A stretch of 49,725 nt of DNA, from NCBI GenBank assembly GCA_024644405.1, contig JAHELC010000014.1, positions 1-49,725 of the forward strand, read 5' to 3'. The position numbers and the translations under genes were made by a program. Below are positions 1 to 49,725 of this stretch, in pieces; position 1 is the stretch's first letter, and each line of letters opens with the position of its first letter. The notes below the pieces were generated by a model. That model saw nothing but the letters and a program-made list of their open reading frames with translations. It was not told where the DNA came from and ran no database searches. This DNA comes from Nitrospinaceae bacterium. Its GTDB lineage: Bacteria > Nitrospinota > Nitrospinia > Nitrospinales > Nitrospinaceae.

Positions 1-63
1 CCCACTCTATCAGATTCATGAATAGCATTCCTTTATGGGTTTGCAGGGAAAGGGAATGTTCTC

Positions 64-90
64 TTTACCAAATGAAGCTCATCATATAAT
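64..90 (+). promoter_or_regulatory. Possible sigma-70 promoter upstream of the first gene
   Basis: A perfect TATAAT lies at 85-90. A weak -35-like TTTACC (64-69) stands 15 bases upstream, so the -10 is good but the -35 and spacing are poor. It lies about 75 bases before the first gene of the surface-glycan block and could drive it. Confidence 0.35.
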
Positions 91-163
91 ATAAAGAAGC
101 CATTCGTAAAGTTTTGTCCGGTGGGGCGGGCAGGCCCTGTCGGAGAACAGTAAGGGATCTCAC

Positions 164-442
164 ATGATTCAATCTACGGTCAATCTATTCAAATTGATTC
201 GGATTCTCAGGGAGCGCGGCAACAGGCCGTTATTCCGGCGATCCCGCAAGCAGGTGCTTGATATCCTGTTCTGCCGCAACGACATCAATCGCCAAAATCC
301 AGTTTCGGCCCTGTGGTACTGGTTTGGGGTGTTGAAAGGGCTGGATATGCTGGTCTGGCGTTTGGAAACCTTCGGCTTTCTGTTTCAGCCGGGCACGACC
401 GAGGAACAAAGGTTGCACCTGAACCGGTACCTCGAATCCTGA
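164..442 (+). CDS. Hypothetical protein, 92 aa
   Basis: I do not recognise this protein. It is short and basic at the N-terminus (an Arg-rich stretch near residues 15-30), with aromatic-rich helical segments around residues 45-75 and no clear signal peptide. The ATG is preceded by a purine-rich AAGGGA at a reasonable distance, and codon use resembles its neighbours, so I think it is real. It is the first gene of a co-directional run leading into the glycosyltransferases and ends 64 bases before the first one. That suggests, but does not show, a role in surface glycan synthesis or its control. Confidence 0.55.
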   Translation: MIQSTVNLFKLIRILRERGNRPLFRRSRKQVLDILFCRNDINRQNPVSALWYWFGVLKGLDMLVWRLETFGFLFQPGTTEEQRLHLNRYLES

Positions 443-506
443 ATTCTCCTCTATTTATTTTCATAACCGCTGGGATGCCGGTGTGCTTCTGCAGCGTGTG
501 CCTGCC

Positions 507-1385
507 ATGCAAACCATAGAATATAAAACTTTCGAATCCAATCCCGACGCGCGGTTTTCCATTCTCATTCCCACCTGGAACAATTTGAAGTATCTCCAGT
601 TTTGTCTGCACAGTATCCGGATGAATTCTCGGTTCCCCCATCAAGTGATTCTCCACGTCAACGAGGGCGCGGACGGAACCCGTGAGTGGGCGGAGCAGGA
701 GTTGCTGGATTATTCCTGTTCGAAGGAAAATGCTGGCATCTGTTTTGCCATGAACGCCGCCGCTTCTCTGGCTCGGACAGACTACCTGGTTTATATCAAC
801 GATGATATGTACGTCGCCCCGGATTGGGATTTGTATCTGTGGGAGGAGATCGAACGATTGGATCATATTTATTTTTTACTGGGCTCCGCGTTGATCGAAC
901 CCCGGGGAGGCACCAATCCCAATGTTACCGTTTGTGCCGAATTCGGTGACAGCCCGGACAGTTTCCAGGAAAGCGCGTTTCTGGAACGCAGCCCGCAACT
1001 GTTGTCCCGGCCGGATTGGAATGGCGCCGGCGGGGCGGGCGTTCTGGTGCATAAAAAAATTTGGGATCTGGTGGGCGGATACAGCGTGGAATTTACCCCT
1101 GGTTTGTATTCCGATCCCGATTTTTCCATGAAACTGTGGCAGGCTGGGGTTCGCTATTTCAAGGGAATTTCCCGCAGCCGCATTTTTCATTTCCAGGCCA
1201 AGAGTACGGGGAGAATCGTCAAGCGCAACGACGGCCGGAAACAGTTTGCCCGCAAATGGAAACTCCCCAGTTCCCGGTTTGTCCGGGATTATCTCCGGTT
1301 GACGTCACCGTTTGCAGGGCCGCTGGAGGAACCGGAGGAGACTCTGGATTTAAAGTTTGCAAGATGGCGTTCCCGTTGGCTATGA
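507..1385 (+). CDS. Family 2 glycosyltransferase (first paralogue)
   Basis: GT-A fold glycosyltransferase of family GT2, expected to transfer a sugar from a nucleotide-sugar donor at the cytoplasmic face. The N-terminal nucleotide-binding strand reads FSILIPTWNNLKYL, and the metal/sugar-nucleotide motif is in YINDDMY near residue 95. No membrane segment is seen. It is strongly similar along its whole length to the gene at 2992-3867, and the two flank a PMT-type membrane transferase. I chose the ATG at 507 because it aligns exactly with the start of the paralogue. A GTG at 483 in the same frame would add eight residues, and neither start has a strong RBS. Acceptor and donor cannot be told from sequence. 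Confidence 0.85.
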   Translation: MQTIEYKTFESNPDARFSILIPTWNNLKYLQFCLHSIRMNSRFPHQVILHVNEGADGTREWAEQELLDYSCSKENAGICFAMNAAASLARTDYLVYINDDMYVAPDWDLYLWEEIERLDHIYFLLGSALIEPRGGTNPNVTVCAEFGDSPDSFQESAFLERSPQLLSRPDWNGAGGAGVLVHKKIWDLVGGYSVEFTPGLYSDPDFSMKLWQAGVRYFKGISRSRIFHFQAKSTGRIVKRNDGRKQFARKWKLPSSRFVRDYLRLTSPFAGPLEEPEETLDLKFARWRSRWL

Positions 1386-1444
1386 TGCGTGCACCCGGTT
1401 GATGAAATTGGCATTTAACCGTTTCCGGGAATGACGGTCCATCC

Positions 1445-2956
1445 ATGAATGCGGTCTCCGTATTAAAAGACAAAACGTTCCAAACCGTTTTTCTGCTGTA
1501 CTCCACACTTCTCATTTTTCTGGGGAGGCAGACGGACGCAGGCCTTCTCAATTTTGATGACAGTTTCTACGCTCAAAAGGCAAAAGAACTGTTGGTCGGG
1601 GGTAGTTTTTGGCTCAACACGTTTTACGGCCAGCCGGATTTCGACAAACCGCCTCTGCCGATATGGTTGACCGCTCTGGCTTTCAAGGTGTTCGGAGTTT
1701 CAGGGTACTCTACAGTATTGGTGACGGGACTTTTTGGGACCGGCGCGGTGTATGTGACTTACCGCCTGTCGGACAAGCTGTTCAGGGATCCCTGGGTCGC
1801 TTTGCTATCGGGTATCGTTTTGATTTTTCCGGGTTACTTCCTGGATTATTCCCGGCGGGGAATGAACGATATCGTCCTGACGTTTTTTGTGACCTTGGCT
1901 CTGTATTGTTTTTTCCTGGCCCGGGAGAATCCCCGCTGGTACCTGGCGTTTGGATTCAGTACCGCCGGGGCCCTTTTGACCAAAAGTGTTCTGGGGTTGT
2001 TTCCGCTGATGATTGCCCTGGGAGTGCTGGTGTTGACCCGGCGATGGAAAACGATCGCCAACCCGAATTTCTTAACCGGTGTGGTGATTGCGCTGGGACT
2101 GGGGAGCCTCTGGCACGTTATCAACTGGATGGAGTACGGTGACCGGTTTGTCCACGAGCATTTTGGTTGGATCATCTGGGAGCGGTTCTGGCATGGCGAT
2201 TACGCCACCCCGAATACGAGCCCTTTTTATTTTTTGGGGTACCTGAAGGGTTTTTTCGGCAATTACTGGCCCTGGCTGCCTATAGCGGTGGTGGGTTGCT
2301 GGCAATTCGGCAAACGGGCGGTTGCGGAAACGGGGGACGACAAAGACCGTTTTCTGCTGATTTTGCTTTGGGTGGGGATCATTCTGGTCGTATTGAGTCT
2401 CAGCAACGCCCAATACTTTCGTTACATGCTGCCGGTGTTTCCGGCCCTGGCCATTATCGTGTCGAAGACCCTCGGCGATTGGCTGCTTCCGGACTGGAAA
2501 GATAAATCAATGCCCTGGCTGGTGGGATCGGTGATGGTGACGGCGCTGTTCATCAACGTCACACCCATAGAATTGAAACAGGCCGCCAGCCTCAAGCGCA
2601 ACAGTTGGGAAGTGCGTGTGCTGGCCCCGTCCATTCGGCTGAACACGCCTGAAAAAACGTTCGTGGGGAATTACCGGTTGCCGCTTTGGAATCCCAGAAA
2701 TTCGATTCTGTTTTATTCGGACCGCTGGTTGGCCGACCCGGTCAACAGTCCGGAACAAGTCATGGCTTCATTGCAAAAAAACCCGCGGTCCACCTGGTTG
2801 AGCCGCACCGGCGAATTCAGAAAACTGGCGGAACAGTTTCCGGATCAACTTTATCTGATCCAGTCCCAGGGGCCTTACGCGTATTTCACTTCCGCGCAAG
2901 TCCGCGATCAGATCCTTTACGACTTTTCCGGCGAGCACAATACGTGGATTCGCTGA
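1445..2956 (+). CDS. PMT/ArnT-like membrane glycosyltransferase (GT39/GT83 type)
   Basis: Polytopic membrane protein of 503 aa with many hydrophobic helices in the first ~370 residues and a soluble C-terminal part. The first periplasmic loop contains FDDSFYAQKAKELL, matching the acidic catalytic loop of dolichyl/undecaprenyl-phosphate-sugar-dependent transferases (PF13231/PF02366), followed by the usual DKPPLPIWL stretch. Such enzymes move a sugar from a polyprenyl carrier to a periplasmic acceptor such as lipid A, a glycan or a protein. It sits between two paralogous GT2 genes, which could build the lipid-linked donor or modify the same glycan; that link is inference. ArnT itself is longer, so I do not assign that symbol. 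Confidence 0.82.
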   Translation: MNAVSVLKDKTFQTVFLLYSTLLIFLGRQTDAGLLNFDDSFYAQKAKELLVGGSFWLNTFYGQPDFDKPPLPIWLTALAFKVFGVSGYSTVLVTGLFGTGAVYVTYRLSDKLFRDPWVALLSGIVLIFPGYFLDYSRRGMNDIVLTFFVTLALYCFFLARENPRWYLAFGFSTAGALLTKSVLGLFPLMIALGVLVLTRRWKTIANPNFLTGVVIALGLGSLWHVINWMEYGDRFVHEHFGWIIWERFWHGDYATPNTSPFYFLGYLKGFFGNYWPWLPIAVVGCWQFGKRAVAETGDDKDRFLLILLWVGIILVVLSLSNAQYFRYMLPVFPALAIIVSKTLGDWLLPDWKDKSMPWLVGSVMVTALFINVTPIELKQAASLKRNSWEVRVLAPSIRLNTPEKTFVGNYRLPLWNPRNSILFYSDRWLADPVNSPEQVMASLQKNPRSTWLSRTGEFRKLAEQFPDQLYLIQSQGPYAYFTSAQVRDQILYDFSGEHNTWIR

Positions 2957-2991
2957 ACCACCCGGCAGAAATTATTTGAAGGAAGGTATTT

Positions 2992-3867
2992 TTGGAGCGC
3001 ATCGAGTTTAAAGAATACTCACCGAATCCCGAAGCCCGTTTTTCGATCGTTATTCCCACATGGAATAATCTGTCTTATGTGCAGTTGTGTGTCGACAGTA
3101 TCCGAAAGAATTCACGGTACCCGCATCAGGTTATCCTGCATGTGAACGAGGGGTCGGATGGAACGCTGGCCTGGGCTGAAGAGCAGAAGCTGGATCATAC
3201 TTCTTCGGTGAGGAATGTGGGCGTTTGTTACGCTGTCAATGCCGCCGCCACGTTGGTAAAAACGAAATACCTGGTTTACATGAACGACGATATGTATGTC
3301 TGTCCCGACTGGGACCATTATTTGTGGCAGGAGATCGAGGCATTGGATCACTCGCAGTTTTTCATTTCCAGCACCATCATCGAGCCGAAAGATACCGGAA
3401 ACCGGTGCGTGATCGTCTCCGATGACTTTGGAGACTCGATTGAAAATTTCAAAGAAGACGCTCTAAAAAAGCAGTGCATGGATTTTCCGAAAGAGGACTG
3501 GCAGGGGGGCACCTGGCCGCCCAATATCATCCCCAAAAAATTATGGGATCTGGTCGGGGGGTACAGCGTCGAATTCTCTCCGGGCATGTATTCCGACCCC
3601 GACTTTTCACGCAAGCTGTGGGAGGCGGGGGTACGCCTGTTCAAGGGATGCGGCCGGAGCCGGGTCTTCCATTTCATGTGCAAATCCACAGGACGTGTCG
3701 TTAAAAATGACGGGCGCCGGCAGTTCCGGGAAAAATGGGGAATCCCCAGTTCGAAATTCACAAAGTATTATCTCAATATCGGGAACCCCTTCGACGGTCC
3801 CCTGGCGGAACCGGAGGAAACCCTGACACTGAAATGGGCACGACTGAGGGCGCGGTTTCCTTTTTGA
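2992..3867 (+). CDS. Family 2 glycosyltransferase (second paralogue)
   Basis: GT2 glycosyltransferase of 291 aa, closely related to the gene at 507-1385: the same RFSIVIPTWNN nucleotide-binding start, the same NDDMY motif, and the same closing segment beginning with GPLAEPEETL. The start is a TTG at 2992 with a strong RBS (GAAGGAAGG) about six bases upstream, and no in-frame ATG fits the alignment. It is the likely product of a local duplication. Differences are concentrated in the middle (about residues 125-180), the region that usually contacts the acceptor, so the two enzymes may add sugars to different acceptors. Confidence 0.85.
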   Translation: MERIEFKEYSPNPEARFSIVIPTWNNLSYVQLCVDSIRKNSRYPHQVILHVNEGSDGTLAWAEEQKLDHTSSVRNVGVCYAVNAAATLVKTKYLVYMNDDMYVCPDWDHYLWQEIEALDHSQFFISSTIIEPKDTGNRCVIVSDDFGDSIENFKEDALKKQCMDFPKEDWQGGTWPPNIIPKKLWDLVGGYSVEFSPGMYSDPDFSRKLWEAGVRLFKGCGRSRVFHFMCKSTGRVVKNDGRRQFREKWGIPSSKFTKYYLNIGNPFDGPLAEPEETLTLKWARLRARFPF

Positions 3868-3933
3868 GTCAGCGCTTGGCTCATTTCCCTGAAGCGGTTA
3901 ACATATTAAATCACTTCTGTTCGTTAGGTTGCT

Positions 3934-4680
3934 ATGATCAGTGTTGCCATTATCGTGAAAGACGGCGAAAAATATATCGAAGAGTGCCTGCAATCGTTGG
4001 CATCGTTCGACGATGTGTTGCTCCTCGATACCGGGTCGACGGACCGGACGATGGAGATCGCCCGCCGTTTTGAAAACGTTCGTATCGAAGAGCGCGAATT
4101 TATCGGTTTCGGCCCCACCAAAAATCTGGCCGCACAGTTGGCAACACACGACTGGATCTTGTCCGTCGACTCCGACGAGGTGGTTTCTCCTGAGTTGTCT
4201 TCGGAAATCCATTCGCTTTCCCTGGATGATAACCAGGTGTACCGGTTTTCCCGTCATTCCTATTACCGGGGAAAATTTATCAGGGGATGCGGCTGGTATC
4301 CCGATAAAATTCTGCGTCTGTATAATAAAAAGCGGACCGGCCTCAACGACAACCAGGTCCATGAAAGCGTGATGGTGAAAGAAGGGATGGGCATTACCGA
4401 TCTGAAAGGCACTCTCAAACATTATCCTTACGACAGTGCCGGGAGTCTGGTGGCCAAACTGCAATTTTATTCGACGTTGTTCGCCGAGCAGAATCAGGGA
4501 AAGCTCAAGTCATCGCCCTGGAAAGCGGTTTCCCGGGGGATGGCGGCGTTTTTTAAAGGATATGTGATCCGTAAGGGATTTCTGGACGGTTACGAAGGAT
4601 TTCACATCGCGTTCTGTCAGGGGCTCGCGACCTACCTGAAATATCTCAAGCTGTACGAGGCCAACCGTACCGTGCGTTAA
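3934..4680 (+). CDS. WaaE/LgtF-like family 2 glycosyltransferase
   Basis: 248-aa GT2 enzyme resembling the LPS core beta-1,4-glucosyltransferases WaaE/KdtX and LgtF. Visible motifs are the N-terminal ISVAIIVKDGEKYIEECL, DTGSTDRT (nucleotide binding), and SVDSDEVVS with the DxD-like metal site. The family's short C-terminal amphipathic region with FKGYVIRKGFLDGYEG is present near residues 205-225. It follows the second paralogue by 66 bases in the same direction and converges with an O-antigen ligase. This context supports lipo-oligosaccharide core assembly at the inner face of the inner membrane. The exact sugar is not determinable. Confidence 0.85.
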   Translation: MISVAIIVKDGEKYIEECLQSLASFDDVLLLDTGSTDRTMEIARRFENVRIEEREFIGFGPTKNLAAQLATHDWILSVDSDEVVSPELSSEIHSLSLDDNQVYRFSRHSYYRGKFIRGCGWYPDKILRLYNKKRTGLNDNQVHESVMVKEGMGITDLKGTLKHYPYDSAGSLVAKLQFYSTLFAEQNQGKLKSSPWKAVSRGMAAFFKGYVIRKGFLDGYEGFHIAFCQGLATYLKYLKLYEANRTVR

Positions 4681-4701
4681 AATAAAAACTGAAATTTTCG
4701 A

Positions 4702-5979
4702 TCAGGTGTGTTTAGGGGACGGCGTTTGACGGATAAAGGGCAACGCCATGAGGATATAGGTCAGCATGACTACTTCCGAATCGTAGAAATTGGTTTCGAA
4801 CAAACCTCCGGCTAAAAAAGCGATGACCGCGCTGAGGCTGGCCAGCACCACCCAGCGGTCCGGTGGATCGTCATCGGGAATTGATTCGCGTCCCAACGCC
4901 ATTAGATAAACGCGTCCCAGAAAAATCAGCCATAAAAACAGCCAGGCCGACACTCCCACGGTTCCTGTGTCGACCGCCAGTTGAACCGGATTGCTGTGGA
5001 GGGTGCGGTAATCTCTGGAGATTTCTTTGTGCTCGGGATAATTCGTGCGTACTTTCAGCAGGCAGTGGAAACCGCATCCTGTTGCCGGATAATCCTTGTA
5101 AATTTCCCAGCCCAGCCGCCACATGGAAAGCCTCTGCTGAAAGGTAACGTCGTCCAGGTTGACGATACTTTCCACTCGTTCCTTGATAGGGGGAGGGGAA
5201 ATCCAGAACACCAGCGTCGCGACAACAGGTAACAAAGTTACCCAAACCGGTTTGCGGAACGCCAGCAGAATCAGTAGTCCCGCACCGAAACCCAACCACG
5301 CCTGGCGGGTCAGGGTCAAGGTCAGGGCGACGACCATTAACAGCAGGGCCGACCACATCCATTTGTTTTTTCCGTTGCGAAACATCAGGTACGCTGCGAC
5401 GACCAGGGCGGCTTGCATCAGAAGTCCGGCGAAGGTCATGTAAATACTCAGTGTCCCGGAAATCCGATAGTGGATCGAAAGACCTTTCATCATCACCTGG
5501 GTGATGCCAACGACTGCGGACACTGAGGCGCTTAAAACGATCAACCCGATGAAAAAATTTCGGGACGAGAGAGTGATTGCCGCTTCAGGTTTTCCCAGGC
5601 AGAACTGTCCCAGCCGGGTTTTTTTGAGCGTGTTGAGCAAAGCGTGCAAACTGGTTTTTAAAGTGGGATCCGAGAGTGAGTTTAGAATCAAAAAGAAGAT
5701 CCCCATTTCAAACAGCCGCTTCAAATGTTCGAAGCTCCTCAGGGGGTCGAGAGCCGTGATAACGGCGAGAACGCTGGCCAGCGCGAAACCTGCGAACGGA
5801 ATCCACAACGGCCAACGCAGTTGGTTCCAGGAGCGGGTGACATGGGTCTTATAAAGCCATAACCCGCTTCCCAGAAAACCGCAGATGTGAGTGATGCTGA
5901 TCGAAAAATGACCCGCGCACGTGAATAGGATCAAGACGATCAACTGAGCGCGGGTCAGAAATTCAATGCGTCGGTTCAT
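4702..5979 (-). CDS. O-antigen ligase family protein (Wzy_C/WaaL-like)
   Basis: About 425 aa with roughly ten to twelve hydrophobic segments and a large periplasmic loop near residues 285-345. The loop carries RLSMWRLGWEIYKDYPATGCG and then TLHSNPVQL, the Arg and His pattern of the Wzy_C domain (PF04932) used for undecaprenyl-PP-glycan transfer. The family includes WaaL ligases, Wzy polymerases and protein O-oligosaccharyltransferases, and sequence alone does not separate these; the neighbouring WaaE-like gene favours LPS ligation. I chose the ATG at 5979 (MNRRIEFL). A GTG at 6024 in frame would add 15 non-hydrophobic residues, and neither has a convincing RBS. Confidence 0.8.
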   Translation of the reverse strand: MNRRIEFLTRAQLIVLILFTCAGHFSISITHICGFLGSGLWLYKTHVTRSWNQLRWPLWIPFAGFALASVLAVITALDPLRSFEHLKRLFEMGIFFLILNSLSDPTLKTSLHALLNTLKKTRLGQFCLGKPEAAITLSSRNFFIGLIVLSASVSAVVGITQVMMKGLSIHYRISGTLSIYMTFAGLLMQAALVVAAYLMFRNGKNKWMWSALLLMVVALTLTLTRQAWLGFGAGLLILLAFRKPVWVTLLPVVATLVFWISPPPIKERVESIVNLDDVTFQQRLSMWRLGWEIYKDYPATGCGFHCLLKVRTNYPEHKEISRDYRTLHSNPVQLAVDTGTVGVSAWLFLWLIFLGRVYLMALGRESIPDDDPPDRWVVLASLSAVIAFLAGGLFETNFYDSEVVMLTYILMALPFIRQTPSPKHT

Positions 5980-6085
5980 AAGGAGCAGAGGGAACGGCCG
6001 GGTGCATGTCCGGGAGTCGCCCACAGGCGGGTCACTTGATTTTTAAAAATAAGATCGGTGGATCATCTCTCGAAATTCACCGACT

Positions 6086-6313
6086 TCACTTGCTATGAGT
6101 GCCGTCGCACCGCGGCGAAGTGTTGGTTTTACCGCAATCGCAGATGGCCATACGGCAAGCGCTTTCCACTTCGAATTCCATGGGCGATTTGCCTGTATTT
6201 TTGGTTTCGTGCGAACCGTCACAGTAGGGTTTATTTGCCGATTCACCACAGGTACAATAATACTTGGTTCCGGGGGTTTCATCGATATAGTGGGGACTTC
6301 CCTGATACGCCAT
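6086..6313 (-). CDS. Double CDGSH iron-sulfur protein
   Basis: 75-aa protein with two CDGSH-type [2Fe-2S] sites. The first is C20-x-C22 with C31-D-G-S-H35; the second is C58-x-C60 with C69-D-G-T-H73. Each gives the three-Cys one-His ligand set of this family (PF09360). Tandem-CDGSH small proteins are common in bacteria and are thought to serve in electron transfer or Fe-S/redox handling; the partner is unknown. The protein is soluble, with no signal peptide. A GGAG-type RBS (AAGGAG on the minus strand) stands just upstream of the ATG. It is transcribed divergently from the TIGR01777 gene. Confidence 0.92.
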   Translation of the reverse strand: MAYQGSPHYIDETPGTKYYCTCGESANKPYCDGSHETKNTGKSPMEFEVESACRMAICDCGKTNTSPRCDGTHSK

Positions 6314-6445
6314 GGAATCTCCTTAAAATAAAATGAATATTCAGTCCCCGCGCTATTAGGCGGGAAAGAAATTTTAAAAGTGTATATTATGATGTTTTTC
6401 CATGCCTAAAACAAGACCCTTCAATATGCTCCTGAAAGGAATTTG

Positions 6446-7801
6446 ATGAAAATTCTCGTTACTGGTGCCACCGGGTTCATTGGCCGGCAGGTGATTCTGC
6501 AATTAAGGGAACGAGGTCACGATGTTGCCGTGCTGACCCGCAATCCGGAAACCGCGCCGGTGCGCCTGCCGATCGCCTGTCCGGTATTTTTCTGGCACGG
6601 TGTTGACGAGCCGCCGCCACGGGAAGCATTCGAGAACGTCGACGCGGTTGTGCATCTGGCAGGTGAGAACATCATCAACCGGTGGACTTCTTCCCGCAAA
6701 AAAGAAATTATAAAATCGCGTGTAGAATCCACCCGTCAGCTGGTAACAGCGATGCAGGCGTTGGATCGCAAACCCAGAGTATTCGTGTGCGCCTCGGCTG
6801 TCGGATTCTACGGGGACCGGGGAGACGAGTTGTTGGACGAGTCCGCGGAAGCGGGTGAGGGGTTCCTCCCCGGCTTGTGCCGGCAATGGGAACAGGCGGC
6901 CCGACAGGCGGAGGAATCCGGGATTCGGGTGGTGTCCATGCGGATCGGTGTCGTGCTGGGTCACGATGGCGGTGCTTTGCTGCCCATGCTCCCCCCGTTT
7001 CGTATGGGGTTGGGTGGAAAAGTCGGATCCGGCAGGCAGTGGATGAGCTGGATTCATGTGCGCGACCTGGCAGGGCTCATTGGTCACGCTATCGAAACGG
7101 ATTCTGTGAAAAGTGCTGTGAATGCGGTCAGCCCTCATCCCGCAACCAACGTGGTATTCACCCAGACGTTGGCCGCGGTTCTGAAACGCCCCCATCTTTT
7201 TTCGGTGCCGGAATTTGTCTTGAAGATCCTGATGGGCGAAGCGTCCCAGGTGGTCCTCACCAGTCAGCGAGTGATGTCCCGTAAAGCGGCCGGATACGCA
7301 TTCGTGTTTCCGGAGTTGCGGGCGGCATTGGAGGATATTTGCAGTCAGGAGGATCACGTGCTGCTGCTGGAGCAATGGGTGCCCCGGCCCATCGATGAAG
7401 TCTTCGCGTTTTTCAGCGATGCCCAAAACCTGGAGTTGTTAACACCGCCGCATCTGCGGTTTAAAGTGCTGGGTTCTTCCACGAATCCGCTGCAATCCGG
7501 AACGCTCATCGACTACAAACTGCAACTGCATGGCATCCCGTTCCGCTGGCAGTCATTGATCGGCGAATGGAACCCGGTGACCCATTTCAGCGACACGCAA
7601 ATGCGTGGTCCTTACAAAAAATGGCACCACACCCATACCTTCATAGAACAGGACGGCGGCACCCTGATCCGCGATCATGCCGTATACCGGATACCTTTTG
7701 GCGTTCCCGGCGATGCAGTGGCGTATTATTTCGTCAAGAAAGATCTCGAAAAAATATTCGGCTACCGCGTTGCCAAAGTTCGCGAGTTGTTCGGTGAATA
7801 A
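6446..7801 (+). CDS. TIGR01777-family epimerase with C-terminal SRPBCC domain
   Basis: Two-domain protein of 451 aa. The N-terminal part is an extended SDR with the Rossmann motif GATGFIG (residues 7-13). It is followed by the DUF1731-type tail (SQRVMSRKAAGYAFVFPEL, about residues 270-290) that defines the YfcH/SDR39U1 family. From about residue 305 (LEQWVPRPIDEVFAFFSDAQ) a SRPBCC/START-like ligand-binding domain follows, a fusion seen in several lineages. Substrate is unknown. The ATG at 6446 has GAAAGGA five bases upstream; a TTG one codon earlier is a poorer choice. The stop overlaps the start of the next gene, so the two are probably translated together. Confidence 0.88.
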   Translation: MKILVTGATGFIGRQVILQLRERGHDVAVLTRNPETAPVRLPIACPVFFWHGVDEPPPREAFENVDAVVHLAGENIINRWTSSRKKEIIKSRVESTRQLVTAMQALDRKPRVFVCASAVGFYGDRGDELLDESAEAGEGFLPGLCRQWEQAARQAEESGIRVVSMRIGVVLGHDGGALLPMLPPFRMGLGGKVGSGRQWMSWIHVRDLAGLIGHAIETDSVKSAVNAVSPHPATNVVFTQTLAAVLKRPHLFSVPEFVLKILMGEASQVVLTSQRVMSRKAAGYAFVFPELRAALEDICSQEDHVLLLEQWVPRPIDEVFAFFSDAQNLELLTPPHLRFKVLGSSTNPLQSGTLIDYKLQLHGIPFRWQSLIGEWNPVTHFSDTQMRGPYKKWHHTHTFIEQDGGTLIRDHAVYRIPFGVPGDAVAYYFVKKDLEKIFGYRVAKVRELFGE

Positions 7802-8936
7802 GAGTCGCGTTTTTAAAGAAATCATTCGGACTTCTGGATTGCTGCTGTTGATTTTAACAGCGTCGCCCGTTGTTCCTCAGGAAGAGGGACCCGTGTCCTC
7901 CTTCCGCCCGGCGCTTCCCGGTTATGAGTACCGGTTTCCTCGTGACTATTATTCGCACGACGATTTCCGGATCGAGTGGTGGTATTACACCGGCCACCTG
8001 GAGGATGCCGCCGGGCGGTCGTTTGGATACCAGCTGACGTTTTTCCGCGTGGCTTTGGACGGAAAAGACAAGGCGATAAATTCCTCCCAATGGAACATCG
8101 GCCACATCTATTTCGCGCACATGACGCTTTCGGATATTGAGAACGAAAAATTTTATTTCTTTGAACGCATCAACCGCGCCGGTCTGGGACAGGCCGGTGC
8201 TGAATCGGATCAGTTAAAAGTCTGGAACGAAGACTGGTCCCTCACCCAAAACGGACCCGCCCATCACCTGAAAGCGCGGGAAGGGGAGGTGGTTTTCGAT
8301 TTGAAGCTCACGCCATCCAAACCCCTCGTGATCCATGGCAGGAATGGGGTGAGCCAGAAAGGCGAGGCGTCAGGTAATGCTTCGCATTACTTTACCTACA
8401 CCCGCATGCAGACCGAAGGCCGGCTGACTCTGAAAGGTAAAACTTATCGAGTGAAAGGCCTGAGCTGGATGGATCACGAGTTTTCCAGCAACCAATTGAA
8501 CGAAGAGCAAATCGGATGGGACTGGTTTTCGGTTCAGCTCGATAATGACACCGAACTCATGATCTATCAGATTCGCAACAAGGGTGGGGCGATTGAAAAA
8601 AATTCCAGCGGGACGTGGGTCAATGCGGACGGCAGGGGCACGCATCTGGTTCTCGGCGAGTATTCCATTCAAGCCGAAGGCCAATGGATCAGTGAACAGT
8701 CGGGCACGTCGTATCCTGCAGGGTGGATACTGGAAGTCCCGAAACAGGGCATCCGCTTGCGGGTGACGCCAGAGATGGCGAATCAGGAGTTGCATAACCT
8801 GCGTTCGATTGCCACTTCCTATTGGGAAGGCAGTGTGAAGGTGTCGGGAACCGTGAAAGGCAAACCGGTAACAGGCAAAGGGTATGTCGAACTGGTGGGC
8901 TACACCCAACCCCTCAAGCAGGCATTGCCGGAATAG
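7794..8936 (+). CDS. Exported AttH/CrtC-like lipocalin-fold protein
   Basis: About 380 aa with an N-terminal hydrophobic segment (residues ~10-22) followed by VPQEEGP, read as a signal peptide. The mature part begins with YEYRFPRDYYSHDDFRIEWWYYTGHL, the hallmark of the AttH/carotenoid 1,2-hydratase family (PF07143 and its C-terminal partner). Later family features are GLSWMDHEFSSNQL and the C-terminal GYVELVGY. Members are often periplasmic and annotated as predicted secreted hydrolases; true function is mostly unknown. The GTG at 7794 overlaps the preceding stop by eight bases, giving a coupled pair. The frame is open upstream to 7677, but those residues are the out-of-frame shadow of the previous gene. 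Confidence 0.82.
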   Translation: MNKSRVFKEIIRTSGLLLLILTASPVVPQEEGPVSSFRPALPGYEYRFPRDYYSHDDFRIEWWYYTGHLEDAAGRSFGYQLTFFRVALDGKDKAINSSQWNIGHIYFAHMTLSDIENEKFYFFERINRAGLGQAGAESDQLKVWNEDWSLTQNGPAHHLKAREGEVVFDLKLTPSKPLVIHGRNGVSQKGEASGNASHYFTYTRMQTEGRLTLKGKTYRVKGLSWMDHEFSSNQLNEEQIGWDWFSVQLDNDTELMIYQIRNKGGAIEKNSSGTWVNADGRGTHLVLGEYSIQAEGQWISEQSGTSYPAGWILEVPKQGIRLRVTPEMANQELHNLRSIATSYWEGSVKVSGTVKGKPVTGKGYVELVGYTQPLKQALPE

Positions 8937-8937
8937 T

Positions 8938-9702
8938 TTATACCTCAATTAAAAGACTGAGACACGTCACGCCGCCGTCGGCTTTTTGAAATTCGCTCAT
9001 GTCCACGGGTAAGGTTGAAAAACCGTGCGCCTGGATTCGTTGTTCCAGTTTTGGAAACCCGTCAGGCAGGATCACGTGTTCTCCCACCGATAAACAATTC
9101 GCGGCGTAAGCTTCCTCAGCATCCACCTCGATCCACTCCAAATCGCGAAACGGTTCGGTCTCGACCTGGAATGGGTTGATGACCAACAAATTTTTCCCCA
9201 GAGTGCTGACTGATGTTTTCAAATGCAATCCCTGTTGCACCGCAACCGGAATCACGGGTTTCGATGTTAAGGATTGCAGGGCTGCCAGCGCCTCTTTATT
9301 GGTTCGGTGGGACTGGCCGACGAAAACGGTGTCTTCCGTTTGCAGGACGTCGCCGCCGTCGATAAACACCGGTGCCTGCAAACCCACCATCGGCAGGTGC
9401 GATTGCAGGGCTTCAGATAAAAAGGATATTTCCCCCCGGCGGCTGGTTTCTTTCATGGAACAGAGGACAGCCCGGCCTTCCAGGATCACCGCGTTGTCCT
9501 CGATAAACACGCTGTCTGGAAAAGCATCCAGGGGTTCCAGAACTTCAACAAACAGTCCGGCGGTTTTAAGCGCCTTGCAATAGGCTGTGTGCTGTTGCCG
9601 GGCTTTTTTCAAACGGATGGAAGTGGCCTTCGGATGTTCCGAAAGGGCATGGGCAAAATTTCTGGAAGGTGGCCGGACCCATGCATGAAGAGATTTGTTC
9701 AT
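8938..9702 (-). CDS. Dimethylarginine dimethylaminohydrolase / arginine deiminase-fold protein
   Basis: 254-aa pentein-fold hydrolase. The residues of DDAH are visible: FPDSVFIEDNAV (Asp/Glu substrate contacts, residues 62-72), IDGGDVL (114-120), the general-base His160 in GLHLKTSVS, and the nucleophile Cys247 in GGVTCLS close to the C-terminus. DDAH hydrolyses methylated arginines to citrulline and an amine; bacterial relatives may instead handle free arginine or ornithine-type substrates. It is convergent with the AttH-like gene, with only one base between the stops, and lies just downstream of a lipoprotein gene on the same strand. No arginine pathway gene is nearby. Confidence 0.87.
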   Translation of the reverse strand: MNKSLHAWVRPPSRNFAHALSEHPKATSIRLKKARQQHTAYCKALKTAGLFVEVLEPLDAFPDSVFIEDNAVILEGRAVLCSMKETSRRGEISFLSEALQSHLPMVGLQAPVFIDGGDVLQTEDTVFVGQSHRTNKEALAALQSLTSKPVIPVAVQQGLHLKTSVSTLGKNLLVINPFQVETEPFRDLEWIEVDAEEAYAANCLSVGEHVILPDGFPKLEQRIQAHGFSTLPVDMSEFQKADGGVTCLSLLIEV

Positions 9703-9722
9703 GACTCACCAAGAGGAGGGAG

Positions 9723-10154
9723 TTATGTTTTCGCTGGGACAGTTCCTTTGACCATGGCCGCGCCCAGAAATTTAGCCGGTCCGCTTTTAACACGTATAAC
9801 ACTATATTCTCCTCCGACATGGCTGAGATGAAGTTTGCCTTCTATCTGTTCAAACATGAAGACCAGGTCCTCGTTACCGTCCTGGATCTCGATTTGCAAA
9901 CCGAAGTTTTTGCCATCAGGGGAAAAATGGTCTACCACTTCCACGATCCTCGGCTCTGAAACCAACTTTTCCTTCCATTCACGCAGAGTCATCCAATCCT
10001 GTGGCGCGCCTCCCTGGGATTCCACCAGCATGATGGTGCTATCGAGTTGATCTTCCGTAAGTTCACGCGAATCCCCGCAACCCATCAGTGAGATTAATAT
10101 AAAAAAGAGAAAAAGAGCGATACGGTTGCCAGCGGCGAAAGTCTTGATGCTCAT
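9723..10154 (-). CDS. Putative lipoprotein
   Basis: 143-aa protein with a lipoprotein signal: basic MSIKTFAAGNR, a hydrophobic stretch, then a lipobox ending LMGC near residue 26. The mature part is acidic with no family I recognise. The RBS decides the start: AAGGAG ends seven bases before the ATG at 10154, whereas the in-frame ATG at 10160 would be too close. It lies upstream of the DDAH-like gene on the same strand with a 20-base gap, so they may be cotranscribed. Probably membrane-anchored in the periplasm; the target leaflet is not clear. Confidence 0.78.
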   Translation of the reverse strand: MSIKTFAAGNRIALFLFFILISLMGCGDSRELTEDQLDSTIMLVESQGGAPQDWMTLREWKEKLVSEPRIVEVVDHFSPDGKNFGLQIEIQDGNEDLVFMFEQIEGKLHLSHVGGEYSVIRVKSGPAKFLGAAMVKGTVPAKT

Positions 10155-10265
10155 GCCCATACTCCTTAATATGATTGATCTTAATTAGTATAAGAGATCG
10201 CCGGGAAAAAGAAAGGGAGATTGAAATACATTATCTTGGGGATTGGGGGTGATGCGGGCTTGTTC

Positions 10266-10739
10266 TCATTCGATGGCGGGACGGATCAGCAATTTCGACA
10301 GATACAGTTTGGTCAGTATCTTGCGACATCCTTTATAGACCTTAAGCATGTCTTTGCTGGGCATCAGGCCTTTCTTCGTCCGGTCTTTCTGGGCAATATA
10401 GACGATCCCGTTGACGAAAGTGAAATCGTGCTTGGTGAAGCGCATTTTTCTGCGTTGGTATTCCTCCGGATGATGGTAGAGGGCATCGAGTTTCGGCAGG
10501 TTTTCTTCCGGCATTTCATACAGCACGCCTTCCATCATCCCCAGGTTGCCTGGGATCGGCTCGATGTTGGGCAGGCCCAGGTTTTCTTTGCCGCCGTTAT
10601 CCAGAGGGATTTTGTTGAAAACCAGTTTATAAGCCGAAAGGGATACACTGAAAGCCGTCTCGTATTCCAATCCTGCTTTCTTGATCACCTCGGGATTCAT
10701 CATTTCATCATAGGCGAACCAACTGATTAAATTGGGCAT
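10266..10739 (-). CDS. Gamma-glutamylcyclotransferase-fold (AIG2-like) protein
   Basis: 157-aa protein resembling the GGCT/AIG2-like superfamily. The N-terminus LISWFAYDEMMNPEVIKKAG corresponds to the family's YFAYGSNM strand-loop, and the central GMMEGVLYEMPEENLPKLDALY matches the usual GxxY-type strand followed by a helix. The normally glycine-rich substrate loop (YGSNM) is altered to YDEMM, so cyclotransferase activity on gamma-glutamyl amines is uncertain. The C-terminal region is basic. It stands alone on the minus strand, divergent from trxA. Confidence 0.7.
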   Translation of the reverse strand: MPNLISWFAYDEMMNPEVIKKAGLEYETAFSVSLSAYKLVFNKIPLDNGGKENLGLPNIEPIPGNLGMMEGVLYEMPEENLPKLDALYHHPEEYQRRKMRFTKHDFTFVNGIVYIAQKDRTKKGLMPSKDMLKVYKGCRKILTKLYLSKLLIRPAIE

Positions 10740-10986
10740 TTACAGACTCCTGAATCTCTGCGATGAAAAAACCATCTAAATGTAAAGCAAAAAAACCCTT
10801 TTGAATCGGGGCTTGATCACGGATGGGATTGATAATATCAAAAAGCGCCAAAAACATCCTTGAAAAAAAAAGTTAAATTGAGTAGCTTGATGCTATTATT
10901 GTTTTTTCTGGGAAATTCCCCCCGGTAATTTCCATACCCTGATCATACCATCGGGTTCAGACACATTTTTTAAAGGAGTGGTTTCT

Positions 10987-11313
10987 ATGTCGGGAAAAAT
11001 CGTCACTGTATCTGACGCTGAGTTTGAATCCTCTGTACTCCAGGGTGACAAGCCTGCCTTGATTGATTTCTGGGCGGAGTGGTGTCAACCCTGCAAAATG
11101 CTGGCTCCTACAGTGGAGGAAATTGCCGGTGAGTATGGGGATAAAGTCTTGGTGGGCAAACTGAACGTGGATGACAACCCGGCGACCGCCACCAAATATG
11201 GAATTCGCGGCATTCCCACCCTGTTGTTGTTCAAGGGGGGACAGGTCGTTCAGCAACTCGTCGGGGTCAAATCCAAGGCCGAAATCAAAAAGGTCATCGA
11301 CGAGAATATATAA
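10987..11313 (+). CDS. trxA: Thioredoxin
   Basis: 108-aa thioredoxin, the normal length. It has FWAEWC-Q-P-C with the redox pair at C33 and C36, and the cis-proline loop RGIPTLLLF. The active site is WCQPC rather than the usual WCGPC; this variant occurs in other thioredoxins and would be expected to shift redox potential somewhat. It has no signal peptide, so it is a cytoplasmic disulfide reductant. The ATG at 10987 is favoured by AAAGGAG eight bases upstream; the in-frame GTG at 10978 overlaps that RBS. It is a single-gene unit closed by a strong terminator immediately downstream. Confidence 0.95.
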   Translation: MSGKIVTVSDAEFESSVLQGDKPALIDFWAEWCQPCKMLAPTVEEIAGEYGDKVLVGKLNVDDNPATATKYGIRGIPTLLLFKGGQVVQQLVGVKSKAEIKKVIDENI

Positions 11314-11328
11314 AAATTCACATTGATC

Positions 11329-11365
11329 CGCCTCTGGGGGTTTCCCCCGGGGGCGTTTTTTTTTT
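11329..11365 (+). terminator. Rho-independent terminator of trxA
   Basis: A 12-bp GC-rich stem (11329-11340 paired with 11344-11355, including two G-T pairs) with a TTT loop is followed by ten consecutive T residues (11356-11365). It starts 16 bases after the trxA stop. Confidence 0.93.
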
Positions 11366-11380
11366 GGAATCGGGTTGGAG

Positions 11381-12382
11381 TCAGGCGGAGGAAGCCGTTT
11401 CCAGAACCGGGACCAGGCCGAGGTTTTCGATCATTTCAATATCCCGTTTGGGATCCTGCCCCTTGGTGGTCAGGTAATTGCCACCCAGAATGCCGTTGGC
11501 GCCCGCCGCGAACAATTTTTCCTGCTGGTCAGCGAATACTTCCTCGCGGCCGCCGCACACGAACAGGTCCATATGGGGCATCACCAGCCGGTGCAGGGCG
11601 ATGGTTCTCAACGCTTCGTACAATTCCATAGGCTCCATGTGTTCCGCCGCCGTGCCCTTGAGCGGTTTCAGGAAATTGATGGGATAGGAATCGGTTTCCA
11701 GATCCTTCACATCGAACACCATTTCCACCCGCTGCTCGTAAGTCTCTCCCATCCCGAAAATTCCGCCGACGCAGACGTGCAGTCCTGCTTCCTTCGCGTT
11801 GCGGATGGCCCGCACTTCGTCTTCATAAGTATGGGTGGTGACGATGTTTTCGAAATGACTGGCCGCAGTTTCGACGTTGTGGTGGAACCGGTCGAGTCCT
11901 GCCGCTTTCAGTTCCTTCAGATGTGTGGTGCTCATCAATCCCAATGAACAGCACACTTCGATCTTGGTTTCCGCCTTGATCATTTTGATCGCGGTGATCA
12001 GGGTGTCCAGCTCATTGCGATCGGTCATGGCAGTGCCGGAGGTGACTATGGAAAACTCGTTGGAGCCGAAGGCTTCGGCTTCTTTCGCGGCGGCAAGGAT
12101 TTCTTCGGGATTCATCAAGCCGTATTCCGGCGAGTCGGTCTCGAATTTCGACGACTGGGCGCAGAACCCGCAATCCTCCGGGCATTTCCCGGACTTGGCG
12201 TTGACGATCGAGCAGATCTTGACCGCGTTGCCCATATGGCGGTCGCGCACCCGGTCGGTGCCCTCGAACAGAGCGTTCAGTTCTTCACGGTCGAGGGTGC
12301 CGAGCTCAAACGCCTGCTCGCGTGAAATGCCTTCGCCGGAAAGAGCGGCATGTATCATTGATTCGATCAATTCTGTACGCAT
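11381..12382 (-). CDS. bioB: Biotin synthase
   Basis: Radical SAM enzyme of about 333 aa that inserts sulfur into dethiobiotin in the last step of biotin synthesis. The [4Fe-4S]/SAM motif is C67-PED-C71-GF-C74. The auxiliary [2Fe-2S] ligand regions are present (VCCSLGLMS, HNVETA, VCVGGIFGMGE), and the family C-terminus with GGNYLTTKGQ is intact. I chose the ATG at 12382 (MRTELIESM), which matches usual BioB starts; upstream TTG/ATG starts at 12424 and 12418 are in frame but would add non-conserved residues. It is convergent with trxA. No other bio gene is in the window. Confidence 0.95.
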   Translation of the reverse strand: MRTELIESMIHAALSGEGISREQAFELGTLDREELNALFEGTDRVRDRHMGNAVKICSIVNAKSGKCPEDCGFCAQSSKFETDSPEYGLMNPEEILAAAKEAEAFGSNEFSIVTSGTAMTDRNELDTLITAIKMIKAETKIEVCCSLGLMSTTHLKELKAAGLDRFHHNVETAASHFENIVTTHTYEDEVRAIRNAKEAGLHVCVGGIFGMGETYEQRVEMVFDVKDLETDSYPINFLKPLKGTAAEHMEPMELYEALRTIALHRLVMPHMDLFVCGGREEVFADQQEKLFAAGANGILGGNYLTTKGQDPKRDIEMIENLGLVPVLETASSA

Positions 12383-12494
12383 ATTCAAAACCTGGTGAGT
12401 GTGTGGAATTTGGACCATCAGCAACTAACCGGGAATCCGCTGATGGGATGCAAAAGTCTAGCATACCCCTCCATTGAAATCCAAAACCAAATGC

Positions 12495-12508
12495 CTCCTA
12501 CCGGAGGA
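12495..12508 (-). terminator. Weak hairpin between DUF255 gene and bioB
   Basis: A 5-bp stem CCTCC/GGAGG with a 4-base loop is followed on the minus strand by a moderately T-rich stretch. It could be a weak terminator for the DUF255 gene, but the stem is short and there is no uninterrupted T run. Confidence 0.25.
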
Positions 12509-12556
12509 GGGAATGGGCTAATGGTTAACGGCAATCGATGGTCATGGAGCGCAGTT

Positions 12557-14677
12557 CTAAGATTTTAAATTTGTTCCGGGCCTTGCCCGGTCCCCGTCAG
12601 GGGAGCGGTAATCGTCCAGCAGGGCCTTCAATTCCCCGGCGGAAGTGACCGGCGCGCGGCAGGTTCCGTGCTCGCAGACGTAAGCCGTGGCTTTACCATC
12701 GACCACCTTTTTGTCGGCCAGGAGGGGGACGCGTTGTTTCTCCGGAGCGTCCTCCCAGGCAAACGCAAACACCGCATTCGGGAAGAACCCGGTGCGGATG
12801 AGTTTCAGCATGTCGTCGGCGGAGGCGTGGTCACGCGGCGCAACGATGGCCACTTCTTTCTTCCCGGACAGGTACAGGTGCAAGGTTTGCATCATGAACG
12901 GGGAGTTGAGGCCGTATTCCATCATTTCAGCATGAAACGCCACAAATATATTTTCCGCTCGTTTCTCCAGGTCGAGGTCGAGTTGGTATGCCGACAACTT
13001 CAGTAATGCCAAAGCCGCGTTGCTGTTGCCAGAAGGCTCGACCCCGTCGTAGCCGGAAATCTGCCGCACGATCAAATCTTCGCCGTCTTCAGCGGTTTCG
13101 TAATAAGCGTGCTCCGCTTTGAATTTTTCTTCAACCGTCTGCATCAGCTCTGCCGCTTTGTCGATATAATCGGGATTGTAAGTCGCCTCGTACAGTTCCA
13201 GGCAGGCCACGGCAATTGAGGTGTAATCGAACAGATAACCGTCGTACCGCGCTTGACCGTCGCGCCACCGTCTCAAAAGTTTGCCTTCATCGGTATGCAG
13301 GTGCTGCCAGACAAACGCCAGTGCTTTTTCCGCCTTGACGATGCGGTCGTCATCGGCCAGCACGCGCCCGGTCCGCGCCATGGCAGAGATCATCAGCCCG
13401 TTCCACGACGTGAGTATCTTGTCGTCGAGCAGGGGACGGATGCGTTTGCTGCGTGCTTCCAGTAGGATTTTGCGCCCCTTGGCGATAGCCTCGCGGACCA
13501 CACCAACCTCCAGGCCCTGTTCTTTCGCCAGCTGTTCCGGGGAACGGGTGATGTTCGGTATATTGTTGTGCTCCCAGTTGCCCGCTGGAGTGATGTTGTA
13601 AAAAGGAATCACGATGCTGGCGGTCTGGCGGTCCAGCAGCTGTTCGATTTCGCTCTGTGACCACACATAGAACTTGCCTTCCACGCCTTCGCTGTCGGCG
13701 TCCTCCGCACTGTAAAACCCGCCATCGGGATGCGTCATGTCGCGGTCGATGTACTCCAGTACGTCGTTGGCATAGTCCGCGTATTCTGAATTGCCGGTGA
13801 CCTGGTAGGTTTCCATCAAGGCGGTGACGAACAGCGAGTTGTCGTACAGCATCTTTTCGAAATGCGGCACCAGCCAGTGGTAGTCGGTGCTGTAGCGTGC
13901 CAGGCCGCCGCCGATCTGGTCGTAGATGCCGCCGTGTTTCATGGCTTTGAGGGTGTTCTCTGCCATCTCCAGGCTGAGTGCGTCGCCAGTGCGGTGATGG
14001 TGTCTGAGCAGCTGGGACAGCCCCATCGATGGGGGAAACTTGTTCTGCGGTTGAAAGCGGAAACCGTGGTGCAGGGTATCGTACTGATCGCCGTACAATT
14101 GGCGGGCTTTGTTCTCGCCGGCAAAGCTGAGAGAATCCAATTCGCCGCTCGGTTCCTGCTGGGCGGAGTTCTTGAGATAGTTGATCAACCCTTCAGTCTG
14201 CTTGGCGACTTTGGACTGTTCGTTTTTCCAGATATTTTCGAGGAAACGGAGCACGTCGGAGAAAGAGGGCAGGTTGAACTTTCCCACCGGCGGGAAATAA
14301 GTGCCGCCGTAAAACGGGACACCGTCCGGGGTGACGAAAACGTTGAGAGGCCAGCCGCCCTGCTGGCCCAGCGCCTGAATCGCTTTCATGTAAATACCGT
14401 CGACGTCCGGCCGTTCTTCGCGGTCGACTTTGATGGCGTAGAAGTTGGCATTCAGGAATTCCGCCAGCTCCGGGTCTTCAAACGATTCGCGTTCCATGAC
14501 ATGGCACCAGTGACAGGTGGCGTAACCGATGCTGACCAGTACCGGTTTGTTGTCTTTTTTGGCGAGGGCAAAAGCTTCATCGCCCCAGGGGTACCAGTTG
14601 ACGGGATTATGGGCGTGTTGCAGCAGGTAGGGACTTTTTTCGTGAATCAGTTGATTGGTGTATTTGGGATCACCCAT
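12557..14677 (-). CDS. Thioredoxin-fold DUF255 protein (YyaL/SSP411 family)
   Basis: 706-aa protein of the YyaL/SPATA20 family. The N-terminal thioredoxin-like domain (residues 1-~165) has the family start [24 protein letters not shown] and the C55-H-W-C58 pair, followed by GGWPLNVF and GGTYFPP. The remainder is an (alpha/alpha)6-barrel of the six-hairpin glycosidase type, with [25 protein letters not shown]. Biochemical role is unknown; redox or glycan-related activity has been suggested for the family. The ATG overlaps the end of aroA by eight bases, so aroA and this gene are likely cotranscribed. The last codons ([10 protein letters not shown]) are made from a 25-bp hairpin repeat also found at 37211-37235. 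Confidence 0.9.
12567..12591. repeat. 25-bp hairpin repeat, copy 1
   Basis: A 25-base sequence containing the palindrome CCGGGC-CTT-GCCCGG (12576-12590) matches 37211-37235 with a single mismatch and in the same orientation. Here it forms the last codons of the DUF255 gene. The second copy sits exactly at the stop of another minus-strand gene. Confidence 0.8.
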
Positions 14678-15929
14678 AGAGTTCCTGAAAGCGTTCGAAG
14701 AAATTGGGAAACGATTTATCGACGCACCGTGGATTTTTTATTTTCACTCCCGGAATGCCGAGGCCGGCGACCGCGAAACTCATCGCCATGCGATGGTCGT
14801 CGTAGGTTTCCACCTCGGCAGATTGGTGAGTCCCCGGCTCGATGATGATAAAGTCCTCCCCCGCTTCGACGGAGGCACCCAGCCGGGTGAGTTCGTTCGC
14901 CAATGCGGCGATCCGATCGGTTTCCTTGATTCTCAGGTTACTGATTCCGGTCATCGTGGTTTTCCCTTCGGCGAACAACGCCACCACCGCCAAAGTCTGC
15001 ACCACATCCGGCATGTCGTTCATATGGATGGTGATTCCGTGCAAAGGATTTCCAAAAACCGTAATTTTTTCGCCGGTGCGTTTCACCTCGCACCCCATTT
15101 GTTCGAGGGCGTCCGGGAAATGGATGTCTCCCTGGACACTGTTCGGGTTGAGATTGGTGATCGACACCTCCCCGCCTGTAACCGCTGCTGCCGCAAAGAA
15201 ATACGAGGCGCTGGAGGCGTCGCCTTCCACCGCGTAGGGCTGGCCCCGGTAGCGCTGGCCTGCAGGGACGGTGAATGTCCGGTAGAACTCATTGAGTACA
15301 GACACCCCGAAGGTCTGCATGATGTCGAGGGTGATGTCGACATAAGACTTCGAGGTCAGTTCGCCGTCGATGTTGATAGTCGTATCATTCTGGAAATAAG
15401 GCGCCGAAAGCAGAAGGGAGGTGAGGTATTGACTGCTCTTGTCACCCGCCAGCGTGACCGTTCCCCCCTGCGGTTTGCCGCCGTGAATTTCGATGGGCGG
15501 GCATCCGTTGCCCTTGATGGATTCGGCTTTCAGATGCATTTGCCGCAGGCAGGTCAGCAGGTCCTCGATGGGCCGCTCCTGCATGCGCGCGTCTCCCGTC
15601 AGCCGCGTGATTCCCGGAGCGAGGGAGGCGAAGGTGGTCAGAAACCGCATGGTGGTCCCGGCATTGCCGATAAAGATCTCCTTTCCGGGAACCTTCAGTT
15701 TCCCCCCCTGGCCCTCAACAAGGGCAGCATTTTTTTTCTCCGTCACCGGAACACCGAACTGGATCAGGGCTTCCCGCATGTACCGGGTATCGTCGCTGAA
15801 AAGCGGGTTTTCAAGGTGCACGGTGCCGTCCGCCAATGCCGCCACGATATAGGCACGGTTGGTGTAGCTTTTGGACGGCGGTGCCGCCACCGTGGCGCGA
15901 AGGGCGGTGGCGGGTTGAATTTCGATCAA
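14670..15929 (-). CDS. aroA: 3-phosphoshikimate 1-carboxyvinyltransferase (EPSP synthase)
   Basis: 419-aa EPSP synthase, joining PEP and shikimate-3-phosphate in the aromatic amino acid pathway. Landmarks are the [11 protein letters not shown]-terminal phosphate loop, [36 protein letters not shown], and the C-terminal LRIKETDRI and [11 protein letters not shown]. The length is normal. Its 3' end overlaps the DUF255 gene. It is divergent from the plus-strand operon starting at 16114. No other aro gene is in the window. Confidence 0.96.
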
Positions 15930-16011
15930 GGGAAACCTCGGGTTAACTGTTTCAAACCATGGGTAAACGGGGCAACTATATCACAAACCCCGCACCGCCG
16001 GTGCCGCTTGC

Positions 16012-16040
16012 TTGTATCCCCATAGGGGTTTTGCTATGAT
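16012..16040 (+). promoter_or_regulatory. Sigma-70 promoter of the 16.1-19.6 kb operon
   Basis: TTGTAT (16012-16017), a 17-base spacer, then TATGAT (16035-16040) preceded by TGC, an extended -10. The spacer contains the palindrome CCCC-AT-GGGG-like element (CCCCATAGGGG). It lies 74 bases upstream of the first gene of the plus-strand run. Confidence 0.65.
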
Positions 16041-16113
16041 GGCCCGATTAAGCGGAGCCGGGTCAAATATTTGATTTTAAGATTCGGAAAGAATCCGCAG
16101 GGCGGGAAAGGGT

Positions 16114-16410
16114 ATGCGAAAATTGATATCCAAATGGCGTGACCTGGTGGCCTGGTGGGAGAACAAGCCGCTTCAGGAACAAAGGCGGCTCAAATCGTTC
16201 ATTCCGTGGGCTCTTTATGCTTTCGCCGTGTTGTATGGCGTGGTTTATTTATCCATCCTCAATTCCGTCAACCGGTACAAGACCGGGACGACGGTCAAAA
16301 GCTGGTTTGGCGGCGACTTGCCGGAGGTTGAGCGGCAGAAAATGCAGCAGGCCAAAGACATCGAGGAGAGTTTCAAGGAATTGCGCAAACGGGTTTCCGG
16401 AAACCGGTGA
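16114..16410 (+). CDS. Small membrane protein, hypothetical
   Basis: 98-aa protein with a basic, Trp-rich N-terminus, one transmembrane helix at about residues 29-50, and a charged C-terminal part rich in Lys/Glu that may form a coiled coil. I recognise no family. GGGAAAGGGT just upstream of the ATG is an acceptable RBS. It opens the run continuing with a four-helix membrane protein, an exported SUMF1-fold protein and a ThyX-like protein, and the promoter at 16012-16040 precedes it. Confidence 0.7.
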   Translation: MRKLISKWRDLVAWWENKPLQEQRRLKSFIPWALYAFAVLYGVVYLSILNSVNRYKTGTTVKSWFGGDLPEVERQKMQQAKDIEESFKELRKRVSGNR

Positions 16411-16470
16411 GCGCCTGAGGGCGCCCATTATTATTAAAGTGGATTCGGATAGGAGAGTTTCCATACCAGG

Positions 16471-17019
16471 ATGAAACGTCTCATCTATATTTCCAACTGG
16501 CTGTATTTGTTTTCCCTCTCACTGTGGGTCGGCGGGATGTTTTTGCTGGGAATCCTGACGGAAATTGTGGTGCGCGTCAAACTCAAGGAGCAAAAGCCGC
16601 TGGCCAGCAGTGTCATGAACGGCATTATGGATGCTTTCAATGTCCAAATCATTTACTGGTGCATGGGATTGATGGTGGCCGCGGTCGTGATCAAATTTCT
16701 GGCGGATAAAAACAGGTGGGCGGGATACACAGAACCGAGAGTCACCAAAAAGAAATACACCAGGGAAGTGCTTCTGGCGATCATGGTGGTGCTGGCGTTG
16801 TATATCGGAAGTGTCCTGCGGCCGCAAATGCACGATCTGGACCAGCAGAAAAAAGCCAATCCCGCTGACCAACGCCTGCAAGTCCGGTTTGACAGCTTTC
16901 ACAGCCAATTGACCTGGCTGTACACGGTAAACATGATTCTGGGCCTTTCCCTGTTTTACATTCACGGCAAGGAGATGACCCGGTTTAATGAAGGTTCCGG
17001 GGACTCCGGCGCCCAATAG
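16471..17019 (+). CDS. DUF4149-like four-helix membrane protein
   Basis: 182 aa with four hydrophobic segments, near residues 5-30, 60-80, 97-118 and 145-165. The first contains LSLWVGGMFLLG, typical of DUF4149/CopD-like proteins, and the third and fourth flank a loop with RPQMHDL. This family is functionally undefined; the WVGG helix resembles haem- or copper-linked membrane proteins, but I see no conclusive ligand set. It lies 60 bases after the previous gene and 49 bases before the proposed start of the SUMF1-fold gene. Confidence 0.75.
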   Translation: MKRLIYISNWLYLFSLSLWVGGMFLLGILTEIVVRVKLKEQKPLASSVMNGIMDAFNVQIIYWCMGLMVAAVVIKFLADKNRWAGYTEPRVTKKKYTREVLLAIMVVLALYIGSVLRPQMHDLDQQKKANPADQRLQVRFDSFHSQLTWLYTVNMILGLSLFYIHGKEMTRFNEGSGDSGAQ

Positions 17020-17068
17020 TATTCTTTCCCATAACCTCATTCACCGCAGGACGAACTTATCCTTGGTA

Positions 17069-17977
17069 ATGGTCAGCCGTACCCAGTATGTTGTTCTTTG
17101 GATGCTCCTGGTTTCATTCCTTGTTCTGGGAGGATCGCCTTTTGCCCCCGCAGAAACTCAGGAAGCACCGGTCGATTCCAGTCACGATATTTCGGGTATG
17201 GTGAAAATTCCAGCGGGCCGGTTCAAAATGGGATTGTCTTCCAAGCAGGTGACCCGGATTCTGAATATGTGTATGAAGGTGGACAAGACCTGCACCCGCT
17301 GGTGGTTCAAGGATGAAATGCCGAGGCATACCGTCTATGTGGACAAATACTGGATCGATATTGACGAAGTCACCAACCAGAAGTACCTGGAGTTTGTGAA
17401 AGCGACCGGGCACCGTCCGGCCCTGGATGACACTTGCAAAACCAAGGCTTGCCGGCAGGGCAATTTGTGGAAGGGAAAAAGTTTTCCCAAAAAAATACGC
17501 AACCAGCCGGTGACCCAGGTGAACTGGTACGATGCCGTGGCTTATTGCAAATGGCGCGGCAAACGCCTGCCCACCGAGGCGGAATGGGAAAAGGCCGCAC
17601 GCGGTCCTTCGGGAAACATGTATCCCTGGGGTAACAGCGCTCCGCCCGGCAAGGCCACTTACCGGAGGAAATGGCGGGGCATGGCCACCATGACCGATGT
17701 GGGGAAATATGCCAACGGCGCTTCTGTTTATGGCGTGCATGATATGGCGGGCAACGTCTGGGAATGGGTGGCTGACTGGTACGATATGGATTATTACAAA
17801 GAGAAAATCAGAAATAATCCCAAAGGGCCGGAGTCGGGAGAATTCAAAGTGGTGCGTGGGGGATCGTGGGTGAATTATGCGGATACCCTGCACAGCGCCT
17901 TCCGACGCTGGAGCCGTCCCGAAGTCCGTTTCAACGACACCGGTTTCCGGTGTGCTAAAGATCCCATCCAACCATGA
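17069..17977 (+). CDS. Exported SUMF1/FGE-fold protein (first of three)
   Basis: About 302 aa. The N-terminal signal peptide has a hydrophobic core VVLWMLLVSFLVLGG and cleavage near FAPAETQ. It is followed by the FGE-sulfatase domain (PF03781): MVKIPAGRFKMG, DKYWIDIDEVTNQKYLEFV, KRLPTEAEWEKAARG, HDMAGNVWEWVADWYD, and VVRGGSWVNYADTLHSAFR. Catalytic formylglycine-generating enzymes have two Cys after RGGSW; here both are absent, so sulfatase activation is unlikely. An N-terminal insertion around residues 45-65 and 120-140 contains several Cys (CMKVDKTC; DTCKTKAC) that could form disulfides. The ATG at 17069 gives the signal peptide; the frame is open upstream. The stop overlaps the next gene's ATG. 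Confidence 0.85.
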   Translation: MVSRTQYVVLWMLLVSFLVLGGSPFAPAETQEAPVDSSHDISGMVKIPAGRFKMGLSSKQVTRILNMCMKVDKTCTRWWFKDEMPRHTVYVDKYWIDIDEVTNQKYLEFVKATGHRPALDDTCKTKACRQGNLWKGKSFPKKIRNQPVTQVNWYDAVAYCKWRGKRLPTEAEWEKAARGPSGNMYPWGNSAPPGKATYRRKWRGMATMTDVGKYANGASVYGVHDMAGNVWEWVADWYDMDYYKEKIRNNPKGPESGEFKVVRGGSWVNYADTLHSAFRRWSRPEVRFNDTGFRCAKDPIQP

Positions 17978-19638
17978 AACCCAAAAGAACCGATGAACTG
18001 ACCGACCGCGAGAAGGCCATCCTCATCCCTTACCTGACGGACGTGGAAGCGAAGGTGTTTTCTCTGAAAAATCTCAACCCGGAAGTGATCGGCGCGGCCC
18101 TGGCGCGTTACAGCCGGGCACCGACCGGATTCAAGGAAACGGTGGCGCGCGAGTTCCTCAATCCCGACGGCACGCCCAACGACGTCAAGGGCAGTGAAAT
18201 GATCGACCGCGTCGTCAACAAGTTCGGCGACGAGTCGGTGGCGGAATTGGCGGTCGCCCCCTTGTGCATCGAGGAAATATCCAACCTCATGACGAAAATC
18301 ATCGAGGACTGCCGGATCGGCGGTTCGCCCATCGAAGAGTCCACCCGCTACGTGTTGTACGACCAGCAGCGGGAAGGGCGGTGGCGCTATGTGTGTCCCG
18401 CCAACATCATGGCGTCCGGCCTGAAAGATTCGTATGTGCAGACCATGGATTTTATTTTTGAGACTTATGCGTCCATGGTCGAACCGATGCAGGAACTCTT
18501 CCGAAAACGTTTGCCGGCGGAGCAGTTTAAAATCGAAGTGGACCGGAAGGGCGGCACCGAAAAAGCGGGGTCCAATGATCTTGCAGACGATAACGAGCGA
18601 AGGGCGCACCGCATCGCCTACAACTTCACCATCCGCAGTGCGGCGTGCGACGTAATCCGGTGCATCCTGCCTGCCGCGACTCAGGCGAATATGGGAATTG
18701 TCGGCAACGGCCGGTTTTTTTCCGGACTCATTTCCAAACTCCTGAGCCAGGATTTGAGCGAGGCGCAGGACCTGGCCGGGAAGATCAAGGAAGCGCTGGA
18801 CTCGCAGATTCCAACGTTCATCAAGCGTGCCGCCAGAAACGATTACCGGGTCGAGACCGACCGCGCCCTGCAGACTCTGTGCGATGACTTGTTTCAAGGG
18901 GTATCGATTGAATCGGCGCCCGAAGTGGTACTGCTGGAAGATAAAAATGAGGATTATTCGATCAATCTATTGGCATCCATGATTTTTCCATACGTCCAGC
19001 ACCCGACCGAACAGATTCGCAGCATCGTCCGCGCGTTGCCGGATGCCAGGCGAAAGGAAATTTTTGCGGTGTACATCGGTGAACGGCGATCAAAACGGGA
19101 CCGCCCGGGCCGCGCACTGGAATACGGGTATCCGATCAATTTCGACATCGTCGCCGGTTTTGCCGAATACCGCGACCTGCAGAGGCATCGCATGTTGACC
19201 CAGCAGCGGCAGGACATGGGGGTGTTGCTCGGCTATTCGATACCCGAAGAGATTCAGGAAATCGGCAAAGGCGAAGTGGCGCAGGAATGTTTCGAACGGG
19301 CGGAGAGCCTGTACAACGATTTACGGCGCACCGGGATGCGGGCCGAAGCGCAATACGCCTCCCTGTTCAATCATTTTATCCGGTGGAACATGGGGATGAA
19401 CCTGAGGGAGCTGGGCCATTTCACCGAACTGCGTACGCAGAAGGCGGGGCATCCCAAGTACCGCCGCGTCAGCCAGACCATGGCGAAATTGTATCTGCAG
19501 AGGCATCCGGAAATGGAGCCGGTGTTAAGGTTTGTGGATCACAACGATTACGATCAGGGCATCACCCGCGCCGAACAGGAGGCCCGCACCGCCCGCAAGA
19601 GCCTCGCCTCCGGCGTCTTCGACGATATGGATGAATAG
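17974..19638 (+). CDS. Tandem ThyX-like (FAD-dependent thymidylate synthase family) protein
   Basis: 554 aa, about twice the usual ThyX length. The first half (residues ~35-285) has a ThyX-like core: ALARYS, GDESVAELA, EESTRYVLYD with S123 and R125, and R229 in IRCILP, but EDCR where RHR is expected. The second half (~380-525) has the canonical RHR at 404-406 (DLQRHRMLTQQRQ) and a substrate-Arg-like R487 in HFTELRTQK, but lacks the S-x-R-Y and Arg-x-x-LP features. The halves look complementary, as in an obligate fused pseudo-dimer. If active, it would use FAD, NADPH and methylene-THF to make dTMP. ATG overlaps the preceding stop (ATGA). No thyA or second thyX is in the window. Confidence 0.78.
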   Translation: MKPKRTDELTDREKAILIPYLTDVEAKVFSLKNLNPEVIGAALARYSRAPTGFKETVAREFLNPDGTPNDVKGSEMIDRVVNKFGDESVAELAVAPLCIEEISNLMTKIIEDCRIGGSPIEESTRYVLYDQQREGRWRYVCPANIMASGLKDSYVQTMDFIFETYASMVEPMQELFRKRLPAEQFKIEVDRKGGTEKAGSNDLADDNERRAHRIAYNFTIRSAACDVIRCILPAATQANMGIVGNGRFFSGLISKLLSQDLSEAQDLAGKIKEALDSQIPTFIKRAARNDYRVETDRALQTLCDDLFQGVSIESAPEVVLLEDKNEDYSINLLASMIFPYVQHPTEQIRSIVRALPDARRKEIFAVYIGERRSKRDRPGRALEYGYPINFDIVAGFAEYRDLQRHRMLTQQRQDMGVLLGYSIPEEIQEIGKGEVAQECFERAESLYNDLRRTGMRAEAQYASLFNHFIRWNMGMNLRELGHFTELRTQKAGHPKYRRVSQTMAKLYLQRHPEMEPVLRFVDHNDYDQGITRAEQEARTARKSLASGVFDDMDE

Positions 19639-19680
19639 GGAATCAATGCGCACCTGGAGGATTGTTCGGGAGTTGGTTTT

Positions 19681-21084
19681 TTAAGCAGAGGAATTTTTTT
19701 TGAACACGACTTTGTTGCGCCCGCTGTTTTTGGCTTCGTAGAGACATTCGTCAGCCTGCTTGATCACATCATCCATTTCCAGGCCTTTGTTGTTGTACAC
19801 ACTCAGGCCGAAGCTGAGAGTGACGGGAATTTTCTTATCCTTGTAAACAAAAACCTCGCTTTCGATCCTGTCTCTTAATTTTTCCGCAAGAATCGCCCCG
19901 TTCCCCAGATCCGTTTCCGGGAGCAGGATGATAAATTCTTCTCCGCCCCAACGCGAGACAATATCCTGTTTACGGGAATTGTCTTTCAGCATCCGGGCGA
20001 TGTCGGTCAGTATCTGATCGCCCGCATCGTGGCCGAAGGTATCGTTGATCTCTTTGAAGTGATCAATGTCGCCCATGATAATGGTAAAAGGATTTTGACT
20101 GCGGTCAAACCGGATTTTCTCGTACTCCAGTTTTTCCGCCAGCCCCCGGCGGTTCGGGAGATCGGTTAAAGGATCGGTGCGCACGGAAATTTCCAGCTTC
20201 TTTTTGAGATCCAGCAATTCCTGAATCAACTGTTCCTGTTTTTCCTGTGCGGCTTTTCTTTCGCTGATGTTTTCCAGAGTGCCGAAAGTAATTTTGCCGT
20301 GGTCGTCAAACAGGAAGCGGGAACGCAACTGCACCCAGACCGATTCTTTGTCGGGCCGTATGATCCGGCATTCGATGGAGATTTCCCGCTCTTCCTTGGC
20401 GGCGACCTCCCAGGTGCGGAACACGGCCTCTTTGTCTTCCGGATGAATGGGCTGCCACCAGGGGTTTCCCAGCGTCTCGGCCATGGGGCGTCCGGTGATA
20501 ATCTGCCAGGCCGGGTTGACGTAGGTCATCAAGTCGTTGGGGTCGGCATGAAAGATTCCGATGGGTGAGGATTGGCTGATTTCCCGGAACCGTTTTTCCC
20601 GCATGCGAAGCTCATTTTCCTGGGCTTTGCGCGCCGTATCATCGATCGCCAGTCCATGGTATTTCACGATGTTCCCAGCCGGATCCAGTATTGGAGTTTC
20701 GTGAATGTCCAACCAGATTTTCTCGCCGCTCTTGCTTTTGATTTCAACATTATAGGGCTTGATATGCTTGCCGCTGTATTGGGGAAATTCCGACCGGAGA
20801 ATCACTTCCTTGTTGGTCAGATGTTCGGTCAGGTATTTTTTCCAGTTTTTCTTGAATTCCTCCGGATCGTAACCCAGAACCTCGCTGACCTTCGGGCTGA
20901 TGTAGGTCAGCGCTCCTTCCGCATTGCGGGCGAAGAAATAGAATCTAAAGATCTTTTCAAAAATAGTGAAGAATTGAGAAAAGTCTTCAGCAAGGAAGTC
21001 AGTTTCCTGAATGTCAAAATTTAGGTCTTCCGGTCTCATTGAATTCACTTTTGAGGCTGAATGCCTGAAAACGGATATTTTCAT
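19681..21084 (-). CDS. PAS-PAS diguanylate cyclase
   Basis: About 467 aa. Two PAS domains with PAC-type ends occupy residues ~40-165 (FYFFARNAEGALTYIS) and ~170-290 (SPIGIFHADPNDLMTYVNPAW, NISERKAAQEK). A short coiled coil (~290-315) and a GGDEF domain follow (TDPLTDLPNRRGL to the C-terminus). The catalytic signature reads RWGGEEF, so it is likely an active diguanylate cyclase making c-di-GMP. No RxxD inhibitory site is evident immediately before it. It is cytoplasmic, with no membrane segment. The ATG at 21084 has AAGG close upstream; an in-frame ATG at 21039 would also retain all domains. It is convergent with the ThyX-like gene, 42 bases apart. Confidence 0.9.
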   Translation of the reverse strand: MKISVFRHSASKVNSMRPEDLNFDIQETDFLAEDFSQFFTIFEKIFRFYFFARNAEGALTYISPKVSEVLGYDPEEFKKNWKKYLTEHLTNKEVILRSEFPQYSGKHIKPYNVEIKSKSGEKIWLDIHETPILDPAGNIVKYHGLAIDDTARKAQENELRMREKRFREISQSSPIGIFHADPNDLMTYVNPAWQIITGRPMAETLGNPWWQPIHPEDKEAVFRTWEVAAKEEREISIECRIIRPDKESVWVQLRSRFLFDDHGKITFGTLENISERKAAQEKQEQLIQELLDLKKKLEISVRTDPLTDLPNRRGLAEKLEYEKIRFDRSQNPFTIIMGDIDHFKEINDTFGHDAGDQILTDIARMLKDNSRKQDIVSRWGGEEFIILLPETDLGNGAILAEKLRDRIESEVFVYKDKKIPVTLSFGLSVYNNKGLEMDDVIKQADECLYEAKNSGRNKVVFKKNSSA

Positions 21085-21609
21085 CACCTTTTTGAGACCC
21101 CGTAAACGTGGAATCCCAATATTTTCCGCTATTTCCTTTAGTTCATTCTAACCCGCAATATCTTTGTTTTCAATTATATTGGGGGAAATCGGCGGATCCG
21201 GCAGGGCGTCCAGAGGTATTAATTATCATGAAAAACCAATGATTTAGAAGACTTTTGGTGAAGCGACGGGATCGCGGATTGCGGTCTCAATTCCGTAATC
21301 CGGCGTTGGCATTCCCTGCCTTCGACAGGCCATGCGACAGAACCCCTGGCCCGGCTTGGCGATCCCATGAGCCCCGGTGCAACGGAGTATTTCTCCTCGG
21401 AGCCGTAGTTCCCGGGCCGCAGACTGCGTTTGGTTTTTGATCTGCAACTTTTTGAGAAATTTTCCATTGAAAAATGGTCATAAACGCGATTGTGTGCTAG
21501 TCTCTAGGGCTTATTTTGGCCTGAATCAATTCTTTTTGACTTGTGACGGGTTTTGGATATTATTCGTTTTCATTTCAAAAAACTCATTCCATAAAAGGGA
21601 TACAGTCAG
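21085..21609. other. 525-bp intergenic region upstream of pntA
   Basis: No convincing gene. Part of it (about 21240-21440) is GC-richer than its surroundings and contains CCTTCGACAGG at ~21319, a short motif also seen at 37111. The open frames here are short, lack an RBS and have unnatural composition, so I read this as a decayed or repeat-derived stretch. The part nearest pntA is AT-rich and holds a good promoter (21536-21563). Confidence 0.5.
21536..21563 (+). promoter_or_regulatory. Sigma-70 promoter of pntA-pntB
   Basis: TTGACT (21536-21541), a 16-base spacer, then TATTAT (21558-21563). The predicted transcript starts near 21570 and would have a leader of about 40 bases before the pntA ATG. 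Confidence 0.65.
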
Positions 21610-23169
21610 ATGAAAATCGGGATTCCCAAAGAAGTCCATGCCGGTGAAAGACGGGTGGCAACAACCCCGGAAGTCGCCGGTCAGCTGATAAAAAAACTGG
21701 GTTTTGAAGTCGCGATTCAGTCCGGTGCCGGGGTGGCCGCTAATTTTGGCGATTCCGCTTATGCCGAAGCCGGCGTGACGGTTGTGGGTGATGCCAAAGC
21801 CATTTGGGACAACAGCGACATCATTTTAAAAGTTCGTGCACCGGAATTTAATCCTGAATTGAAGTCCGAAGAAGTGGACTTGCTCCATGAAAACCAGATA
21901 TTGATCACATTTCTCTGGCCCGCGCAGAATCCGGACCTGTTGAAAAAATTATCTGAGAAAAAAGTTACCGCTCTGGCGATGGACAGCATTCCCCGCATTT
22001 CGCGTGCGCAAAAAATGGATGCCCTCAGTTCCATGGCCAATATTGCCGGATATCGCGCGGTGGTCGAAGCCGCCCAACACTTCGGCCGGTTTTTTACCGG
22101 TCAGATTACCGCCGCAGGCAAAATCCCGCCGGCAAAAGTCATGGTGATCGGTGCAGGGGTTGCGGGTCTATCGGCGATCGGTGCCGCCAACAGTATGGGC
22201 GCCATAGTGCGCGCGTTCGACACGCGTCCGGAAGTTAAAGAACAGGTCGAAAGTATGGATGCGGAATTTCTGGAGCTCGAATTTGAGGAAGAGGGTTCGG
22301 GTACCGGGGGTTATGCCAAAGTCATGAGTAAAGAATTTATAGAGGCGGAAATGGCGCTGTTCGCGGAGCAGGCGAAAGAAGTGGACATTATCATCACCAC
22401 TGCCCTGATTCCCGGTAAACCGGCGCCGGAATTGATTCTGGAGGATATGGTCAAGTCCATGAAGGACGGCAGCGTGATTGTAGACCTTGCCGCAGAGCAG
22501 GGCGGAAACTGCAAGCTCACTCAAGCGGGCCAGGTGGTGCAGGTTCACGGCGTTTCCATAATCGGTTATACCGATCTGCCCAGCCGCCTGCCGACGCAAT
22601 CCAGCCAGCTGTATGGCACCAATTTACGCCATTTGTTGACGGACATGTGCCCGGAGAAAGACGGTAAAGTGGTGGTGAACTTTGAGGATGAAGTGGTCCG
22701 CGGCGCCACTGTAGTTAAAAATGGCGAAATCACCTGGCCGCCACCGGAGCCCAAACTTTCGGCCGCGCCTCCCAAACCCGCGGAGGAGCCTGCCTCGGAA
22801 CTGGTGGTCGAGACGGAAGAGAAGCCGTCCTGGTTGGGACCGGCCATCTCTTTGGGTATTGGGGGTCTGGCTTTGTTCGGACTGGGGGCGGTCGCCCCGG
22901 CATCGTTCATGGCGCACTTCACCGTATTTGTGCTGGCCTGCTTTGTCGGGTACATGGTGATCTGGAATGTCTCGCCGGCGTTGCACACACCGCTCATGAG
23001 CGTGACCAACGCAATCAGCAGCATCATTATCATCGGCGCCTTGCTCCAGATCAGTTCGGGAGAAAAAATCATCATGTGGTTGGCCGGCTTGGCTGTGCTG
23101 ATCACCGCTATTAATATTGCAGGCGGTTTTGCAGTCACACGCCGCATGCTTGAAATGTTTCGCAAATAG
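21610..23169 (+). CDS. pntA: NAD(P) transhydrogenase subunit alpha
   Basis: 519-aa alpha subunit of the proton-translocating transhydrogenase. The NAD(H)-binding domain I (residues 1-~385) starts [20 protein letters not shown] and has the Rossmann motif [18 protein letters not shown] followed by [11 protein letters not shown]. The acidic-pocket loop [10 protein letters not shown] is present. A Pro/Glu-rich linker (~385-415) connects to four transmembrane segments (~420-515). This is the fused PntAA+PntAB arrangement of E. coli, not the split form. It uses the proton gradient to reduce NADP+ with NADH. A good promoter precedes it, and pntB follows after 11 bases with its own RBS. Confidence 0.97.
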
Positions 23170-23180
23170 GAGGCGAGGAG

Positions 23181-24578
23181 ATGAATCCAGGTATCGTAAC
23201 CGTCTCTTATATAGGGGCGACCATTCTGTTCATCCTGGCGTTGGGGGGATTGAGCAACCAGGAAACCGCGCGGCGCGGCAATATGTACGGCATCATCGGT
23301 ATGTTCATCGCCCTGGCGGCGACGATTGCCGGAGTCACCGGCAATATCGGTATTCTCATCGGTGGCTTGTTGATTGGCGGCAGTGTCGGCCTTGTTCTGG
23401 CGAAGCGTGTGCAAATGACGGAAATGCCGGAACTGGTTGCCATCCTGCACAGTCTGGTGGGACTGGCGGCGGTGCTGGTCGGGTTTGCCAACTTCATGGA
23501 TCCGGTGTCGCACCATACGGGGATTGAACTGACTATCCATGATATTGAAACGTATTTGGGAATTCTCATTGGAGCGGTCACCTTTTCCGGTTCCATTATC
23601 GCATTTGGGAAACTCAGCGGCAAGATCACGGGTAACCCCATGTTGATCCCGGGCCGGCATTGGCTCAATCTCGGTTTACTCCTGATCACAATTTATGTAT
23701 GTAAAATGTTCGTCGATCAATCCGCTGCGGGTCACGGCGAGGGACTGATTCCCCTGCTGATCATGACCGGCATCGCTCTGCTGTTCGGAATCCATATGGT
23801 CATGGCCATCGGCGGTGCCGATATGCCGGTTGTGGTGTCCATGCTCAACAGTTATTCCGGCTGGGCCGCGGCCGCAACCGGATTCATGCTCAGCAACGAT
23901 CTGCTCATCGTGACCGGCGCACTGGTGGGCAGCAGCGGCGCCATCCTGAGTTACATCATGTGCCGCGCCATGAACCGCAAATTTCTATCCGTCATCGCCG
24001 GGGGTTTCGGAACCACTTCCGGCTCCTCTGCCGCCGCGGCGGAAGGCGAACAGGGTGAGGTAGTGGCGTTGGATCCGCATGAAGTGGCCCAACTGTTGAA
24101 CGATTCCAAAGAGATCATGATCATTCCGGGTTATGGAATGGCAGTCGCCCAGGCCCAGCACATCGTTTACGAGATCACCAAGGCGCTCCGCGCCAAGAAA
24201 ATCAATGTGCGCTTCGGGATTCACCCCGTCGCCGGGCGCATGCCGGGCCACATGAACGTGCTGCTGGCGGAAGCCCGGGTGCCCTATGACATCGTGTACG
24301 AAATGGATGAAATCAACGATGACTTTCCCAATATCGACGTGTCCATTGTCATCGGGGCGAACGATATCGTCAATCCTTCCGCGCAGACGGATCCCAACAG
24401 CCCGATTGCCGGCATGCCGGTTCTCGAATGCTGGAAAGGCCAGACCACCATCGTTTTGAAACGCAGTATGGCAACCGGTTATGCGGGCGTGCAAAACCCG
24501 CTGTTCTTTAAAGAGAATACCCGCATGTTGTTCGGCGATGCCGGAAAAAGCCTGGACGCAGTCTTTAAATCGCTTTAG
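23181..24578 (+). CDS. pntB: NAD(P) transhydrogenase subunit beta
   Basis: 465-aa beta subunit with the membrane domain II (residues ~1-260, about nine helices) and the NADP(H)-binding domain III (~285-465). Domain III motifs are [11 protein letters not shown] (nucleotide-binding loop), [33 protein letters not shown] and [10 protein letters not shown], all typical. An AGGAGG-type RBS overlaps the end of pntA. Together with PntA it forms the membrane proton-pumping transhydrogenase that supplies NADPH. The operon ends at a clear terminator. Confidence 0.97.
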
Positions 24579-24616
24579 CCTTTACGTAGATTCCTCATTA
24601 CAGATTGAGTTAGCCG

Positions 24617-24653
24617 GGTCACCCTGATTACGTCGCTGGGTGGCCTTTTTTTT
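24617..24653 (+). terminator. Rho-independent terminator of pntAB
   Basis: An 8-bp stem (24617-24624 with 24638-24645, one G-T pair), a 13-base loop and a run of eight T (24646-24653). It begins 39 bases after the pntB stop. Confidence 0.88.
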
Positions 24654-24712
24654 GTTCAGCCATTAACACCCCTTAACGCCAGCTCGGCAAGATGGTGTAT
24701 CATTCTTAAAGC

Positions 24713-25021
24713 ATGAAAAACAAAAATAACATTTATCTGGGAATGTTCCTGCTGGGGATGACCGGCGTACTGATCGGCGTTGTCCTGGAAAGTCCCACGG
24801 CTTCCCTGGCCGCTGGAGCGATCGGGACCCTCATCGGAGGCTTCGTCGGCTGGCTGGGCGGCAAGCGTTACCTGGTCATCATCTGTCTGGGTGCTCTCAT
24901 TGGAGCCGCGATAGGATATCAGGCCGGGGATAAAGACATTCTCATCATGGCCGCCGGCTCCGGCGCCGCCATCTCCGGGTTCGTCGCCAACTTCATGGAA
25001 CTGTTCCGGAAAAAACACTGA
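24713..25021 (+). CDS. Small glycine-rich membrane protein
   Basis: 102-aa protein with four closely packed hydrophobic, Gly/Ala-rich segments (for example GMTGVLIGVVLESPTASLAAGAIGTLIGG, split by short turns) and charged ends. The glycine-zipper-like GxxxG pattern suggests tightly packed helices. I recognise no family with confidence. It follows the pntAB terminator and overlaps the upstream region of the SUMF1-fold gene at 25031, so those two may form an operon. RBS is weak. Confidence 0.6.
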   Translation: MKNKNNIYLGMFLLGMTGVLIGVVLESPTASLAAGAIGTLIGGFVGWLGGKRYLVIICLGALIGAAIGYQAGDKDILIMAAGSGAAISGFVANFMELFRKKH

Positions 25022-25030
25022 TTGGACAGG

Positions 25031-25741
25031 ATGAACAGGATTCCAAAAATCTCCTCTTGCATGGTGTTCGCGTTATTAGCTGCTACGACTTCCCACGCTT
25101 TCTCCCAAAATGAAAACATGGTTCTGATTCCCGCCGGCGAATTCCAAATGGGATCCAGAGCCTCAGAGGACGAAACCCCGCACACCGTTCACCTGTCTGC
25201 GTTTATCATCGACAAGTTTGAAGTCACACAAGAGCAGTTTGAGCAAGTCATGGGGAACAATCCGTCCGACTTCAAAGGCACCAACCTGCCGGTCGAGCAG
25301 GTCACCTGGTACGAGGCCCGGGATTACTGCAAGAAGGTTGGAAAGCGTTTGCCGACGGAAGCGGAATGGGAAAAAGCCGCGCGGGCGGCAACCCATACGA
25401 CCTATACCTGGGGGGATACGATTGACGGTGGTTACGCCTGGTACTGGGATAACTCGAAGCGCAGGACGCATCCCGTGGGTACGCGCAAGCCGAACGCCTT
25501 CGGCCTGCACGATATGTCCGGCAACGTCTGGGAATGGGTGGCGGATTATTATGAAGATACTTACTACCAATCCAGCCCGAAAAAGAATCCTGCCGGGCCC
25601 TTCACCAGCAAGTACCGCGTCATTCGCGGCGGATCGTGGCGCGACCTGCCGGATTTCCTGCGCACCACACGCCGGAACTACGATCTCCCTGCCGGCCGCT
25701 TCAACCACATCGGTTTCCGGTGCGCCCGATCTGTAGAATAA
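25031..25741 (+). CDS. Exported SUMF1/FGE-fold protein (second of three)
   Basis: About 236 aa. A signal peptide (MNRIPKISSCMVFALLAATTSHAFS) is followed by a compact FGE-sulfatase domain: MVLIPAGEFQMGS, DKFEVTQEQFEQVMG, QVTWYEARDYCKKVG, KRLPTEAEWEKAARA, LHDMSGNVWEWVADYY, and VIRGGSWRDLPDFLRTTRR. As in the other two copies, the catalytic Cys pair following RGGSW is missing, so it is probably not a formylglycine-generating enzyme. Likely periplasmic; binding or structural role unknown. The ATG at 25031 gives the best signal peptide; a TTG at 25022 is in frame. It is convergent with msrP, only four bases apart. Confidence 0.85.
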   Translation: MNRIPKISSCMVFALLAATTSHAFSQNENMVLIPAGEFQMGSRASEDETPHTVHLSAFIIDKFEVTQEQFEQVMGNNPSDFKGTNLPVEQVTWYEARDYCKKVGKRLPTEAEWEKAARAATHTTYTWGDTIDGGYAWYWDNSKRRTHPVGTRKPNAFGLHDMSGNVWEWVADYYEDTYYQSSPKKNPAGPFTSKYRVIRGGSWRDLPDFLRTTRRNYDLPAGRFNHIGFRCARSVE

Positions 25742-25745
25742 ATGT

Positions 25746-26723
25746 TCAGGAATAAAGGTCGGCAACGAAGTCGCCGTAGCCGTTGTAGAGCTGGGTGAGG
25801 CGGATTTCCCCGGTGCCGATCATCTTCTCTTTGGTCTGCGGCCAGCGGGGATGCGGGATATCCGGGTTGACGTTGGCGGTGAATCCGTATTCGTGCGGTT
25901 GCAATGTGTTCCAGAAAGTTTGCGGTTTGGTGTCGATCAATTCGATGCGCTGAATCGCCTTGATGCTTTTGAAGCCGTACTTCCACGGCGCTATCAGCCG
26001 CACCGGCGCACCGTGCTGTTTCGGGAGCGGGTGACCGTAAACTCCCGTTGTCAGCAGAGTCAATTCGTTCATCGCTTCTTTCACCGTGAGCGCCTCGGAA
26101 TAAGGCCACGGTTGCCAGAACGCGATCTGCCCCTGCGCGGTGAACGGTTCGTGAAACGAAACCAGGCGCACATACCTGGCCTTCGACAGCGGTTTGACGT
26201 CATCGAGCAGCGCTTTCAGTGGAAACCCGGTCCACGGCACCGCCATCGCCCAGGCCTCCACGCACCGGTGCCGGTAAAACCGTTCTTCCAGGTGAAACTT
26301 TTTGAGCAGGTCGTCGAGGTCGTAGGTCTTCGGCTGTTCGACCAGGCCCGTCACCTCCACCTGCCACGGCCGGGTTTTCAGTTTCTGGGCGTGATGGTCC
26401 ACGTCTTCCTTGACCTCGCTGAACTCGTAGTAATTGTTGTAACTGGCCGCCACTGCTTCTTCAGTGACTCGGCGGTCCAGTTTGTAGCGGGTCACGCGCG
26501 TGGCGGGATAGAGTTTCTTTTCCAACGGTGTGAGGTTTGTTTCCGGATGGGCGTTGGTGACTTCCGAGGAACCTGGTGCGCACCCGTACAGGAGACTGGC
26601 GGACAGTGCACCCACCCATCCCATCGCCTGCAACACCTCACGCCGGTTCATGAAGATCGACTCCGGCGTGAGATCATGTTCCGGCATCTCCCAGCCTTTT
26701 GGAATTTTGATGTGGTGAGTCAT
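25746..26723 (-). CDS. msrP: Protein-methionine-sulfoxide reductase catalytic subunit (MsrP/YedY-like)
   Basis: 325-aa molybdopterin oxidoreductase of the sulfite oxidase fold. A Tat signal is present (R27-R28 in MNRREVLQAMG, then a hydrophobic stretch), ending LLYGC, so Cys48 could also be lipidated. The molybdenum-ligand Cys is C154 in YRHRCVEAWAMAVPW, followed by the family's HGAPVRLIAPWKYGFKSIK. MsrP repairs oxidised methionines in periplasmic proteins using electrons from the membrane cytochrome MsrQ. No msrQ is adjacent, so the electron donor must be encoded elsewhere. It is followed upstream (same strand) by cutA. Confidence 0.93.
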   Translation of the reverse strand: MTHHIKIPKGWEMPEHDLTPESIFMNRREVLQAMGWVGALSASLLYGCAPGSSEVTNAHPETNLTPLEKKLYPATRVTRYKLDRRVTEEAVAASYNNYYEFSEVKEDVDHHAQKLKTRPWQVEVTGLVEQPKTYDLDDLLKKFHLEERFYRHRCVEAWAMAVPWTGFPLKALLDDVKPLSKARYVRLVSFHEPFTAQGQIAFWQPWPYSEALTVKEAMNELTLLTTGVYGHPLPKQHGAPVRLIAPWKYGFKSIKAIQRIELIDTKPQTFWNTLQPHEYGFTANVNPDIPHPRWPQTKEKMIGTGEIRLTQLYNGYGDFVADLYS

Positions 26724-26748
26724 TTTTTTACTTTTGCAGGCGCTTGAT

Positions 26749-27102
26749 CTATCGATCAGTTTTTGAATTTGCCCCGCGCGGAGCGGCCGGGACCCAGTCG
26801 TCGATGCCTTTCAGGTACGTTTTGGAGCCCTTCACGACGGGCAAAGCGATCACTTCCGGGACGTCGTAGCTGTGATGTTCCACCACCCATTTCTCAAGCT
26901 CATCGAACATATGGGTGCGGGTTTTAGCGATTAACAGAAATTCGTCATCGACGCACAACTGGTTTTCCCAGTAGTAGGTCGATTTCAACGACGGTACGCT
27001 GTTGACGCAGAATGCCAGCTTGGCCTCGACCAGTCCGCGGCTCAAGGTGTCGGCTTCCTTTTGCGAGGAAGCGGTGATGAGAACCACAATGTACGAATCC
27101 AT
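26749..27102 (-). CDS. cutA: Divalent-cation tolerance protein CutA
   Basis: 117-aa CutA1-family trimeric ferredoxin-like protein. Motifs are VVLITASSQKEADTLSRGLVE, the family YYWENQL core, and the C-terminal HHSYDVPEVIALPVVKG. CutA proteins are linked to copper/divalent metal tolerance, though the bacterial function is still unclear. It lies between msrP and a VTT membrane protein, all on the minus strand with gaps of 12-25 bases, so the three probably form one transcript. Confidence 0.93.
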   Translation of the reverse strand: MDSYIVVLITASSQKEADTLSRGLVEAKLAFCVNSVPSLKSTYYWENQLCVDDEFLLIAKTRTHMFDELEKWVVEHHSYDVPEVIALPVVKGSKTYLKGIDDWVPAAPRGANSKTDR

Positions 27103-27114
27103 AAGGCACCGGAA

Positions 27115-27702
27115 TCAAAAAATGTATTTCACCAGCATAAATCCCGCAAACAACAGCACAATGAAAACGATACTGAGAATATTAAAATATTTCTCGATGA
27201 ACACCTTGATCGGCGCGCCGAACTTGTAGATCAACCCGGCGACGATGAAAAACCGAGCCGACCGGCTGACCAGCGAGGCCAGCACGAACACCGGGAAATT
27301 GATCTCGAACGCTCCTGCCGCCAGGGTGAATACCTTATACGGCAACGGGGTAAACCCGGCCGCGCCCACCGCCCAGGCTTTGTATTCCTCGTACCAACTG
27401 CCTATTTTATCCCACTGCGCCTGCAAATGATAGAACTCGACAATGCGGCTGCCTACCAGATCCATGAACTGCCACCCCAGCAGATAGCCGAACATGCCGC
27501 CCAGCACCGAGGCCACCGAACAGACGGCCGCGTACCGAAACGCTTTCAACGGCACCGCCACCGTCATTGCGATCAGCAGCACGTCGGGCGGAATCGGGAA
27601 GAAAGAAGACTCAGCGAACGACAGGATCGCCAGCGCAGGAAGTGCATGTTTGGTCGCTGACCAGTGCAGGATCCAGTCGTAGGTTTTCCGAAGCAATCGC
27701 AT
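27115..27702 (-). CDS. YqaA-like VTT-domain (DedA superfamily) membrane protein
   Basis: 195 aa with about five hydrophobic segments and the VTT/SNARE-associated pattern: FAESSFFPIPPDVLLIAMTV near residues 25-50 (the reentrant loop with Pro residues), GYLLGWQFMDL, and AAGFTPLPYKVFTLAAGAFEINFPVFVLASLVSRSARFF split across residues ~110-150. Closest style is YqaA. DedA-superfamily proteins include undecaprenyl-phosphate and phosphatidylethanolamine flippases; the substrate here is not known. Probably the first gene of a VTT-cutA-msrP transcript. Confidence 0.85.
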   Translation of the reverse strand: MRLLRKTYDWILHWSATKHALPALAILSFAESSFFPIPPDVLLIAMTVAVPLKAFRYAAVCSVASVLGGMFGYLLGWQFMDLVGSRIVEFYHLQAQWDKIGSWYEEYKAWAVGAAGFTPLPYKVFTLAAGAFEINFPVFVLASLVSRSARFFIVAGLIYKFGAPIKVFIEKYFNILSIVFIVLLFAGFMLVKYIF

Positions 27703-27771
27703 GAACGGCCTTTCACGTCGTCCTTGAAATGGTTTAACAGGGTAACATGGCGGTAAGGAACGCTAAAGCAG

Positions 27772-27954
27772 ATTCACCGGGTTGAAAGATAGGGATATCT
27801 TTATTTTACCGCCGTCCGATTTCCCCATTATAATAAAAGCATCAACCTGTACCCGAGTTTGTATTTCATTAACCCGAATTGATTTTCCCTGGGCGGATTC
27901 GCTACCCTGATTGATTGTGATCCCCCTGGTGTCTTCCCGGCTAAACTCACTTTA
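27772..27954 (-). other. Open frame ending in a PriA-like C-terminus; possible gene remnant
   Basis: On the minus strand an open frame with no good start codon ends in GGKIKISLSFNPVNLL and a stop at about 27772. This resembles the last residues of PriA at 29272 (GKIKITVDVDPVNLL), with shared bases AGCAGATTCACCGG at the 3' end. Similarity stops upstream of that, and the frame lacks an ATG except one 21 codons before its end. It may be a relic of duplication or chance similarity. Confidence 0.25.
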
Positions 27955-27956
27955 TT

Positions 27957-29228
27957 ATGCTGTCGAACATTTTACCGATTTGGGCCCTGTTCATCGGGAT
28001 TGCAATGATTACCCTGGGCAACGGGTTGCAGGGAACCCTTCTGGGTGTACGTGCTTCCATGGAAGGATTTCCCACCACGACTACCGGGTTGGTGATGTCC
28101 TGTTATTACGCTGGATTTCTTTTGGGTTCCCTTTACGCGCCCAAAATGGTGGTGAAGGTCGGGCATATTCGCGTGTTTGCGGCGCTCGCCTCCATGGCTT
28201 CGGCGGCGGTCCTAATCCATTCCTTATTTCCCCAGCCCGTAATCTGGGGGATGGCCCGGCTGATCGCCGGCGCTTCTTTTGCAGGGATGTTTGTGGTGGC
28301 GGAAAGCTGGCTCAACGGCCAGTCGACTAACGAAATCCGGGGCAAAATTTTATCTATCTACATGACCATTCAATACGCCGGTTTCATTGGGGGTCAGTTT
28401 TTGCTGAACCTGGCCAGTCCAAAGGGGTATGCGCTGTTTATCATGATTTCGGTTCTGCTTTCCCTGGCCCTGGTTCCCATTTTGATTTCATCCGTGAGCG
28501 CTCCGGTTTTGGAGGAACCGGAGCACGTTGGTTTGAAAGATCTCTGGAATGTTTCCCCGCTCGGTGTGTTCACCGGTATCAACGTGGGTATTGCACATGG
28601 GGCGATCTGGGGGATGGGCGCGGTGTTTGCCCAGAACATCGGCAAGACGGTCACGGAAACCTCCATTTTTATGGCGACCTTTGTCTTGGGCGGATTCCTG
28701 GTCCAGTGGCCTCTCGGAATCCTTTCGGACAAAATTGACCGCAAGTGGGTCATTGCCGGTGCTTCCGGATTGGCGGTTGTGATCGCTGTTTTGGGCGTGT
28801 TTTTCATTTTTGACCTGTCGACTTTAATTTTTGTTTTTGGCGGGCTCTCGCTTCCCCTGTATTCGATGGCCCTGGCCTATACCAATGACCATTTGTCCCA
28901 GGACCAGATGGTCGCGGCCAGCAGTTCCATGGTGTTGATCTACGGAATCGGCGCCCTGCTGGGCCCGATGCTGGTTTCCGTGTTCATGTCGATTTTTGGA
29001 TCTTCAGGATTTTTCCTGATTCAGATATTGGCGCACGCCGCGGTTGGACTGTTCGCGTGGGTCTATCTAGTCCGGGAACCCGAAATCCGCCGGGCGGATC
29101 ATGCCGCTTTTGTTTCCGTGCCTTTCCGCTCAAGTCCGATGGCGGCGGCACTCAATCCTGAAATTCACGGAAAAGAAGTATCCTTCCCACCGGCTCAAAA
29201 GGAAAATGAAGATTCAACCCTGCCGTAA
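27957..29228 (+). CDS. MFS transporter (YcaD-like)
   Basis: 423 aa with twelve predicted helices. The N-terminal half has LGVRASMEGFPTTTTGLVMSCYYAGFLLGSLYAPK and RLIAGASFAGMFVVAESWL, matching the YcaD-like branch of the major facilitator superfamily. The 2/3 loop is present in the second half as GILSDKIDRKWV. A soluble tail follows from residue ~385. Substrate is not deducible. No strong RBS precedes the ATG. It is convergent with priA and preceded on the other strand by the 27772-27954 remnant. Confidence 0.85.
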   Translation: MLSNILPIWALFIGIAMITLGNGLQGTLLGVRASMEGFPTTTTGLVMSCYYAGFLLGSLYAPKMVVKVGHIRVFAALASMASAAVLIHSLFPQPVIWGMARLIAGASFAGMFVVAESWLNGQSTNEIRGKILSIYMTIQYAGFIGGQFLLNLASPKGYALFIMISVLLSLALVPILISSVSAPVLEEPEHVGLKDLWNVSPLGVFTGINVGIAHGAIWGMGAVFAQNIGKTVTETSIFMATFVLGGFLVQWPLGILSDKIDRKWVIAGASGLAVVIAVLGVFFIFDLSTLIFVFGGLSLPLYSMALAYTNDHLSQDQMVAASSSMVLIYGIGALLGPMLVSVFMSIFGSSGFFLIQILAHAAVGLFAWVYLVREPEIRRADHAAFVSVPFRSSPMAAALNPEIHGKEVSFPPAQKENEDSTLP

Positions 29229-29271
29229 CGTTTAGCGGGTCGGGTGCGGTGCCAGTCATCGTGATACGGTC

Positions 29272-31779
29272 TTACAGCAGATTCACCGGATCGACGTCGA
29301 CGGTAATTTTGATTTTGCCGGTGGTGAGTTTGCGCAGTTGCTGATTGGCGAGGCATTGGGTGACCAGCGATTGCAAAGCTTCTGTTTCCTGTGAGCGCAG
29401 GATCAGGTGCCAGCGGTAGCGGTTGTTGATGCGGTACATCGCGGCGCGGGAGGGTCCCAGCAGTTCCACCCCCGGCGATTGCCGGACGGGTTCCGCCAAA
29501 AACTGTTTGAGGTGATGGACCGCCGCTTCCCCTTCGGGTTCGGTTTCGCTTTCGATTTCCAACGCCACCAGTTGCGTGAACGGCGGGTAGTTCAACTTTT
29601 CGCGCAAGCCCAGTTCCTTTTCGAAGAATCCGTTGTAATCGTGTTGCGGCACATAGTCGAACACGTAATGGTCCGGGTTGTGCGCCTGGACGATGACTGT
29701 TCCCGGTACCTTGCCGCGACCGGCCCGCCCCGCCACCTGCGTCAACAACTGAAACGTGCGCTCGCTGGAACGGAAATCTGGGATATGCAGGGATATATCG
29801 GCGTAAACCACCCCCACCAGTGTCACGTTGGGGAAATGGTGACCCTTGGTGATCATCTGCGTCCCGATGAGAATATCGATATCCCCGCTCCGCATTTCGT
29901 TGTAGATATTCTCGAAGGAGGCGCGGGTTTTCATGGTGTCGCGGTCCATGCGTTTGATCCGCGCTTTCGGAAACAGCGCCTGTGTTTCCTCTTCCAGTTT
30001 TTGCGTACCGAATCCACTGAAGCGAATGATTTCGCCACTGCATTCGGTGCATTTGCCGGGCATGGGTGCGTTGAAATCGCAATAATGACAGCGCAGGGTT
30101 TTGGAGTTGCCATGAAAAGTGAGAGAAACACTGCACCGCAGGCACTCGAATACGAAACCGCATTTGCGGCACACCACATAATTCGCCGTGCCGCGCCGGT
30201 TGAGGAACAGGAACATCTGCTCCTTTTGATCGAGGCGGTCCATCATGGCCTGCTTCAGCGAAATCGAAAAGATCGAATAGTTTTTGGACTCGTCGCGTTC
30301 TTTTCTCATGTCGACGATACGGATTACCGGCAAAAGACGGTCGCCGATGCGTTCCTCCAACGTCAGGTATTCATACTCCCCGGTCACGGTTTTCCGGCGC
30401 GCTTCAAGAGAAGGCGTGGCGGAGCCGAGGATCACCACAGCGCCGCATGCCTGGGCCCGGGCGATGGCTGTTTCGCGGGCGTGGTAGCGGGGCACACTGT
30501 CCTGCTTGTAGGAGGTGTCGTGTTCCTCGTCGATGATGAGCACTCCCAGGTTCTTGAACGGCGCGAACACCGCCGACCTCGCCCCGACCACGATGGAAAC
30601 TTTTTCTTCTCTTATTTTTTTCCATTCCAGGTAACGCTCGATATTGGTGAGTCCGCTGTGGAGAATGGCGACATTCGATCCGAACCGCCGTCGAAAGCGG
30701 TTCACGGTTTGCGGTGTCAGGGAAATTTCCGGGACCAGCATGATCGATGTTTTGCCCGCGTCCAGTGCCTGCTGGATGGCACGCAGGTACACTTCGGTTT
30801 TGCCGCTTCCCGTCACTCCGTGCAGAAGAAACGTTTTAAATTCGGAAGCGGTAATGGACCGGGTCAGTTGATTGAATACCGATTGCTGCTCTTCAGTAAA
30901 TATCTGCGGCATCTCCGGGTTCCATTCGGGGTCGGTTGCGTCGATTGCGGTGCGCTCCTGCTTGACGTCATAAGTTCTGGCCAGCCCCTTGCGTTTCAGT
31001 TCGCGGAGCGGCGCCGAGTATCCGGGAAGCGCTTTGGCCAGGTCCGACAGGAGAATCTCCTTGCCCGTCAGCAATTTGAAAAGCTCGCGTTGTTTGGGAC
31101 TGCGCTTGAGGAGTTTTTCAATTTCTTCCGGATTGTGGTTGTCGAGCGTGAGGCAGGCTTTTTTGTCGGAGGTGTAGGCAACGGACTTCTGTTTGATCTT
31201 CACCTGCGAGGTTATATGGCCTTCCCGGACGAGTTGTGCCAGGGCATAGGCGCTGAACTGTTTGCGGAGTGTTTTTTGAATCTGTTTTTTGTTGAGAGAG
31301 GTTTTGCTTTGCAGGGCCAGTAGAATCTTGAGGGCGTTTTGTGGAAGAGAATGGTTCAGAAGGGCGGCTTCGCCTTGTTCAGTCAGAAAAAAGACTTCGT
31401 GGTGGTCCTCGTCGATCCCGCCGGGAAGTGCGGCTTTGATCACTTCTCCCCAACCGGCATTGTAATAATCCGCCACCCAGCGGGTCAGCGCCAGCAACTC
31501 CTCTGAAATAACCGGAACGCCGTCGGGCAGATCTTCGATGAGTTTGATTTCGAATTCCCCTTCGCAGGTATCTGACAGACCCACCACGTAGCCGGTGATT
31601 TTGCGCGGGCCGAATGGCGCCAGCACCCGAGTTCCTACCCGGACTTGGCCCTGAAAGTGTTCCGGAATGCCATAGGTGAACTCCTCTTTCAGGGGCAGGT
31701 TGAACACCACCTGGGCATAGGCCGGCGCTGATTGTGGGTTGTTCGATGTTAAGGAGTTCTGCCGGGTTGCGGTTGTCAT
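29272..31779 (-). CDS. priA: Primosomal protein N' (replication restart helicase PriA)
   Basis: About 835-aa DEAH-type 3'-5' helicase that restarts stalled replication forks. In order: the N-terminal 3' DNA-binding domain (AQVVFNLPLKEEFTYGIP), Walker A GVTGSGKTEVYL, the DEAH-type box IIDEEHDTSYKQ, motif III GSATPSLEA, two zinc-binding Cys clusters (CRKCGFVFECLRC and CHYCDFNAPMPGKC), GTQMITKGHHFPNV, and QVAGRAGRG. The C-terminus ends PVNLL. The ATG at 31779 is favoured by AAAGGTG eight bases upstream; the ATG at 31797 would sit before that RBS. Confidence 0.96.
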   Translation of the reverse strand: MTTATRQNSLTSNNPQSAPAYAQVVFNLPLKEEFTYGIPEHFQGQVRVGTRVLAPFGPRKITGYVVGLSDTCEGEFEIKLIEDLPDGVPVISEELLALTRWVADYYNAGWGEVIKAALPGGIDEDHHEVFFLTEQGEAALLNHSLPQNALKILLALQSKTSLNKKQIQKTLRKQFSAYALAQLVREGHITSQVKIKQKSVAYTSDKKACLTLDNHNPEEIEKLLKRSPKQRELFKLLTGKEILLSDLAKALPGYSAPLRELKRKGLARTYDVKQERTAIDATDPEWNPEMPQIFTEEQQSVFNQLTRSITASEFKTFLLHGVTGSGKTEVYLRAIQQALDAGKTSIMLVPEISLTPQTVNRFRRRFGSNVAILHSGLTNIERYLEWKKIREEKVSIVVGARSAVFAPFKNLGVLIIDEEHDTSYKQDSVPRYHARETAIARAQACGAVVILGSATPSLEARRKTVTGEYEYLTLEERIGDRLLPVIRIVDMRKERDESKNYSIFSISLKQAMMDRLDQKEQMFLFLNRRGTANYVVCRKCGFVFECLRCSVSLTFHGNSKTLRCHYCDFNAPMPGKCTECSGEIIRFSGFGTQKLEEETQALFPKARIKRMDRDTMKTRASFENIYNEMRSGDIDILIGTQMITKGHHFPNVTLVGVVYADISLHIPDFRSSERTFQLLTQVAGRAGRGKVPGTVIVQAHNPDHYVFDYVPQHDYNGFFEKELGLREKLNYPPFTQLVALEIESETEPEGEAAVHHLKQFLAEPVRQSPGVELLGPSRAAMYRINNRYRWHLILRSQETEALQSLVTQCLANQQLRKLTTGKIKITVDVDPVNLL

Positions 31780-31930
31780 GGAGCATTCACCTTTCATCCG
31801 GATTGTATCAGACTCCTGCCCGGAGGGGGACGGCGAACCGCTCCTCCCGGAGGGGAACTGGCTTAACCGTTGCCCCTAAAAGAAAGCTACTGGGCGCAAA
31901 TCGCGCCAATCCACCTATGGTAAACTGGGT

Positions 31931-31945
31931 CCAGCGTCACGCTGG
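31931..31945. repeat. Palindrome shared with 37569-37583
   Basis: CCAGCG-TCA-CGCTGG, a 6-bp perfect stem with a 3-base loop. The reverse complement occurs at 37569-37583. Both copies are intergenic. Confidence 0.6.
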
Positions 31946-31968
31946 CCGGGCAGAAGGCCAGGAAAAGA

Positions 31969-31997
31969 TTGACAGGACCGTGGAATTCTAATAATCT
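31969..31997 (+). promoter_or_regulatory. Probable promoter of the small basic protein gene
   Basis: A perfect TTGACA at 31969-31974. At the ideal 17-base spacing lies TAATCT (31992-31997), a weak -10; TAATAA three bases earlier is an alternative. It lies about 85 bases before the RBS and ATG at 32083. Confidence 0.45.
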
Positions 31998-32082
31998 TCG
32001 GGTTTTTCAATCGATCCTCGTGCCGGTATTTCATGGGGATTGCTTTTTATTGATCGGACGACGTTAAGTGGAGGTGCACGCC

Positions 32083-32268
32083 ATGAAAGTAGGAGATACC
32101 ATCAAATTCGATTTCGCCGGGAAAAAGAAAGATGGCGTGGTGGTCAAACTGTTCCCCAATTCCGTGCATTTGAAGGTGGACTTTGAGCGGGACAAGGGGA
32201 AGATCGTCAAGCGCAAGCTGAACGATGTCGGAGCCGGTAAAGACAAAGGCAAGAAAACCAAAAAATAA
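32083..32268 (+). CDS. Small basic beta-barrel-like protein
   Basis: 61-aa protein, MKVGDTIKFDFAGKKKDGVV then a strand-rich middle and a Lys-rich tail (KDKGKKTKK). The pattern resembles a small SH3/KOW/Tudor-type barrel, where GxVVKLFPNSVHLKVDF would be successive strands, with a basic tail that could bind nucleic acid. I do not recognise the exact family. GGAGGTG stands eight to ten bases before the ATG at 32083, which rules out the in-frame GTG at 32068. It is a monocistronic unit between the minus-strand priA and foldase genes. Confidence 0.75.
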   Translation: MKVGDTIKFDFAGKKKDGVVVKLFPNSVHLKVDFERDKGKIVKRKLNDVGAGKDKGKKTKK

Positions 32269-32397
32269 TCAGGCGTGCCCTCGCGGTGAACCGGCAACAA
32301 GGCGCGGGTGCTCAGTTTTTGTGGATGCGTGTTGATAGTGGCGTGGTAGTTCCGTTGGAACGGGGGGTTTCCCCGGATGGTACCCTGATCTGATTTG

Positions 32398-33411
32398 CTA
32401 AAAATAGATTTTGATGTTGGCTTTCTTCCGTAACGCTTCCAGATAGGGATGGCTCCTTGTTTTGATTTCCCGATCGATCAACAGTTTCCGGATGTTTTCT
32501 CTTTCGCTTTCCAGAGTTCCCTTTTTCCCCGCTTTTTTATCGGTCACCTTCAAAATCTGATAACCGTGTTGGGTACGGAAGATTTCGCTGACCTCGCCCA
32601 CTTTGAGCTTGAAAGCCAGTTTGCTGAAGGGACCGAACATCCGGTCTTTTGTGAAGAAACCCAAATCTCCTCCCCGTCTCGCGAGAGAATCCTTGGAGTG
32701 CATTCGAGCCAGCTCCGCAAAGTCGCCGCCCTTTTTTAATTTGCCCACGATTTTCTGCAGTTCCCGGCGGGCTTTTCGATCGCCTGCGGATCCGGCTTTG
32801 GGGTCGACCTTGATCAATATAACGCTGGCGCGACGTTGTTCCTCGCTCGAAAACTCAAGTGGATTTTTATTGAAGTAATCCTCAACCTTCGTATCGGAAA
32901 TTTTGATTCCTGCGCCCAATTCCCTGCGGAAAACAGCGTCGATCAGGATGTCTTCCTTGAGCTCCTGGTGGTATTGACTGAGAGTCAGTTTTTTAAGCTC
33001 GAGTTGTTTGAGAAATTCTTTTTCGGATGAAAATCGTTTTTTAACCTCATTCACTTCTTCATCGACTTTTCCAGAGGAAACCTCGATTCCCATGGAATCG
33101 GCTTTTTTAAGGAGCAAATGGCGATTGATCTGATCCTGCAGCAGTTTTTTGACAGCCACTTTTTCCTGTGCCTGCGTCAGGGGAATGCCCCGGTCCTTGT
33201 ACCGTTTCACGGTTTTGGTGAGGCCGGGCCAGATCGATGATTTTTTTATGTCGGTTCCATTCACCCTGGCGAGCACGTCAGGTAGGGAGATGGATGGTTC
33301 CACGCCGTGGTCATGCCCGCCATGAGACCACACGGGAGACCCGGTAACGACAATGAAATACAACGATAACGATAAAAAAATCAAATGCCTGAGATTGCTC
33401 GAAAGGTTCAT
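32398..33411 (-). CDS. SurA-like periplasmic peptidyl-prolyl isomerase/chaperone
   Basis: About 337 aa. The signal peptide (MNLSSNLRHLIFLSLSLYFIVVTGSPVWS) is followed by a His-rich segment HGGHDHG. A SurA_N/PpiC-type helical chaperone domain spans about residues 55-185 (LLQDQINRHLLLKKADSMGIEVS). A parvulin domain (PF00639) spans ~195-300 with RRASVILIKVDP, ELARMHSKDSLARRGGDLGFF and FRTQHGYQILKVTDKK. It probably assists outer-membrane or secreted protein folding in the periplasm. AAGGA eight bases before the ATG at 33411 decides the start. It lies downstream of the third SUMF1-fold gene on the same strand, 174 bases after it. Confidence 0.88.
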   Translation of the reverse strand: MNLSSNLRHLIFLSLSLYFIVVTGSPVWSHGGHDHGVEPSISLPDVLARVNGTDIKKSSIWPGLTKTVKRYKDRGIPLTQAQEKVAVKKLLQDQINRHLLLKKADSMGIEVSSGKVDEEVNEVKKRFSSEKEFLKQLELKKLTLSQYHQELKEDILIDAVFRRELGAGIKISDTKVEDYFNKNPLEFSSEEQRRASVILIKVDPKAGSAGDRKARRELQKIVGKLKKGGDFAELARMHSKDSLARRGGDLGFFTKDRMFGPFSKLAFKLKVGEVSEIFRTQHGYQILKVTDKKAGKKGTLESERENIRKLLIDREIKTRSHPYLEALRKKANIKIYF

Positions 33412-33585
33412 GCTCTCATCCTTGGAGTACGGTGCTGTAGGAAAATTCTCGTAATGTATTTTCTTTTGGAGCATAACATAAAGCCTTGGGCAGGGGAATG
33501 TCAACCCGTTTTAACCGGAGGCATTTGCGGACTTGCCTTTCCCTCGACAGACTCGGGAGGTCAGGTATGTTTGGGTAGTGGAAAA

Positions 33586-34392
33586 TTAACGGAGGGGTAA
33601 TACGGTTCGGAAGCCGTAAATATTGTTTTGTATTTCCGGCAAATTGCGGGTTCGTTGGGTGACCTGAACGCCGTCGATATCATTGATCCAGGAACCCCCG
33701 CGCAGGACTTTCATTTGTTTGGCTTCGGGTCCTTCGGGATTCAGCTCCGGACTGATCCGGTAATAATCCCTGTCATACCAGTCGAGGCACCATTCCCAGA
33801 CGTTGCCAGCCATATTGAAGGCCCCGAAGGGGCTGACGCCGGTGGCGTAATAATTGACGGGTGCGGTGAATTCATACCGATCCTCCATTCCGAAAACATT
33901 GACGAAATAGAGTTTCTTCCCCTTGGCCCATTTTTCTCCCCAGGGGTAGAGGCGTCCGTCGTTCCCCCGTGCGGCTTTTTCCCATTCCGCTTCGGTGGGC
34001 AGGCGACGGCCTTTCCAACGCGAATAGGCCATGGCATCGAACCAACTCACGCCGACCACCGGTTGGCTGGGCTGGTTGAACCGTTCGTCGTCCCAGTACT
34101 TCGGTTTATCATGACCGGTGGCGTCGAGAAACTTTTTATATTCGGCGTTGCTGACCTCGTACTTGTCGATAAAATATGCCGAAGTATAAACAAAGTGCAT
34201 CGGTTTCTGGTCTTCGGCTTCGCTGGAGGATTCCCCCATTTGAAAATAACCTTCGGGAACGTAAACCATCCCCGGAGGTGCCTTGGGCGCCGCCCACGCG
34301 GAGGAAATCCCTGTCGTCAACAGAGCCAGCCATAACAACAATGTTTGGGTTTGAATTTTTTTTAAGTTGGAGGATTCAGGATGGGGAATCAT
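33586..34392 (-). CDS. Exported SUMF1/FGE-fold protein (third of three)
   Basis: 268 aa. The signal peptide (basic, then LLLWLALLTTGISSAWA) is followed by an FGE-sulfatase domain: MVYVPEGYFQMGESSSEAED, YFIDKYEVSNAEYKKFL, VVGVSWFDAMAYSRWKG, RRLPTEAEWEKAARG, FNMAGNVWEWCLDWYD, VLRGGSWINDIDGVQVTQR. The two catalytic Cys of true FGEs are absent here too, although one Cys occurs in NVWEWC. The ATG overlaps the stop of the small gene at 34389-34613 (ATGA), so the pair is translationally coupled. Probably periplasmic; function unknown. Confidence 0.85.
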   Translation of the reverse strand: MIPHPESSNLKKIQTQTLLLWLALLTTGISSAWAAPKAPPGMVYVPEGYFQMGESSSEAEDQKPMHFVYTSAYFIDKYEVSNAEYKKFLDATGHDKPKYWDDERFNQPSQPVVGVSWFDAMAYSRWKGRRLPTEAEWEKAARGNDGRLYPWGEKWAKGKKLYFVNVFGMEDRYEFTAPVNYYATGVSPFGAFNMAGNVWEWCLDWYDRDYYRISPELNPEGPEAKQMKVLRGGSWINDIDGVQVTQRTRNLPEIQNNIYGFRTVLPLR

Positions 34393-34613
34393 GGAGCATC
34401 GAAAAAGCCGATATAGGTGACCAGTTGGGTCTCGGGATCTATGTGGAGATCCTTTTCGATATTTTCAAAGTCAATCCATTTGTAATGTCCGTTCCAGCAA
34501 TTCAACGAGACGACGGAATTACCGTACCAATCGGTACAGTGATTCAGGAAAACGGGTGCGCTGCACCGGTTGCATAGTCCATGAATTTCGATTGTACTTC
34601 CTTCTGCAGTCAT
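34389..34613 (-). CDS. Small Cys-containing protein coupled to the SUMF1-fold gene
   Basis: 74-aa protein with four Cys: C14xxC17, C26 and C39 (GLCNRCSAP, NHCTD, SLNCWNG). This pattern could bind zinc or an Fe-S cluster, or form disulfides. No signal peptide is visible. I recognise no family. Its stop overlaps the ATG of the exported SUMF1-fold gene by four bases, a strong sign that it is a real gene. CAGAAGGAAGTAC upstream of or within the first codons gives no clear RBS. Confidence 0.65.
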   Translation of the reverse strand: MTAEGSTIEIHGLCNRCSAPVFLNHCTDWYGNSVVSLNCWNGHYKWIDFENIEKDLHIDPETQLVTYIGFFDAP

Positions 34614-34859
34614 GTTTCCGCCGTATCGTCACAGAGTGTTCTCAGTAGATTCAGATAGTTCCTAGTATGAATAAAAATGGGAAGGGTGCAAGTAAAAATT
34701 GAGTTTTTTGGTATTTTCAAGTTCGAGCAAGCCGCAATTTGTCAAGTGTTTTCTTGAATTCGAGCTCCTGGAAATCCCGTAAACTGACGATATACAAAAG
34801 GGGGAAAAATTTTTCAGGGTTTCGGGTTTTCCAGAGAGTTGCAAACGGCGAAGTTATTT

Positions 34860-35462
34860 TCACCTGGCTTCGTTTTTTCTGGGAACCGGAAACCCGGCTT
34901 GTTGAAAAAGATCGGTCAACGCTTCCAGAGGCAAACCGACAATGTTGGAATGGGATCCCTCCCAGGATTCGATCAGGGTGGAACCTTCTCCCTGTATGGC
35001 ATAAGCGCCTGCTTTGTCGAGGGGTTCCCCCGTGGCGACATAGGATCGGATGTCGTTTTCGGAAGCGGATTTGAGGGTAACTTTCGATACCACGACGGTT
35101 TCATATTCCCCGGCTTCCGGGGTGATCAACACGACGCCGGTGATCACCTTGTGCTGTCTCCCGGATAGTTTTGAAAGAATACGGCAGGCGTCTTTCTCAT
35201 CGGCGGGCTGCCCGATGATTTCCTGATCCAGCACCACCATGGTGTCCGCCCCCAGCACATATTTTCCGGGATGTTGCCGGGCCACCCAACGGGCCTTGTC
35301 ACGTGCGATGCGGGTGGCATTTTGCTCTGGAGATTGCCCGGGATCGGTGGTTTCCTTCGCCTGGGAAGGGGTCACTGCAAAATCCAGACCCAGCGAACGC
35401 AGTAATTCCGACCGCCGGGGCGAGCGGGAAGCCAAAATCAATTTTTTTGAGGATGAGGGCAT
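34860..35462 (-). CDS. maf: Maf-family nucleoside triphosphate pyrophosphatase
   Basis: 200-aa Maf/Ham1-like protein. Motifs are KLILASRSPRRSELLRSLG at the N-terminus, the catalytic acidic stretch YVLGADTMVVLD, KLSGRQHKVITGV, the EPLDKAGAYAIQGEG loop, and SHSNIVGLPLEAL. The Maf family hydrolyses dTTP/UTP or modified nucleotides (m7GTP, CTP depending on subtype) and influences septum formation in some bacteria. The signature positions look like the dTTP/UTP subtype, but I would not insist. It ends next to a 246-bp gene-free stretch and is divergent from the parvulin gene. Confidence 0.93.
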   Translation of the reverse strand: MPSSSKKLILASRSPRRSELLRSLGLDFAVTPSQAKETTDPGQSPEQNATRIARDKARWVARQHPGKYVLGADTMVVLDQEIIGQPADEKDACRILSKLSGRQHKVITGVVLITPEAGEYETVVVSKVTLKSASENDIRSYVATGEPLDKAGAYAIQGEGSTLIESWEGSHSNIVGLPLEALTDLFQQAGFPVPRKNEAR

Positions 35463-35574
35463 ATGGTATCTGGATATTTAAAAAGAAATAATTTAGACTA
35501 ACCAGCATTCAAACTGCAAGCAACCATTGGCGGTTCCCGTATGTTCGGGAGCCGGTATTTTTACGAGGGTCTCC

Positions 35575-35979
35575 ATGGTAGGTTTTTCTCATCAGATACA
35601 GGTTCGCCACATTGTGGTGGAAAAAAAAGAAGTCGCGGAATTGTTAAAAGGGACCATCAACGAAGCCAAAACGGCTACCGGCCGGACTCAAATGTTGATG
35701 CGCCTGGCCGAAAAGTACAGCTTGTGTTCCTCCAAAGAGGATGGCGGCAATCTGGGGTGGATCGAGTTGTCGTCCGACGATCCCCGCATCAGGGGATACG
35801 ACCCCGTGCTCAAGAATGCAGAACTGGAGCAGATCATCCGCGAGGGGGTCAAGGATATGACCCTCAACCGGGGCGAAGTGTTTGGCCCGGCGCAGACGCA
35901 GGAAGGCTTTCATCTAATCATGATCACCAACGACTTCGGTTCCGATCGGGCGACGGCGTTTACGGGTTCTTCGCTTTAA
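35575..35979 (+). CDS. Parvulin-type peptidyl-prolyl cis-trans isomerase
   Basis: About 134 aa, a single parvulin (rotamase) domain without signal peptide. Motifs are QVRHIVVEKKEVAELL, RLAEKYSLCSSKEDGGNLGWIE and VFGPAQTQEGFHLIMITND, each matching PpiC-type rotamases. A cytoplasmic prolyl isomerase is most likely. I chose the ATG at 35575 (MVGFSHQIQVRH), with GAGGGT just upstream; the frame is open to 35527. The gene ends inside the stop codon of the convergent radical SAM gene (four-base overlap), so the two 3' ends share sequence. Confidence 0.85.
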   Translation: MVGFSHQIQVRHIVVEKKEVAELLKGTINEAKTATGRTQMLMRLAEKYSLCSSKEDGGNLGWIELSSDDPRIRGYDPVLKNAELEQIIREGVKDMTLNRGEVFGPAQTQEGFHLIMITNDFGSDRATAFTGSSL

Positions 35980-37091
35980 ACTTGTTTTTCTTCGGCAGCC
36001 ACCACCGGTGCGGCCGGTTCGTGATCCACGAAATTGTAGGCGAAACATCCGCTGGAGCAGCGCACCATGTAATGCGGGCAGGAGCGGCAGGGTTCCTTTG
36101 CCTTCGTGTTTTCGAATACGTGAGTTAAAAAGCGGGATCCCATCCGCGCTTCGCTGATCGGGTTCACTTCCTTGAATTCCGAAATATTCCCCAGCTTCAA
36201 ATTGTGGAATGGGAAACAGTTGAAGCAATCGCCCTTGGAATCGATGTCCATGGGACTGCCGTCGGCGCATCCAAAATAAAACTGCTGAGTCTTCCATTCC
36301 GAAAACTCCGGCACCTGTTTGTACCCGTGATAGTAGAACCGGGAAACCAGGTCTTCCTCGCCGTCGGCGATTTCATCCAGAAAGCACGGCGGGAAGGAAC
36401 AGTCGAAGCGAAATCCCATTTGCGGGTACTGCTTGAGCAGATCGACCATCTGCCGCCCCACTTTGGGAAAATCGCGGATCGGCAAATAGACGTTGTCAAT
36501 TTCACCGACGATGGGAAACGCCGGGCTGATCCGAATGCGGTACGACTGGTCCCTGGGCAAACCGATTTCCTGGTAAATGGCGTCGATCTCCCGACACTGC
36601 GTTTGCAGGTCCTGATCTTTTGAATACAGGTTGATGCTGAAGGTGACGCCGTATCCGTTTTTGCGAAGGAGCTGTCTCGCCACCTCGTGACATCGTTGGT
36701 GGTTTTTTTCGCTGATGTTGTCCAGCGTCTGCCAGTTGAGCAGTACAGAAAAAGTGATGTGCCGTTTGATGCTGCCCTGGGCGCTGACTGCGTGTTCCAG
36801 CAGGTCCAGTACGTGGTCTTTCATCAGGCCGTTGGTGAACAGGCCGAGGTTGGAGTAAGGTGACATGGCGTCCAGCGTGCTTGAAAAAATTTCGTTGAAC
36901 CGGGGATGGAGCGTCGGTTCCCCGCCCATGAAGTTGATGACCCCGGCGGTTTGGATCTTGGGGAGCATTTCCGACGTAAAATAATCGTATTCCATGGACT
37001 TGCCCGGTGTATTCACCGTTTCTTCCATGTACTCGTCGGCAAAGCAGTAATTGCATTTCAGGTTGCAATAGCTGTTTAAGATAATATTCAT
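35976..37091 (-). CDS. Radical SAM protein with SPASM-like C-terminus
   Basis: 371 aa. The radical SAM cluster motif C8-NLK-C12-NY-C15 sits near the N-terminus (NSYCNLKCNYCFADEY), followed by the GGEPTLHP loop (MGGEPTLHPRF, residues ~55-65). The C-terminal region has Cys residues in CFNCFPF and CRSCPHYMVRCSSGCFAYNF, the CxxCx5CxxxC pattern of SPASM/twitch auxiliary Fe-S clusters. Such enzymes act on peptides, sulfatases or other substrates. No short precursor peptide rich in Cys/Ser/Thr is evident beside it, and no sulfatase is in the window, so the substrate is unknown. It converges with the parvulin gene. Confidence 0.9.
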   Translation of the reverse strand: MNIILNSYCNLKCNYCFADEYMEETVNTPGKSMEYDYFTSEMLPKIQTAGVINFMGGEPTLHPRFNEIFSSTLDAMSPYSNLGLFTNGLMKDHVLDLLEHAVSAQGSIKRHITFSVLLNWQTLDNISEKNHQRCHEVARQLLRKNGYGVTFSINLYSKDQDLQTQCREIDAIYQEIGLPRDQSYRIRISPAFPIVGEIDNVYLPIRDFPKVGRQMVDLLKQYPQMGFRFDCSFPPCFLDEIADGEEDLVSRFYYHGYKQVPEFSEWKTQQFYFGCADGSPMDIDSKGDCFNCFPFHNLKLGNISEFKEVNPISEARMGSRFLTHVFENTKAKEPCRSCPHYMVRCSSGCFAYNFVDHEPAAPVVAAEEKQV

Positions 37092-37133
37092 AGCACCACC
37101 TTATTTATCATCCTTCGACAGGCTCAGGAGTAA

Positions 37134-37177
37134 GCGGCGAACCGCCGAAGGTAAATTTTAAACTTCAGCTGGCGAAA
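37134..37177. repeat. Intergenic repeat, copy A (direct repeat flanking the 37.2 kb gene)
   Basis: It begins with the palindrome GCGGCG-AA-CGCCG-like element (37134-37147) and continues about 30 bases that align with 37584-37630 with scattered mismatches. The two copies lie in the same orientation on either side of the gene at 37235-37516. CCTTCGACAGGCTCAGGAG, a motif with a degenerate copy near 33541, precedes it. Confidence 0.6.
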
Positions 37178-37210
37178 TTAACTGATCAATTCCGCCAAAA
37201 TGCCACAGCG

Positions 37211-37235
37211 AAATTTGGTCCGGGCCTTGCCCGGT
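37211..37235. repeat. 25-bp hairpin repeat, copy 2
   Basis: Matches 12567-12591 at 24 of 25 bases. The palindrome CCGGGC-CTT-GCCCGG occupies 37220-37234 and abuts the stop codon of the minus-strand gene at 37235. It may serve as a terminator-like hairpin for that gene. Confidence 0.8.
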
Positions 37236-37516
37236 TAGGGTTCAAAAGTTTTTTTCCTGCGCAGAATCTGCCCCGTCCCGGCGTGCACCAGCATCTTCAA
37301 TTCGAAGGGGTAGGTCCGGCAGACGTTCACGAATTTCTCTACCGCGTCGTTTTTGGCGTCCGACTCGTCTGGCGCGTCCAGGGCGATTTCCCAGGCGTAT
37401 TTCAGGGTTGGAATGCGCTCGAAGCAGGCCTCTTCCAGACGCAGGAGCAGTTCGCTTTCATGGGCCTCGTTAAAATCATTCAATTCCGTTACCAGTAAAA
37501 CGTTAAATGTCGCCAA
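37235..37516 (-). CDS. Hypothetical protein, 93 aa
   Basis: I recognise no family. The predicted protein starts MATFNVLLVTELNDFNEAHESEL, with a central acidic helical part and a basic end. The pattern beta-strand, helix, helix, strand is plausible for a small alpha/beta protein. A TTG at 37516 is chosen because GAGGGGGC lies just upstream and residues before it (from an ATG at 37561) are Arg-rich and unlikely. The gene is bracketed by direct intergenic repeats (37134 and 37584) and ends at the 25-bp hairpin repeat, so it may have been moved or captured with them. Confidence 0.6.
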   Translation of the reverse strand: MATFNVLLVTELNDFNEAHESELLLRLEEACFERIPTLKYAWEIALDAPDESDAKNDAVEKFVNVCRTYPFELKMLVHAGTGQILRRKKTFEP

Positions 37517-37568
37517 ATTGCCCCCTCGCCAAAAACGGTGTCCACGGAATGCCCGTATCATATCACAG

Positions 37569-37583
37569 CCAGCGTGACGCTGG
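37569..37583. repeat. Palindrome shared with 31931-31945
   Basis: CCAGCG-TGA-CGCTGG, the reverse complement of the element at 31931-31945. It is immediately followed by repeat copy B. Confidence 0.6.
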
Positions 37584-37630
37584 GCGGCGAATCGCCGCAG
37601 ATGAATTTAAAACCTTAGAAAGGCGAAAAT
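37584..37630. repeat. Intergenic repeat, copy B
   Basis: Begins with GCGGCGAATCGCCG and aligns over about 45 bases with 37134-37177 in the same orientation. It lies between the 93-aa gene and the BASS transporter gene. Confidence 0.6.
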
Positions 37631-37636
37631 GACGTT

Positions 37637-38626
37637 TCAATCGCGGGAATCCGTCCCGGCAACATTGTCTCCAGGCACCAGCCTGGACAGGCCGGCCACG
37701 AGGCTGCCGAGAATGCAGTGGGTGAGGGCCGAGATGGCTCCCGGCACGGTGGCCAGCCCAAAGGCGGCAAAATTGCTCCGGGCCAGTTCCGTTGCCAGGC
37801 CGGAGTTCTGCATACCGACTTCCACCGAAATTGTCCGGGCATCCCGGTCGTTCGTCCGGATGATCCGAGACAATCCGTAGCCCAGGAGAAATCCCAGAAA
37901 ATGCAGAGTCACCACCGCCTCCAAAAGAGACGCGCCGCTTTCCAGAAGGGCCTCCTTTTTGGCAGCGAGAATGAAGTCGACGATGAACACGATGGACAGC
38001 ACCGCCAGAAACGGCGTGTAGGCGGCGGTGCGTTGCACCTGTTTATGAAAAAAATGATTGAGGGCGATGCCGGCGGTCACCGGCAGAATGACTACCTGGA
38101 AGGTTTTGATCAATAATCCTATGGTATCCACTTCTACCGCGGTGCCCGTCAACGATTCCGCAGCCGACTGCACCAGCCAGGTGGTCAACAGCGGAGTCAT
38201 GAGTACCGCCAGCAGAGTCGAGCAGGTGGTGAGAGTGACCGACAGCGCGACGTTCAGCCGGGCGATAAAACTGACCACGTTGGAGGCAGTGCCGCCGGGG
38301 CAACACCCGACCAGCAACAGGCCGATCACGTAGTCGATGGGAAGTGTGAACAGATGCGCCAGACCGAAGGCCAGCAGAGGCATAACGAGGTATTGCAATC
38401 CGACACCCAGCAGAACCGTTCCGGGGATTTCCAGAATCCGTACGAAATCCTGCGCGGTCAATGTCAATCCCATGCTGAGCATGATGATGGCGAGGAAGAA
38501 CGGAATCCAGCCGGGTTGAAACCAGGTCGCTGTGGCGGGTTCCCACAACGCCAGCCCCGCGCCCAATACCACCCACACCGGGAACGCATTGGCCAGCGCG
38601 ATGAAAAGTTTCTCGGTATTATTCAC
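37637..38626 (-). CDS. Bile acid:sodium symporter (BASS) family transporter
   Basis: 329 aa with about nine to ten transmembrane helices. Family signatures are IIMLSMGLTLTAQDF near residues 47-60 and the sodium-site region VGCCPGGTASNVVSFIARLNVALSVTLT near residues 107-135. BASS-family members move bile acids, pantoate, pyruvate, arsenite or other organic anions with sodium; the substrate here is unknown. The gene is on the minus strand and directly downstream of the exported methyltransferase gene, separated by six bases, so they are probably cotranscribed. Confidence 0.92.
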   Translation of the reverse strand: MNNTEKLFIALANAFPVWVVLGAGLALWEPATATWFQPGWIPFFLAIIMLSMGLTLTAQDFVRILEIPGTVLLGVGLQYLVMPLLAFGLAHLFTLPIDYVIGLLLVGCCPGGTASNVVSFIARLNVALSVTLTTCSTLLAVLMTPLLTTWLVQSAAESLTGTAVEVDTIGLLIKTFQVVILPVTAGIALNHFFHKQVQRTAAYTPFLAVLSIVFIVDFILAAKKEALLESGASLLEAVVTLHFLGFLLGYGLSRIIRTNDRDARTISVEVGMQNSGLATELARSNFAAFGLATVPGAISALTHCILGSLVAGLSRLVPGDNVAGTDSRD

Positions 38627-38632
38627 CCGGGG

Positions 38633-39283
38633 TTATTCTGTTTTCTGGACGATGATGCTGGAGTAGGCCTGGTCGTTGTCTTCATACGCCTGGTAGCGGA
38701 TGATTTTCATATCCTTGAACGCTTCCAGCAATTCGTTGGTTTTCAACAGCCACTTGGGATTGAATTTCTGATGCTTCAGGTGGTCGACGTTGTAGGTTTC
38801 GATGATCGCCATGCCGCCCGGCTTGAGCGCGTCATTGATTTGCGGCCACAGGTCTCTCTGCATGTAATACATCAGGAGAATCACGTCGTAGGCGTTCTTT
38901 TCCAATCGATGGTTTTCCAGATCGACTACCTGCGTTTCGATTGTTACCCCGTTCTGTTTCGCCAACTGGTGCGCTTTGGCCAGACCTTTCTCCGAGATAT
39001 CCAGTCCCACCACATCAAATCCCTGCGTGGCGAGGTACACTCCGTTGCGGCCCTCGCCGATGGCGATATCCAGCGCCTTGCCTTTGGGGAGCAGATGGAC
39101 ATTCTGCTTGAGAAACGGCACCGGGTCCTTGCCGAAAATATAGGCCTCCGTGCTGTACTTTTGGTCCCAGCGGTCCTTATCGCGTGGTTTGGCTTCCAGC
39201 GGTGGTGCTCCCGCAATGGCGGTAACTATCAGAAAAGTCAAAGCGTTCAATAGAATTTTTTTGCAGGAGCAGTCGAGACTCAT
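38633..39283 (-). CDS. SAM-dependent methyltransferase with apparent signal peptide
   Basis: About 216 aa. Class I methyltransferase fold with SAM motif LDIAIGEGRNGVYLATQGFD (residues 71-90) and VVGLDIS, resembling TehB/UbiE-like enzymes. The N-terminus (MSLDCSCKKILLNALTFLIVTAIAGAPPLEAKPRD) looks like a Sec signal peptide with cleavage near LEA-KP, unusual for a SAM enzyme. The ATG at 39283 is supported by GGAGG five bases upstream; an in-frame start at 39325 would add residues before that RBS. The substrate is unknown. It precedes a BASS transporter by six bases on the same strand. Confidence 0.85.
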   Translation of the reverse strand: MSLDCSCKKILLNALTFLIVTAIAGAPPLEAKPRDKDRWDQKYSTEAYIFGKDPVPFLKQNVHLLPKGKALDIAIGEGRNGVYLATQGFDVVGLDISEKGLAKAHQLAKQNGVTIETQVVDLENHRLEKNAYDVILLMYYMQRDLWPQINDALKPGGMAIIETYNVDHLKHQKFNPKWLLKTNELLEAFKDMKIIRYQAYEDNDQAYSSIIVQKTE

Positions 39284-39435
39284 CAGTGCCTCCGGTTCGA
39301 TAGGATGACGTAAATTGTACTCCAACCCCCCAACCTGTCAAGCCATTTACCCGTTTACAGGGGAGGGCTTTAAATTGTAAACTTGGATCAAATTGTCCCA
39401 TTCATGCGGAGTGTGCAATGTTACGGAGGTTTTTC

Positions 39436-39969
39436 ATGCGGCGTGTTTTCGGATATTTCATAGTGGCAGTCTTTGGAATCCAGGCGTTCCTGGGGTCCAC
39501 CTTGTGGGCGGGCGATTCCATTCAGAGAACACCTGTATCTCAATCCGCCGACCAGCGGTTTCAGGATTATGGCGACGGCACTATTCTCGATACCCGGTCC
39601 AATCTCATGTGGATGAAACTCGATTACTGGTTGATCGAAAAGAAATGGGTGAACTGGTATACCGCCAAGGAGTTCGCGCAGCGCATGAACAATAAGAAAT
39701 TCGCAGGATACAACGACTGGCGCCTGCCCACTCCTGAAGAAGCCCTGCAACTCTACGATCGGCGCAAGCGGAACATCGACAAGGACGGCGACAAGGTGTT
39801 CATCGACCGCGTTTTTCCAAAAGGCGGCGGATGGGGCACCTGGACCAGTTCTGAAAAAGGGGCGCAAGCCATCGTTATTTCCTACAAGGACGAGGGCGGC
39901 CAGGCCTACCAGGATAAAATCCATGGCCCCGACGCGTTTCTCAGGCTGGTGCGCGGTCCTGTCTCCTGA
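39436..39969 (+). CDS. Exported DUF1566 (Lcl C-terminal-like) protein
   Basis: About 177 aa. Signal peptide MRRVFGYFIVAVFGIQAFLGSTLWA is followed by a DUF1566 domain: RFQDYGDGTILDTRSNLMWMK, NWYTAKEFAQRMNNKKFAGYNDWRLPTPEEALQLY, and GTWTSSEKGAQA. DUF1566 shares its core with the SUMF1/C-type-lectin-like fold, which makes this a distant relative of the three SUMF1-fold proteins in the window. GGAGG six bases before the ATG at 39436 decides the start over the in-frame ATG at 39418. Likely periplasmic or surface; ligand unknown. Confidence 0.85.
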   Translation: MRRVFGYFIVAVFGIQAFLGSTLWAGDSIQRTPVSQSADQRFQDYGDGTILDTRSNLMWMKLDYWLIEKKWVNWYTAKEFAQRMNNKKFAGYNDWRLPTPEEALQLYDRRKRNIDKDGDKVFIDRVFPKGGGWGTWTSSEKGAQAIVISYKDEGGQAYQDKIHGPDAFLRLVRGPVS

Positions 39970-40237
39970 AAGAAAGGCGCCTGAAGATAAACATCAATTG
40001 ACCCGATATGCCATTAAAAATAGGCTGTTGCATACACCCGCACTCCTTTTAGAGGGCAACCCCATCTCCCGTTTGTAGTACAAACCATGACAAGAAAAAC
40101 AAGAAAACCGCGATGGCAGGCCTTGCGACTAATGTGTATCCTGTGGGTCATATAGGGGTTTAATCAGCTTGATGTTTATGAAGGTTCCCAAATACAGATT
40201 AAATTATAAAAAACCATCTCTAACTCTGGAGGTTTTT
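39970..40237. other. Gene-free stretch before the DUF1264 gene
   Basis: About 270 bases without a convincing gene. It becomes AT-rich toward the DUF1264 gene and probably carries its promoter, but no -35/-10 pair with good spacing stands out. I see no terminator hairpin with a T run for the preceding gene. Confidence 0.5.
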
Positions 40238-40774
40238 ATGAAATTGTCAAAAATAATTTTTCTCTCCTTGATCATGTTCAGTATGACTGCCGCCTGTGCC
40301 ACTGCCGGCGATAAGATGGCGGATAAAGCTCCCCCCAGCCCGCTGGATGGCTACACCATTCACGTCAGCGCTCCGCATATGATGGACGGCGAAGTCATTG
40401 GCCCCTTTCATCATTATTGCAAACCGATCAACGACGACATTATTCAATGCATTCTTTTCGAGTCCACCGAGCCCAACGCCCGCATGACCGAGGTCGAATA
40501 CATGGTCTCCAAGAAACTCGCGCGGTCGGCTATTCCAGATTGGTCTCACAAGAAAAACTGGCATGACCACAAGCAGGAAATAGAAACCGGACGTGTTGCG
40601 GTGCATTATCCCGTCGATAAAGAAACAGTGGACAAAATTGTCAACCACGTTTCCGATACGGACGGAATCATTTTCCATCTGTGGCCGCATGATGCGCCAA
40701 TTCCGGATGGCTCCGTCAGTATTGCCCAGTCGGTAGGCCATTGGGAAGCTTTGCATGGAAAAATGCAGAAATAA
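40238..40774 (+). CDS. Exported DUF1264 protein
   Basis: About 178 aa. The N-terminus (MKLSKIIFLSLIMFSMTAACATAGD) is a signal peptide; Cys at the end of SMTAAC might be lipidated, though the lipobox is not ideal. The mature part matches DUF1264: SPLDGYTIHVSAPHMMDGEVIGPFHHYCKPINDDIIQCILFES and EVEYMVSKKLARSAIPDW. The family is known from plants (oil-body-associated proteins) and some bacteria; no activity is known. The ATG at 40238 follows TGGAGG at good spacing; the in-frame ATG at 40169 has none. It lies 57 bases upstream of the cytochrome c gene. Confidence 0.87.
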   Translation: MKLSKIIFLSLIMFSMTAACATAGDKMADKAPPSPLDGYTIHVSAPHMMDGEVIGPFHHYCKPINDDIIQCILFESTEPNARMTEVEYMVSKKLARSAIPDWSHKKNWHDHKQEIETGRVAVHYPVDKETVDKIVNHVSDTDGIIFHLWPHDAPIPDGSVSIAQSVGHWEALHGKMQK

Positions 40775-40831
40775 TCAACCGGGTTCCCTTTTCCCTTTCG
40801 GGAAGAGGGAACGCCTTTTCTGGTCAATGTG

Positions 40832-41263
40832 ATGCGTATTCAAATCCGATTCATGTTGGGGGTAGTGGTCATGATTTTTCTAGCCGGGCCGGCGGCCCAG
40901 GCCTTTCACCCCAGTGTTTATTCTCCCCGTGTTCCTCCCGAGCAGTTGGAAAGAATCCAGGAGATCGAAAGTCCTTTTGAAACCACGCCGGAACGGATCG
41001 AGGAAGGAAGAAAGGTCTACTTCGGCAAAGGATTGTGCGTGACCTGTCACAGCAAAAAAGGCAACGGGGTGCGGATGCCCGGTCACGCTCCTCGGGATTT
41101 CACCGACGCCAAATGGCAGGATACCCGCACAGACGGCGAATTGATGTGGGTTCTCAAAACCGGGAGCCCCGGGACGGGTATGCCCCAAAGGGTCGGCAAG
41201 GTCCTGACCGAGGAAGAAGGCTGGAATGTGATCCAGTTTATCCGTACCTTTCGGGCTCAATGA
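40832..41263 (+). CDS. Monohaem periplasmic cytochrome c
   Basis: 143 aa. Signal peptide MRIQIRFMLGVVVMIFLAGPAAQAF. The haem c site is C69-VT-C72-H73, preceded by EEGRKVYFGKGL as in class I cytochromes. M117 in GSPGTGMPQ is the likely distal haem ligand, and the C-terminal helix has WNVIQFIRTF. It is a soluble periplasmic electron carrier or the cytochrome part of a larger oxidase chain; the partner is not in the window. Start at the ATG 40832; a GTG one codon earlier is possible. It probably shares a transcript with the DUF1264 gene. Confidence 0.92.
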   Translation: MRIQIRFMLGVVVMIFLAGPAAQAFHPSVYSPRVPPEQLERIQEIESPFETTPERIEEGRKVYFGKGLCVTCHSKKGNGVRMPGHAPRDFTDAKWQDTRTDGELMWVLKTGSPGTGMPQRVGKVLTEEEGWNVIQFIRTFRAQ

Positions 41264-41521
41264 TGCAATTGTTCTAGCAACCGGTGGCAAGCGGATGCTT
41301 CGCCTTTATAAGCCTGGGTCGCCAATGGCTTCGATTTGCAGTCCGGTTCTTGTCGTATACGCATTGCAAAATTTCTTTGAAATTGAAAAATACCCCAAAT
41401 CCGGGACCGGTTGATATAAAATCGACCGATAGGCATCAACAGGCAATATAAAATTGTGGCACCGGCTGGGATCCCCAAAAGCCCGGATTCGGCCGGCAAC
41501 CTTCAATAAGGCCTTGTGGTT

Positions 41522-43186
41522 ATGGCTTCAATTCCCCCAAACCCTCCCACACAAAACTCTGCAAATAATATTACGGAAGAATATCGCATTCTTCATAAAG
41601 TAGCCCAGATATTGCAGGCCACTGGGGAATTAAAGGGCATGCTGCAGGATGTTTTGCAGGCAATCACCAGCTTTGAAGAACTCAAGGTGGAAAATAAGGC
41701 CGGCTTGTTTCTGGCCGATGAAGACAAAAAAGTTTTACGGCTATTCACCACATTTGGTAAATTTTCAGAAGAATTTCTAGAAAATGAAAAGGAGGTGCCT
41801 TTTGGTGATTGCTTGTGCGGCCGCGTAGCGGAATCGGGCCAGATACTTATGAGTGAAAGTTGTTTTACCGATCCCCGCCATGAAAGGCAATATGATGATA
41901 TGACCGCTCATGGGCATTATATTGTTCCATTGAAAACCAGTGAAAAACTGGTGGGAGTGATGTTTCTCTATACCAATACCAACCCAGTCTGGTATCAACA
42001 CAGCCAGGAAGTCCTGCTGTCCATCGGTGGGCTTATTGCGAATACGATTGAACGGAAACGTATCGACGCAGAGTTAAAGGTATTCAAGAATCACCTGGAA
42101 GATCAGGTCAAACAGCGGACCACTGAATTGAGGGAAAGCCGCCGCACTTTGGAAACGCTGATTTCCAATCTTCCGGGAATGATGTACCGGTCCCTCAATG
42201 ATAAAGCCTGGACCATGTTATATGTGAGTGATGGGTGTGAAAGCCTTACCGGCTATCCCGCCTCGGACCTGATGAATCAAAAAGTAACCTATAACGAGAT
42301 CATTCATCCGGATGATCGCGCCGCTGTTTGGGACGCTGTCCAGGAAGCCTTGAAAGAATGCAGGGCTTATAAAATTACTTATCGAATACAGGATTTGTTT
42401 GGAAATGAAAAAATAGTCTGGGAGCAGGGAAGAGGGGTTTATTCCGATTCAGGAGAATTGCTCACTTTGGAAGGTTTTATAACGAATATAACGGATCGCC
42501 ATAAGATGGAAGAGGAATTAAAAGCATCGCATGAAAAATTACGCAATCTCAGCAACAGATTGCAATCCATCAGGGAGAAAGAAAAGTCCCGCATAGCAAG
42601 GCAGGTCCACGATGAGTTGGGCCAATCGTTGACCGCTCTGAAAATGGATATTTTACATCTTGAAAAAAACCTTCCCTCCAATCCAGCCGATATGCACAAC
42701 CAGTTTCAATCGATGGAAAAAATTATCGACAACACCATCCAATCGGTGCAACGGATCGCTATGGAATTGCGTCCTCCAATATTGGATGCGTTTGGACTTT
42801 GTGAGGCTATTGCCTGGCAAGCGGGTGAATACAATAAAAAACTGGGGATCCATTTCGATCTCAATTGTCTCCAGGAGCATGTTGACTTGGAAAAGGATTT
42901 GGAAACCACGTTGTTTCGCATATTTCAGGAGACTCTTACGAATATCGTGCGCCATGCGGAAGCCAGCCGGGTTCAAGTCAGTTTGAATCGAGTCAACGAG
43001 CACTTGGTTTTCGAGATTGAAGACAATGGCAAAGGAATTAAAGATGAGCATATTGAAAATTCAAACTCCCTTGGACTGATCGGGATTCAAGAACGGGTTC
43101 ACCCTTGGGACGGACAAGTTCAGTTTGAAGGCAGTCCGGAAAAGGGGACAAAGGTGACAGTCAAAATTCCTTTAATGCAAAAATGA
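41522..43186 (+). CDS. GAF-PAS sensor histidine kinase (NarX-like HisKA_3 class)
   Basis: About 554 aa, cytoplasmic. GAF domain ~20-180 with a Cys/His set (C97 and C99 in GDCLCGR, C114 in SESCF, H120, H130 and H132 in AHGHY). A short coiled coil ~185-210, then a PAS domain ~212-330 (YVSDGCESLTGYP, NITDRHK). The HisKA_3 dimerisation domain has its phosphorylatable His at H363 (ARQVHDELGQSLTAL), and the HATPase domain (~460-554) has NIVRHAEA, DNGKGI and LGLIGIQERV. The HisKA_3 class pairs with NarL-type regulators; the next gene is one, and its ATG overlaps this stop. GTG at 41516 is an alternative start. Confidence 0.93.
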   Translation: MASIPPNPPTQNSANNITEEYRILHKVAQILQATGELKGMLQDVLQAITSFEELKVENKAGLFLADEDKKVLRLFTTFGKFSEEFLENEKEVPFGDCLCGRVAESGQILMSESCFTDPRHERQYDDMTAHGHYIVPLKTSEKLVGVMFLYTNTNPVWYQHSQEVLLSIGGLIANTIERKRIDAELKVFKNHLEDQVKQRTTELRESRRTLETLISNLPGMMYRSLNDKAWTMLYVSDGCESLTGYPASDLMNQKVTYNEIIHPDDRAAVWDAVQEALKECRAYKITYRIQDLFGNEKIVWEQGRGVYSDSGELLTLEGFITNITDRHKMEEELKASHEKLRNLSNRLQSIREKEKSRIARQVHDELGQSLTALKMDILHLEKNLPSNPADMHNQFQSMEKIIDNTIQSVQRIAMELRPPILDAFGLCEAIAWQAGEYNKKLGIHFDLNCLQEHVDLEKDLETTLFRIFQETLTNIVRHAEASRVQVSLNRVNEHLVFEIEDNGKGIKDEHIENSNSLGLIGIQERVHPWDGQVQFEGSPEKGTKVTVKIPLMQK

Positions 43187-43836
43187 AATCTTCAAAAGAT
43201 AAATACATAAGAGTCTTGATTGCGGACGATCATGAAGTGGTTCGCCAGGGGATTAAAACCATTCTTTCGGATACTCCAGACTTGCGGGTTGTCGCTGAAG
43301 CTGAAGATGGTATGGAGGTTTTAGAAAAAATCCAGGAATTGGATGTGGATGTAATATTGCTGGACTTCGACATGCCAAGAAAAAGCGGTTTGGATACACT
43401 GATTGAATTGAAGGCGATCCGCCCTAAGTTACCCGTTCTCATGCTGAGTATTTTCCCCGAGGACCATTATGGCCTGCGCTTCCTGAAAGCCGGAGCTTCA
43501 GGATATCTGGGCAAAGCCAGCGTTTCCGCTCAGCTCGTTGAGGCTGTCCGGAAAGTGGCCCAAGGCGGTAAATTCATCTCTCCTGTCCTCACAGAAAAAT
43601 TGGTTTCAGAGCTTAACCACGATTCCGAAGGACCCCTCCATGAAAAACTCACGGACCGGGAATTCCAGGTATTCCACTGCATTGCGTCTGGCAAAAGGCT
43701 GAAAGCAATCGCAGAAGAACTCCATCTCAGCATCAACACCGTCAGCACGTATAGATCGCGCATTCTTGAAAAGATGGAGATGGAAAACAATTCGGACCTG
43801 ATCCGATATGCGATCAAAAATTCAATAATAAAATAG
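43183..43836 (+). CDS. NarL/FixJ-family response regulator
   Basis: 217 aa. Receiver domain 1-~125 with acidic pocket D15/D16 and phospho-acceptor D61 in LLDFDMPRKSG. The LuxR-type HTH spans ~150-210 (LTDREFQVFHCIASGKRLKAIAEELHLSINTVSTYRSRI), a DNA-binding output. It overlaps the upstream HisKA_3 kinase gene (ATGA), so the two form a cognate pair. Its targets are unknown; adjacent genes for cytochrome c, DUF1264 and sodC are natural candidates but this is inference. Confidence 0.95.
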   Translation: MKSSKDKYIRVLIADDHEVVRQGIKTILSDTPDLRVVAEAEDGMEVLEKIQELDVDVILLDFDMPRKSGLDTLIELKAIRPKLPVLMLSIFPEDHYGLRFLKAGASGYLGKASVSAQLVEAVRKVAQGGKFISPVLTEKLVSELNHDSEGPLHEKLTDREFQVFHCIASGKRLKAIAEELHLSINTVSTYRSRILEKMEMENNSDLIRYAIKNSIIK

Positions 43837-44095
43837 AGCCCTTAAGCGCACCGCTTTCCCCGCCGTTTGCCTCCCCTCCCTTTTTCCTCCCCTTACCGGT
43901 AGTAAAAATACCACAAAATATAATGAGCTTTTGCCTCATGTTTTTAGAGGTTTGGGCGATTTTTTTTAGGCTTCACTTCTCCTAATATTACTTCAGATAA
44001 CAGCAAATTATTTATGGAGGGTTAAGCCCTTCCAGGGAGTCATAGCAGAACTCAATATTTTACAAACGAAGCATCTAACGCTGAGGAGAAATAAA

Positions 44096-44491
44096 ATGCC
44101 TAAAGGAAAAGTTCTGATCATCGATGATGAAAGTGATGTGCGAGATGTCTTGAAGTTTCATTTGAGTGAAAATAACTACCAGGTCATTGAGGCTGAAAAT
44201 GGTCAAGAAGGTATCGACCTGCTTAAGTCCGGAGACAACTTGATCCATGTAGGGGTCATTTTATGTGACATCCGGATGCCCAAGGTTAATGGCATTGAAT
44301 GCATCCAATATCTTCGCCAGGAAGCTCCCGGGATTCCCATTGTTGTAGTGACCGGATTTCCGGATACGCAGATGGCGGTAAATTTACTGAATGAAGGCGT
44401 TAAGGATTATCTGGTCAAGCCTGTGGAAAAAGAAAAACTGGTAGCCACAGTAGAAAAATTGATAGCTGGCGGCAAAGAAATCAATTTTTAA
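44096..44491 (+). CDS. Single-domain response regulator (CheY-like)
   Basis: 131 aa, a lone receiver domain. Acidic residues are in LIIDDESDV (D10/D11), phospho-acceptor D58 in ILCDIRMPKVNG, the conserved Thr in VVVTGFPD, and Lys in YLVKPVEKE. No output domain, so it must act by protein-protein contact or phosphotransfer. It lies between a NarL-type pair and a PAS-HisKA kinase, either of which could phosphorylate it. AGGAG ten bases upstream of the ATG is a good RBS. A 13-bp inverted repeat follows it. Confidence 0.93.
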   Translation: MPKGKVLIIDDESDVRDVLKFHLSENNYQVIEAENGQEGIDLLKSGDNLIHVGVILCDIRMPKVNGIECIQYLRQEAPGIPIVVVTGFPDTQMAVNLLNEGVKDYLVKPVEKEKLVATVEKLIAGGKEINF

Positions 44492-44502
44492 AGCCGGGTT
44501 GT

Positions 44503-44541
44503 TTGGGAGCCATTCTAAATTCTTATTTGAGTGGCTCCCAA
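44503..44541. other. 13-bp inverted repeat downstream of the CheY-like gene
   Basis: Arms 44503-44515 and 44529-44541 pair over 13 bp (one G-T wobble), with a 13-base AT-rich loop. There is no T run after it, so it is not a standard intrinsic terminator. It could be an operator, a processing hairpin, or a weak terminator of the CheY-like gene. Confidence 0.6.
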
Positions 44542-44603
44542 CCACTCGGGTTTCATGAAAAAGTTACAGTAAGACAAATTTATTTTCCGGGATTTAATCA
44601 GCC

Positions 44604-45764
44604 ATGAGTCCAGACACCATGCCAAGCCATAGAGTTCAACAAATCTTATGGGCACTTCCTGATCCTTTAATGGCCGTGACCAGTACCCTTCAGGTTGAAT
44701 ATATCAATTCAGCTCTTGAGAAAATGCTTGGCGTTTCATTGGACCAAATGCAGGGAAAAAATATTCAAGAGGCTGAGCTGGAGACAGGAAATGATTGGAA
44801 AGACTTGTTGCAGAGGATAAAGGATTTCTCGTGTGGGAATTCGGTCAGTGGCAAAAGGGCGGATCGTGAGAATAACAAGACCAAAGAACTTATCAATGAT
44901 CCATTGATGCCTAAGAACTCAATGGGTCCTTACCAGAATCGGCCAAAAATAAACTTGAATTCAAAAATATATTTTTATGAAATTTTTGAAGTGCCCGACC
45001 CTCAAAATTCAAATCCTTTGTCTGTTGTGCTGTTTCGGGAGATTACCAGAGATATTGAAATTAACGATCAAATGGTCCAGGCGGAGAAAATGTCAGGACT
45101 TGGAACCCTGGCCGCGGGACTGGCTCATGAATTAAACAATCCGTTATATACCCTTATAGGTTTTTCAGAAATGATACTCAGGGAAAGCGATAAAGCAAAA
45201 ATTGATTTGATTGCCGGAAGGATCAGCGAGCGATCGAAAAAATTAGTTGCAATATTAGAAAATCTGAACAGTTACATCCAATTAAATCCAATTGATGGGC
45301 ACATGACGGTCAATATAAATGAGCGATTGGACGCTGCTTTGGAAATAGCCCTGTTGACCCATGAATCTAAAAATATAACCGTCACCAAATACTATTCACC
45401 CCTTCCGTTTTTTAAAGCCAGGTCCGACGAGATTCAGCAAATATTTTTTAATATTTTCGCCAATTCGATTCAGGCAATGAATGGAAATGGAAACCTGGAA
45501 ATTCGTTCAACCAATATTGATAGGGGTAAGGGAATTGTGGTGGCAATTCAGGATACAGGGGAAGGCGTGCCCAAAGAATATATTGCAAAAGTTTTTGATC
45601 CTTTTTTTACGACCAAGGATCAGGGAGAAGGAACGGGATTGGGTTTAACGGCTGCGTATCAATTGGTAAAAAAATATGGGGGAAGAATCAAATTCAATTC
45701 AGTTCAGGGCGAAGGAACAACCGTCGAAATATATTTGCCTGTGGAAAATGGGACCGCGCTTTAA
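44604..45764 (+). CDS. PAS sensor histidine kinase (NtrB-like)
   Basis: 386 aa, cytoplasmic. N-terminal PAS-like domain (~10-150; LPDPLMAVTSTLQVEYINSALEKMLGVS) with a Lys/Asn-rich insert (~85-115). HisKA domain with H175 in LAAGLAHELNNPLYTL, the NtrB/ZraS style. HATPase domain ~260-386 with NIFANSIQAM, DTGEGVPKEY, FDPFFTTKDQGEGTGLGL. A class I kinase that usually phosphorylates NtrC-type regulators; none is in the window, so the single-domain receiver upstream is the nearest candidate. It follows that gene by about 110 bases. Confidence 0.93.
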   Translation: MSPDTMPSHRVQQILWALPDPLMAVTSTLQVEYINSALEKMLGVSLDQMQGKNIQEAELETGNDWKDLLQRIKDFSCGNSVSGKRADRENNKTKELINDPLMPKNSMGPYQNRPKINLNSKIYFYEIFEVPDPQNSNPLSVVLFREITRDIEINDQMVQAEKMSGLGTLAAGLAHELNNPLYTLIGFSEMILRESDKAKIDLIAGRISERSKKLVAILENLNSYIQLNPIDGHMTVNINERLDAALEIALLTHESKNITVTKYYSPLPFFKARSDEIQQIFFNIFANSIQAMNGNGNLEIRSTNIDRGKGIVVAIQDTGEGVPKEYIAKVFDPFFTTKDQGEGTGLGLTAAYQLVKKYGGRIKFNSVQGEGTTVEIYLPVENGTAL

Positions 45765-45944
45765 GGGCAACTTATTGGGACCATCATGTCCGGTTCACTT
45801 AAAGGGTGTTCTAGTTATTGTGATAAGGAAATGATGGTTCCTCCAATAGTCAGAAAACGTATAAAAATTATTGTGCCAAGCAGATCAACCGATTTTTAAA
45901 AATAAAACTTTTACAGAATAACGAACATTCTGAGGTCATCAATC

Positions 45945-47240
45945 ATGGACACAAATTCAATTGTCTCAAAAAGCCTGGATAAAATTGATTCTGCAGAACA
46001 GGAAATTCGTCAAAGAACCGAAGAATACCGGGTTCTTCATGAGGTGGCCAGGGTTCTTCATAACTCTCAGGGCTTGAAGAAAAAGCTCGAAAATACCCTG
46101 AAAGTCCTTACTCAATTCAAAGAGCTTGAAGTCGAATATAAGGCCGGAATTTTTCTTGCAGATGAAGAAAAAAGAGTCTTAAAGCTCTTCAGTACTATCG
46201 GAAATTTCACAGAGGAGTTTCTGGAAAAGGAACAGGAAATTCCATATGGAAATTGTTTGTGCGGTAGAGCCGCGATATCTGGAGAAATGATAATCAGCGA
46301 AAGTTGTTTTTCTGATAAACGCCATGAAAATATTTTTAAGGATATGACCGATCACGGGCATTACATCGTGCCTTTAAAAAGTCAGGAGAAAATGATTGGA
46401 GTTCTTTTTCTATACACCGATGCCAACCCTCCCTGGTATGTGCGAAGCCAGGAAATTCTGCTCTCCATTGGCGGGCTGATCGGAGACGCAATTGTGTCTC
46501 ACAGGAGAGGGGAACAAATCCTCGAGAACAATAAACAACTAAAAGAACTCAATGAACTTAAAAATAAGTTTTTAGGAATTGCCTCTCATGATTTAAGAAA
46601 TCCGCTTTATTTGATTCGATCCTTCAGTGAAATATTGAAAGATGAATCGGTAGGAGCGGTCAATCCAAAGCAAAAGGACCTTTTGCTGAAAATATTTAAT
46701 GCCAGCAATTTTATGCGGGCCCTCTTGGAAAATCTTTTGGATATTTCAAAAATTGAAAGTGGCAAAATCGAGTTAAGCAAAAAAGTTCAGGACCTCAATT
46801 CAATTGTAAGGCAGCAGGTGGAGTTGAGCCAACTTATGGCAGATAAAAAGAAAATAAACCTTCAGCTGGACTTGGAAGATCTACCACCCATTTCTTTTGA
46901 TCAAGATGCGATTACGCAGGTGATTGGAAATTTTATTGGAAATGCGATTAAATTCTCACCTTTTAATACAAAAATTATCGTTACCACAGAAAATCAAATA
47001 GAGAACATCAGGTTTTCAGTTGGTGATGAAGGCCCTGGAATATCTGAAGAAGATCAAAAATTGTTATTTAAAGAATTTCAAACTCTCAGCGCCAAACCCA
47101 CCGGGGGGGAAAAATCCACTGGATTGGGATTGGCAATAACCCAAAAGCTTATCCATCTTCACTCCGGTCAAGTTGGAGTAGAGAGTCAACTGGGAAAGGG
47201 GTCAACTTTTTTCTTTACACTCCCTCTCCACTGGAAATAG
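45945..47240 (+). CDS. GAF sensor histidine kinase
   Basis: 431 aa, cytoplasmic. A GAF domain (~25-190) very similar to that of the first kinase retains the same Cys/His set: C104 and C106 (GNCLCGR), C121 (SESCF), H127, H137 and H139 (DHGHY). HisKA with H215 in ASHDLRNPLYLIRSFS, and HATPase ~310-431 with GNAIKFSPF, DEGPGI and STGLGLAI. Unlike the first kinase it lacks the PAS domain and belongs to the HisKA (not HisKA_3) class, so it should signal to a different partner. It follows the NtrB-like kinase by 180 bases. Confidence 0.93.
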   Translation: MDTNSIVSKSLDKIDSAEQEIRQRTEEYRVLHEVARVLHNSQGLKKKLENTLKVLTQFKELEVEYKAGIFLADEEKRVLKLFSTIGNFTEEFLEKEQEIPYGNCLCGRAAISGEMIISESCFSDKRHENIFKDMTDHGHYIVPLKSQEKMIGVLFLYTDANPPWYVRSQEILLSIGGLIGDAIVSHRRGEQILENNKQLKELNELKNKFLGIASHDLRNPLYLIRSFSEILKDESVGAVNPKQKDLLLKIFNASNFMRALLENLLDISKIESGKIELSKKVQDLNSIVRQQVELSQLMADKKKINLQLDLEDLPPISFDQDAITQVIGNFIGNAIKFSPFNTKIIVTTENQIENIRFSVGDEGPGISEEDQKLLFKEFQTLSAKPTGGEKSTGLGLAITQKLIHLHSGQVGVESQLGKGSTFFFTLPLHWK

Positions 47241-47295
47241 GCGGATGGAGTCAAGGATAAGGAAGTAACTTTTAACACTCAACAAGGGGGTTGCT

Positions 47296-47871
47296 ATGGC
47301 ATGTTTAACCAGAACTTGGACAGCGGCAGTATTTGGGTTGCTGGTTCTGATCGGTGCAAACCCATTCCCGGCGAATGCCGAAGACTTGATTGCCGAAGCG
47401 GAGATCGTGGGTTGTAAGGACAAAAATATTTTCGGTACGGGAGTGCTGATCGAACGGGAATCGGCCGAAGGCATCAAACAGGTCGATGTCTCATTGATTG
47501 TGAAAGGTTTGAAGGATGGCAAACATGCTGTCCATATTCATGAAACCGCAGCGTGCCAGCCGTGCGGGGCTGCCCAAGGCCATCACGATCCGGGCCCCAA
47601 CAGCAATACTAAACCCGACGCACCTCGTTTCAACCATCCCTACCACATGGGGGACCTCGTGAATCTGGAGGTTGAGAATGGTGTCGGGGTCATGCAAACC
47701 ACGACCAACCGCGTGACCCTTTCGGACGGCCGTCTCAGTATTTTTGATGAAGACGGTGCTTCCTTTATCATTCATACCAACGAGGATCAATATTGCGACC
47801 GGGAAGGGGAGCTGAGAAAAGGGTGCGCAGGAGGTTCGCGGGATGCCTGCGGCATTATCAAGCGCCGCTGA
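47296..47871 (+). CDS. sodC: Cu/Zn superoxide dismutase
   Basis: 191 aa with a signal peptide (residues 1-28, ending NPFPANA). Copper ligands: H80 and H82 in VHIHE, H160 in FIIHTNEDQY, and the bridging His H97. Zinc ligands: H117 and D120 in HPYHMGDL, with H114 nearby. Cys residues at 87/90 and 177/185 can form the conserved disulfide. It removes superoxide in the periplasm. AGGGGG five bases before the ATG is a good RBS. It directly follows the GAF kinase by 55 bases. Confidence 0.95.
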   Translation: MACLTRTWTAAVFGLLVLIGANPFPANAEDLIAEAEIVGCKDKNIFGTGVLIERESAEGIKQVDVSLIVKGLKDGKHAVHIHETAACQPCGAAQGHHDPGPNSNTKPDAPRFNHPYHMGDLVNLEVENGVGVMQTTTNRVTLSDGRLSIFDEDGASFIIHTNEDQYCDREGELRKGCAGGSRDACGIIKRR

Positions 47872-47910
47872 TTTCTTGTTGGTTGCTGTGAAAACCTTGA
47901 CTCATTGAAT

Positions 47911-47956
47911 CCTGATCTGTGGTCGACCAATATAATCCGATCGACCATAGATCAGG
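47911..47956 (+). promoter_or_regulatory. 16-bp inverted repeat around a perfect TATAAT
   Basis: Arms 47911-47926 and 47941-47956 match at 15 of 16 bases as an inverted repeat. The 14-base loop contains TATAAT (47931-47936). TTGAAT 20 bases upstream of that (47905-47910) is a possible -35 but at poor spacing. No T run follows. It is either a promoter-operator with symmetric regulator sites or a terminator-like hairpin for sodC. It lies 50 bases before the next RBS and ATG. Confidence 0.6.
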
Positions 47957-48006
47957 GAATGAAAACTAATAAGAGGGCGAATGACTTTTAAAGGAGAAAT
48001 AGGAAA

Positions 48007-48138
48007 ATGAAAACTCTCTACAGCACCTCTATGCTCCGGTTTTTGGTTGCCCAGGGGTTTATTCTGGCTTTGATGGGATTCACCTCATCTTCTGTTTTTG
48101 TGGGTCACGCAGCGGATCATCCTGATGCCGACCCTTGA
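48007..48138 (+). pseudogene. Truncated exported protein (signal peptide only)
   Basis: The ATG at 48007 has AAAGGAG about nine bases upstream, as good as any RBS in the window. It encodes a signal peptide (basic start, LRFLVAQGFILALMGFTSSSVFVGHAA) and then only DHPDADP before a stop. The gene therefore breaks off right after the cleavage site. At the break the sequence changes into an ATP synthase b-type subunit in another frame. I read this as a real gene cut by a chimeric join or rearrangement near 48113-48125. Confidence 0.75.
48100..48130. other. Composition and content junction
   Basis: To the left lie a normally started secreted-protein gene and sequence of ordinary composition. To the right the DNA is GC-richer with frequent CGCG and Ala-GCG codons, and starts in the middle of an ATP synthase subunit without its membrane helix. 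The most economical reading is a join of two unrelated sequences. The precise base cannot be fixed; 48113-48125 is my best estimate. Confidence 0.7.
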
Positions 48139-48472
48139 CCTCATGGACCGCCGCGACGATCAAGTCAAGGCGAACGCGGAGACGGCGGAAAAGCATATCG
48201 CCGAAGCAAAGTCGCTCGAACGCCGGTACGCGGAGGAAATGGCGAGCGTGCGCCGCGCGGCGAGCGTGGAACTGGACGCGGCGCGCCGCGAAGGCATGAT
48301 GGCGCGGGCAGCGGCGGTGCAAGAACGCAAGAAATCGGCGGAACACGAAGTACAGACAATCGTTGCGGCCGCCCAAAAGGCGGTGGAAGAAGAGCGCAAG
48401 AAATTCGGCGCACTGGTACCGGGCTTGGCCGAACGCATGGCCAAACGGCTCGAATTGGGTGACCGATCATGA
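48125..48472 (+). CDS. atpF: ATP synthase F0 subunit b-type, 5' truncated
   Basis: The readable part starts MPTLDLMDRRDDQVKANAETAEKHI, a typical b/b' subunit cytoplasmic coiled coil rich in Ala, Glu, Arg and Lys. The membrane helix that should precede it (about 25 residues) is absent; upstream sequence in this frame comes from the truncated exported gene. In-frame starts at 48098 (TTG) or 48125 (ATG) have no RBS. Subunit b holds the F1 stator. Its stop overlaps the next ATG (ATGA), as in an atp operon. Confidence 0.75.
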   Translation: MPTLDLMDRRDDQVKANAETAEKHIAEAKSLERRYAEEMASVRRAASVELDAARREGMMARAAAVQERKKSAEHEVQTIVAAAQKAVEEERKKFGALVPGLAERMAKRLELGDRS

Positions 48473-49257
48473 GCCCGACGAAACGGTTTCTGCTCGTATT
48501 CGCGCTGGTGTATGCCGTGCTCGGGGTCGGCGGCCAAAAGTTTTTCGGGCCGCCCGGCTACTCGGCCGAGTATATGGAAGCGCACAAGGACGGGCACGAG
48601 CGATATCTCGGCATTACCAAGAGCACGGTGTACAAGAAGTACATTCAACAAGGCGAAGCGGCGCCCCGGGACGATGAATGGGCCGGCATGATCGATCAGG
48701 TTGCATTCGTCAAAGCGTACGAGGCGGATCCTGAATTTCAGGCAGAGTCGCAACGCCGTGCGATCTACAATTACTTTTACGGGTTCTTGAACGCGGGCGG
48801 CCTCATGTTGATCGCGTTTCGTTTCGGCCGCGCGCCGATCCTTGGATTTCTCGACACGCAGATCGCAGTGGTCCGTAAGCGATTGGAACGCGCGGAAAAG
48901 GTTAGGTCAACGGCCGCTGAACGGCTCGATGCGGCGACACAACAGATAAACGGCCTCGAGGCGGACGAACTGGCGGCGAAGGCGCACGCTGGGGAGTTGA
49001 TGGCACGCGAACGCGAAGCGATGGAAGAAGCCACGGCCGTTGCCCTTGCGTTTATCGATCAAGAAACCGAAGATCGTAAACGGATCGCGGCCGAGCAAGC
49101 GGTCAAAACGTTGCGCGAGGAACTGGTCAATGAAGCCGCACTCGCCGTCGCCAAAGACTATCGATCGAATCGTTCCGATGTGACGGAGTCCGCTGAAATC
49201 GACTCCTTTGTCCGCGGACTTACCGGCCGCACGGTCCACGAAAGCGTCCCGAAATGA
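48469..49257 (+). CDS. atpF: ATP synthase F0 subunit b with N-terminal extension
   Basis: 262 aa; b subunits are usually ~160 aa. The C-terminal part fits: one transmembrane helix (~99-117), then GRAPILGFLDTQIAVVRKRLERAEK and a long coiled coil. Before this there are about 95 extra residues: another hydrophobic helix (~6-22) and an acidic/basic segment (YMEAHKDGHERYLGITKSTVYKK). This extension is unusual and may come from a particular lineage. Overlapping starts (ATGA) join it to the previous and next genes. I use atpF for this and the previous gene as a b/b' pair without assigning which is which. Confidence 0.8.
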   Translation: MSPTKRFLLVFALVYAVLGVGGQKFFGPPGYSAEYMEAHKDGHERYLGITKSTVYKKYIQQGEAAPRDDEWAGMIDQVAFVKAYEADPEFQAESQRRAIYNYFYGFLNAGGLMLIAFRFGRAPILGFLDTQIAVVRKRLERAEKVRSTAAERLDAATQQINGLEADELAAKAHAGELMAREREAMEEATAVALAFIDQETEDRKRIAAEQAVKTLREELVNEAALAVAKDYRSNRSDVTESAEIDSFVRGLTGRTVHESVPK

Positions 49258-49725
49258 CCAACGCGCTGATTGCGGATCGGTATGCAAAGGCACTTAGCGC
49301 CGCCATCCCGAACCACGAAGATTTGGATGCGAATCTGGATGCGCTGGACGCATTGAGCGATATTTTCGCGGAAGCTCCACAACTGTTCGGCGTGCTGAAG
49401 GACGCCTCTATCACCGTCAATGTGCGGCAGAGCGTGTTGGAAGCCGTCTTAAAGAAACTGGAAGCGCCCGTGCCAGCGCACAACGCCGCGGTGCTCATGT
49501 TTCGGCGCCACCGCATCCGGCTGTTGCCGATAGCGGTGCAGATGTTCCGTCGGCGCGTGGACGACCGGTGCAACCGCGTGGCGGCGATGGTTACGTCGGC
49601 GATTCCGCTGACGGACGAACAAGCGGCGCCATTGGCGATCGGCCTGCAAGACTACATTGGTCGCGAAGTTCGGATGGACCGGCGCGTGGATGAAGCGATC
49701 GTGGGCGGCGTTATCGCCGAGGTCG
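49254..49725 (+). CDS. atpH: ATP synthase subunit delta, 3' partial
   Basis: Starts at an ATG overlapping the preceding stop and runs off the window end after about 157 codons. ADRYAKALSAAIPNHEDLDANLDALDAL at the N-terminus and the C-terminal IVGGVIAEV (the usual IGGxxIxV strand) identify the OSCP/delta subunit linking F1 to the b stalk. Gene order b-b-delta agrees with atp operons. Composition matches the two upstream genes and not the rest of the window. Confidence 0.92.
   Translation, partial: MTNALIADRYAKALSAAIPNHEDLDANLDALDALSDIFAEAPQLFGVLKDASITVNVRQSVLEAVLKKLEAPVPAHNAAVLMFRRHRIRLLPIAVQMFRRRVDDRCNRVAAMVTSAIPLTDEQAAPLAIGLQDYIGREVRMDRRVDEAIVGGVIAEV

Follow-up and report, generated by a model that had tools for sequence, protein, structure and literature searches.

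Near its right end, a contig of a Nitrospinaceae draft genome passes from a secreted-protein gene into the middle of an ATP synthase subunit, and both genes are cut at the same place. Does this junction belong to the organism or to its assembly? The window analysed here is the complete contig C2 (49,725 bp), one of the 40 contigs that make up the 2.98 Mb draft genome of the host (completeness 95.84%, contamination 3.53%). Sequence comparisons lead us to read the end of C2 as a contig chimera, with a probability of about 0.96.

Two genes cut at one point

The open reading frame that starts at 48007 encodes a signal peptide and spans 43 amino acids (MKTLYSTSMLRFLVAQGFILALMGFTSSSVFVGHAADHPDADP), up to a stop codon at 48136-48138. 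From about 48089 it is overlapped by the frame of an ATP synthase b subunit that lacks most of its N-terminal membrane helix: LLFL is all that is left of the helix, and upstream of it the b frame is host sequence with stops. The truncated b is followed, with an ATGA overlap, by a 262-aa b-like protein, and then by a delta/OSCP protein that leaves the contig at its end. The junction sequence is clean, without N. GC content changes there from 0.39-0.52 to 0.58-0.61, and the frequency of CGCG from 3.8 to 15.4 per kb.

An earlier note, made from the letters of the DNA, had described a signal-peptide gene cut shortly after its signal region, a b-type subunit without membrane helix in the overlapping frame, b-type and delta genes with ATGA overlaps behind it, and a tail richer in GC and CGCG. 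We recover this anatomy as it was given. The junction had been placed at 48090-48140; C2 diverges from the true genome sequence after base 48100, inside that range.

The host genes to the left of the junction include a response regulator gene at 44096, in addition to those in Table 1. The superoxide dismutase gene is 91% identical in one genome of the same genus, where the upstream genes are also the same.

Table 1. Features around the junction in the window (positions on contig C2).
Feature	Position	Strand	Remarks
Sensor histidine kinase with GAF domain	45945-47240	+	Pfam HATPase_c, HisKA, GAF; in G031, G033 and G023 its homologue lies close to those of the C21 cytochrome genes
Cu/Zn superoxide dismutase (sodC), final intact host gene of C2	47296-47871	+	Pfam Sod_Cu, 84 bits
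106 bp identical to the C21 terminus	47995-48100	+	C21 194760-194865, minus strand; overlap of truly adjacent contigs
Probable chimeric ORF, truncated	48007-48138	+	Residues 1-31, signal peptide of a secreted cytochrome c; remainder, probably foreign sequence up to a chance stop; gene complete (242 aa) on C21
CTTCTGTTTTTG, possible microhomology at the breakpoint	48089-48100	.	Host sequence, also on C21; LLFL in the b frame
ATP synthase subunit b, probably foreign; the junction removes its N-terminal membrane helix	48095-48472	+	Pfam ATP-synt_B, 31 bits; 59% over 125 aa to JAJDAB010000704.1
Probable foreign tail of the chimera	48101-49725	+	1,625 bp; no other copy in the genome; composition outlier; b' distribution
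Probably foreign b'-type subunit, 262 aa, N-terminal extension	48469-49257	+	60% over 257 aa to a Hydrogenedentota protein
Probably foreign ATP synthase delta, cut by the contig end	49254-49725	+	Pfam OSCP, 97.7 bits; 64% to a Hydrogenedentota protein

Continuation of the host sequence

The 106 bp of C2 that end at the point of divergence recur with 100% identity as the terminal 106 bp of C21 (194,865 bp), another contig of this assembly, on its minus strand. Followed along C21, the cut reading frame becomes a complete protein of 242 aa (P0001), composed of the signal peptide, a Gly/His-rich stretch and a cytochrome c domain with matches to the Pfam families Cytochrome_CBB3 and Cytochrom_C. 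The host sequence thus continues elsewhere in the assembly, where the frame is completed. At least six related cytochrome c-domain genes are clustered near this contig end (C21 180000-194865), beside the continuation of the cut gene.

At its left end C2 has an exact overlap of 121 bp (positions 1-121) with the end of contig C40 (53912-54032). This second exact overlap indicates that unmerged contig ends occur elsewhere in the assembly. C40 is probably the neighbour of C2, so that the two could be merged, and the true order of the contigs is likely C40, C2 and C21, the last on its minus strand.

As long as only two contigs are considered, the 106-bp overlap is symmetric, and it would be compatible with a correct junction in C2 and a misassembled end of C21. 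The gene neighbourhoods of relatives speak against this. In three of them, G031 (one single contig of 2.53 Mb), G033 and G023, the response regulator and histidine kinase of C2 have homologues that are at most a few kb away from those of C21 genes. On the C21 side, the neighbours are a cytochrome c and a small DUF-type protein, to which the larger cytochrome protein of C21 is added in G031 and G033. Gene order differs among the three genomes, and C2 and C21 genes are neighbours in all of them (3/3); the cytochrome homologue in G023 aligns from residue 1, signal region included. Since homologues of C2 and C21 genes adjoin in three relatives, C21 is taken as the true continuation. The C21 gene is full-length and its intact homologues elsewhere are flanked by homologues of genes from both contigs, whereas the C2 version consists of two cut genes and a switch at the level of phylum. 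An error at the end of C21 is therefore extremely improbable, and C21 as the chimeric partner was ruled out by the neighbourhoods in the three relatives.

The conserved unit in these relatives is a kinase-DUF-cytochrome neighbourhood, not a pairing of sodC with the cytochrome. Adjacency of the latter two was sought in relatives and none was seen, and the pairing therefore has no part in the argument; in the same-genus genome that has the 91% identical sodC, other genes lie downstream of it.

Origin of the tail

A second copy of 48090-49725 was sought in the whole host genome and not found. The host's own ATP synthase b and delta genes sit on contig C39, and the delta protein of the tail is 27% identical to the C39 delta. 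Among GTDB species genomes, a scan gave one match for the tail: contig JAJDAB010000704.1 from a metagenome-assembled genome (MAG) of Candidatus Hydrogenedentota, which carries ATP synthase a, c-type, b, b', delta, alpha and gamma genes. Gene order is identical, and the proteins share 59% (b), 60% (b') and 64% (delta) identity. As in the Hydrogenedentota-type operon, b is followed by a 262-aa b' with an N-terminal extension and then by delta, the genes overlapping.

The b' protein separates the two sides of the junction by taxonomic affinity. At E <= 1e-8 it has no match in 76 other genomes of the host's phylum, and it is matched in 35 of 68 genomes of the MAG's phylum, at up to 61% identity. 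Its N-terminal extension measures about 100 aa, and relatives in the MAG's phylum cover nearly the whole length of 262 aa.

Composition differs between the sides as well. By tetranucleotide frequencies the tail is at a distance of 0.492 from the host, farther by a narrow margin than any of 351 overlapping host windows of its length (maximum 0.485); the distance to the Hydrogenedentota contig is smaller, at 0.297. The earlier note had proposed this comparison as well as a search of b and delta against genomes; the best named match of both proteins is the Hydrogenedentota MAG.

Some bacteria carry two F-type ATPases, and one could imagine the tail as a second ATP synthase native to this organism, located beside a signal-peptide reading frame that is truncated naturally. 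Such an enzyme would have a b subunit without its membrane helix and a b' that all 76 other genomes examined from the phylum lack; the tail is, moreover, a composition outlier, and the signal-peptide gene is complete on C21. This explanation is hardly credible, and it was rejected on the absence of b' from the phylum together with the truncated b.

Judging from the protein matches, the donor of the tail is most likely a Hydrogenedentota bacterium of the same sample. No sequence close to 100% identity, as expected of the donor itself, was found; identity to the best match is about 60%.

The matching operon has a particularity of its own. At 6208-7188 of JAJDAB010000704.1, directly before a normal c subunit of 111 aa, lies a gene whose 326-aa product consists of four ATP synthase c-like hairpins fused to one another, with four Pfam ATP-synt_C stretches. 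On visual inspection, the Glu found in GQAVSESTGIY of the 111-aa protein is missing from all four hairpins. This c-like protein may have a structural or regulatory role, or belong to an unusual mixed rotor.

Nature of the breakpoint

The last 12 host bases before the divergence encode LLFL in the b frame, and at the corresponding place the b protein of the Hydrogenedentota contig reads LLFLWVTQ. As Leu-Leu-Phe-Leu can be encoded in both genes, host and donor may share up to 12 bp at the breakpoint, a length that is deduced from the protein match. Owing to these possibly shared bases, the breakpoint may lie anywhere in 48089-48100. A join at such a stretch would cut both genes at the same base, which would explain why they are cut at one point.

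Possible microhomology of this kind would equally suit illegitimate recombination, and the clean junction without N also speaks for a real non-homologous recombination or horizontal transfer. In that case, part of a Hydrogenedentota operon would have entered the host, or a sub-population of it, and disrupted the cytochrome c gene. However, the cytochrome c gene is intact on C21, in the same assembly; the tail lacks a far end, breaking off where the contig does; b is cut within its membrane helix; and b' is present in no relative among the 76. A non-homologous rearrangement, one of two options that the earlier note had left standing, is thus very unlikely. We regard as equally unlikely that a recent natural illegitimate recombination put Hydrogenedentota DNA into a sub-population of the host and that both alleles were assembled.

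The other option, a chimeric contig, is supported by the intact continuation on C21, the neighbourhood in relatives and the Hydrogenedentota-like tail; the chimera itself is established by these sequence comparisons. Its host part ends at 48100, the true continuation running into the minus strand of C21 through the complete gene of the secreted cytochrome c. To it, a 1,625-bp fragment of the b, b', delta operon of another bacterium was attached at a short, possibly shared stretch. The step that created the chimera was presumably either an error of the assembler or of gap closing, or a chimera already present in a library molecule or read.

The junction is not a biological feature and holds no biological novelty. 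The 48 kb before it are genuine host sequence, and the last 1.6 kb of C2 should not be counted as such, which guards against mistaking a foreign ATP synthase for a second host ATPase or for the result of gene transfer. Quality checks made on whole contigs may miss so short a foreign end.

Comparison with known systems

On its host side, the junction interrupts a secreted c-type cytochrome with a Gly/His-rich stretch, known here from P0001 and its homologues in G031, G033 and G023, which is the true continuation of the cut reading frame; compared with the complete protein, the window holds only the first 31 residues. On its other side, the tail shares with the F-type ATP synthase operon of JAJDAB010000704.1 the order of b, 262-aa b' and delta and the overlapping genes. 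Of that operon, the window has b' complete, and b and delta only in part.

Taken as a whole, the end of C2 resembles the chimeric contigs of metagenome-assembled genomes, which likewise switch phylum near a contig end, in the middle of genes, and have their true continuation at the terminus of a different contig. It differs from the usual misassembled contigs in the stretch shared at the breakpoint, which at no more than about 12 bp is below the usual assembly k-mer. A shared stretch this short points to a chimeric molecule or read, or to a scaffolding or gap-closing step, as the probable source of the junction.
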